Shown: positions 1-37,105 of the stretch, one piece after another
Numbering within the stretch: position 1 is the first letter of the stretch
Layout of the letters: every line of letters starts with the position of its first letter
Origin: Tidjanibacter sp.
Lineage (GTDB): Bacteria; Bacteroidota; Bacteroidia; Bacteroidales; Rikenellaceae
DNA length: 37,105 nucleotides
Direction of reading: 5' to 3'
Assembly: GCA_017466345.1 (NCBI GenBank)
Contig: JAFTUI010000015.1
Span: 1-37,105 of the forward strand
Made by a program: the position numbers and the translations under genes
The notes under the pieces: model-generated
What the model was told of the DNA's origin: nothing
The model's input: the letters and a program-made list of their open reading frames with translations, nothing else
Database searches by the model: none

Positions 1-932
<932 letters not shown>

Positions 933-1006
933 TTTTTTGAAGAACTTTTTCTCATTCCTTAGTGTTGATGAACGCGATATACTGCTTAAATAAAGTAGAT
1001 AAGATT

Positions 1007-1119
<113 letters not shown>

Positions 1120-1135
1120 TATATACAACCCCTCC

Positions 1136-1159
1136 AAACCTCCCCTTGATAGGGGAGGC
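1136..1159. repeat. Short C-rich palindrome, related to copies near 19400 and 19550
   Basis: CCTCCCC and GGGGAGG form a perfect hairpin around TTGATA, followed by CTTG. The pattern (C-run, short loop, G-run, then ACTT/CTTG) resembles the CCCCCTTTGTCAAAGGGGG palindromes at 19403 and 19548. It is probably a REP-like dispersed palindrome. It may also add to the end of the rRNA transcript. Confidence 0.5.
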
Positions 1160-1177
1160 TTGTCGCTCCGCTCCGAT

Positions 1178-1207
1178 GACCGTTCCGAAAAGGGTCGGTC
1201 TTTTTTT
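1178..1207 (+). terminator. Intrinsic terminator of the rRNA operon
   Basis: GACCG and CGGTC (1178-1182 and 1196-1200) can pair around an inner CC/GG. A run of eight T (1200-1207) follows directly. It is the first strong terminator after 5S. Confidence 0.8.
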
Positions 1208-1510
1208 GAGTTATACGTTATGGTGGAGAGTTTGCTAAGGAATTCCTGCACTCGGAGTGCCCGAAGGCACCTTAAAGAGGCGTGCTACCAATAGTAGCCG
1301 CCATTTGTTGTGTTACCTATCCCCCTGTTGCAGGGGGTAAATGGTGCAGGGGTGACAGGGGTTGCAGGGGTTGCAGGGGTGACAAGAGTTTAAGGAGTTT
1401 AAGGGCTTTAATGACCTTAATGACCTTAATGACCTTAGTCTCCTTAATTTCTCTAACCTCCCTAATTTCCCTCTCTGGGTTGGTGGTAGGTTGTCCCCAA
1501 GTTGTCGAGT
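1208..1510. repeat. Repeat-rich spacer with 9-bp tandem repeats
   Basis: No credible gene is seen between the rRNA terminator and the glycosylase promoter. The stretch holds a GTGCC-CGAA-GGCAC hairpin (1257-1270), a CCCCCTG/CAGGGGG hairpin (1321-1337), tandem GGGGTTGCA-like units (about 1345-1385), two GAGTTTAAG-like units, and three AATGACCTT units up to about 1440, followed by T/C-rich degenerate units. The GAGTTTAAG unit reappears at 22765. ORFs across it translate into low-complexity sequence (MTLMTLMTL) and are rejected. Confidence 0.8.
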
Positions 1511-1521
1511 GGTGGATGAAA

Positions 1522-1553
1522 TTTGGGCGATTGAGAAAATTATTCTATATTTG
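1522..1553 (+). promoter_or_regulatory. Bacteroidetes-type promoter for the glycosylase gene
   Basis: TTTG at 1522-1525 and TATATTTG at 1546-1553 are 20 bases apart, matching the Bacteroidetes -33/-7 consensus. It lies 72 bases before the chosen start at 1626. Confidence 0.65.
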
Positions 1554-1625
1554 TTGTGGTCTGTCGGGAGGATTATATATCTCGGTGGAGTAAGAGTTAC
1601 TACTACTTTTCTAACAGCAGCATTT

Positions 1626-2156
1626 ATGGTTTCAAGCGACAATCATACTATTGGTTTTGAACCGCTATTATGCGACAGTCCTAAGATTCTTGTTTTGGGG
1701 TCGTTGCCGGGTGTGGAGTCAATAACTCGCAACGAGTATTATTATTCCAACTCCAACCGACTTTGGAAGGTGTTGTCGGCTGTAATGGGCGAGGAACGAG
1801 TGCCCGAAGCATATGGTCAGAAAAAGGCAATGCTTGCCAAGAATCATATTGCGCTGTGGGACTACTACAAGTCAGCAGAGAGGAAAGGTAGTGAGGATAA
1901 GAACATACGCAACCCACAGCCCAACGATATTGCATCTTTTTTGCGCCAATATCCCACAATCACGACCATTGCGGTTAACGGTTTCGGCAAGTATAAGAAA
2001 TTTGGCAAACAACTGCAAAAGCAGGTCAATGATAGTGGTTTCGGTGGACAAATTAGGGTTCTTAGGCTACCCGAAACGAGTGGCGTGAACCAAAATCACG
2101 GTTGGGGAGATGTGAACAATTTGATAAAAGAGTGGAATCAAATAATTGAAAAGTAG
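1626..2156 (+). CDS. Uracil/hypoxanthine-DNA glycosylase family protein
   Basis: A 176-residue protein of the uracil-DNA glycosylase superfamily, closest by eye to the DNA-deoxyinosine (hypoxanthine) glycosylases. These remove deaminated bases to start base-excision repair. The N-terminus has the GSLPG loop typical of the active-site region. It is followed by a YYYSNSNRLW segment like the YYaxPxNxFW segment of the family. A NHGWGD segment lies near the C-terminus, where the family has its second active-site motif. The start at 1626 is preferred because the upstream extension crosses the promoter and has no family similarity. It is probably cotranscribed with the small gene at 2158, one base after its stop. 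Substrate preference cannot be read from sequence. Confidence 0.8.
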   Translation: MVSSDNHTIGFEPLLCDSPKILVLGSLPGVESITRNEYYYSNSNRLWKVLSAVMGEERVPEAYGQKKAMLAKNHIALWDYYKSAERKGSEDKNIRNPQPNDIASFLRQYPTITTIAVNGFGKYKKFGKQLQKQVNDSGFGGQIRVLRLPETSGVNQNHGWGDVNNLIKEWNQIIEK

Positions 2157-2157
2157 T

Positions 2158-2463
2158 ATGGCAGTGGACAAAGATCTTTGGCTTGTGGTGAACGAGTCCG
2201 AAATTCTTGACAAGATGAGTAAGTCGATAGAAGAGGATCCCTCTCGGATTATCACGGAGCGTGAGGATTTGGAGTACCTCTTGAATTCGATACATAGGGA
2301 TGTGCTCATTCTTGAACTGCGCTATCAGAGAGGCTCCATCGGTGCAGAAACTATGGCGCAAGTGAATGTCGAAGCGATAATTAATGCGATGAAATCGAAA
2401 ATTGCAGACCTCAAAATGCGCTGTAACATAGTCGCCATTGACAACTCGCCAGCAGGCAAGTAG
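2158..2463 (+). CDS. Small hypothetical protein
   Basis: A 101-residue protein that I do not recognise. It has no signal peptide, cysteine pairs or membrane segment. The composition is charged and suggests mainly helices. The ATG at 2158 follows the glycosylase stop by one base, so the two are probably translationally coupled. A TTG at 2146 could extend it by four residues and overlap the glycosylase. A strong terminator at 2479 ends this two-gene unit. A function in DNA repair would be only a guess from position. Confidence 0.65.
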   Translation: MAVDKDLWLVVNESEILDKMSKSIEEDPSRIITEREDLEYLLNSIHRDVLILELRYQRGSIGAETMAQVNVEAIINAMKSKIADLKMRCNIVAIDNSPAGK

Positions 2464-2478
2464 AAGGCTATGGCAGAC

Positions 2479-2520
2479 AAACAACAAGGAGATATGGATT
2501 TACATATCTCCTTGTTGTTT
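2479..2520. terminator. Perfect 18-bp hairpin between convergent genes
   Basis: Two 18-base arms (2479-2496 and 2503-2520) pair perfectly around GATTTA. The arms end in TTGTTGTTT, and ATTATTTT follows on the plus strand. It sits between the stops of the small plus-strand gene and the minus-strand hydrolase, so it may serve both. Confidence 0.8.
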
Positions 2521-2526
2521 ATTATT

Positions 2527-3285
2527 TTAGTACCCAATCTCCTCGAAAAAGTCCAATAGCAGGTCGCCCACGCGGGTGGAGTGGTAGATGTAGGAGCCGT
2601 GGTCGGCATTGGGGACGATGAGCGTTTTGCCCTGTGGGATATTCTCGCCAATCAGGTGGGTGTGTTCGGGGCGTATGAGGTCACCATCGCCCGCCATAAT
2701 CAGTGCAGGGCACCCGATACCTTGCATATCCTCCACTGTCATTGTGGGCTCGTTCATCATCATAACATTCAGTGGGTTGGGGTTCTCTTGTGCAAAAAAT
2801 CCCGCCTCAAATTCGGGCACTAATGCACCCCTTACAAATATGTTGGCACCTCCCGTAGCAATAGCCCCCAGAGTGCCGGGGTACATAACCTCCGTCATCA
2901 GTGCCACGATGCCACCATCGCTGAAACCGAACACCGCAGGTTGTTCCAATCCCTTGGCGGTGATAAACTCGTGCAGGTCGGTAGCCATATCGTGGTAGTG
3001 ATACTCGGCAAGTGGGGTATTACTGCCCTGACCGCGTGAGTCGAGGGCGTAGACAAGGTATCCCGCTTGTGCCAATTGGCGAGTGGAGGTCTCCATATCG
3101 TTGTGGCTGCCGCCATTGCCGTGGAGTAGTATGACGGGCTTACCTCTGCCCTCGGCAGCGTAGAATAGTTCCACATCGCCCGCATCGAAGGTGTCGGTAT
3201 AGCTAACATATCTCTCGCCACAGCACGAAGTAAGGGCGAGCGAGAGGGTGGCGGTTGCCACTATAAGGGTGTGTTTGAGTGTCAT
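2527..3285 (-). CDS. Alpha/beta-hydrolase lipoprotein
   Basis: A 252-residue alpha/beta-hydrolase fold protein with a lipoprotein signal: a hydrophobic N-terminus ends in LTSC, with Cys21 as the predicted lipidated residue. The likely site is the periplasmic side of an envelope membrane or the cell surface. The oxyanion-hole motif HGNGGS is at residue 55. The nucleophile elbow GFSDGG has Ser122. An Asp in GDGDLI and the His in NADHGS complete a normal catalytic triad, so it should be active. The substrate is unknown; esterase or peptidase activity is possible. It starts 20 bases after the nucleoside kinase gene and is probably in its operon. Confidence 0.85.
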   Translation of the reverse strand: MTLKHTLIVATATLSLALTSCCGERYVSYTDTFDAGDVELFYAAEGRGKPVILLHGNGGSHNDMETSTRQLAQAGYLVYALDSRGQGSNTPLAEYHYHDMATDLHEFITAKGLEQPAVFGFSDGGIVALMTEVMYPGTLGAIATGGANIFVRGALVPEFEAGFFAQENPNPLNVMMMNEPTMTVEDMQGIGCPALIMAGDGDLIRPEHTHLIGENIPQGKTLIVPNADHGSYIYHSTRVGDLLLDFFEEIGY

Positions 3286-3305
3286 ATTGCGTGTCGGTTG
3301 TGGTA

Positions 3306-4985
3306 TTAATAGTCAAACGAAGAGCCGCCCACAAACTCCCTCAGTATGGAGGTGGGGGGTATCTCGCCCTCATCAAGGAGCGAAAAGTTGTCAATAAAGC
3401 GAAGTAGTCTTACAGCCTCGCCATAGACCTCCTCGGTGTCGGGTACGCTCATCAAGAGGGGTACAACGTGGCGTTTGAGCACAGGAAGTTCGTAGAGAAG
3501 CGAGGAGTTGAACATCACATCGGCATTCTCCTGATAGGGGAAGATGTATTTCTCCTCGCCACGGCGCACACTCTGCCAGCGTTTGAGCGTTGCCTCTGCC
3601 GAAGTGCCACGATAGGCGTTGTCGCGCACCATACGGCGTATGAGTCTGTTGTCGGTGGTGTGGATGCGCGAGAGGTCGTCCATAGAGATGGATGTGAGGC
3701 ACGAGATGTAGACCTTGAACTTCTTGTTCTCGGCAATCTGTGCGGTCAGTTTGGGATTTAGGGCGTGGATACCCTCCACGATGAGAACGGAACGCTCATT
3801 GAGTTGCAGGGGCTTGTCGTGCCACTGTCGGCGACCCGTTATGAAGTCGTAGCGTGGTATATCAACCTTCTCGCCCGCAAAGAGGCGATTGAGGTGGTCG
3901 TTGAAGGTTGCAATGTCGAGTGCATCGATGGTCTCGAAGTCATAATCTCCGTTCTCGTCACGAGGGGTGTCCTCCCTATCCAAAAAATAGTCATCAAGCG
4001 AAATCATCGTAGGTTGCAGACCGAGGATGCGGAGTTGGATGCCCAAACGTTTCGAGAAGGTGGTCTTGCCACTCGAAGAGGGACCGCTGACGAGCACCAC
4101 GCCCGCACCCTCTGTACGGTGTGCTTCGGCAATGCGGTCGGCAATACCTGCGAGTTTCTTCTCGTGGAGTGCCTCGGCAATCTTCACAAGGTCGCCACCA
4201 TCGCCCTCGGCAATTTTGCGGTTGAGCTGTCCGATGTTGGCAACGCCCATAATGTCGCCCCACTCCTTGTACTCGCGGAAGATGTCGAACATCTTGTCCT
4301 GCGGTATCATAGGCTCGAAGCTGTCGGGCTCACGGCGCGAGGGTACGGCAATGTAGATGCCATCGTAGTATACCCTCAGGTCGTAGAGGTGTATGTAGCG
4401 TGTGGAGGGTGCCAGAGCACCATAGAAGTAGCCCGCCAGGTCGTCCAGCGTGTAGAAGGTGACGTAGAGATGGGGGCGCGAGGAGATAATATCCACCTTA
4501 TCCTCAAAGCCGAGCTTACGGTATATTTCCAAAACCTCGTCTTTGAGCATCTTGTGTCGCACGATGGGCATATCGGCAGCGATAATCTCATCGAGCCTTG
4601 CCTTTATGGCTGCCACCATCGCAGGCGAGGAGGGCATACCCTCAATCTCGCAATAGAAACCGCGCGATACGGAGTGCGTGATGCGGAAGCGACAACCGGG
4701 GTAGAGGTCCCTCACAGCCTTGTGGAGAGCCAAAAAGAGGGTGCGCTGATAGACTCTCTGTCCCTCGAAGTGGGTGATGTCTATGAAGCGTACACTTGCA
4801 GGCTCGCCAATGCGGGCGTCAAGTTCGCGGATGGAGTTGTTGACATAGGCGGCAAGGAATGGCTGTCCGCTTGGGCTGCGAAGTCCCTGGGCAATCTCGC
4901 CCAGAGTTGTACCCCACTCCACCTCCATTGTGGAGCCGAGGTTCTCGCATACAATTTTGACCTTATTCGAATTCATATTTCTCAT
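3306..4985 (-). CDS. TGS-domain nucleoside (uridine-type) kinase
   Basis: A 559-residue protein with three parts. Residues about 8-70 form a TGS-like domain. Residues about 75-230 resemble the second additional domain of threonyl-tRNA synthetase. The C-terminal half is a phosphoribulokinase/uridine-kinase P-loop domain, with Walker A GPSSSGKT at 301-308 and a DDYFLDRE segment like the DDFY motif of uridine kinases. It probably phosphorylates a nucleoside in pyrimidine salvage. This fusion is common in Bacteroidetes and Firmicutes. Two Met codons compete as the start (4985 and 4976). It is divergent from a 5'-nucleotidase gene, which catalyses the opposite chemistry. Confidence 0.85.
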   Translation of the reverse strand: MRNMNSNKVKIVCENLGSTMEVEWGTTLGEIAQGLRSPSGQPFLAAYVNNSIRELDARIGEPASVRFIDITHFEGQRVYQRTLFLALHKAVRDLYPGCRFRITHSVSRGFYCEIEGMPSSPAMVAAIKARLDEIIAADMPIVRHKMLKDEVLEIYRKLGFEDKVDIISSRPHLYVTFYTLDDLAGYFYGALAPSTRYIHLYDLRVYYDGIYIAVPSRREPDSFEPMIPQDKMFDIFREYKEWGDIMGVANIGQLNRKIAEGDGGDLVKIAEALHEKKLAGIADRIAEAHRTEGAGVVLVSGPSSSGKTTFSKRLGIQLRILGLQPTMISLDDYFLDREDTPRDENGDYDFETIDALDIATFNDHLNRLFAGEKVDIPRYDFITGRRQWHDKPLQLNERSVLIVEGIHALNPKLTAQIAENKKFKVYISCLTSISMDDLSRIHTTDNRLIRRMVRDNAYRGTSAEATLKRWQSVRRGEEKYIFPYQENADVMFNSSLLYELPVLKRHVVPLLMSVPDTEEVYGEAVRLLRFIDNFSLLDEGEIPPTSILREFVGGSSFDY

Positions 4986-5024
4986 TGGAAGTTGATGTTC
5001 TCCTCTGTAAAGTTACAAAAAAAC

Positions 5025-5045
5025 TTTGTACTTTTGTAGTACAAA
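5025..5045 (+). promoter_or_regulatory. Probable promoter -7 box within an inverted repeat, before the 5'-nucleotidase gene
   Basis: TACTTTTG at 5029-5036 matches the TAnnTTTG -7 consensus, although no good -33 box is visible. It sits inside the inverted repeat TTTGTAC (5025-5031) and GTACAAA (5039-5045), which could be an operator shared by the two divergent nucleoside genes. The operator role is inference. Confidence 0.45.
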
Positions 5046-5069
5046 AACGCAAAAGCGAAGAATTTAATT

Positions 5070-6491
5070 ATGAAACAGACAAAATTAGCCCTTCTGATGC
5101 TCGGTATGATGCTCTCGGCACTATCGTGCACACCCCGCGAGGAGAACCTCATCATTATCTCCACAAGCGACATACACTCCAAACTCGATATGCTGCCACG
5201 CCTGGCAACACTCATTGACGAGGCACACGCTCAGGATACCGCAAGAGTCTTTGTGGTGGATGCGGGCGACAGGTGGACAGGTAACCCCTATGTGGATATG
5301 GCTTCCAATGTGGGACGCCCCATTATCGAGCAGATGAATCGCCTCGGATATGACGTGGCAACCTTCGGCAACCACGAATTCGATATGGGACTCGACACGC
5401 TCCAAAAGCGTGTGGAGGATGCCACCTTCGACCTCGTTTTGGCTAATATCGACACCAAAGAGAGCCCTCTCTGCCAGCCCAAGCCCTACGTCATCAAGCG
5501 TGCAGGGGGCGTGAAGGTGGGCTTCCTGGGTATTATCACCAACTATGCCAACGGACATCCCGATGGTAAGGATAGGATTTTTGAGGGTACGGAGTTCTTC
5601 TCGCCCGAATGGACCGCCGAGCGTTATGGCAGGGAACTAAGGGAGAAGTGTGATGTTATGGTTCTGCTCTCGCACTGCGGTCTGGACCGCGACACCACCA
5701 ACCTCGCCACTTCGTTCCCCTATGCCGACCTCATTGTGAGCGGTCATACGCACGAAACCTACTCAGGTAAGGTGGGCGATGTTATGGTGGTGCAGGGCAA
5801 CAACAAACTGCGTGCTGTGGGACTTACAACCATCAAACTGCTCGATGGCGAGATTGTGGCACTCAACTCTCGCTACATAACCCTCCCCGAGGAGGGCAAA
5901 GAGAGCGTGGCGGAGGAGATAGAGGAGTATAAGAAGGATCCCTATCTCAACCAGAGCGTGGGCACCCTTACTGCCGAGGCTACCAAGATGGGTTTGGCTC
6001 AGATGATGGCAGACGAGGGGCGCAAGGTGGCAGGTACCGACCTGGCTTTCTACCACATTGGTGGCACACGCATTGCCTCACTTGCGGAGGGCAATGTGCG
6101 CCGCGCCGATATCTACGAGTTGGAGCCTTTTAGCAGCAACCTTGTGATTACCGAGATGACTCTCGAAGAGATAGAGGAGATGATTATCAACAAGTTCAAC
6201 GATACGACCAACTACAAAGAGTCGCACCGAGTGGATTTGATACCTTCGGGATTGACCTACACTATCCATACCGACTCGAAAGGCGATGCAGTGCGTGTGC
6301 GCTTCCGCCCCGAGGAGAGAAAGAGAGTCTATACGGTGGCGATGTCGAACTATGTCTATGAGAATAAGACCTACAACTACACCCGCCGCCCTGAGGTGGG
6401 GCGCACTCCGCTTGTGACCTCCTACCTCTTCGACCGACTCGCCGAGGGAGCCTACACACCCGACAATACCCCTCGTGGAGAGATTAAGTAG
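5070..6491 (+). CDS. 5'-nucleotidase / metallophosphoesterase lipoprotein
   Basis: A 473-residue two-domain protein of the UshA/5'-nucleotidase type. The signal ends at SALSC with Cys20 as lipidation site, placing it in the envelope. The N-terminal metallophosphatase domain shows its metal-binding motifs in order: SDIHSK, DAGDRW, FGNHEFD, LSHCG and SGHTHE. The C-terminal 5'-nucleotidase domain (from about residue 275) has the GGTRIA segment and the ELEPFSSNLV segment. Both domains are in one chain. It should release phosphate from nucleotides outside the cytoplasm, which fits the divergent nucleoside kinase that would rephosphorylate imported nucleosides. A terminator follows at 6512. Confidence 0.9.
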   Translation: MKQTKLALLMLGMMLSALSCTPREENLIIISTSDIHSKLDMLPRLATLIDEAHAQDTARVFVVDAGDRWTGNPYVDMASNVGRPIIEQMNRLGYDVATFGNHEFDMGLDTLQKRVEDATFDLVLANIDTKESPLCQPKPYVIKRAGGVKVGFLGIITNYANGHPDGKDRIFEGTEFFSPEWTAERYGRELREKCDVMVLLSHCGLDRDTTNLATSFPYADLIVSGHTHETYSGKVGDVMVVQGNNKLRAVGLTTIKLLDGEIVALNSRYITLPEEGKESVAEEIEEYKKDPYLNQSVGTLTAEATKMGLAQMMADEGRKVAGTDLAFYHIGGTRIASLAEGNVRRADIYELEPFSSNLVITEMTLEEIEEMIINKFNDTTNYKESHRVDLIPSGLTYTIHTDSKGDAVRVRFRPEERKRVYTVAMSNYVYENKTYNYTRRPEVGRTPLVTSYLFDRLAEGAYTPDNTPRGEIK

Positions 6492-6511
6492 TACCTATAA
6501 TCATATATTGA

Positions 6512-6549
6512 GAAACCCGCATACTTACCGTAAGTTGCGGGTTTCGTTT
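6512..6549 (+). terminator. Intrinsic terminator after the 5'-nucleotidase gene
   Basis: GAAACCCGCA (6512-6521) pairs perfectly with TGCGGGTTTC (6536-6545). The inner ACTTA/TAAGT also pair. GTTTT follows. Confidence 0.75.
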
Positions 6550-6592
6550 TGTGGTGAGAAGGGGCTTAGGAGTGCAAAAAGTCATTTTTTTG

Positions 6593-6623
6593 TTTGTTTT
6601 TCAGTTTATTGTCAATATCTTTG
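6593..6623 (+). promoter_or_regulatory. Strong Bacteroidetes-type promoter for the peptide/fimbrillin unit
   Basis: TTTG at 6593-6596 and TATCTTTG at 6616-6623 are exactly 19 bases apart, a full consensus match. It lies 53 bases before the small peptide gene. Confidence 0.8.
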
Positions 6624-6676
6624 CGCGGTTTTTCAAAAACGTAACTACAATAGTGACATTGCACTAATATAAATTA

Positions 6677-6811
6677 ATGAGAGATATGAATGAATATGTA
6701 GCCCCAGAAATCTTGGTAAGCGAGATTGTAGTAGAAGCGGGTATCGCAATTTCAGAGGTAACTGCCACCTCGGATTTCGGATTTACAGAGTACGAAGAGG
6801 TGGATATGTAG
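6677..6811 (+). CDS. Short peptide gene upstream of the fimbrillin-like gene
   Basis: A 44-codon ORF encodes a peptide with no signal sequence, opening MRDMNEYVAPEILVSEIVV and ending YEEVDM. A second ATG at 6686 would give 41 residues. It sits between a full-consensus promoter and the lipoprotein gene, with no terminator between. From memory, peptides of about 40 residues with a PEI-x-V-x-EI pattern and an acidic tail often precede fimbrillin-like genes in Bacteroidales. The function is unknown. It could be a precursor peptide, a chaperone-like helper, or a leader peptide controlling the next gene. Confidence 0.6.
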   Translation: MRDMNEYVAPEILVSEIVVEAGIAISEVTATSDFGFTEYEEVDM

Positions 6812-6844
6812 TAACAAAGAATGGACGCAAAGAGAGAAAAACTT

Positions 6845-8914
6845 ATGAAAAAGCTTTACAGATATACAGCCGCTGCTATGCTCGCGTTGGGTATGGTGGC
6901 TTGTACCGAGGGTATAGAGAATACGCTCGATTTTGGTAATGGTACCACAAAGAGTGGCTATAAATTGACCATCGCAACCACTGTGGATAGCAAGTCGCGT
7001 GCTGAGTTCAGCCAGAGCGACCTGAAAACCCTCTCGTGGGAGGCAGGCGATGCTTTGGGTCTTTTCATCCACGATGAAGCGACCGAGGCTCACGTTGCTA
7101 CCAACGTGAGGATGAACTTTGTGGAGAATTCGCAGTTTAGCGGTACTATCTCCGCAAATCCCGACAATCGCACCTCGGAGTGGCATATGTTTGCATACTT
7201 CCCCTACAATAGCACCGCAGTTGATAGCGAGTCTTATCACGAGGGTTCGTGGCTCGTTAAGCACGCCAGCCGCCAGACTCAGATTGACGCTCACCACAGC
7301 AACTACGACAGCTATGCATTCTTCTCTTCGAGCGACAATGTGATGTGGAGAGTTGGCGAGGCTGCGCCCACTGTTACTCTGAAAGACCGCACCGCAGCAC
7401 TCCGTTTCCTCATCAAGGCGGGCGAAGGTGTGCCTACCGACCTCGCGATTGAGAACCTCGAAGAGGTGGATATTTTCGTGATGAAGAGCAGCGACTTCGA
7501 AACAAAAGGCATAAGAGCAGTTAGCGAGAGCGATGGTATTGTACCCCTGTCGGGTCACCTCTCGTTCAACCACGTAACGGGCGAATACACCCCCATCACC
7601 GGCGAGAGCCGCAACTATATTGAGGTGGACTTCCTCGGCGCAAGTACTCGTGTAGACGCTGTCCCCTTCGACATCAAAATTACCGAAGACAATAGTACCT
7701 ATGTTTGGGCAGTTGTACCCTCCTTTACATTGGGTGCTGACGAGGTGTTGGTGGCTATCTTCAACACTGCATCCTACAAGGTGGTCTATGCATACGAGAA
7801 AGAGGGCGGTTTTGAGTTCGTTTCTAACAAACTCTACAACTTCAAAAATGTGGTTGCCGAGAGTAGCAACATCGTAAGCAACGATCCCATCATTCACACC
7901 AACGACTATATCTTGGGTGCAAGCGCAACGGCAACTACCACCGGCGCAAACAACAGCACCATCACATATAACTATCCCACCAGCATTATCCTCACTATGG
8001 AGGCTGACCTTCCCATCCACTTGGATGGCTTCGAGAAGGAGAATATGACATATTACATCCGCTACGGATATTGCGACTACTGTGGTGCCGATGGCGCTGT
8101 TAGCCACAATGGTCTGGATGTTCCTTATAGCGAGGCTGTGGAGGAGACCGTATCGTGGGCTCACGAGCTGAACGAGATAGAGGGCACCTCTTACTCCACC
8201 AACTACGGTGATCTTACAGAGAAAGAGGGTGGTACCTATCGTCTCAGTTTCAGGCAGGAGTTGTCGGACATCGACTTCCTCAAAGATGCATTCAATGGCT
8301 CGCACGACCCCGTATATCAGGCTTATGCAGTCTATGATAATGGTACGGATGAGCCTACAACCTACTATGGTCACGTTGTGCACATCGATATGGCACCCTT
8401 CATCTCGGATATTATCTATGATGATTACGATGAGAGCGACTACTCCAAAACACCTTTCGTGTTGAGCAATGGTCAGTTTAAGTTGAATGTGCCCAGCGCA
8501 TACATCTTCAACGGTACTGCTCCCGCACCATACTATTGGGTAAATACTACCTCTTCGTTGCGCATCTATCGTTGCGATGTGTCGAGCTGCGTGAATAGCG
8601 ATGGCTCTCTCACCACCGCCAACTTGGAGGAGGCAGTAGCTGCCAATGCCGAGACTGTCGTGTCGTTGCCCCGACTCCAAAACCTGCCCGGTGGCTACGA
8701 GGGCTTCTATCACGACATCAATACCAATGGCGATGGTTACATCCGTTATCGCCAGGCAGGTGGCTCGGAGTTGGATTTGGCTTCCAACGACTACGATGAC
8801 TACAATGGCGCATACCGTTTTGTGATGCAGGCTTACGATGCAAGCACAATGCAGTTGGTATGGATTCGCTCGGAGTACTTCCGTCTGTGCGATATGAAAA
8901 AGGCTGCACAATAA
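6845..8914 (+). CDS. Fimbrillin-like (Mfa-like) lipoprotein
   Basis: A 689-residue lipoprotein. The start at 6845 gives a normal signal (MKKLYRY, then LGMVAC with Cys20); the longer ORF from 6821 adds eight charged residues and is less likely. The N-terminal half resembles the fimbrillin/Mfa-like family, with the typical segments LSWEAGDALGLF and TAALRFLIKAG. These proteins are exported as lipoproteins and form fimbriae or surface structures. The C-terminal half (from about residue 345) is rich in Tyr, Asp and Ser and I do not recognise it; it could be a tip or ligand domain. It is the last gene of a unit with the small peptide. The opposite strand carries a 748-codon ORF, rejected as a shadow. 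Confidence 0.75.
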   Translation: MKKLYRYTAAAMLALGMVACTEGIENTLDFGNGTTKSGYKLTIATTVDSKSRAEFSQSDLKTLSWEAGDALGLFIHDEATEAHVATNVRMNFVENSQFSGTISANPDNRTSEWHMFAYFPYNSTAVDSESYHEGSWLVKHASRQTQIDAHHSNYDSYAFFSSSDNVMWRVGEAAPTVTLKDRTAALRFLIKAGEGVPTDLAIENLEEVDIFVMKSSDFETKGIRAVSESDGIVPLSGHLSFNHVTGEYTPITGESRNYIEVDFLGASTRVDAVPFDIKITEDNSTYVWAVVPSFTLGADEVLVAIFNTASYKVVYAYEKEGGFEFVSNKLYNFKNVVAESSNIVSNDPIIHTNDYILGASATATTTGANNSTITYNYPTSIILTMEADLPIHLDGFEKENMTYYIRYGYCDYCGADGAVSHNGLDVPYSEAVEETVSWAHELNEIEGTSYSTNYGDLTEKEGGTYRLSFRQELSDIDFLKDAFNGSHDPVYQAYAVYDNGTDEPTTYYGHVVHIDMAPFISDIIYDDYDESDYSKTPFVLSNGQFKLNVPSAYIFNGTAPAPYYWVNTTSSLRIYRCDVSSCVNSDGSLTTANLEEAVAANAETVVSLPRLQNLPGGYEGFYHDINTNGDGYIRYRQAGGSELDLASNDYDDYNGAYRFVMQAYDASTMQLVWIRSEYFRLCDMKKAAQ

Positions 8915-8943
8915 CAGAGGGCGCTGACAAAAAGCATAAGTAA

Positions 8944-8985
8944 AGAGAAGCGAAATTCGGAATTCCGAGTTTCGCTTCTCTTTTT
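8944..8985 (+). terminator. Terminator after the fimbrillin-like gene
   Basis: AGAGAAGCGAAA (8944-8955) pairs perfectly with TTTCGCTTCTCT (8970-8981), with an inner CGG/CCG palindrome. TTTTT follows to 8985. Confidence 0.85.
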
Positions 8986-9033
8986 GTTGGTGCCACACCC
9001 TGTGGGTGGCGAAAGATGATAGTCTACATAGGA

Positions 9034-9342
9034 CTATGCGAAGCCGCCACCACCCATAGGATTGTTATGAGAGTTCTTCGAGAGGTTAATCTGTCCGAAG
9101 TTGCGCTCGTAGCGAGCCACATTCTCCTGCAAGGAGAGCAACAGCTTCTTGGCGTGTTCGGGAGTGAGTATAATGCGGCTCTTCACTTTTGCCTTCTGCA
9201 AGCCGGGGAGCATTGCCGCAAAGTCCAAGATGAACTCCGATGCAGAGTGGGCAATGATTGCAAGGTTGGAGTACTGACCCTGAGCCACTTCGGGCGAGAG
9301 TTCAAATTCGAGTTTGTGTTGGTTGTTTTGTTCGTTTGCCAT
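9034..9342 (-). CDS. DUF3467 family protein
   Basis: A 102-residue cytoplasmic protein. The start at 9342 gives MANEQNN; the longer ORF runs into the preceding gene and is not favoured. The segments EFILDFAAMLPG, SRIILTPEHAKKLL and YERNFGQI match my memory of DUF3467, a family common in Bacteroidetes with no settled function. The C-terminus is Gly-rich (NPMGGGGFA). It follows the riboflavin kinase gene by 22 bases and is probably cotranscribed with it. A functional link is not shown. Confidence 0.75.
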   Translation of the reverse strand: MANEQNNQHKLEFELSPEVAQGQYSNLAIIAHSASEFILDFAAMLPGLQKAKVKSRIILTPEHAKKLLLSLQENVARYERNFGQINLSKNSHNNPMGGGGFA

Positions 9343-9364
9343 AGTTGTTATGTTTTTATAGTTG

Positions 9365-9760
9365 TTACTCTTCTGCCGAAAGGAGCTCGATGGCGTGCTC
9401 CCTATCAAGCGCAATCTGCTCAATGAGCTCCTCGCGCGAGGGGAACTTGCGCTCGGGGCGTAGGTGGTAGAGTAGGCGGAGGGTAATATCCCTACCGTAG
9501 AGGTCGCCCTCGAAGCCGATGATGTGAGCCTCTATACGCCTTGCACCCTGCGCCACCACCGAAGGGCTATAACCGATGTTGATGACACTCTGGTACTCCT
9601 TGCCGCCAATCTCCACAACGCCAGCCCACACGCCATCCTCTACCGAGGGCAGCGCGTGTTGGGGCACAATGTTGGCAGTAGGGAAGCCAAACCCCTTACC
9701 TAAACCATTTCCGTAGGTCACGCGACCTACTATTTTTATATTCTGACGGTTGGTTTTCAA
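9365..9760 (-). CDS. Stand-alone riboflavin kinase domain
   Basis: A 131-residue protein that matches only the C-terminal flavokinase domain of bifunctional RibF. It makes FMN from riboflavin and ATP. The nucleotide-binding segment VTYGNGLGKGFGFPTANI is near residue 13. The later EAHIIGF-x-GDLYG-x-D and LRPERKF segments are also typical. The FMN adenylyltransferase domain (about 180 residues) that normally precedes it is absent. No ATG is available: TAA lies upstream in frame, and TTG at 9760 is the best start, with AAGGA 13 bases before it. It is divergent from the MerR-like gene. The intact catalytic domain argues that it is a functional gene and not a decaying fragment. Confidence 0.85.
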   Translation of the reverse strand: MKTNRQNIKIVGRVTYGNGLGKGFGFPTANIVPQHALPSVEDGVWAGVVEIGGKEYQSVINIGYSPSVVAQGARRIEAHIIGFEGDLYGRDITLRLLYHLRPERKFPSREELIEQIALDREHAIELLSAEE

Positions 9761-9802
9761 CTTTTGTTGTTGTCCTTATTGTAAAAAATTTGTAACTTGC
9801 GC

Positions 9803-9810
9803 CAAATATA
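9803..9810 (-). promoter_or_regulatory. Possible -7 box for the riboflavin kinase unit
   Basis: Read on the minus strand, TATATTTG matches the -7 consensus and lies 43 bases before the TTG start. No clear -33 box is seen. A weaker plus-strand candidate (TAACTTGC at 9793-9800) may serve the MerR-like gene. Confidence 0.35.
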
Positions 9811-9820
9811 CGCATTTTTT

Positions 9821-10507
9821 ATGGAAGAGATTGTTCATCCCAAAGGTAAAATTTACTACTCTATGGGCGAGGTGTGTGAACTCTTTGGAGTTAATGCCTC
9901 GCTGCTGAGGTTCTGGGAGTCGGAATTCCCTATTTTGAAAATCGCCAAAAACTCGCGCGGACACCGCATCTACACCCCTGCCGATGTGGATAACCTGAGG
10001 CTTATCTACCACCTCGTGAAGGAGCAAGGTATGACCCTCGATGGAGCCAAAAAACGCCTGCGCCAAAACCGTGAAGGCGTGAGTCACGAGGCGGAGATTG
10101 TCGAGCGTCTTCGTTCGGTACGCAATATGCTTGCCGCATTGAAGGCAGAGCTGGGCGAAGATGTGGCGGTTATTGATGTGGATGACGAGGAGGTGGCAGC
10201 AGAGGTGGTTGTGGTAGAGCCCGCAGTCGTGGCAGAGCCTAAGCCCCAAGAGGTTGTCGCAACCGAGTCAGCCGCACCTGCCGAGCCTTATGTTGCACCT
10301 GAGCCCGCAAGGGAACAACTTGCCGACTTTCAGATGCAGATGCCCTCTTCGGAGCCTCAGCCAGAGGAGCCACGCAAGCCCCGTACCCCCAAGATGGGTA
10401 CGCTCATCGGTGGCGACCTCTTCTCGCCAGAGGACATCCGCCTTGCAGTAGCCAAGAAAAACTCCAAAGAGGCTAAAAAGCAGGTCATTGAGCAAACTCT
10501 CTTCTAA
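9821..10507 (+). CDS. MerR-family transcriptional regulator
   Basis: A 228-residue protein, starting at ATG 9821. The N-terminal 80 residues are a MerR-type winged helix: YYSMGEVCELFGVNASLLRFWESEF is followed by RGHRIYTPADVDNL. The predicted dimer helix follows (LKAELGEDVAVI). The region from about residue 120 to 200 is rich in Glu, Ala, Pro and Val and looks disordered. The end is basic, with a NSKEAKKQVIEQTLF tail. There is no cysteine-rich metal site, so the effector is unknown. It is close to the variants conserved as single-copy regulators in Bacteroidetes. The Nif3-like gene follows 15 bases after the stop and is probably cotranscribed. Confidence 0.85.
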   Translation: MEEIVHPKGKIYYSMGEVCELFGVNASLLRFWESEFPILKIAKNSRGHRIYTPADVDNLRLIYHLVKEQGMTLDGAKKRLRQNREGVSHEAEIVERLRSVRNMLAALKAELGEDVAVIDVDDEEVAAEVVVVEPAVVAEPKPQEVVATESAAPAEPYVAPEPAREQLADFQMQMPSSEPQPEEPRKPRTPKMGTLIGGDLFSPEDIRLAVAKKNSKEAKKQVIEQTLF

Positions 10508-10522
10508 TACACTGTGCAGGCT

Positions 10523-11314
10523 ATGAAGGTAAAAGATATAGCACAAATTTTGGAGCAGAACATTCCTCTCTCGTGGCAGGAGTCGTACGACAACGCTGGA
10601 TTGGTTGTTGGCGACCCCGAAGCTGAGGTTGAGGGTGTGCTTGTGGCTCTCGATGCCACCGAGGAGGTCATCCGCGAGGCAGTTGAGGTGGGCGCAACGA
10701 TGGTTGTTACACACCACCCGATAATCTTCTTGCCCATAAAGCGCCTGGTAGGTGCCAACCGCCAGCAACGCGCCATAGCCCTTGCAATGCGCAATGGCGT
10801 AGCCCTCTACGCTGCCCACACAAATCTCGACAGCGCACCCACCTATGGTCTAAGCCACCACTTGGCGTCACTGCTCGGTTTGGAGGTGGAGCGAGTGTTG
10901 GAGCCCTCGAAGGAGGAGGGAGTGGGCATCGGTGTTGTGGCTCACTTTGCGGAGCCTATGGAGCCTTGTGCTGCACTCGCCCTCATAAAGGAGCGTCTGG
11001 GCGCAAAGGTACTCAGGCATAGCACCCTGAGAACCGAAAAGGTCGCAAAGGTGGCAATATGCACCGGTTCGGGTGGCTCGCTAATAGCCACAGCCGAGGC
11101 AGCAGGTGCCGACCTCTATCTCTCGGCAGACTTTAAGTATCACGATTTTGTCGATGCCGACCGTATGATTTTGGTCGATGCGGGACATTTTGAGACGGAA
11201 ATTTTTGCAATTGATATTTTGTTTGACATATTATCAAAAAAAATATCTACTTTTGCACCTCGCAAGAGTGCGTGCGCGGAAAACCCAATGCACTTTTATG
11301 GTTTAGGTCAATAA
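10523..11314 (+). CDS. Nif3-like dinuclear metal-centre protein (YbgI/DUF34 family)
   Basis: A 263-residue member of the Nif3/YbgI family, hexameric ring proteins with a two-metal site. The biochemical role is unsettled; the GTP cyclohydrolase I type 2 label is unproven. Metal ligands are visible: THHP near residue 63, HTNLD near residue 99, and GHFETE near residue 221. The PII-like insert found in many longer family members (about 365 residues) is absent, so this is the short form. ATG 10523 is preferred; GTG 10514 would add three residues. The 3' end overlaps a promoter for the next gene. Confidence 0.88.
   Translation: MKVKDIAQILEQNIPLSWQESYDNAGLVVGDPEAEVEGVLVALDATEEVIREAVEVGATMVVTHHPIIFLPIKRLVGANRQQRAIALAMRNGVALYAAHTNLDSAPTYGLSHHLASLLGLEVERVLEPSKEEGVGIGVVAHFAEPMEPCAALALIKERLGAKVLRHSTLRTEKVAKVAICTGSGGSLIATAEAAGADLYLSADFKYHDFVDADRMILVDAGHFETEIFAIDILFDILSKKISTFAPRKSACAENPMHFYGLGQ
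11222..11255 (+). promoter_or_regulatory. Promoter inside the end of the Nif3-like gene
   Basis: TTTG at 11222-11225 and TACTTTTG at 11248-11255 are 22 bases apart, slightly long. The -7 box is a full match. It would drive the zinc-ribbon gene from within the coding end of the gene before it. Confidence 0.5.
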
Positions 11315-11340
11315 TAACGAGAATATAAATAGGTTAATCT

Positions 11341-12099
11341 ATGGCAACAACTAACAAAAAAGCAGCAGAGAGCAACGACTACACAATGCAGGAGCGCATC
11401 AAAGCACTCTATGAATTGCAGAAAATCGACTCCAAAATTGACGAAATCAACAAGGTAAAAGGCGAACTCCCCATTGAGGTTGCCGACCTCGAAGATGAGG
11501 TTGCAGGCTTGCAAACCCGCATCGACAATATCCAAAACAATATAAACGAACTCACTACACTCGTGCGCGAGGCAAAAGAGGAGATCGAGCAGAACAAAGC
11601 AATGATCGCCAAGTATACCGAGCAGCAAAACAACGTGCGCAACAACCGCGAGTTCGATGCTATCGGTAAAGAAATCGAGTATCAGGAGTTGCAGAACCAG
11701 CTCTGCGAGAAACACATCAAAGAGTACACCGCAGCACTGAAAGTGAAAAAACAGCTCTTGGAAGAGGCTGAGGCTGTGAAGGCTGAGCGCGCTGTTGACC
11801 TTGCGGCTAAACGCGAGGAACTCGATAGTATCGATGCCGAGACCGCCAAAGATATTGAGGCTCTCCGCGTTGAGGAGGCTAAGGCTCGCGAGGTTATCGA
11901 TGAGAGGCTCCTTACCGCTTACAGCCGCATCCGCTCCAATGTCCGCAATGGCTTGGCAGTGGTGTCGGTTAAGCGTGACGCTTGCGGTGGTTGTTTCAAC
12001 CGTATTCCTCCCCAGCGTCAGAGCGAGATCCGTCAGGGCAAGAAGATTATCATTTGCGAGTATTGTGGGCGTATACTCGTTTCCTTCCCCGAAGAGTAA
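11341..12099 (+). CDS. Coiled-coil protein with C4 zinc ribbon
   Basis: A 252-residue protein of the CT398-like/C4-type zinc-ribbon family. Residues about 15-185 form a long alpha-helical coiled coil rich in Glu, Lys and Ala. The C-terminal zinc ribbon has CGGC and CEYCGR pairs near residues 217 and 240. Family members in other bacteria have been linked to flagellar or secretion ATPases and to RNA or nucleic-acid binding, but no role is settled in this phylum. There is no signal peptide, so it is cytoplasmic. The stop is followed by an AAAACGATTTT segment and the structured element at 12121. Confidence 0.85.
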   Translation: MATTNKKAAESNDYTMQERIKALYELQKIDSKIDEINKVKGELPIEVADLEDEVAGLQTRIDNIQNNINELTTLVREAKEEIEQNKAMIAKYTEQQNNVRNNREFDAIGKEIEYQELQNQLCEKHIKEYTAALKVKKQLLEEAEAVKAERAVDLAAKREELDSIDAETAKDIEALRVEEAKAREVIDERLLTAYSRIRSNVRNGLAVVSVKRDACGGCFNRIPPQRQSEIRQGKKIIICEYCGRILVSFPEE

Positions 12100-12111
12100 A
12101 AAACGATTTTA

Positions 12112-12204
12112 GCGGGTAAATTTTGCACCGCACTGCGATAGGCGAGTTCCTCATTTGCGCTAAGCAAACTGCGGACTCGCCTTCTTGTTTGGCACAAAAT
12201 TTCC
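12112..12204 (+). repeat. Structured element, copy A (after the zinc-ribbon gene)
   Basis: About 90 bases that start GCGGGT, then TTTTGCACCGCACT (12121-12134). A stem GGCGAGT/ACTCGCC (12141-12147 and 12175-12181) encloses TTTGC/GCAAA (12154-12158 and 12164-12168). The unpaired bases between the two stems are TCCTCA on one side and CTGCGG on the other. CTTCTT follows, and an outer TTTTG/CAAAA pair is possible. Copy B lies inverted at 12331-12410. Confidence 0.75.
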
Positions 12205-12330
12205 TCCGCGAAAATCGTTTTTTTTGGTCGGGGAGAACAGGGTTTACAAGGGTTATGGGGGTTATAGGGGTTACAGGGGTTTCCACCCCTCCCCTTGTTA
12301 TCCCTGTTATCCTTGTTATCCTTGTAACCC
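12205..12330. repeat. Inverted, near-tandem G-rich/C-rich core between copies A and B
   Basis: Units like GGGTTATGG, GGGGTTATA and GGGTTACA (about 12240-12280) face CCTTGTTAT and CCCTGTTAT units (about 12290-12330) that are roughly their complement. An AAAATCGTTTTTTTT segment (12211-12225) matches, inverted, AAACGATTTT just after the zinc-ribbon stop, and may form a large terminator stem with a T run. No gene is seen. Confidence 0.6.
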
Positions 12331-12412
12331 TTGCAAAAGAAGGAGCGACACCGCAGTTTACTCTCGTAAATGAGGGATGTCGCTCTTCGAAGTGCGGTGC
12401 AAAAAGCACCCG
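12331..12412 (-). repeat. Structured element, copy B (after the L25 gene)
   Basis: On the minus strand it begins ACGGGT (about 12407-12412), then TTTTGCACCGCACT (12391-12404 on the plus strand as the complement). The stem is GAGCGACA/TGTCGCTC (plus 12378-12385 and 12343-12350). The inner stem is TTTAC/GTAAA with loop GAGA. The internal loop is TCCCTCA opposite CTGCGG. The stems differ in sequence from copy A at paired positions and still pair. Confidence 0.75.
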
Positions 12413-12425
12413 TTATATGCGTTTT

Positions 12426-12983
12426 TTATTTGCCGGACTGACGAGTAGCAAGAACAGCCACTACCGACATACTTGCGGGCTGCAACATAGTCAGACCCTC
12501 GTAGTGGAGGTCGCCTACGTTGATGGTCTTACCAACGCCAAGGGGAGTGATGTCGATTACGAGCTCGTCCAAGAGGTTCTCCTCCAAGCCCGAAACAGTG
12601 AGTTTGCGGCGAAGAACTTGGAGTTTACCACCGGCCTTAACACCCTCCGAGTTACCAACGATAGCAACGGGGATCTCAATCGATACGGGTTTGCCTGCAA
12701 CTACGCGGAAGAAGTCGATGTGCTGGCAGTAGTCCTTAACAGGGTGGAACTGAGTCTCGCGCATAACGCCTTTCTCGATGTTGCCGTCAATGTTGAGCTC
12801 TACGATGTACGATTTGGGAGTGTAGAGGAGTTTCTTAGCCTCCGAAGCCTCAACGGAGAAGTGGATAGTCTCGCCACCGTTACCGTAGAGTACGCAGGGG
12901 ATAAGGTTCTCGCGGCGGATGTCTTTCGCGCCTTTCTTGCCAAATACTTCGCGTTTAACGCCTTTAATCTGAATGGTTTGCAT
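12426..12983 (-). CDS. rplY: Ribosomal protein L25 (long, CTC/TL5 form)
   Basis: A 185-residue protein of the two-domain L25/CTC family that binds 5S rRNA in the large subunit. The N-terminal 5S-binding domain opens MQTIQIKGVKREVFGKKGAK and continues RENLIPCVLYG. The C-terminal TL5 domain (about residues 95-180) has the VPVAIVG-like IPVAIVGNSEG and the ITPLGVGKTINVGDL segments. Its length is normal for the long form. It is a single-gene unit with its own promoter at 13075-13104, whose -33 box lies in an AAAATGC repeat. The 3' flank is structured element copy B. Confidence 0.93.
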   Translation of the reverse strand: MQTIQIKGVKREVFGKKGAKDIRRENLIPCVLYGNGGETIHFSVEASEAKKLLYTPKSYIVELNIDGNIEKGVMRETQFHPVKDYCQHIDFFRVVAGKPVSIEIPVAIVGNSEGVKAGGKLQVLRRKLTVSGLEENLLDELVIDITPLGVGKTINVGDLHYEGLTMLQPASMSVVAVLATRQSGK

Positions 12984-12989
12984 AATAAT

Positions 12990-13070
12990 AATTTGTTAAA
13001 GTTAATAATGTTTCTTGGGTGACACTCAGTTCGGCTCATGCAATCTCACCGACCCCCATAGTCACTTGCG
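12990..13070 (-). promoter_or_regulatory. Possible structured leader of the L25 gene
   Basis: Between the promoter and the L25 start, the minus strand has GTGAC ... GTCAC arms and an inner TCGG/CCGA pair, which could fold. L25 binds 5S rRNA and its gene is autoregulated through its leader in E. coli. A similar role here is inference; no clear 5S loop-E mimic was recognised. Confidence 0.3.
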
Positions 13071-13074
13071 GGTG

Positions 13075-13104
13075 CAAAGATACGAATAAAATGCAAAATG
13101 CAAA
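13075..13104 (-). promoter_or_regulatory. Promoter of the L25 gene with its -33 box in a heptamer repeat
   Basis: On the minus strand, TATCTTTG (13075-13082) is a full -7 match and TTTG (13101-13104) is 18 bases upstream. TTTG is supplied by one unit of the AAAATGC tandem repeat. Confidence 0.7.
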
Positions 13105-13152
13105 ATGCAAAATGCAGAATTATTGTCTAACGTCTAACGTCTAACGTCCAAC
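13088..13152. repeat. Two 7-bp tandem repeats: AAAATGC x4 and GTCTAAC x4
   Basis: AAAATGC occurs four times without a break at 13088-13115. After nine bases, GTCTAAC x3 and GTCCAAC occupy 13125-13152. The second unit is the complement of GTTAGAC and recurs at 13460 and 25952. They fill the gap between the L25 promoter and the end of the PII-like gene. Confidence 0.9.
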
Positions 13153-13157
13153 GCTTA

Positions 13158-13451
13158 CTACATCTCTTGTTCGATATTCCACACGAAGGCACGCAAGCCT
13201 TGCAGTTGTGTGTCTTTGTCAATCTCGCGGAGGGCAGCCATTGCGGGCTCCACCTTGTCGTCCTCGACCATTGCGATGATGGTGGAGTTCATAGCGGGCC
13301 AAGTGTGGTTTGCCCTATGGGGCTCGCCCGTATAGGAGCCCCTACCGTGGGTTAGCGGAAAGAGGGTATAGCCACGGATGCCCACCTCATCGAGCATCGC
13401 CTCCACGCGCTCGGTAGTCGCCTGATTGTATGATATAAAAAGTGCTTTCAT
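13158..13451 (-). CDS. PII-like protein at the end of an RND efflux operon
   Basis: A 97-residue protein with the small alpha/beta ferredoxin-like layout of PII/CutA/DUF3240 proteins: MKALFISYN, then a loop with GRGSYTGEPHRANHTW, then STIIAMVEDDKVEPAMAAL and a final LRAFVWNIEQ strand. The middle loop could be a T-loop-like element, and its His residues could bind metal. PII-like proteins beside RND metal pumps are known in other bacteria, so a sensor or modulator role for the pump is a reasonable inference. It starts 61 bases after the RND gene and is the last gene of the operon. A GTCTAAN repeat lies on each side of it. Confidence 0.6.
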   Translation of the reverse strand: MKALFISYNQATTERVEAMLDEVGIRGYTLFPLTHGRGSYTGEPHRANHTWPAMNSTIIAMVEDDKVEPAMAALREIDKDTQLQGLRAFVWNIEQEM

Positions 13452-13459
13452 AATTCTAT

Positions 13460-13480
13460 GTCTAAGGTCTAATGTCTAAC
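13460..13480. repeat. GTCTAAN heptamer repeat x3 before the PII-like gene
   Basis: GTCTAAG, GTCTAAT and GTCTAAC follow one another. Read on the coding (minus) strand they are GTTAGAC, ATTAGAC and CTTAGAC, ending eight bases before the PII-like start codon. Confidence 0.85.
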
Positions 13481-13511
13481 CGACCTAAGTCTTTAATAAT
13501 GCTTGTAATTA

Positions 13512-16500
13512 CTATTGTTGTTTGCGCTCGGCTACTGCCTGCAATTTTAGTTGTGCTTTCCTCTCGCGGCGAGCCTTGCGGCGGGCGTTGAACTTCTCGC
13601 TCCTGCCCATAAACACATAGTAGAGGATGGGCACTGCCACGAGTGTCAGTATCGTAGAGAAGGTCAGACCGCCCACAATGGCGATACCCATAGGCTGCCA
13701 CAACTCGGCACCGTTGCCCAAGCCGAGAGCCATAGGCAACATACCGAGGATAGTGGTCAGTGAGGTCATCAGTACGGGGCGCAGACGGCTCTTACCTGCC
13801 GTATATACAGCCTCATACATTCCCACACCACGTTCGCGGAGCAGGTTTGTAAAGTCCACCATCACAATACCGTTCTTCACCACAATACCCACCAACATCA
13901 CAATGGCGATGAGTGCCATAAGGCTCAGAGGGGTGTCGGTAATCCAAAGCGCAATGGCAGAACCGGGCAGAGCGTAGAGGATGGTAAACATAATGATGAA
14001 GGGCATCACAAACGACTCAAACTGTGTGGCCATAACGATATAGACGAGCAACACGATGAGTATCAGCAGTGTGCCGATGTCGGCAAAGGACTCTTGTTGG
14101 TCCTCCCAATCGCCACCAATGTAGGTGTAGACATCTTCGGGCAGAGGGTAGTTGTCCAGCACGCCATTGACCTTTGCTACCATATCGCCCAGCACCACAT
14201 CGTTACCCAAAGCTACCGTAACCGTCACGAGCCTCTGGCGATTTTGGCGTTCGATGGTGGGTGGAGCATAAACCTCCGTCACTTTGCCAATGTCGCGCAC
14301 CCTTACACCCTGACCGCGCGAGTTATAGACCAAGATGTTCTCCACGTCTTCGAGCGAGGTGCGGTGTTCCTCTGCGTAGCGCACCTTGATGTAGTACTCC
14401 TCGCCATCCTCGCGATAGATGGAGGCTGTCATACCGTTTATGCGGTTGCGGATGGCAGTCGATACCGTAGAGGTGTTAAGACCATAATAGGCGAGTTTGT
14501 TTCTATCGAATTCCACGTTGTATTCGGGGCGCATATCGTCCCTCGAAAGCCTCACGTCTCTTGCACCGTCAAGTTTCGAGAACTCTGCCATAAGTTCTTC
14601 GGCAATGGCGTTGGTACGCTCGATGTCGTGACCGAAAATCTGCACCTGAACGCTACTGCCACCGCCCATCATACCGCCACCACTGCTTACCACAGAGCGT
14701 TTAATCTCTGGGATGGTCGCAAGGTCGTCACGGAAGGCATCGGCAATCTCGAAGACGGTGCGCTCCCTATCCTGCGGGTCGGTAAGGCGGAATGTGTAGT
14801 TGATGATGTTGCTACCCGTGGTGCTCATTGCCGCAAAGACGTTCGAGGTGCTCGAAGAGCCCGCCGAGGTCGAAAGCAACATTACTTCGGGATACTTGGC
14901 ATAGACGATGGAGTCTATCTGGCGAGCGATGTGGGTTGTGTATTCCACACTGAGGTTCTGTTCGAGTGTAATGGTAGCGCTCATATGGTCGCTATCGCTG
15001 CTGGGCATAAATTCAGTGGGGATTTTGGTGGCGAAGAGCCAAATACCAAACGCCAAGAGGAGCATAGGAGCAAAGAAGACAATCTTCTTGTGAGCCAAAG
15101 CCCAACGCAAAATAGCCGCATATGCCCTATCGAGCCAAGCGAGGAATTTGTCGATGGGTTTATATACTATGCTGAGTCCCTTGTAGGTGTGCTTGTTGTT
15201 CTCCAAGCGGAGCAGGAGTGCCGACATCATAGGAGTAAGCGAGATAGCCGCAGCCGTAGAGGTACAAACAACGAGCGACACAATCCAGCCGAGCTGTTTG
15301 AACATAACGCCAGCCATACCCTCCACCATCGTTAGGGGCAGGAATACGGCAACAACCACAAGTGTGGTGGCGATAACCGACAGCCACACCTCGTTGGTAC
15401 CATAGATGGCTGCCTCGCGGGGCTTACTGCCTCGCTCGATGTGGGTGGTAATGTTCTCCAACACCACAATAGCATCATCCACCACCATACCGATAGCAAT
15501 CGATAGCGAGGAGAGCGAGATGATGTTCAGGGTTCCGCCTGTCAGTTGCAGGTAGATGAACGACACAACGAGCGAAATGGGTATCGTAAGGCAGATAATC
15601 AGCGTAGCCCTCCACCTGCCAAGGAAGAAGAGCACCACCAAAATCACAAACAAGAAGGCGAACATCACCGTATCGGTAAGTGTCGAGATGGAGTCCTTGA
15701 TGTTCTTCGAGGAGTCGTTCAGCAGGTAGATTTCCACATCCGAGGGGAGGTTGCGCTCAATCTCGGGGAGCATCTTTTTGACCTTCTCGACAATCTTAAC
15801 GGTATTGGCACCCGACTGCTTCTGTATCATAACCCTCACGCCCAACTCGCCATTCATACGCTCATCGAGAGTCTGTTTTTCGAGCGTGTCGCGAATCTCG
15901 GCAATATCCCTCAGGTAGACCTCCTGACCTCCGAGGTTGGAGATGAGGATGGTTTTCAGGTCGTCCGAAGAGGTAAATTCGCTGTCGGCTTTGAGGTTGT
16001 AGGTGTGGTTGCCTACATCGAGCGTACCACCCGAGGTATTTATATTCTCCTGCGCGATAATGGCGCCAATCTGCTCCACCGACAATCCGTAAGCCTCCAA
16101 CTTCACGGGGTCTACGTTCACTTGTATCTCTCTGACGGGTGCACCCATAACGCTCACCGAGCCTACACCATCAATGCGGCTCAGGCGGTTTACGAACTGC
16201 TCTTCGAGGATTTTGTTCAGGGCGGGATAACTCTCATCTGCCGTAATCGAGAACGACATAATAGGCATCATCGAGGAGTTGAAGCGGAAGATGATGGGAT
16301 CTTCGGCATCCTCGGGCAGATAGTCCGAGAGCCTACCCAGAGCATCGCGTATATCGTTTGATGCTTCATCGAGGTTGGTGCCCCACTCAAATTCGAGCGA
16401 CACGAGCGACACACCGTCACTCGATTTGGAGGTTATCTCTTTGAGGTTGCTGACGGTGTTCAGACCATCCTCAATGCGGCGAGTGATATTGTTCTCAATA

Positions 16501-16673
16501 TCCTCGGCATTGGCTCCCTGGTAGGTCGTGATGACCGAAATGGACGGTAGGTCCATCTCTGGCAGCTGGTCAATAGCCAAATTGTTCAGTGAGAAAAGAC
16601 CAAAAACTATAACAGCAACAAAAATTAGTGCCGTAGAGATTGGTTTTCGTACTGAGGTTTCGTATATCTTCAT
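13512..16673 (-). CDS. RND-family efflux pump, inner-membrane transporter
   Basis: A 1053-residue AcrB/HAE1-type RND transporter, full length for the family. It exports substrate using the proton gradient as part of a tripartite pump. The first membrane segment is at about residues 12-32. A block of helices starts near residue 337. The conserved helix-4 motif GMVVDDAIVVLENI carries Asp399 and Asp400, the proton-relay pair of HAE-type (drug or small-molecule) pumps. A second helix block is at about residues 860-1025, after the second periplasmic loop. The cytoplasmic tail is very basic. Substrate cannot be assigned; the double Asp favours organic compounds over the CzcA metal class. It lies 17 bases after the membrane fusion protein gene. 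Confidence 0.93.
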   Translation of the reverse strand: MKIYETSVRKPISTALIFVAVIVFGLFSLNNLAIDQLPEMDLPSISVITTYQGANAEDIENNITRRIEDGLNTVSNLKEITSKSSDGVSLVSLEFEWGTNLDEASNDIRDALGRLSDYLPEDAEDPIIFRFNSSMMPIMSFSITADESYPALNKILEEQFVNRLSRIDGVGSVSVMGAPVREIQVNVDPVKLEAYGLSVEQIGAIIAQENINTSGGTLDVGNHTYNLKADSEFTSSDDLKTILISNLGGQEVYLRDIAEIRDTLEKQTLDERMNGELGVRVMIQKQSGANTVKIVEKVKKMLPEIERNLPSDVEIYLLNDSSKNIKDSISTLTDTVMFAFLFVILVVLFFLGRWRATLIICLTIPISLVVSFIYLQLTGGTLNIISLSSLSIAIGMVVDDAIVVLENITTHIERGSKPREAAIYGTNEVWLSVIATTLVVVAVFLPLTMVEGMAGVMFKQLGWIVSLVVCTSTAAAISLTPMMSALLLRLENNKHTYKGLSIVYKPIDKFLAWLDRAYAAILRWALAHKKIVFFAPMLLLAFGIWLFATKIPTEFMPSSDSDHMSATITLEQNLSVEYTTHIARQIDSIVYAKYPEVMLLSTSAGSSSTSNVFAAMSTTGSNIINYTFRLTDPQDRERTVFEIADAFRDDLATIPEIKRSVVSSGGGMMGGGSSVQVQIFGHDIERTNAIAEELMAEFSKLDGARDVRLSRDDMRPEYNVEFDRNKLAYYGLNTSTVSTAIRNRINGMTASIYREDGEEYYIKVRYAEEHRTSLEDVENILVYNSRGQGVRVRDIGKVTEVYAPPTIERQNRQRLVTVTVALGNDVVLGDMVAKVNGVLDNYPLPEDVYTYIGGDWEDQQESFADIGTLLILIVLLVYIVMATQFESFVMPFIIMFTILYALPGSAIALWITDTPLSLMALIAIVMLVGIVVKNGIVMVDFTNLLRERGVGMYEAVYTAGKSRLRPVLMTSLTTILGMLPMALGLGNGAELWQPMGIAIVGGLTFSTILTLVAVPILYYVFMGRSEKFNARRKARRERKAQLKLQAVAERKQQ

Positions 16674-16690
16674 TGTCTTTCTATGTCTGC

Positions 16691-17740
16691 TTATTCTACA
16701 ACTTTAACGGGGGTACCGTCTTTGATTTTCGACAGAGCGGTAACAGCTACCTCTTCGCCAGCCTTTACGCCAGAGAGCACCTCTACGCGAGTGCCTACCT
16801 GACGTCCGAGTTCTACAACCCTGCGCTCGGCAACGCCATTCTTTACAACATAGACATAGCGGTCATTGACACCCATCTGCTTCTGCACAGCCACATCGGG
16901 CACCGTAAGGCTCTGGCGGTTGCCCATATTGAACTCTGTGCGGGCGAACATTCCGGGGCGCAAAATCTCCTTGCCATTGGGAACTATTACCTCCACATTG
17001 AAGGTGTGAGTGGCGGAGTTGATGGCGGGATAGACGATATTGACCTCGCCATCGAACACCTTGTCGGGATAGACCTCGGCAGTGACCTTAACCTTCATAC
17101 CCTTATATACTTGTGGGTAGTACTTCTCCGAAATGGCTACAATGGCTTTGAGCTTATTGATTTGCATCACCTGCAACACGCCAATGCCACCATCGGCATT
17201 GCCAGCCATAGCAAACAAGTCGCCAGGCTCGTTGTAGCGTCCCGTAACCACGCCATCGATGGGCGAGCGGAGCTCAATGTTGCGCTCCAAGTTAGCCACC
17301 GTCTCGCGCAGAACCGTAACGGAGGTTTCGAGCTCGTCAATCTGTGACTTGCTGATGCCACCCGCCTCATAGACACTCTTCATACGAGCGAGGTTCTGCT
17401 CGGCATTCCTCAGCTGCACAGCAGATTGGTTGTATTGGTTGCGGTCGAGTGTTGCCACAAGTTGGTCTTTCTTGACGTGGTCGCCCACATCAACCCTAAT
17501 CTCGTCAATCCTCAGAGCCATCTGGGGTGTTACGAAGGTCTTTTTGTAGGGTAGGAGAGTGGTGGTAAAATCGATGGTCTCTGCCACCTCCAACTGCTCT
17601 ACGGGCGAGGTCTTGGTTAGCACCTCGGCAGGCTGGCTCTCTACGGCGGCACCCTTCTTCGATGCGCCCTGCTCGCCACACGAAGTGAGCGCAAGGGCTG
17701 CAAGGGTTGCTACAAATGTGAAAATTGTGTTGCGTTTCAT
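16691..17740 (-). CDS. RND membrane fusion (periplasmic adaptor) lipoprotein
   Basis: A 349-residue HlyD/AcrA-type adaptor. The signal ends LALTSC with Cys21 as predicted lipidation site, so it is probably anchored in the inner membrane as a lipoprotein. The order of parts is usual: barrel start VTPQMALRIDEIRVDVGDHV, lipoyl half VKKDQLVATLD, a short coiled-coil hairpin (about residues 105-145), the second lipoyl half IELRSPIDGVVTG, and beta-barrel and membrane-proximal domains. It should connect the TolC-like channel to the RND pump. It begins 13 bases after the TolC-like gene. Confidence 0.92.
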   Translation of the reverse strand: MKRNTIFTFVATLAALALTSCGEQGASKKGAAVESQPAEVLTKTSPVEQLEVAETIDFTTTLLPYKKTFVTPQMALRIDEIRVDVGDHVKKDQLVATLDRNQYNQSAVQLRNAEQNLARMKSVYEAGGISKSQIDELETSVTVLRETVANLERNIELRSPIDGVVTGRYNEPGDLFAMAGNADGGIGVLQVMQINKLKAIVAISEKYYPQVYKGMKVKVTAEVYPDKVFDGEVNIVYPAINSATHTFNVEVIVPNGKEILRPGMFARTEFNMGNRQSLTVPDVAVQKQMGVNDRYVYVVKNGVAERRVVELGRQVGTRVEVLSGVKAGEEVAVTALSKIKDGTPVKVVE

Positions 17741-17753
17741 ACTCTATATTTTG

Positions 17754-19196
17754 TTATTTATTCTCTTCTGCGTTTTGGGTATTGGGAGTTTGCTCCTCGG
17801 CAGTGGCGCCTACCTCAAAGCCCTCGCCAATGATTTTCTCGTAGTCGGCACGGGCTGCCAGGTAGTCGTAGATGGCCTGCGAGTAGTTGAGCTTTGCCTG
17901 CGTGAGCGATAGCTCCGAGGAGTTGAGTTCGAGAATCGTGCCCGACCCCGCATTGTACCTCACACCGGCAATCTCGTATGCCTTCTGAGCCTGACGCACA
18001 GTAATCTCGTTGCTGGTCATCTTCTCGCGTGCTGTGAGGATGTTGTTGAAGGCACTCTCAATCTGTACGCCAATGCTCTGACGCAAGTAGTCCTTCTGCA
18101 AGGAGAGTTGCGAGAGAGTGTTGCGAATTTCGTGTGCCTTGTTGATGTTCTTGCCACCCGAAAAGAGAGGTATGCTGATGGAGATACCTGCCGAGAGGGG
18201 GTTCTGCCACCACCACTCTTTCTTGGTGGAGGGTGCGGAGCCTCCGGCACCAGCACCGCCTCCCATACCGCCTGCGGCACCACCACCCATCATACTGCTG
18301 AAATCCATCGTGTTGTCGTTACCCGAATAGATGAAGTTTGTGAAAGCAGCCACAGTGGGCAGGCGCGAAGCATTGACCAATCTCAGTTGGTGTTCGAGCA
18401 GTTTCGATTGGAGCTCCAAAGCACGCAAGTCGGCATTGTTGCTAAAATCGACCTCGTTGGTGGGAATGGTAGCCATTGCCACCTCCTCAGCGAAGTCATC
18501 GAGTGAGCCTGCAAGCGTAAAGTCTGCGCCCTCTGGCAAGCCAAGATACATCTTGAAGAGCAACTTTGCACTCTTGATGGAGTTCTCGGTCTGGACAATC
18601 GTGGGGCGTAGGTTGGAGAGCTGAACTTGTGCCGAGAGCAGGTCGTACTCCGAAGCCAAGCCCTGCTTGTACATCGTCTCGGTATTGCTAACCGTTTCGC
18701 TGATGGACTTCTCGCTCTCGCGCAGCACCACGAGCGACTGCTCTGCCAAGAGGATGTTGTAGTAACTCTTCTTTACTTCATTTACGAGGTTTATCTTCGA
18801 GGAACGAGCGCTCTCCACAGCCTGCTCCATCTGAGTGCGGTTCATTTTGAGCGTTTCGTAGACCGTTGGAGCATAGAGGGGCAGAGTGAGGGTAGCCGAG
18901 TTGCTGATGGAGTTATCGGCACCAAACGACAAACCCTTTGCCATCTCCTGCTTTACGATGCTATATGAATACTGACTCGAAACCGAGATGTTGGGCAGTA
19001 GGTTGCCCACAGTCTGCTTTCGCACCCAATCCTGACGCTCTATCTCCATATCGGCAACCCTGATGGTGGGGTTGTCCGAGAGGGCAATTTCGAGCGACTT
19101 GCTGAGGGTAAGCTCGAAACTTTGGGCATAAATGCTGCCCTGCACCCCCACGAGAGCAAGCAGAGCGATGATACTTTGTTTGATTTTCCTAACCAT
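17754..19196 (-). CDS. TolC-like outer-membrane efflux protein
   Basis: A 480-residue outer-membrane factor with a signal peptide ending near GSIYAQ. It has the usual duplicated architecture: SKSLEIALSDNPTIRVADMEI in the first half and LTAREKMTSNEITVRQAQKAYE in the second. Helical barrel segments and short beta-strands lie between them. An unusual Gly/Ala/Met-rich stretch (MMGGGAAGGMGGGAGAGG, about 18230-18300) lies between the repeats, next to a KKEWWWQNP segment. It may be a flexible or surface loop. It is the first gene of the pump operon and has its own promoter at 19236. Confidence 0.92.
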   Translation of the reverse strand: MVRKIKQSIIALLALVGVQGSIYAQSFELTLSKSLEIALSDNPTIRVADMEIERQDWVRKQTVGNLLPNISVSSQYSYSIVKQEMAKGLSFGADNSISNSATLTLPLYAPTVYETLKMNRTQMEQAVESARSSKINLVNEVKKSYYNILLAEQSLVVLRESEKSISETVSNTETMYKQGLASEYDLLSAQVQLSNLRPTIVQTENSIKSAKLLFKMYLGLPEGADFTLAGSLDDFAEEVAMATIPTNEVDFSNNADLRALELQSKLLEHQLRLVNASRLPTVAAFTNFIYSGNDNTMDFSSMMGGGAAGGMGGGAGAGGSAPSTKKEWWWQNPLSAGISISIPLFSGGKNINKAHEIRNTLSQLSLQKDYLRQSIGVQIESAFNNILTAREKMTSNEITVRQAQKAYEIAGVRYNAGSGTILELNSSELSLTQAKLNYSQAIYDYLAARADYEKIIGEGFEVGATAEEQTPNTQNAEENK

Positions 19197-19235
19197 AATC
19201 TGATGTGTTTGTTTTATTCTTGGGGATATAACCTA

Positions 19236-19265
19236 CAAATGTACTGCGAAACTCGCAAACACAAA
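19236..19265 (-). promoter_or_regulatory. Promoter of the efflux operon
   Basis: On the minus strand TACATTTG (19236-19243) is a full -7 match and TTTG (19262-19265) lies 18 bases upstream. It is 40 bases before the TolC-like start. Confidence 0.7.
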
Positions 19266-19354
19266 CGATTTTTTTAATAAATTATTGCACCTTTTGATGC
19301 AAAATGTGGAATGAAGTGATTATGTGAGGGGGAGGATGGGCTGATAGGAGTGGT

Positions 19355-19399
19355 GGGAGTAATGGGAGTAATGGGAGTAATGGGAGTAATGGGAGTAAT
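19355..19399. repeat. 9-bp tandem repeat GGGAGTAAT x5
   Basis: Five perfect units in a row. It is non-coding and lies between the efflux operon promoter and the palindromic element at 19403. Confidence 0.95.
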
Positions 19400-19402
19400 A
19401 AG

Positions 19403-19662
19403 CCCCCTTTGTCAAAGGGGGACTTCGGAAGTGATTCTATCCTCCTACTAAAAAAAACAAAAAGGCTACACTTTAAGAAGAAAGTGTAACCTTTTAATCA
19501 ACAGGGGATAGAATCCTGCGGATTCGGTATTTACATTCCCCCTAAATCCCCCTTTGTCAAAGGGGGACTTCGGAAGTGATTCTATACCCCTTAAAAAACA
19601 AAAAGGTTGCACTTTTAATCGAAAAGCACAACCTTTTAATCAACAGGGGATAGAATCACTTC
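19403..19662 (-). repeat. Two tandem copies of a nested-hairpin element (period 145)
   Basis: Copy 1 is about 19403-19515 and copy 2 about 19548-19662. Each begins with CCCCCTTTGTCAAAGGGGG and ACTTCGGAAGTGATTCTAT, then has AAAAACAAAAAGG, a hairpin, CCTTTTAATCAACAGGGGA and TAGAATC. In copy 2, GAAGTGATTCTAT and ATAGAATCACTTC are 13-base complementary ends. Read on the minus strand, each inner hairpin (GGTTRYRCTTT type) is followed by CCTTTTTGTTTTTT, an intrinsic-terminator layout. The stems of the two copies differ but still pair, using some wobble pairs. Confidence 0.75.
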
Positions 19663-19714
19663 TAACCCTGCTTCTACTAACCTAAAACTACTAACCTAAA
19701 TGAACCTTAAAACT
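19587..19714 (-). ncRNA. Candidate small RNA or leader RNA upstream of the efflux operon
   Basis: A minus-strand promoter (19721-19753) is followed by a 41-base leader nearly identical to that of tRNA-Leu (19676-19716 here, 24928-24969 there), and then by the terminator-like hairpin of copy 2. The product would be about 130 bases. It is either a stand-alone small RNA, an attenuated leader of the efflux operon, or a remnant of a lost tRNA locus. No known RNA family was recognised. Confidence 0.4.
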
Positions 19715-19720
19715 TCACTG

Positions 19721-19753
19721 CAAAGATAAGCCCTTTTTGCGCTAATTTCCAAA
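19721..19753 (-). promoter_or_regulatory. Promoter of the candidate leader RNA
   Basis: On the minus strand TATCTTTG (19721-19728) is a full -7 match. TTTG at 19750-19753 is 21 bases upstream. From 19754 to 19944 there is only AT-rich spacer after the glycosyltransferase stop, with nothing else recognised. Confidence 0.6.
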
Positions 19754-19944
19754 TTTATTAAAAAATTTTAATAATAAATTAACATTAACTTTACACTGCA
19801 ATGGGTGTTTTGTGGGTTTATTGTATTGTAATTCAGTTAGTTGTGGGTGTTTTATGTAATAGTAAAAATTTTTAATAATTTTTGCATCAATAGGCTAAAA
19901 TGGTCTATTTCAAGCCAAATGCCCTCTTCTTTGCCCATAGTGTA

Positions 19945-20985
19945 TTAGCCCCTGCCAGTGATGGATTTTACCCTGCGAAAGACCTCTTCGGGGGTGATGG
20001 AGTGCATACACTCGTAGCTGCCAAAGAGGCAGCGGTGGCGACCATTGGTGGAGCAAGGGCGGCAAGGCATCGTCTTTTGGATGGCATTGTCGGGATTTTG
20101 CCCATAGCCACTCGACTCCAAAAAGGGGTGGGTGGCTCCCCAAAGCGATACAACGGGGGTGCCCACAAGTGAGCAGAGTCTGAGAATGTCGCCATCTATG
20201 CTCACCACAGCATCCAAGATGGAGAGTACATCGAGCAGTTCGGCGAGCGACAGGCGACCTGCAACGGATATTACGTTGGGGTGGAGCTCCTGCATCCCCT
20301 CGGCAAATTGTCGCTGGTATTCCCCATCGCCAAAGATAAAGACCTTCGAGTAGCGACTACTGAGCAGCTCTACGAGTCGTGCCGAGTGTGGCAGAGGGTA
20401 GCAGGTACCATTGTGGTGCGATAGAGGGGCTATGCCTACCCAATTGCCCTTTTTCTCGCCCGCCAAAATCTCCACGAGCGAGGGGATATGTGTGGGGCGT
20501 TTGCGCCTGACGGGTGCGGGCATACAGAAGGGTAGGCCGAGCGAGCTGAACAAATCGCGCGAACGACTTGCCATAGGCGAAAGCTGCACCATCACCTTGC
20601 GATATTTGCGTGTGAGAGCCTTGCCCTCCAAGCGGTGGCTCTCCAAGCGTGCGACCTTGCGTCTCCACGGTGTGAAAGAGAGGGAAAGCAGGCGCGAGAG
20701 AGATGTCGCGCTTAGGTCGGCGATGGCATCCACGCCGAGTTGCTGTATGGTACGCCACAAGCGCAATTTGCCTGCCAAGCCTTTGTAGCAAGGCTCATCG
20801 GCGAAGAGAAACTCCAAGCCCTCCACCTCGCGGAAGAGCGGTTGCCACTCGCTCTGCGTCAGCACCGTAATACGCAGGGTGGGAAAGTCACGCACCAAAC
20901 CCCTCAGGGCGTGAACGCACATCGCAACGCTCGACAGCGTGCCGAGGCGGATTATGAGTATATGCTCTATGGTGGTCTTGACCAT
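19945..20985 (-). CDS. Glycosyltransferase family 9 (heptosyltransferase-like)
   Basis: A 346-residue GT-B fold enzyme of family 9, which adds heptose or a related sugar to the core of lipopolysaccharide at the inner side of the inner membrane. The N-terminal HILIIRLGTLSSVAM is the family's glycine-loop start. The C-terminal half has IGIAPLS-like VGIAPLS and FGDGEYQ segments, then SIDGDILRLCSLVGTPVVSLWG, which corresponds to the nucleotide-sugar site. The Cys-rich PCRPC ... C ... C segment near the end is frequent in this family. Acceptor and sugar are not predictable. It is a single gene; a -7 box TACCTTTG (21030-21037, minus) lies upstream without a clear -33 box. Confidence 0.85.
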   Translation of the reverse strand: MVKTTIEHILIIRLGTLSSVAMCVHALRGLVRDFPTLRITVLTQSEWQPLFREVEGLEFLFADEPCYKGLAGKLRLWRTIQQLGVDAIADLSATSLSRLLSLSFTPWRRKVARLESHRLEGKALTRKYRKVMVQLSPMASRSRDLFSSLGLPFCMPAPVRRKRPTHIPSLVEILAGEKKGNWVGIAPLSHHNGTCYPLPHSARLVELLSSRYSKVFIFGDGEYQRQFAEGMQELHPNVISVAGRLSLAELLDVLSILDAVVSIDGDILRLCSLVGTPVVSLWGATHPFLESSGYGQNPDNAIQKTMPCRPCSTNGRHRCLFGSYECMHSITPEEVFRRVKSITGRG

Positions 20986-21063
20986 TGTTTGGAGGCTACT
21001 ATATTATTATATGTATGACTTTTCGACTACAAAGGTAAGAAAAATCAAATTCCCACACATCAT

Positions 21064-21096
21064 TTTGAGAGAGTATTCAAAAATTATCTATATTTG
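21064..21096 (+). promoter_or_regulatory. Promoter of the glucosaminidase gene
   Basis: TTTG at 21064-21067 and TATATTTG at 21089-21096 are 21 bases apart. The -7 match is full. It lies 31 bases before the start at 21128. Confidence 0.55.
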
Positions 21097-21127
21097 TAGT
21101 TTGAAAGAGAGTTGTGAACAAAAGTAT

Positions 21128-21976
21128 ATGAAGAGGTTTTTGCACATAATGCTCGCTGTGGGTTTTGCGATAGTCGCTCTGGGTGCCAATGCTCAGCAGC
21201 AGACCATTACCCGTGCAGAGTACATAGAGCAGTATGCGCCACTCGCCGTGGAGCAGCAGATGCTCTATGGCATACCCGCAAGCATCACTCTCGCACAAGG
21301 ACTCTTGGAGTCGGGTAACGGTAATAGTCGTCTGGCAAGGGAGGCAAACAACCACTTCGGCATTAAGTGTGGCTCCTCGTGGGATGGAGAGAGCATACGT
21401 CACGATGATGACGCTGCGCAGGAGTGTTTCAGGGCGTACAGCTCGGTTGAGGAGAGTTACATCGACCACTCGCTCATTCTCTTGGAGCGCAAGTGGTATC
21501 GCCCTCTGTTCGACCTCGACCCCAAGGACTACAAGGCTTGGGCGCACGGACTGAAAAAGGCTGGCTATGCCACCAACCCCCTCTATGCCGAGTTGCTCAT
21601 AAAAATTATTGAGGACAATCAGCTCTACAAATACGACAATGCACTACTCTCCGATTGGCAGAGTGACAAGCAGGAGGAGTCCACCGCTCCCGACACCAAG
21701 GAGGCGACCGCTGAGGTGGTAGAGGAGGTTGCCGCAGAGCCTGAGCCACAAAAGCCGCAGAGGGTGGATGTGGATAATCTGCGTGTGGCACTCCACAGCG
21801 TGGGTGGCTATGGTGTCTTCTCGGAGGGCGGCAGGCGTTATGTGGTGGCTGCCGAGGGCGACAATCTTGCACGAGTGGCTAAGGCTGTGGGCGTTTCCGA
21901 GCGTAGGTTGCGCCGCATCAATGGCTTCGACAAGGAGCGCACCATCTTTGCCGATGAGCGCATTTTCATAGAGTAA
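21128..21976 (+). CDS. Exported N-acetylglucosaminidase with C-terminal LysM-like domain
   Basis: A 282-residue peptidoglycan hydrolase. The start at 21128 gives a signal peptide that ends near LGANAQ; the longer ORF upstream runs through the promoter. The glucosaminidase domain (about residues 30-175) carries YGIPASITLAQGLLESGNG, with the probable catalytic Glu, then ANNHFGIKC and the final Tyr-rich AGYATNPLYAELLIKIIE. An acidic, Glu/Ala/Pro-rich linker follows. The last 50 residues (YVVAAEGDNLARVAKAVGVS to RIFIE) look like one LysM module for glycan binding. It probably acts in the periplasm in wall turnover. Confidence 0.9.
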   Translation: MKRFLHIMLAVGFAIVALGANAQQQTITRAEYIEQYAPLAVEQQMLYGIPASITLAQGLLESGNGNSRLAREANNHFGIKCGSSWDGESIRHDDDAAQECFRAYSSVEESYIDHSLILLERKWYRPLFDLDPKDYKAWAHGLKKAGYATNPLYAELLIKIIEDNQLYKYDNALLSDWQSDKQEESTAPDTKEATAEVVEEVAAEPEPQKPQRVDVDNLRVALHSVGGYGVFSEGGRRYVVAAEGDNLARVAKAVGVSERRLRRINGFDKERTIFADERIFIE

Positions 21977-22001
21977 TCAATCATTACCTTTTTATATAAC
22001 T

Positions 22002-22691
22002 ATGGAATCACAATCTGATTTACGCACACACATCAAAGAACTTTTGGTTAGCAAGTCGGGTCTTAAACAGCAGATTTTCGACAATACCAACGCCCTTTTT
22101 GGCGAACTCAAAGAGGCTCTGCACGAATTCTCAACCGAGATTGACGAGGAACTCGATGAGCGCATCGACAAACGTATTCGTATTGAGTATAGCGACAGGG
22201 GTAAGTATGAGGCGCAAATTCAGCTTGCAGGCGACCTCTTGGTCTTTGTGATGCACACCAATGTCTTCAACTTTGAGCGTGGTCACCGCATTTGGCAAAA
22301 TCCTTATGTTCAGGCAGATAGAAACAATGCTTACTGTGGCGTGATAAACATCTACAACTTCCTCGCCGACTCTATGAAGTTCAAACGCGAGGAGGATGAG
22401 GGCTACCTGATTGGTCGCATCTTCGTAAACCGCGAGGGTAAGTTCTTCGTGGAGGGTAAGCGTCAGGAGCGTTGGAGAGTTGAGGAGTTCGGTGGCGAGA
22501 ACATTTCGCGCGAGGCCATCCTCGAAATCCTCGAAAGGGCAATCCTCTACTCGCTCAGTTTCGACCTTCTGGTTCCCGCCTACGACACCGTTAAGCACGT
22601 TACCGCCGAGCAGTTCCTCTCGCGCCAGGAGAATACCAAACTCCAAACGGGTAAGCGACTCGGGTACGAATTCCGCTCGGACGATATTTAA
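22002..22691 (+). CDS. Conserved-looking hypothetical protein, 229 residues
   Basis: I do not recognise this family. The protein is cytoplasmic by sequence: no signal peptide and no membrane helix. The first 60 residues are predicted helical and charged (ELKEALHEFSTEIDEELDERIDKRIRIEY). A compact mixed alpha/beta part follows, with a WRVEEFGGENISREAILEILERAI helix and a VKHVTAEQFLSRQENTKLQTGKRLGYEF end. Base use is like that of the neighbours, so transfer is not suggested. It starts 25 bases after the glucosaminidase gene, which suggests an operon. It ends in a hairpin at 22693. Confidence 0.8.
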   Translation: MESQSDLRTHIKELLVSKSGLKQQIFDNTNALFGELKEALHEFSTEIDEELDERIDKRIRIEYSDRGKYEAQIQLAGDLLVFVMHTNVFNFERGHRIWQNPYVQADRNNAYCGVINIYNFLADSMKFKREEDEGYLIGRIFVNREGKFFVEGKRQERWRVEEFGGENISREAILEILERAILYSLSFDLLVPAYDTVKHVTAEQFLSRQENTKLQTGKRLGYEFRSDDI

Positions 22692-22692
22692 C

Positions 22693-22730
22693 AACAAAGC
22701 GCACCTTGCAATGGGTGCGCTTTGCTGTTG
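22693..22730 (+). terminator. Hairpin after the 229-residue protein gene
   Basis: CAAAGCGCACC pairs with GGTGCGCTTTG around TTGCAAT, with further pairing of AACA and TGTT. The T run is weak (GCTGTTGG), so termination is likely but not certain. Confidence 0.6.
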
Positions 22731-22764
22731 GATGCTCTCAGAATGGGATTGAGGGGAATTGAGG

Positions 22765-22904
22765 GAGTTTAAGGAGTTTAAGGAGTTTAAGGAGTTTAAG
22801 GAGATTAAGGAGATTAAGGAGATTAAGGGCATTAAGGTAAAACTCTCAATTCTCAATTCTCAATTCTCAACTCTCAATTTCTATTGCTATTGCTATTGCT
22901 ATTT
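22765..22904. repeat. Three consecutive tandem-repeat tracts before the lipoprotein gene
   Basis: A 9-bp tract holds GAGTTTAAG x4, GAGATTAAG x3 and GGCATTAAG (22765-22836). A 7-bp tract holds TCAATTC-like units x5 (22846-22880). A 6-bp tract holds CTATTG x3 plus a partial unit (22881-22904). The last one supplies the promoter's -33 TTG. Confidence 0.95.
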
Positions 22905-22925
22905 CGAAATCATTTGTTATTTTTG
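22896..22925 (+). promoter_or_regulatory. Promoter of the lipoprotein gene, -33 box within a hexamer repeat
   Basis: TTG at 22896-22898 and TATTTTTG at 22918-22925 are 19 bases apart. The TTG belongs to the last full CTATTG unit. The start codon is 31 bases downstream. Confidence 0.65.
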
Positions 22926-22956
22926 CACACAGAACAACCAAATAAAACAAATAACT

Positions 22957-24624
22957 ATGAAAAAACTCACTAAAATTTTCTCTTTTGCACTCGTGGCATT
23001 GATGAGTGCTGTGATGGTATCGTGTGACGATCCCGAACCAACCCCAACCCCCACTCCCGAACCAACCCCCGAACAAGGTGATCCTACGGTAAGCGTTACC
23101 GCCGGCGAGGTGGGCGAGGACTGGATCTCGTTCACAATTACCACTACAAACGTAAAAAGAGCTTTCTATGTTGCTATTGAAAAAGAGCTGATGCCTGCTC
23201 TTGAGGCAGAAGAGGGTTTTGATCTTATGGAGTTTGTGCTCAGCGCGCCCAATATGGTGATGGAGCCCAACACCGCGTGGACAACTGTCTTCGAGGGACG
23301 TAGGCCCAATACCACATACTTGGTCTACGCAGCGGGTTTCCAGGGCGAAAAGCAAGTACTCTCGGAGTGTGTGGAGATGACCACTCTTGCTCACCAGTAC
23401 GCTACCACCGCTCTGCCCACTCCCACCTCTTGTGATGTAATCCACACAACACTTACCACCGTAGACAGCTATAAATTCACTCTTGCAAATGAGGATGGTA
23501 GCCTCAATTTCTCCTTCAATGTCCTCACTGAGAAGGGTAGCAACGGTGTAATTCCCACTGGCGAGTACAAAGTAGATAATTTTATGGCAGCTGGTGTTAT
23601 CGAATTCGCAAACATCTCTTTGGAGGTTGATGGTCTGCCTGTGGTTATTTCGGAGGGTACTCTCGATATTGAGATGTACGATGATGGCGCAAAGATCCGT
23701 CTTGATGGCGAGTTTGTGATTGTAAGTGGTGATAGCGTAACCCTCAGTTACGATGGTGCTGTTGCTCTATCGGGATTGGGTGGCGGTGACACCGGAACAC
23801 TCTTCACCGTAGCAAACAACCTGACTTCTGTGAAGGGTATGGAAGGCGTTGAGGCTGGCTGGCACGAGATACAGTTCCTCCCTGCCGCAGAGAGCGCTAC
23901 TATGGTCGATGTTAACTTCCATAGCGATCCCAATAAGAAATATCTTACCGCCGGGACTTACTATGTATGCGAATCGCAGGAGAGTGCCAATGCTATGGGT
24001 TGTCCCAACAACTGGATTGGTACCAATTCGTTCTATCAGGAGAATATCACTCCCTACTCCATTTTGGCAGGTAAGGATAGCTATGTGGAGGTTGTAACCA
24101 GGATGGATGAGGGCACAGACTACTACGAACTGACCTTCTCGCTCAAAATACGCTCGTTGTATGATCAGAGTGAAACCGTGTTGAAGGGTACCTACAAGGG
24201 CGCACTCGGCTTTGTGGCTCAGGTGGAAGAAGAAGATAGCACCTTGGAGATGGAACAGTACTATGTTTCCATCACCAGCGATGGCAACACCCATACACTC
24301 AATTTCTTTGGTCCCGTAGCAACAATTGGAATGAATGTTGTCATTGAGGGCGCACTGCCTGAGGTTGGTAGCGACTATGTATGGTACGATGTTATTAGCG
24401 GCAGCTTCTTTGATTATGTTATGGCACAGGATGACCCTTCGCTTAGCAATGCTTCTCTCTTGGAGGGTAGCCGTATCGCTATCAAACGCTTTAAGGATGG
24501 TGCAGATGCTTCTGACGAGGGCATAGTTAAACCCTACTATGGCTTCAAACTCGAAGCTATGGTAGAGGGCTACGACCTTGTGGGCGATTGGAAATCGTTC
24601 GAGAGTAACAACGCTGCGGAGTAG
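22957..24624 (+). CDS. Surface-type lipoprotein with Pro/Thr linker, unknown function
   Basis: A 555-residue lipoprotein. The start at 22957 gives a clean signal ending MVSC with Cys23; the longer ORF upstream is the repeat tract. Residues 24-42 are a DPEPTP-type Pro/Thr/Glu linker, as in exported Bacteroidetes lipoproteins. Residues about 43-145 look like a fibronectin-type-III-like beta domain ending VEMTTL. Two further beta-rich parts follow with similar openings, TYKFTLANEDGSLNF and HEIQFLPAAESATMV, and similar GEYKVDN / AGTYYVCE strands, suggesting repeated modules. No catalytic motif was seen. Being behind a lipid anchor, it probably faces the periplasm or the surface. The -33 box in a repeat tract hints at variable expression. 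Confidence 0.75.
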   Translation: MKKLTKIFSFALVALMSAVMVSCDDPEPTPTPTPEPTPEQGDPTVSVTAGEVGEDWISFTITTTNVKRAFYVAIEKELMPALEAEEGFDLMEFVLSAPNMVMEPNTAWTTVFEGRRPNTTYLVYAAGFQGEKQVLSECVEMTTLAHQYATTALPTPTSCDVIHTTLTTVDSYKFTLANEDGSLNFSFNVLTEKGSNGVIPTGEYKVDNFMAAGVIEFANISLEVDGLPVVISEGTLDIEMYDDGAKIRLDGEFVIVSGDSVTLSYDGAVALSGLGGGDTGTLFTVANNLTSVKGMEGVEAGWHEIQFLPAAESATMVDVNFHSDPNKKYLTAGTYYVCESQESANAMGCPNNWIGTNSFYQENITPYSILAGKDSYVEVVTRMDEGTDYYELTFSLKIRSLYDQSETVLKGTYKGALGFVAQVEEEDSTLEMEQYYVSITSDGNTHTLNFFGPVATIGMNVVIEGALPEVGSDYVWYDVISGSFFDYVMAQDDPSLSNASLLEGSRIAIKRFKDGADASDEGIVKPYYGFKLEAMVEGYDLVGDWKSFESNNAAE

Positions 24625-24650
24625 AGTAATCTATAAGCATACACTCACAA

Positions 24651-24685
24651 GTGGGGGCGCCAGCAATTGGCACCCCCGCTTTTTA
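24651..24685 (+). terminator. Terminator after the lipoprotein gene
   Basis: GTGGGGGCGCC pairs with GGCACCCCCGC around AGCAATT, with one mismatch and one wobble. CTTTTTA follows. Confidence 0.75.
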
Positions 24686-24735
24686 TGTGAGTTGAGAGTA
24701 ATTAGAGAGAGTTCCTAAACTCCCTATAAACTTTC

Positions 24736-24769
24736 GGTCGGTTAGGCGTTCTACGTTCGACCTTTTTTT
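24736..24769 (+). terminator. Possible second terminator before the tRNA promoters
   Basis: GGTCG (24736-24740) and CGACC (24758-24762) can pair, followed by TTTTTTTA. The loop is 17 bases, so the structure is weaker than the one at 24651. Confidence 0.4.
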
Positions 24770-24788
24770 ACTTTTTGTCGAAAAAAAA

Positions 24789-24819
24789 TTTGGAGAAACA
24801 AAAATTATATGTACTTTTG
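24789..24819 (+). promoter_or_regulatory. Distal promoter of tRNA-Leu
   Basis: TTTG at 24789-24792 and TACTTTTG at 24812-24819 are exactly 19 bases apart, a full match. It may drive a longer transcript that includes the second promoter and the leader. Confidence 0.65.
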
Positions 24820-24891
24820 TGGGCTTTTCCGCAAAACGTGAGGTTCATTGAGAGATGTATTGTTAATTAATCGTAAAATTTGCGTTGCAGA

Positions 24892-24923
24892 TTTGGCGAA
24901 ATCGAAACTCTTACTTACCTTTG
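24892..24923 (+). promoter_or_regulatory. Proximal promoter of tRNA-Leu
   Basis: TTTG at 24892-24895 and TACCTTTG at 24916-24923 are 20 bases apart. The sequence from the -7 box to about 24969 is repeated in inverted form at 19676-19728. Confidence 0.75.
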
Positions 24924-24927
24924 CGGC

Positions 24928-24969
24928 GAAGTTTTTAAGGTTCATTTAGGTTAGTAGTTTTAGGTTAGT
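24928..24969 (+). repeat. Conserved leader segment, inverted copy at 19676-19716
   Basis: The segment runs from GAAGTTTTTAAGG to TTAGGTTAGT and contains two near copies of TTTAGGTTAGTAG. The copy at 19676-19716, on the other strand, differs by one T in a run. Both lie just after a -7 box. Confidence 0.85.
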
Positions 24970-25020
24970 GAAGGAATGAGGGGCTAAGGCACCTTGCCAA
25001 CCCTGATTTCCTTGTTTTAT

Positions 25021-25105
25021 GCCCAGGTGGTGGAATTGGTAGACACGCTACTTTGAGGGGGTAGTGACCGTTTAGGTCGTGCAAGTTCGACTCTTGTCCT
25101 GGGCA
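25021..25105 (+). tRNA. tRNA-Leu, anticodon GAG
   Basis: An 85-base class II tRNA. The acceptor stem GCCCAGG pairs with CCTGGGC, followed by A. The D arm contains TGGAATTGGTAGACACG. The anticodon stem-loop is CTACT, TTGAGGG, GGTAG, giving anticodon GAG (reads CUC and CUU). A variable arm GTGACCGTTTAGGTCGTGC and a GTTCGACTC T-loop are present. The CCA end is not encoded. Confidence 0.96.
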
Positions 25106-25115
25106 CACTACGAAG

Positions 25116-25148
25116 ACCGCATCAAACAAAAGTTTGGTGCGGTTTTTT
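25116..25148 (+). terminator. Terminator of tRNA-Leu
   Basis: ACCGCATCAAAC (25116-25127) pairs with GTTTGGTGCGGT (25132-25143) with one wobble. TTTTTT follows. Confidence 0.85.
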
Positions 25149-25255
25149 ATTTCGGACCTTTGCACCTCAATGGCGGGAATGGGTGGCTAAAACCACCCTA
25201 AAATGCTCGGCATACAATTTGAACAACATATAGTAGGAAACAAACAACAATAGAT

Positions 25256-25843
25256 ATGACCAAGTGTGATAAAACCAAAACAACTGCTGATAATCAGCAG
25301 GTTGAAAGTGAAAACAAAGAGGTAAAACAGGAAGAGACCACCACTGTCGAAACTCCCGATGCTGACAAAGTGGCAGAGGGTGACGTGGCAGAGGCTGACA
25401 AAATGGCGCAAGCCAACAAGGAGGCTGAGGAGTGGAAGGATAAGTACTTGCGCCTGAGTGCCGAGTTCGACAATTACCGCAAACGTACCCTCAGGGAGAA
25501 GATGGACCTCATAGAGAGCGGTGGCGAGGACGTCATCAAGTCGATGCTCTCGGTGATGGACGACTTCGATCGTGCACTCTCGGCAATGCAGAGTGCAACG
25601 GATGTGGCATCGGTGCGCGAGGGCGTGGAACTCATCTGGCAGAAGATGCGCGATGCTCTTAAAGCAAAAGGTGTGAACGAGATTGAGGCTAAGGGCGAGG
25701 TGCTCGATACCGACCTCCACGAGGCTGTTGCCAAGTTCCCCGCAGGCGAGGAGCAGAAGGGCAAAGTGATTGACGTGGTGCAGAAGGGTTACAAACTCAA
25801 AGAGAAGGTTATTCGCTACGCCAAAGTGGTAGTGGGCGAGTAG
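25256..25843 (+). CDS. grpE: GrpE, nucleotide-exchange factor of DnaK
   Basis: A 195-residue GrpE. It releases ADP from DnaK and works with DnaJ, whose gene follows. The N-terminal 55 residues are acidic and probably disordered. A long dimer helix follows (EEWKDKYLRLSAEFDNYRKRTLREK). Then come the helical bundle (GGEDVIKSMLSVMDDFDRAL) and the C-terminal beta domain with HEAVAKFP, and GYKLKEKVIRYAKVVV at the end. Family length is normal. The spacer before it has a GGGTGG/CCACCC hairpin (25181-25198); no clear promoter and no CIRCE sequence was seen. dnaK is not in the window. Confidence 0.95.
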   Translation: MTKCDKTKTTADNQQVESENKEVKQEETTTVETPDADKVAEGDVAEADKMAQANKEAEEWKDKYLRLSAEFDNYRKRTLREKMDLIESGGEDVIKSMLSVMDDFDRALSAMQSATDVASVREGVELIWQKMRDALKAKGVNEIEAKGEVLDTDLHEAVAKFPAGEEQKGKVIDVVQKGYKLKEKVIRYAKVVVGE

Positions 25844-25860
25844 GGCGAGCACATTTCGTG

Positions 25861-25906
25861 GGCGAGCACATCTCGCACCGCAGATACGGTGCGAGATGTG
25901 CTCGCC
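25861..25906. repeat. 20-bp perfect hairpin between grpE and dnaJ
   Basis: Two 20-base arms (25861-25880 and 25887-25906) pair perfectly around CAGATA. The first arm is preceded by a partial direct copy (GGGCGAGCACATTTCG). There is no T run, so it is not a standard intrinsic terminator. It may block read-through, stabilise the grpE mRNA end, or be a REP-like insertion. Confidence 0.85.
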
Positions 25907-25915
25907 GGAAAATTC

Positions 25916-25979
25916 TCAATTCTCAATTCTCAATTCTCAATTTGATAAGTCGTTAGACGTTGGACATTAGACGTTAGAC
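25916..25979. repeat. TCAATTC x4 and GTTAGAC-like x4 heptamer tracts before dnaJ
   Basis: TCAATTC units occupy 25916-25943. GTTAGAC, GTTGGAC, ATTAGAC and GTTAGAC occupy 25952-25979, ending 10 bases before the dnaJ start. Confidence 0.95.
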
Positions 25980-25989
25980 AAACAATAGT

Positions 25990-27156
25990 ATGGCAAAACG
26001 TGATTATTACGAGGTGCTGGGCGTGGAGAAGAGCGCAAGTGCCGATGAGATAAAGAAGGCATACCGCAAGGCTGCCATCAAATACCACCCCGACAAAAAC
26101 CCGGGCGACAAGGAGGCTGAGGAGAAGTTTAAGGAGGCTGCCGAGGCTTATGATGTGCTCAGCGATGAGCAAAAGAGGGCTCGCTACGACCAATTTGGTC
26201 ACGCAGGTATGGAGGGTGGTGCCGGAGGTTACGGTGGCGGCGGCTTCTCGGGAGGCTTCTCTATGGAGGACATCTTCCGCAACTTTGGCGACATCTTCGG
26301 AGGTCACTTCGGCGGAGGCTTTGGTGGCTTCGGAGGTGGCTCCTCGCGTGGTAGGAGTGTCAACCGCGGTAGCGACCTGAGAGTGAAGGTTAAACTCTCG
26401 CTCAAAGAGATTGCCGAGGGTTGCACCAAGAAGATTAAAATTGCCAAACAGGTCGCTTGTGACCAGTGTGGTGGCTCGGGTGCTAAGGACTCGCACAGCC
26501 ACTCCACCTGCCCCAACTGTAATGGCGCAGGCTACACCATCGAGACGGTAAACAGTTTCTTCGGTAGGGCACAAACCCAGAGGGTATGCCCCACTTGCGG
26601 TGGCGAGGGTAAGGTTATCACTTCGCCCTGCTCGAAGTGTCGTGGCGAGGGCGTGGTGCGTGGCGAAGAGGTTGTGGAGATACGCATCCCCGCAGGTGTT
26701 GCCGAGGGTATGCAACTCTCTGTAAGTGGCAAGGGTAATGCAGCCCGCAGGGGTGGCATCAATGGCGACCTGCTGGTTGTTATTGAGGAAGAGAAGAATC
26801 CCGAACTCGTTAGGGATGGTGACGACCTGCTCCACAACCTAAAAATTCCCGTAACAACAGCCATCCTCGGTGGCGAGGCAGAGGTGCCCACCATCGACTC
26901 CAAAGCACGCATTAAAATCGCTCCCGGCACGCAGGCGGGTAAGGTGTTGAGGCTCAAAGGCAAGGGCTTGCCCGAACTGAACGGCTACGGTAGGGGCGAT
27001 ATTTTGGCTGTTGTGGATATTATCATCCCAACGAAACTGACCTCCGAGGAGAAAAAACTGCTCGAAAAACTCTCCGCACAGCCCAACTTCAAAAAAACCG
27101 ACACACCGCGTGGCGAGGAGAACATTTTTGATAGAATGCGCAATTTTTTCGGATAA
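25990..27156 (+). CDS. dnaJ: DnaJ, co-chaperone of DnaK
   Basis: A 388-residue type I DnaJ with all parts. The J domain (residues 1-70) has YHPDKNPG with the HPD motif that stimulates DnaK ATPase. A Gly/Phe-rich region (about residues 75-125) is unusually long and Gly-rich. The zinc-binding domain has four CxxCxGxG-type repeats: [24 protein letters not shown] and CSKCRGEG. The C-terminal substrate-binding domain follows. All zinc ligands are present. It follows grpE after a 146-base spacer with a perfect hairpin and two heptamer repeats, so coupling to grpE may be loose. The repeat occupies the place of the ribosome-binding region. Confidence 0.97.
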
Positions 27157-27163
27157 AATAACG

Positions 27164-27200
27164 TATTTTTGTGGGTGGCTTTTTGCGAGTCACCCACAAA
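27164..27200 (+). promoter_or_regulatory. Promoter -7 box overlapped by an inverted repeat
   Basis: TATTTTTG (27164-27171) matches the -7 consensus; the -33 region is only T-rich. TTTGTGGGTG (27168-27177) and CACCCACAAA (27191-27200) form a perfect 10-base inverted repeat that overlaps the -7 box. It could be an operator or a 5' hairpin of the mRNA. Confidence 0.45.
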
Positions 27201-27225
27201 TGTACAACATAACACCCACTGAGAG

Positions 27226-27531
27226 ATGTTTGGAATAGGTCAATCCATTAGGCGCAAGCCCCGCCAATTTAGTTATAATCCTCGCTACTACGATGCCGAG
27301 AAGGAGGCTCGTAACCAGAGGCGTATAGAACTCGGTCACGCCCCCTTGGAGGATGATGGAGCCGATAAGGAGCGCAAACCCGGCGACTTGCTCCGTGCTC
27401 GTGCCGAGCAGCGTATGTTGCGCACCGAGCGCGATATGGCAGCCCGCAAGAAGAGCAATATGACAAGGATTTTGTTTGTGGTACTGCTCATTGCAGGCTT
27501 CTACCTTCTGCTGCGAAGCATAAACTTTTAA
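27226..27531 (+). CDS. Small protein with C-terminal membrane anchor
   Basis: A 101-residue protein with a basic, charged N-terminal 75 residues (SIRRKPRQFSYNPRYYDAE and a Lys/Arg/Glu-rich helix) and one hydrophobic segment at about residues 79-96 (TRILFVVLLIAGFYLLL), so it is probably tail-anchored in the inner membrane with the N-terminus in the cytoplasm. I recognise no family. From memory, a similar small membrane protein often precedes mutL in Bacteroidales. It may share a transcript with mutL, 94 bases downstream. Its stop codon is followed by AATTGAA repeats. Confidence 0.75.
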   Translation: MFGIGQSIRRKPRQFSYNPRYYDAEKEARNQRRIELGHAPLEDDGADKERKPGDLLRARAEQRMLRTERDMAARKKSNMTRILFVVLLIAGFYLLLRSINF

Positions 27532-27535
27532 TTAA

Positions 27536-27624
27536 TTGAAAATTGAAAATTGTGGAGTGCCTTCGGCACAAGTTTTTAATTCTCAATTCTCAATTCTCAC
27601 TTCTCAACTCTCAATTCTCAACTC
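27536..27624. repeat. Heptamer tract and hairpin filling the mutL leader
   Basis: AATTGAA-type units (27534-27552) are followed by the hairpin GTGCC-TTC-GGCAC (27557-27569), and then six TCAATTC-like units (27583-27624) that end one base before the mutL ATG. The two repeat arms are roughly complementary, so the whole leader may fold. Confidence 0.9.
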
Positions 27625-27625
27625 T

Positions 27626-29485
27626 ATGAAGATTCGTGTTTTACCCGATAGTGTTGCCAATCAGATAGCCGCCGGTGAGGTGGTCGGCTCGCCATCTTCG
27701 GTTGTGAAGGAGATGACCGAGAACGCCATTGATGCCGGTGCTACGGAGGTAACCGTGAATTTCCGTGCCGATGGCAGGGAACTTGTGCAGGTTATAGACA
27801 ACGGTTCGGGTATGACTCCCGCAGATGCAAGGCTCGCCTTCGACAAACACGCCACGAGCAAAATCACCTCGCTCGATGATATATACACCCTTGCGACCTT
27901 CGGTTTCAGGGGCGAGGCTCTGCCTTCTATTGCGGCAGTGGCTGAGGTGGAACTTACCACCCGCACCGAGGAGGACGAGCTGGCAACACAGATAGTCATT
28001 GAGGGTGGAGAATTCCGCTCTCAGGAGTTGGTGGTGGCACCCAAAGGTAGCAACTTCAAGGTTAGCAATATCTTCTACAACGTCCCCGCAAGGCGCAAAT
28101 TCTTGGAGAGTAGCGAGAGGGAGGCAGGCAAGATAAAGACCGAGTTTAAGCGCGTGGCACTCTGCCACCCCGAGGTCGCCTTTGCGCTCTATAAGGACGA
28201 TGCACCACTCTACAACCTCCCCGTCAGCACGCTCAAAGGCAGGATTGGTGCCGTTATGGGTAGGGGCATTGCCTCGCAACTCTTGGAGGTATCCACCCAG
28301 ACCTCAATCGTTAGTGTAGAGGGATTTGTGGGACGTCCTGAGGCTGCCAAAAAGCGCAAGGAGGAGCAGTTCTTCTTTGTGAATGGCAGGTTCTTCAAGA
28401 GCCCCTATCTGCACAAGGCAGTGATGTCGGCATACGAGAAACTCATCCCCGCAGGCGTCACACCCTCCTATTTCCTCTACCTTACGGTCGATACCCACAA
28501 GGTGGATGTCAATGTCCACCCCCAAAAGACCGAGGTCAAGTTCAGCGAGGACTCGGAGATTTGGCAGATTGTAAGTGCCGCTGTCCGCGAGTCGCTTGCC
28601 AAAACAGGCGCAGTGCCTATGATGGACTTTGAGGACGAGGGCGAGGTGCAGATACCTGTGCTCGATAGGGAGCGTGGCGGAACATTCAGCGAACCCCGCA
28701 CCGCCTTCAACCCCTTCTACAACCCATTCGATGAGGATAGGGTGGAGTCGCAGGGCAAATCGCAGCAAGGTGGCGGTGGCAGTAGTCGTTCGTTTGCAAG
28801 TAGCTATGCCGAAGCCTATCCCGCCTCGGAGAGTAGCCATAGCGAGAGGGAGTTTGAGAGTAGTATAGCCGACTTTATAGAGGGTTTCGAGGAGCCCACA
28901 CAGGGAAGGTTGGAACTCCCTGCCGAGAGTGGCGAGTATAGGGGCGCACTGCTGATAGGAGGAGGCTATGTGGCAACTACTCTCGGAGGCAGACTCGCCA
29001 TTGTGGATTTGGCAAGGGCACGCCAGACGGTGCTCTACAACCGCTATATGATGCTGCTCGATGGTGGCAACTCCGTAAGCCAGAGCCTGCTCTTCCCCGA
29101 AAGGATGGTACTCTCGTGTGACGATGTGGAGATGCTCCGCGAAAATGAGAACTATTTTGCCGATTTCGGCTTTGAATATACTATTGCCGACTCCAATAGC
29201 GTTGAGTTTTCGGCACTGCCTGCCGACCTGCCTATGGCCGAGTTGGAGGATGTGGTCTACGATATGCTCGACTCGCTACGCGATGGTGTGGAGCTGAGCC
29301 GCACCCGCCGCAGGGAGCGTTTGGCACTCATCCTCTCGCGCACAAGCGGCGTGAAAGAACTCTCCCAGGAGGAGGTTGAGGCACTCTTGGTGGCGCTCTC
29401 GGAGACAAAATCGACCATCACACCCGATGGTAGGGTGGTCGTAAGGGTGCTCGATGGTGCCGAAGTGAAAAAAATGTTGTTGTAG
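27626..29485 (+). CDS. mutL: MutL mismatch-repair protein lacking endonuclease motifs
   Basis: A 619-residue MutL, starting at 27626; the longer ORF upstream is repeat-encoded. The N-terminal GHKL ATPase domain is complete: NAIDAGA (32-38), DNGSGM (58-63), KHATSKI and GFRGEAL (93-99), then FYNVPARRKFL. It should bind ATP and coordinate MutS-started repair. Residues about 365-445 are a linker rich in Ser and Gly. In the C-terminal dimer domain, the place of the endonuclease motif DQHAxxERxxYE reads D461-LARARQTVLYNRY, and the zinc-site CPHGRP near the end reads TPDGRV. These lost residues suggest a non-nicking MutL. The rhomboid gene follows 13 bases later. Confidence 0.93.
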   Translation: MKIRVLPDSVANQIAAGEVVGSPSSVVKEMTENAIDAGATEVTVNFRADGRELVQVIDNGSGMTPADARLAFDKHATSKITSLDDIYTLATFGFRGEALPSIAAVAEVELTTRTEEDELATQIVIEGGEFRSQELVVAPKGSNFKVSNIFYNVPARRKFLESSEREAGKIKTEFKRVALCHPEVAFALYKDDAPLYNLPVSTLKGRIGAVMGRGIASQLLEVSTQTSIVSVEGFVGRPEAAKKRKEEQFFFVNGRFFKSPYLHKAVMSAYEKLIPAGVTPSYFLYLTVDTHKVDVNVHPQKTEVKFSEDSEIWQIVSAAVRESLAKTGAVPMMDFEDEGEVQIPVLDRERGGTFSEPRTAFNPFYNPFDEDRVESQGKSQQGGGGSSRSFASSYAEAYPASESSHSEREFESSIADFIEGFEEPTQGRLELPAESGEYRGALLIGGGYVATTLGGRLAIVDLARARQTVLYNRYMMLLDGGNSVSQSLLFPERMVLSCDDVEMLRENENYFADFGFEYTIADSNSVEFSALPADLPMAELEDVVYDMLDSLRDGVELSRTRRRERLALILSRTSGVKELSQEEVEALLVALSETKSTITPDGRVVVRVLDGAEVKKMLL

Positions 29486-29498
29486 AAAAACGGAAATA

Positions 29499-30158
29499 AT
29501 GGATAATAACGCATACTATCGTCCACAGATACACATCCCACCCGTTGTCAAGAACCTTCTTATTATCAATGTGCTGGTTTTCTTGACACAAAATCTGCTC
29601 CCCGCAGGACTCGAAGATTGGTTTTACCAAACCTTTGCGCTGAGTTTTCCCGTTGGGTTGAAGACACTCTATCAGACGGTGTCGTATATGTTTATGCACG
29701 CCAACTTCTCCCACCTCTTCTTCAATATGTTCGCACTGTGGATGTTCGGACGTATTGTGGAGTACGACTTGGGTAGCAAACGCTTTTTGATCTACTACCT
29801 CGTTTGCGGTGTGGGTGCGGCAGTCATTCAGCTGGGTGTCAATTATGCCGAGATAGCGAGCCTTGTGGCACAGGGCTACACCCACCTTCCACGCTTTACG
29901 ACCGTGGGTGCTTCGGGCGCGGTGTTTGGTCTGCTGCTGGCATACGGTATGCTCCACCCCAACAATGTTGTGATGCTGATGTTCCCACCCATTGCGCTGA
30001 AAGCCAAATGGTTTGTAGTAATATATGGCGTCTTGGAGTTGATGGGTGGCGTGGCTTCGAGCGGCTCCAATGTGGCACACTTTGCACACTTGGGAGGTAT
30101 GCTCTTTGGCTTCCTCTTGCTCCGCTATTGGAAAAAGAAAAATCAAATTTGGTACTAA
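29499..30158 (+). CDS. Rhomboid-family intramembrane serine protease
   Basis: A 219-residue membrane protein with about six hydrophobic segments. HANFSHLFFNM is typical of the loop after the first helix. The catalytic serine is in GASGA (Ser139), and the catalytic His is in AHLGG (His197). Both are present, so it should be active and cleave helices inside the membrane. Substrates are unknown. It follows mutL by 13 bases and precedes the EEP phosphatase by 26 bases, so the three genes are probably cotranscribed. The order mutL, rhomboid, EEP protein is familiar from other Bacteroidales (from memory). Confidence 0.9.
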   Translation: MDNNAYYRPQIHIPPVVKNLLIINVLVFLTQNLLPAGLEDWFYQTFALSFPVGLKTLYQTVSYMFMHANFSHLFFNMFALWMFGRIVEYDLGSKRFLIYYLVCGVGAAVIQLGVNYAEIASLVAQGYTHLPRFTTVGASGAVFGLLLAYGMLHPNNVVMLMFPPIALKAKWFVVIYGVLELMGGVASSGSNVAHFAHLGGMLFGFLLLRYWKKKNQIWY

Positions 30159-30184
30159 CCCCCAACCCATAATTACCAACAACA

Positions 30185-31375
30185 ATGGCTCGACACTCCG
30201 ACTACTACCACGATGAAAACCGCAAAACCCAACGCTCACGCCCCGAAGGAGGTGTGCGCAGGGCGCTGCTGTGGATTGTGGATGTGGTGATGTTGGTGGT
30301 AACTATTGCTGCGGCTGTGGCTCTGCTGGGGGGAGTGTTGGCGAGGGTGGTCAATCCTCAAACTACCGTACTTTTTGTCTTCGCGGGACTCTTCTATCAG
30401 GTCATCTACCTTGTGAATATCGCTTGTGCCCTATGGTGGGTTGTGCGCTGGAAGAGGTGGTTTTTCATCTCGGCGGCGATGCTACTTGTGGGCTTTGGTA
30501 ACATAGGACTCTTCTATCGCTCCGACCTGAGGGAGAGTAGTCCGACTATTGAACGCAGTCGCGAAGACCTCGTCATCGCCACCTATAACGTGATGAATTT
30601 CAGCGATGAGAACCTGCCCGAAGGGGTTAGTAGTTACCACCGAGTGGGCGAGTGGCTCGGCGAACAAGGGGTGCAGATAGCCTGCTTGCAGGAGACGTAC
30701 TTCTCTTCGAGCAAGAGTTTCGATGAGTTCCGTCTGGGGCTCCGCAAGATGGGCTATGGATTCTTTGCCAACTCACAAGTGAATAAACAAGAGTCGCAGA
30801 CGGGCTCAGGATATGCTATTTTCAGCTCCTACCCGATAGTGCGCCACGCTATCGCCTGCGAGAGAGGTAATAAGGTGTGTGGCGTGTGGGCAGACGTGAA
30901 GATCGACCGCGACACCATAAGGGTATTCAACCTACACCTACAATCTACGGGCATAACGAGCACCGATAGGAGCGATACCCTCTCGCCACAAATAATGGAC
31001 GACACGATGGCTCGTGCGAAACTCTCGAAGGTGGTGCAGAAGATGGTGGATAACTACCGCCTGAGGGCTGAGCAGGCAGCGATTGCTGCGGAGGGTGTCA
31101 GAGAGTCGCCCTATCCGGTGGTGGTGTGTGGCGACTTCAACGATACACCCGCCTCATACACCTACGACCAGATTATCTCCGAGGGACTTGCAGATGCGTA
31201 TGTGGAGTGTGGCAAGGGTACGGAATATACCTTCAAGGGGCTCTACAACCTCTTCCGCATCGACTACATACTGCCCGCCGAGAAGTATTTCGACACCAAA
31301 CGATATGACTCCTTCGACTTGGAGTACTCCGACCACAAGGCAATAAAGGTCACACTGACGCCAAAGGCGGAGTAG
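30185..31375 (+). CDS. Membrane-anchored endonuclease/exonuclease/phosphatase family protein
   Basis: A 396-residue protein. Three membrane segments lie at about residues 27-50, 58-82 and 88-108. A C-terminal catalytic domain of the exonuclease III / Mg-dependent phosphatase superfamily follows (ATYNVMNF, LQETYF, FNLHLQSTG, VVCGDFNDTPASYTY, and the final SDHKAIKV). The metal- and catalytic-residue motifs are intact. The membrane anchor and lack of DNA-specific loops suggest a phosphodiesterase or lipid/sugar-phosphate phosphatase acting outside the cytoplasm, but the substrate is not known. It ends the mutL-rhomboid-EEP unit, and a terminator follows at 31411. Confidence 0.85.
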   Translation: MARHSDYYHDENRKTQRSRPEGGVRRALLWIVDVVMLVVTIAAAVALLGGVLARVVNPQTTVLFVFAGLFYQVIYLVNIACALWWVVRWKRWFFISAAMLLVGFGNIGLFYRSDLRESSPTIERSREDLVIATYNVMNFSDENLPEGVSSYHRVGEWLGEQGVQIACLQETYFSSSKSFDEFRLGLRKMGYGFFANSQVNKQESQTGSGYAIFSSYPIVRHAIACERGNKVCGVWADVKIDRDTIRVFNLHLQSTGITSTDRSDTLSPQIMDDTMARAKLSKVVQKMVDNYRLRAEQAAIAAEGVRESPYPVVVCGDFNDTPASYTYDQIISEGLADAYVECGKGTEYTFKGLYNLFRIDYILPAEKYFDTKRYDSFDLEYSDHKAIKVTLTPKAE

Positions 31376-31410
31376 GGTTGAGCAGGACTAATATCTAACA
31401 ATAGACAATG

Positions 31411-31443
31411 AAAAACGAGCGCATAGGTGCGCTCGTTTTTTTT
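31411..31443. terminator. Terminator between convergent genes
   Basis: AAAAACGAGCGCA and TGCGCTCGTTTTT pair around TAGG. T runs are found on both strands, so it can work in both directions, for the EEP gene and for ispE. Confidence 0.9.
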
Positions 31444-31450
31444 GTTTCTA

Positions 31451-31547
31451 TAATTTAACGTGAGTTTTGTGAAAATGGCGCAACTCTAACTTGTTGTTAA
31501 TGATGCATTTGCGGTTGCGCCAATTTCGCGAAACTTACATTAATTTA
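31451..31547. repeat. 34-base imperfect inverted repeat overlapping the end of ispE
   Basis: Arms 31451-31484 and 31514-31547 are complementary at 28 of 34 positions, including a perfect TGGCGCAAC/GTTGCGCCA core. The loop is 29 bases. The right arm covers the ispE stop and last codons (TAAATTAATGTAA read on the minus strand). It could be a palindromic MITE or a terminator-like fold for the ispE transcript. Confidence 0.7.
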
Positions 31548-32353
31548 CAGCTGAAAACCTCCTCGCCTTTGAAGATTGGAGAGTAGTCGGGGCGGCTCTC
31601 GAAGAGTCCGAACATTGCCGAGCCAGAGCCAGAGAGCGAAGCATATATCGCCCCTCGGCGTATCATCTCGCGTTTGATGTTCGGCAGGGCAGTATATCTC
31701 TCAAACAGAGAACTCTCGAAATCATTGACAATCTCCCTCTGCCACTCGCTACGGGGGAGTCTTAGGCGTTCTTCGAGGGGTGTGGTGGGGATGTGTGGCA
31801 CCACTCCTGCATACGCCTCGGCAGTAGAGATACCAAACGAGGGTTTCGAGATGACGCACCACAGCCCCGTGAGGTCTACATTGGCGGGTGTCATCTTCTC
31901 GCCCCTGCCGCGACAAAACATCGGCTCGGAGTGGATGAAGAATGGAATGTCGCTACCAAGCTGGGTAGCAATATCGACCATCTGCTCTGCCGAGAGCCCC
32001 AGCGAGAAAATCTCGTTTATGCCCTTGATGGCTGCTGCGGCATCGGCACTGCCTCCGCCCAAGCCTGCGCCAAAGGGGATGTGCTTAGAGAGAGTCATCT
32101 TCACACCGCCAACCCCATATTTCTCCCTCATAAGCATCCACGCCTTTACGACAAGGTTCCTGTCGGCAGCGCAATCTACCGCCAGACCGTCAATGCTAAG
32201 GGTGCATCCACTGCCCTCTGTGGGCTCAATTACGAGAGTGTCCGAAACCGCCCGAACGGGCACCATAAGGGTGTCTATGTCGTGGTAGCCATCCTCGCGG
32301 CGAGTGAGGATGTCGAGTCCAATGTTGATTTTGGGGTGTGCTGTAAGTATCAT
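31535..32353 (-). CDS. ispE: IspE, 4-diphosphocytidyl-2-C-methyl-D-erythritol kinase
   Basis: A 272-residue GHMP kinase of the non-mevalonate isoprenoid pathway: it phosphorylates CDP-methylerythritol with ATP. The start has HPKINIGLDIL with the conserved Lys-Asn pair. The phosphate-binding loop PFGAGLGGGSADAAA is at residues 93-107. A GSDIPFFI segment follows, with the catalytic Asp. The C-terminal SLSGSGSAMFGLF is the third GHMP motif. Length is normal. The stop lies in the right arm of the inverted repeat at 31514. Its promoter overlaps that of the divergent GSCFA gene. Confidence 0.96.
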   Translation of the reverse strand: MILTAHPKINIGLDILTRREDGYHDIDTLMVPVRAVSDTLVIEPTEGSGCTLSIDGLAVDCAADRNLVVKAWMLMREKYGVGGVKMTLSKHIPFGAGLGGGSADAAAAIKGINEIFSLGLSAEQMVDIATQLGSDIPFFIHSEPMFCRGRGEKMTPANVDLTGLWCVISKPSFGISTAEAYAGVVPHIPTTPLEERLRLPRSEWQREIVNDFESSLFERYTALPNIKREMIRRGAIYASLSGSGSAMFGLFESRPDYSPIFKGEEVFSCKLM

Positions 32354-32368
32354 TTTGTCGCGATGTTA

Positions 32369-32408
32369 TTGTGAGAACAAAGATAATTATTTTATCTTTG
32401 CCTACAAA
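32369..32408. promoter_or_regulatory. Overlapping divergent promoters of ispE and the GSCFA gene
   Basis: Minus strand: TATCTTTG at 32378-32385 and TTTG at 32405-32408, 19 bases apart. Plus strand: TATCTTTG at 32393-32400 and TTG at 32369-32371, 21 bases apart. The two -7 boxes form a palindrome with arms CAAAGATAA and TTATCTTTG around five bases. RNA polymerase cannot occupy both at once. Confidence 0.75.
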
Positions 32409-32419
32409 AGCCTAAGAGT

Positions 32420-33385
32420 ATGAAATTACGCACAGAGATTACCATCCGTCCCAATCCCAACAAGATAGACCAACACCAAAAGGTCTTTATGATTGGCTCC
32501 TGCTTTGCCGAGCATATCGCACAACACTTGGAGCGCATAGGCATCCAAACCCTTAGCAACCCACTCGGAGCACTCTACAACCCACTCTCCATCGAGAACT
32601 CTCTCCGTAGGGTGGTGGAGCATCGCAAGATAGAGCGAGATGAGTTGCTGTGTAGGGGTGATATGTGGTTTTCGCTCGATAGCCACGGCTCGTTCGATAG
32701 TCCCGATCCTCAGGAGGTTGTGGAGAGCGTCAATAACTCCATCGCCAAAGGCTACGAGGCTTTCGGGAAGGCTGATTGGCTCGTGGTGACACTCGGTACA
32801 GCCAGAGTCTATGAACGAGGTGGAAATGTGGTGGCAAACTGCCACAAAATGCCCGCCGCAGAGTTCTCGCACCGACTTATGACAGTGGAAGAGGCCGTTG
32901 AGGCGCTCGAAAGCGTTGTGCGAATGGCAGAGGGCAAGAGGGTTATCTTTACCCTCAGTCCTGTGAGGTATTTGGGTAGTGGCTTGGAGGGTAATGTGGT
33001 GTCGAAAGCCATCCTGAGGCTCGCCATAGAGAGGGTGGTGGCTGCTCACGACAACGCAGATTACTTCCCCGCCTACGAGATTTTCCTTGACGACTTACGC
33101 GACTACCGCTACTATGGCGATGATATGCTCCACCCCTCAAAGGCAGGTGTGGACTATGTGTGGGAACGCTTCGTGGAGTACTGTATGACACGCGAGGTGG
33201 AGGCAGATGGCGAACTCTTTGCTCGCCTTGCGGACGCTCGCAACCACCGTCCCCTACATCCCAAGAGTGAGGAGTATGCAAACTTCTGCTACACAATGTT
33301 CCAAAAGGCACGAACACTCGCACATAAGTTCCCAAATAACGATATTGCAGCCTCGCTTGTGAAATTCTTTGCCAATAGGGGTTAA
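32420..33385 (+). CDS. GSCFA-domain protein
   Basis: A 321-residue member of the GSCFA family, named from the motif MIGSCFAEHI, which is present near residue 25. NPLGALYNPLSI, LVVTLGTARVYE, FTLSPVRYL and DDMLHPSKAGVDYVWERF are further conserved-looking parts. The arrangement (GSCF and later DxxHP) resembles SGNH/GDSL-type esterases, with Ser in GSC and His in LHPS, so it may act on acetyl or acyl groups. No substrate is known. There is no signal peptide. It is probably transcribed with the following gene, 42 bases downstream. Confidence 0.85.
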   Translation: MKLRTEITIRPNPNKIDQHQKVFMIGSCFAEHIAQHLERIGIQTLSNPLGALYNPLSIENSLRRVVEHRKIERDELLCRGDMWFSLDSHGSFDSPDPQEVVESVNNSIAKGYEAFGKADWLVVTLGTARVYERGGNVVANCHKMPAAEFSHRLMTVEEAVEALESVVRMAEGKRVIFTLSPVRYLGSGLEGNVVSKAILRLAIERVVAAHDNADYFPAYEIFLDDLRDYRYYGDDMLHPSKAGVDYVWERFVEYCMTREVEADGELFARLADARNHRPLHPKSEEYANFCYTMFQKARTLAHKFPNNDIAASLVKFFANRG

Positions 33386-33410
33386 ATATCATAGATATTT
33401 ACTATCTTTA
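33384..33410 (+). promoter_or_regulatory. Perfect palindrome and possible -7 box
   Basis: AAATATC-ATA-GATATTT (33384-33400) is a perfect palindrome just at the GSCFA stop. TATCTTTA (33403-33410) is one base off the -7 consensus, without a good -33 box. It could be an internal promoter with an operator for the next gene. Confidence 0.35.
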
Positions 33411-33427
33411 CCCGATATTTTCCAACG

Positions 33428-35008
33428 ATGATGAAGAACCGACTCTTTCTGCTGCTGATGCTACTCGCTATTGATGCTCAGGCGATGGGTGCCGAAAGCC
33501 CCCGCTTGGTGGTCAATATCGTGGTATCGCAGGCACGAATGGTCGATTTGGAGCACTATGCGGAGGGTATGAAGGCTGGTGGCTTCGAGCGTCTGCTCTC
33601 GGGCAGAAGCTACCCCTATGCCTACTACCCCTCGGCAACCACAACGCCCTCGGCACTTGCGACACTCACTACGGGTGCTTCGCCCGCAATGAGCGGTGTG
33701 GTGGGAGAGTGCTGGTGGAACAACAATAACGGTTTGCGTGAGTTGGTGGTGGGCGATGATAGGTACTGCTCTTTCGATGCAGACCACCCCGACAGCCGAG
33801 TAGCTAACACCAATCTCTCGCTCGAAACGCTGGGCGATGTGGTGGTACGCGAGGTTGAGGGCGCAAAGTCGGTGGCGGTGGCTGCCGATGCCTCTTCGGC
33901 AATCATTCTCGGAGGTCTTACTCCCTCGGAGGTGTGGTGGATAGACTCGCTGGTGGGTAGGTGGACAACCTCCACAAAGTATAAGACCACACTCCCCAAG
34001 TGGGTGGCAAAATACAACGCCTCAGGCTATTGGCGCACGAAGATAGGCGACAAGTGGGTACTCTCGCGCCCCGAAGAGGGGTACAAAAACAGCGAGGTGC
34101 ATATCGCCAAACCCTATGGTTATAAACCCCCTCGCGAAGAGAAAAGGAGCCGCCCTAAGCCCGCCGATGTTGTGGAGATGCTCTACTCGCCACTCTCGAA
34201 CGATATGGTGGCGCAGTTCGCCAAGGAGGCTATCATCTACAACCGTCTGGGACACGATGAGGCTGTCGATGTGCTCAGCGTGTGTTTCGACTCGCCACGC
34301 AGAATGATTGCCCGATATGGACTCTCCTCGCGCGAGGTGGAGGATATGTATTATAGACTCGATGAGAGCATTGCCGACCTTATGACCTTCGCATCGGCGC
34401 AGGCAGACGGTAAGGTGCTCTTTGTGCTCTCAACCGATGGCGGCGTGAGGGAGGTTGCCGATGACGAAAAGGTGTTCAACACCACACAGGCTCGCTTCTT
34501 GATAAATAGCTTCCTCTCTGCCAACTATGGTAAGGGCGATTGGGTGCTTGGGTATCAGAACGGAGGTCTGTGGCTCAACCATACACTCGCCTTCTCGAAG
34601 GGGCTCGACATTGCAACCTTGCAACGTCAGGTAGGCACCTTTGCACTCGGTCTGAGGGGCGTGTCGCACGCCATCACTGCCTCGGAGATGATGGGAGGAG
34701 GTGCTAAGGAGGGTGCGGTGGCTCTTGTGCAAGAGGGCTTCTACCCCAAACGCTCGGCGGACGTCTCCTTGGTGCTGATGCCCGACTGGTGTGAGGTGGA
34801 GGGCGAGGGTGTGATGCCCAAAGTGACCTCTTCGCTCATCTATGCTCCCTATCGCAGGGCTGTGTTGGCACTCAGCGGAATGGGTGTGGAGAGGAGTAGA
34901 ATTGAGGAGAAGGTCGATGTCCGCTCGTTGGTGGTGACGCTCGCCGAGATGATCGGCGTGGAGGTACCACTCGGAGCCGAGGCAAAGCCTTTACGAATTG
35001 AGAATTGA
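33428..35008 (+). CDS. Alkaline-phosphatase-superfamily lookalike, probably inactive
   Basis: A 526-residue protein with a signal peptide (LLLMLLAIDAQA, then MGAESPRLVVNIVV). The fold looks like PafA-type alkaline phosphatases: the opening LVVNIVVSQ, the ATTTPSALATLTTGASPAMSGVVGE nucleophile region, the PKWVAKYNASG segment and FVLSTDGGV. Several metal and catalytic positions are changed. The usual VDQMR Asp is Ser34. The GH after the nucleophile region and the later HG are lost. The SxxDYxGH segment reads CFDSPRRM (Asp288 without His). The DHG is D337-GG. It may be an inactive binding protein. Its last residues and stop (RIEN and TGA) come from the GAATTGA repeat. Confidence 0.75.
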   Translation: MMKNRLFLLLMLLAIDAQAMGAESPRLVVNIVVSQARMVDLEHYAEGMKAGGFERLLSGRSYPYAYYPSATTTPSALATLTTGASPAMSGVVGECWWNNNNGLRELVVGDDRYCSFDADHPDSRVANTNLSLETLGDVVVREVEGAKSVAVAADASSAIILGGLTPSEVWWIDSLVGRWTTSTKYKTTLPKWVAKYNASGYWRTKIGDKWVLSRPEEGYKNSEVHIAKPYGYKPPREEKRSRPKPADVVEMLYSPLSNDMVAQFAKEAIIYNRLGHDEAVDVLSVCFDSPRRMIARYGLSSREVEDMYYRLDESIADLMTFASAQADGKVLFVLSTDGGVREVADDEKVFNTTQARFLINSFLSANYGKGDWVLGYQNGGLWLNHTLAFSKGLDIATLQRQVGTFALGLRGVSHAITASEMMGGGAKEGAVALVQEGFYPKRSADVSLVLMPDWCEVEGEGVMPKVTSSLIYAPYRRAVLALSGMGVERSRIEEKVDVRSLVVTLAEMIGVEVPLGAEAKPLRIEN

Positions 35009-35022
35009 GAATTGAGAATTGA
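34995..35022 (+). repeat. GAATTGA heptamer x4 at the end of the phosphatase-like gene
   Basis: Four perfect units. The second ends in the TGA stop of the gene at 35006-35008. The unit runs straight into the 87-bp repeat. Confidence 0.95.
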
Positions 35023-35194
35023 GGCAAATGCGAGTAAGCGAGGGCAGAGGCTGCTCGCAGACTATGCCGAGCGGGAGCATTTTAGAGCAGCCGAAGGCTG
35101 GTCAATTGAGGCAAATGCGAGAAAGCGAGGGCAGAGGCTGCTTGCAGACTATGCCGAGCGGGAGCATTTTAGAGCAGCCGAAGGCTGGTCAATT
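35021..35194 (+). repeat. 87-bp repeat, two tandem copies
   Basis: Copies at 35021-35107 and 35108-35194 differ at two positions. Each has arms GGCTGCTC and GAGCAGCC (35049-35056 and 35085-35092 in copy 1) that can pair, and a CAGCC-GAA-GGCTG hairpin near the end. Two reading frames stay open across it, but no credible gene is seen. The change C to T at the end of the left arm keeps a wobble pair. Confidence 0.95.
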
Positions 35195-35261
35195 GAGACA
35201 ATCTCATATCTCTCATAACTCCCATTGGGGTAGAGCAAGGATTACACTAAAAGTTTTTGGT

Positions 35262-35283
35262 TCCGCTTTTTACAAAAAGCGGA
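35262..35283. repeat. Perfect 10-bp hairpin before sufE
   Basis: TCCGCTTTTT and AAAAAGCGGA are separated by only AC. It lies 20 bases before the sufE start. No promoter match is seen in 35195-35303. Confidence 0.8.
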
Positions 35284-35303
35284 GAAAAGACAAAACAAAA
35301 GAT

Positions 35304-35726
35304 ATGATAGACGAGATACAGGAGGAGATTATTGCGGACTTTGGGATGTTTGATGATCCCGATGACAAGTTGCAGTATTTGATAGATATGGCCGAGGAGT
35401 GCAGGGAGATAGACCCAAGGCACAAGACCGAGGAGTACCTGATTGACGGTTGTCAGTCGAGAGTGTGGATAGACGCCGAACTAAGGGATGGCAAGGTCTA
35501 TTTTGCGACCGATGCCGATGCTCTTATCGTGAAGGGCATTGCGGGCTTGCTCACAAGAGCTCTGGGTGGTCGCACACCCGAGGAGATACTCTCCACCGAC
35601 CTCTACTTCATAGACCGCATAGGTATCCGCTCCTACCTCTCGCCTACGAGGGCTAACGGATTGGGCGAGATGCTGAGCCAGATGAAGAGGTATGCGTTGG
35701 CTTTTTCAGTAAAAAAAGAAGAGTAG
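35304..35726 (+). CDS. sufE: SufE family protein (cysteine-desulfurase partner)
   Basis: A 140-residue SufE. It accepts sulfur from the cysteine desulfurase SufS and passes it to the iron-sulfur scaffold. Residues EIIADFGMFDDPDDKLQYLIDMA form the family opening. The sulfur-accepting Cys50 is in LIDGCQSRVW. The later GIAGLLTRALGGRTPEEIL and SPTRANGLGEML segments are also typical. ATG 35304 is chosen; the ORF could extend upstream 95 codons, but that part is the 87-bp repeat and has no family similarity. It is the first gene of a three-gene unit with the MIP18-like and DUF2851 genes. Confidence 0.93.
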   Translation: MIDEIQEEIIADFGMFDDPDDKLQYLIDMAEECREIDPRHKTEEYLIDGCQSRVWIDAELRDGKVYFATDADALIVKGIAGLLTRALGGRTPEEILSTDLYFIDRIGIRSYLSPTRANGLGEMLSQMKRYALAFSVKKEE

Positions 35727-35732
35727 AAGAAG

Positions 35733-36053
35733 ATGACACCCGAAGAGATACAGAGCGTAGAGAGCGATATTATCGACACTCTGAAAAATATATACGACCC
35801 CGAAATACCGGTCAACATCTACGACCTCGGCTTGGTCTACGATGTGGACTATACACCCGACAAGAAGGTGCACATTCGTATGACACTCACAGCCCCCAAC
35901 TGCCCTATGGCGGACTTTCTGGTTGAGGAGGTGCATACGCAGGTGGCTAAGGTCAGGGGTGTAGATGAGGTGGTGGTGGAGATAGTCTTCGATCCACCCT
36001 GGGACAAGAATATGATGAGCGAGGAGGCTCTGATGGAGCTCGGTATGTTGTAG
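35733..36053 (+). CDS. MIP18/DUF59 family iron-sulfur assembly protein
   Basis: A 106-residue protein with the DUF59 (MIP18/SufT-type) fold: DPEIPVNIYDLGLVYDVDY near residue 22 and MTLTAPNCPMAD near residue 50, with the conserved Cys57. VFDPPWDKNMMSEEA is near the C-terminus. Such proteins help mature iron-sulfur proteins. It starts six bases after sufE, so it is translationally close to it, and both point to iron-sulfur cluster assembly. The main sufBCDS genes are not in the window. Confidence 0.92.
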   Translation: MTPEEIQSVESDIIDTLKNIYDPEIPVNIYDLGLVYDVDYTPDKKVHIRMTLTAPNCPMADFLVEEVHTQVAKVRGVDEVVVEIVFDPPWDKNMMSEEALMELGML

Positions 36054-36068
36054 TGTTGCAGTGCGGAT

Positions 36069-36986
36069 ATGGCGTTGGAACAGATGGTGTGTTGGGAAAC
36101 CCTTGCGGCGATGGAGCCTCTCAGGAGGACAAAACTCATCGAGGAACTCTTGGTGGGGAGGCTGATGGGCAAGAGCCGAAGGGTGGTGGAGATTTGGGAA
36201 GAGTGCAATAGGAACTGGAACCAGACGTTACACATTATGACCGCCTACGCTATGGGAGCACCGCGCAACTCTCGCCCCTTCGAGGAGCTGGCACGAAGCG
36301 TACCATATCTCGCCTGCCTCAAAGAGCGCAGTTCGCTGAGGAGGGTGGAGGCTATGTTGCTGGGCGCCTCTGGGTTGATAGCGGGCGAGTACTACGATGA
36401 CTACATCGTGGGTCTGCAAAGGGAGTACGACTACCTCTCGCACAAATACGACCTCAGGAGTATGAGCGTAGGTGCGTGGAATAGGATGGGTAGCTTCCCT
36501 GCCAGCAATCCCATTTTGAGGATTGTGCAAATGGCTGCTCTGGTGACTAAGGAGGAGTACTCAATGGATGCACTTATGACACTTGGGAGTGTAGCAGATG
36601 TGGAGCGTATGTTCGCCATCACTACGAGCGACTATTGGCAAAAGAGGTTCAGGATTGATGGCAAGAGCGTGGAAAAGAACAGTATCCTGGGGCGCGATAA
36701 GATAAATATGCTCGCTATCAACTTGGTTGTGCCGATGCAGTTTGCTTATGCGACTATTATGGGGCGCGAGGAACTGAAAAATAGGGCTCTCGATATGCTC
36801 GAAAAGATACCTGCCGAGAAGAATAGACTTGTGAGCCGCTGGACGGGCGTAGGTGTCCCTGCAAAGTCGGCATACGATAGCCAAGCACTCATAGGACTCT
36901 CGCACCTGTGCGATGAGGGTAAGTGCGAAGAGTGCCCGCTGGGAAAGATGATGAAGAGGAGAAGAGAATTGAGAATTGAGAATTGA
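36069..36986 (+). CDS. DUF2851-like protein, N-terminally short
   Basis: A 305-residue protein that resembles the C-terminal two thirds of DUF2851 proteins (about 430 residues in other Bacteroidetes, from memory). Recognisable parts are the PFEELARSVPYLACLKER segment, RRVEAMLLGASGLI, ASNPILRIVQMAALV, the DYWQKRFRIDGKSVEKNSILGRDKINMLAINLVVP stretch and the Cys-rich tail CDEGKCEECPLG, which may bind a metal. The usual N-terminal HPG-type part is missing. It begins 15 bases after the DUF59 gene. The C-terminus (ELRIEN) and the stop TGA at 36984-36986 are encoded by GAATTGA repeats. Function is unknown. Confidence 0.6.
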   Translation: MALEQMVCWETLAAMEPLRRTKLIEELLVGRLMGKSRRVVEIWEECNRNWNQTLHIMTAYAMGAPRNSRPFEELARSVPYLACLKERSSLRRVEAMLLGASGLIAGEYYDDYIVGLQREYDYLSHKYDLRSMSVGAWNRMGSFPASNPILRIVQMAALVTKEEYSMDALMTLGSVADVERMFAITTSDYWQKRFRIDGKSVEKNSILGRDKINMLAINLVVPMQFAYATIMGREELKNRALDMLEKIPAEKNRLVSRWTGVGVPAKSAYDSQALIGLSHLCDEGKCEECPLGKMMKRRRELRIEN

Positions 36987-36993
36987 GAATTGA
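36966..36993 (+). repeat. GAATTGA heptamer x4 at the end of the DUF2851-like gene
   Basis: Four perfect units. The third ends in the TGA stop of the gene. It has the same orientation and the same junction to the 87-bp repeat as at 34995. Confidence 0.95.
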
Positions 36994-37105
36994 GGCAAAT
37001 GCGAGTAAGCGAGGGCAGAGGCTGCTTGCAGACTATGCCGAGCGGGAGCATTTTAGAGCAGCCGAAGGCTGGTCAATTGAGGCAAATGCGAGTAAGCGAG
37101 GGCAG
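36992..37105 (+). repeat. 87-bp repeat, third copy and start of a fourth
   Basis: Copy 3 (36992-37078) is almost identical to those at 35021 and 35108. Copy 4 starts at 37079 and is cut by the window end. Together with 35021-35194 it brackets sufE, the DUF59 gene and the DUF2851-like gene as direct repeats. Confidence 0.95.

Follow-up and report, generated by a model that had tools for sequence, protein, structure and literature searches.

The window, which is the whole stretch of 37,105 nt that was analysed (Tidjanibacter sp., contig JAFTUI010000015.1), has at its start (1-1118) the end of a 23S rRNA gene together with a 5S rRNA gene. Further on it contains a zinc-ribbon protein gene and the ribosomal protein gene rplY, each with one copy (A and B, respectively) of a structured element at its end. 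These genes and the parts of both copies are given below, with the evidence for each in brackets.

11341 to 12099, plus strand: zinc-ribbon protein gene (C4, PF02591), with copy A at its end (Pfam)
12097 to 12222, plus strand: copy A, full-length element (inverted repeat I3, fold, match of covariance model R1)
12098 to 12124, plus strand: 5' outer arm of copy A, which pairs with 12197 to 12223 (inverted repeat I3, fold)
12150 to 12174, plus strand: conserved core of copy A, CTCA - TTTGC loop GCAAA - CTGCGG (core pattern)
12197 to 12223, plus strand: 3' outer arm of copy A (inverted repeat I3, fold)
12333 to 12428, minus strand: copy B, with the 3' outer arm missing (sequence, fold, match of R1)
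12351 to 12374, minus strand: conserved core of copy B, CTCA - TTTAC loop GTAAA - CTGCGG (core pattern)
12426 to 12983, minus strand: rplY, ribosomal protein L25 (PF01386, PF14693), with copy B at its end (Pfam)

The sequences that the original prediction had quoted for both copies are present where it had placed them, and the inner fold that it had described as shared by them was also found, but the outermost stem of copy A had been overlooked. Copy A is an imperfect palindrome of about 126 nt whose 5' TA coincides with the first two bases of the stop codon TAA (12097-12099), and the 5' TA of copy B likewise coincides with that of the stop codon of rplY (12426-12428, minus strand). The fold of copy A has an energy of -52.2 kcal/mol (z -7.1) and that of copy B of -33.9 kcal/mol (z -2.9). 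Both cores are inverted relative to each other and about 180 nt apart, and the core pattern (CTCATTTNC-loop-GNAAACTNCGG) has these two matches in the window and none in 100 shuffles. On its 3' side copy B runs into a G/C-rich tract (12240-12332), which is composed of 9-nt units of the GGGTTAYAR type and is itself an inverted repeat (I2). Similar tracts stand in place of the 3' arm in L027, L049 and L069.

A search of the genome with a covariance model, which had been proposed as a check, has revealed many further copies. The strict core pattern gave 101 matches in the 1.82-Mb genome that includes the window (G000), with none in the reversed control, and 96 of them were kept as distinct. A covariance model (R2) built from 77 G000 copies gave 134 matches in the same genome at E≤0.001. 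The element is a dispersed small DNA repeat with more than 100 copies in the genome. When the 24 genomes of the genus were searched with R2, with at most 136 candidates scored per genome so that the counts are lower bounds, fifteen genomes other than G000 contained 14-109 matches, one contained a single marginal match and seven had none. The core pattern was present in 17 of the 61 genomes searched, G000 included, and these were 16 of 24 in the genus, none of 13 in other genera of the family and one of 24 in other families of the order. The records of related loci are titled Tidjanibacter, Alistipes or Rikenellaceae metagenome-assembled genomes (MAGs), several of them from ruminant guts.

An alignment (A1) of 77 of the 96 distinct copies was used for the analysis of covariation, nine copies being left out by an identity/edge filter and ten by hand, most of which were array members or truncated copies. 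The claim that paired bases change together, made from copies A and B, holds for these 77 copies, with 91.5% of the cells paired versus 71.9% in shuffled alignments. The covariation score was 0.553, compared to 0.207 after shuffling, with none of 500 shuffles reaching the observed value, and it was 0.10-0.14 when the partners were slid; changes on both sides were observed in 25 of the 32 consensus pairs. The anatomy of the element is that of a conserved inner hairpin enclosed by outer stems that change freely and yet remain paired. The inner stem was TTTAC/GTAAA in 47 copies and TTTGC/GCAAA in 30, a set defined by a search pattern that imposes TTTRC and leaves free to vary the stems outside it. 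At the L065 gene of related genomes the inner stem also appears as CTTAC/GTAAG, CCTAC/GTAGG and CATAG/CTATG, with CTCA and CTGCGG retained in all but one degenerate copy. Covariation had been read as the signature of selection on a fold. The covariation itself is strong, but selection is not its unique reading because elements can be exchanged at a site (3 of the 12 occupied sites with both sides anchored, see below), and in related copies pairing may be preserved both by selection and by the exchange of complete units.

The position of both copies as 3' elements of their own genes, in gene orientation, is the prevailing one in the genome. An upstream open reading frame (ORF) of 100 codons or more ends 36-61 nt before the core in the sense orientation in 64 of the 96 distinct copies, and the mirrored antisense arrangement was found once. 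The placement is not universal as the remaining copies include 12 downstream members of arrays and 19 that are covered neither by the stop rule nor by array membership; in at least eight of these 19 the stop lies 70-75 nt before the core, ahead of an extra 18-nt arm. When upstream ORFs of 80 codons or more were considered, the stop was located 49-58 nt before the core in 56 of 79 copies. The palindrome is nearly symmetric and the hairpin alone hardly explains such a sense bias, which therefore suggests either that the core has a strand-specific role in RNA or that insertion is oriented. The lone extra 18-nt left arm precedes the element at L032, L034, L048, L050, L057, L074, L076 and L085; these arms may be what is left of an earlier element, or may stem from recombination of arms.

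The stop codons at the element (n = 64) were TAA (38), TAG (25) and TGA (1), and those of other long ORFs in the same loci (n = 114) were TAA (53), TAG (29) and TGA (32), so that TGA is rarer at the element (1/64 versus 32/114, p = 1.8e-6). The TAA and TAG stops fit insertion at the TA of a stop codon, and avoidance of TGA would equally follow if the element itself supplied the stop codon. At the right end, TA was counted by reading after about 13 of 40 well-defined copies, with a shift of one base allowed, so that a duplication of TA at insertion is suggested at most.

Occupation of orthologous sites differs from gene to gene. The zinc-ribbon gene carries the element at its stop codon in 3 of 21 orthologues of the genus, and the sequence downstream of the other orthologues is unrelated, often an ordinary hairpin (by eye). 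The glmM gene has a clear copy in G000, and in G022 the copy is degenerate. The L065 gene, which we take to encode trigger factor and for which a Pfam search gave no match, was found in 19 of the 24 genomes, and the nine closest all carry the element, one of them in degenerate form. The arms of the element overlap the last codons of this gene, and with one identical genome left out the left arms match the right arm of the same copy more closely than the right arms from other genomes in 60 of 72 comparisons (0 of 20000 permutations). That the right arm is a templated inverted copy of the host gene end was considered for L065 and dropped as unproven, because similar residues are obtained when the common arm of the element is translated in a different frame (glmM, G000).

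A comparison between the sister genomes G013 and G018 has been carried out with 33 gene ends of G013, of which 28 were comparable; three of the 33 probes had no retrieved locus (30 loci for 33 matches) and two ran off contigs. The element was present in both genomes at 26 of the 28 gene ends, at a mean coding identity of 0.97, and the inner identity of these 26 shared ends was ≥90% in 12, <75% in 13 and in between in one. The downstream side was anchored from 200 nt on, with the best fit to the own G018 locus in 13 of the 28 cases. These 13 sites anchored on both sides carry the same element in nine cases, a different element in three and no element in one. The different element has the same gene end on one side and the same region downstream on the other, clearly at L337 and L355 and narrowly at L361 (84 vs 69). 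The empty site (L346 vs L374) is clean in G018 and anchored on both sides; the insertion at L346 is neither at a TA nor at a stop codon, and has AA on both sides. At the other 15 sites, recombination between copies and short-read misassembly are indistinguishable. One copy in G018 (L341) is reduced to a plain hairpin, at a locus with its downstream side unanchored. In-place replacement as a general rule has been dropped because the near 50-nt flank is itself a dispersed repeat, and matching 50-nt flanks are thus no proof of replacement. A dispersed unit (ACCGCT..CAAACG..AGCACCAC..CCAAAA..GGGGAAAGCGTC) lies 3' of many G013 and G018 elements (L330, L352, L353, L361 and others) and had confounded the comparison of near flanks.

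The same core and placement recur in records from several phyla. At least 117 stretches with the core were obtained in a scan of GTDB species genomes, and the titles among the matches listed include Bacteroidota, Beta-, Gamma- and Zetaproteobacteria, an Arcobacter, Vampirovibrionales, Peribacteria and others; these phylum names are record titles, many of them of MAGs in which contamination is possible. Among the matches listed, two boxes outside the searched core are shared, [GT][CT]GTT (TGCGTT-like), for the most part at -23/-24, and GCCT[TC], for the most part between +16 and +18, and both boxes were present in 73 of 119 flanked copies versus 1.4 expected from shuffles. A sense stop was located 45-66 nt before the core in 42 of the 110 copies listed with enough flank, and the antisense mirror in eight; TGA accounted for 5 of these 42 sense stops in other phyla versus 199 of 655 (p = 0.009). 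In 27 of the 28 full-length model matches, which come partly from the same loci as the 110, a stop within 11 nt of the element end was counted by reading in 19 sense and 3 antisense cases. More than one match was found in each of 12 genomes tried, all chosen as known carriers, with 3 to 36 per genome at E≤0.01; many model matches in Amoebophilus and in a Gallionellaceae genome span the core part only. The viral contigs gave four matches only.

A second covariance model (R1) was built from 55 of the 119 flanked copies, as selection for both boxes and ≤80% identity gave 58, of which three were left out; the enterobacterial repeat ERIC was excluded from its training. This model found copy A at 12092-12230 (E 1.9e-8) and copy B at 12333-12387 (E 1.9e-5). 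No Rfam family was over its gathering score in the copies, and the ten matches at E up to 10 were all far below it.

The most similar known system is ERIC (IRU, RU-1), for which to our knowledge no mover is known. De Gregorio and others (2005) reportedly found that Yersinia ERIC overlaps stop codons in one orientation. ERIC is an imperfect palindrome of about 127 bp with TA ends, compared to about 126 nt for the element, and its inner hairpin (TCA-YTTAC-loop-GTAAR-CTCC) resembles the element core. The ERIC boxes TGCGTT and GCCTT are in the same order and at nearly equal spacing as in the boxed copies. ERIC is further alike in that it lies in sense, with its 5' end at a stop codon or close to one, and in that its copy number is high and variable. 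In contrast, the outer stems are unrelated, the subtype in the window lacks both boxes and the host belongs to Bacteroidota. ERIC has been known since 1990-91 (PMC2229807), and a 2024 review still assigns it to Enterobacteriaceae and Vibrionaceae (PMC10969869). TA ends, 3'-end location and an RNase E effect are described for ERIC (PMC2229807, PMC2759123, PMC10969869), and Yersinia ERIC is described as co-transcribed and as altering the mRNA level through RNase E (PMC2229807, PMC10969869). Among the open-licence papers listed for ERIC outside enterobacteria, for stop-codon repeats and for pieces of the core, none was visibly about a cross-phylum family or such a repeat. Other small non-autonomous intergenic repeats, likened here by description only, are QMITE2 (Coxiella), BrickBuilt (Porphyromonas), Correia and RUP; QMITE2 is described as lying mostly in 3' untranslated regions (PMC10969869).

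The ERIC of E. coli reads GCGTT, 18 nt, TCACTTAC-loop-GTAAGCTCC, 20 nt, GCCTT, a spacing within 1-2 bases of that of the other copies. The ERIC at L288 forms one long hairpin in which the inner stem has 5 bp, and copy A is likewise a palindrome that folds into a long hairpin. When R1 was applied to the window together with an ERIC locus and a control (38.6 kb), only three matches were obtained, which were copy A, copy B and the ERIC; the last was full length but weak (15.4 bits, E 0.18 in 38.6 kb). With the filters off, the top three matches in six loci (5.2 kb) were ERICs (E 0.025, 0.097 and 0.11), and two of the five ERICs were missed. A core-and-box score was 26.9-40.7 in five enterobacterial ERIC loci versus 6.7-22.3 in five negative stretches, and of 1000 shuffles 0, 0, 1, 0 and 11 scored as high as the respective ERIC. 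With the strict motif expression one of the five was recovered, Pantoea and Klebsiella being off by one spacing base (post hoc). Four of the five ERICs, all except that at L325, overlap the upstream stop or start within about 8 nt of it, in the same orientation, and the preceding genes are ybhI, a DUF1471 gene, an ABC substrate-binding gene and yidC. One ERIC locus (L324) overlaps a TGA stop, TGA being the stop codon of yidC. Overlap with stop codons in one preferred orientation is common to the element and ERIC.

The G000 copies include a TTGCACC / GGCAC subtype without the boxes (49/96), copies with the generic boxes (36/96) and copies with neither (11). Copies A and B are of the TTGCACC / GGCAC subtype, in which the core is shared with ERIC and the boxes are changed, and the core-and-box score of copy A was no better than that of 230 of 300 shuffles. 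Since this subtype lacks the boxes, the tie of copies A and B to ERIC is through the core, the anatomy, the placement, the boxed siblings and the model match. The element looks like a distant relative of ERIC.

These data are best explained, with a probability of about 0.7, if A and B belong to a miniature mobile element (MITE type) that is non-autonomous and ERIC-like and folds at mRNA 3' ends. Four other explanations have been weighed against this reading. The copies could be transcription terminators or 3' stability elements of the host, selected in place and spread by recombination only, which would account for two thirds of them being at gene 3' ends in sense, for the T run that 33 of 96 copies have in their right arm, for the retention of the element at the L065 gene in all nine closest genomes with left arms that match their own right arms, and for the copy shrunk to a plain hairpin at L341, where the downstream side is unanchored. 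Non-mobile elements of this kind are nevertheless unlikely given the clean empty site of L346 vs L374 and a patchy distribution, both within the genus, where 17 of 24 genomes have the element (one by the single marginal match), and across loci, as at the zinc-ribbon gene. A sense bias of 64:1 is also unexpected of a plain terminator with a nearly symmetric hairpin; a terminator scan of 11900-12600 found none, and 63 of the 96 right arms have no T run.

The original prediction had also offered readings as attC-like or REP-type hairpins, or as the two ends of one transposon, and none of them is supported by the wider data. Integron attC sites, or a relative of them recognised as single-strand hairpins by a tyrosine recombinase, resemble the element as long imperfect hairpins that directly follow an ORF in sense and keep their structure as the sequence changes, and a mismatch recurs near the outer end in the alignment (by eye). 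No integron integrase (TIGR02249) was over the cut-off in any of the 24 genus genomes, housekeeping genes are among the neighbours and the GCGAG arm type has no AAC/GTT boxes (by eye), all of which makes this identity improbable. Matches resembling tyrosine recombinases were below the cut-off in all 24 genomes, and such an enzyme may be a candidate mover. A transposase of the IS630 type (DDE_3, PF13358) was not found in G000, and in the genus it was over the cut-off in 0 of 24 genomes, with weak matches in three. REP-type palindromes moved by a Y1 (RAYT) transposase are dispersed extragenic hairpins in high number too, but REPs are described as 20-40 bp long (PMC3733652) and the element is about 126 nt with a fixed inner core. 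Moreover, Y1_Tnp (PF01797) was not found in G000 (95.6% complete) and occurs in one of the 24 genus genomes, which has no copies, and this origin is therefore very improbable. The inverted order of A and B, with their cores close together, had suggested the terminal repeats of one palindromic transposon. They are the only inverted pair in the 100 listed places, in which 13 neighbouring pairs less than 400 nt apart share the same orientation, and as the remaining copies stand alone this proposal is refuted almost beyond doubt.

For a mobile element of the ERIC-like type, the copies would be spread by a putative enzyme acting at TA and would also be exchanged by recombination. The transcript is predicted to fold into a long hairpin with the stop codon in its 5' arm, for which reason the element would be tolerated or favoured in sense at 3' ends, being mildly useful at most. 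A terminating ribosome would open the hairpin, and the element might then act on mRNA decay or on 3'-end formation, by analogy with Yersinia ERIC.

A bolder proposal is that ERIC is one branch of an old superfamily present in many bacterial phyla, in which insertion itself, and not survival alone, is directed in sense to the TA of stop codons, mobilisation being thereby linked to transcripts or to ribosomes at termination. It is considered speculative and, as a whole, rather doubtful. A wider superfamily would provide many independent cases for finding the enzyme, and would make the stop-codon rule testable, that is, whether insertion is aimed at stop codons or copies survive there.

Two minor observations refer to the surroundings of the copies in G000. 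Eight of the 100 listed copies are less than 500 nt from a contig start (C12, C13, C14, C17, C19, C22, C29), and the repeats probably break the assembly of this genome. Tandem repeats of GTCTAACG followed by CAATAGTCC are located directly 3' of the element at L062, L077, L086, L087 and L089, as if a second repeat type travelled with the element or targeted the same 3' ends.
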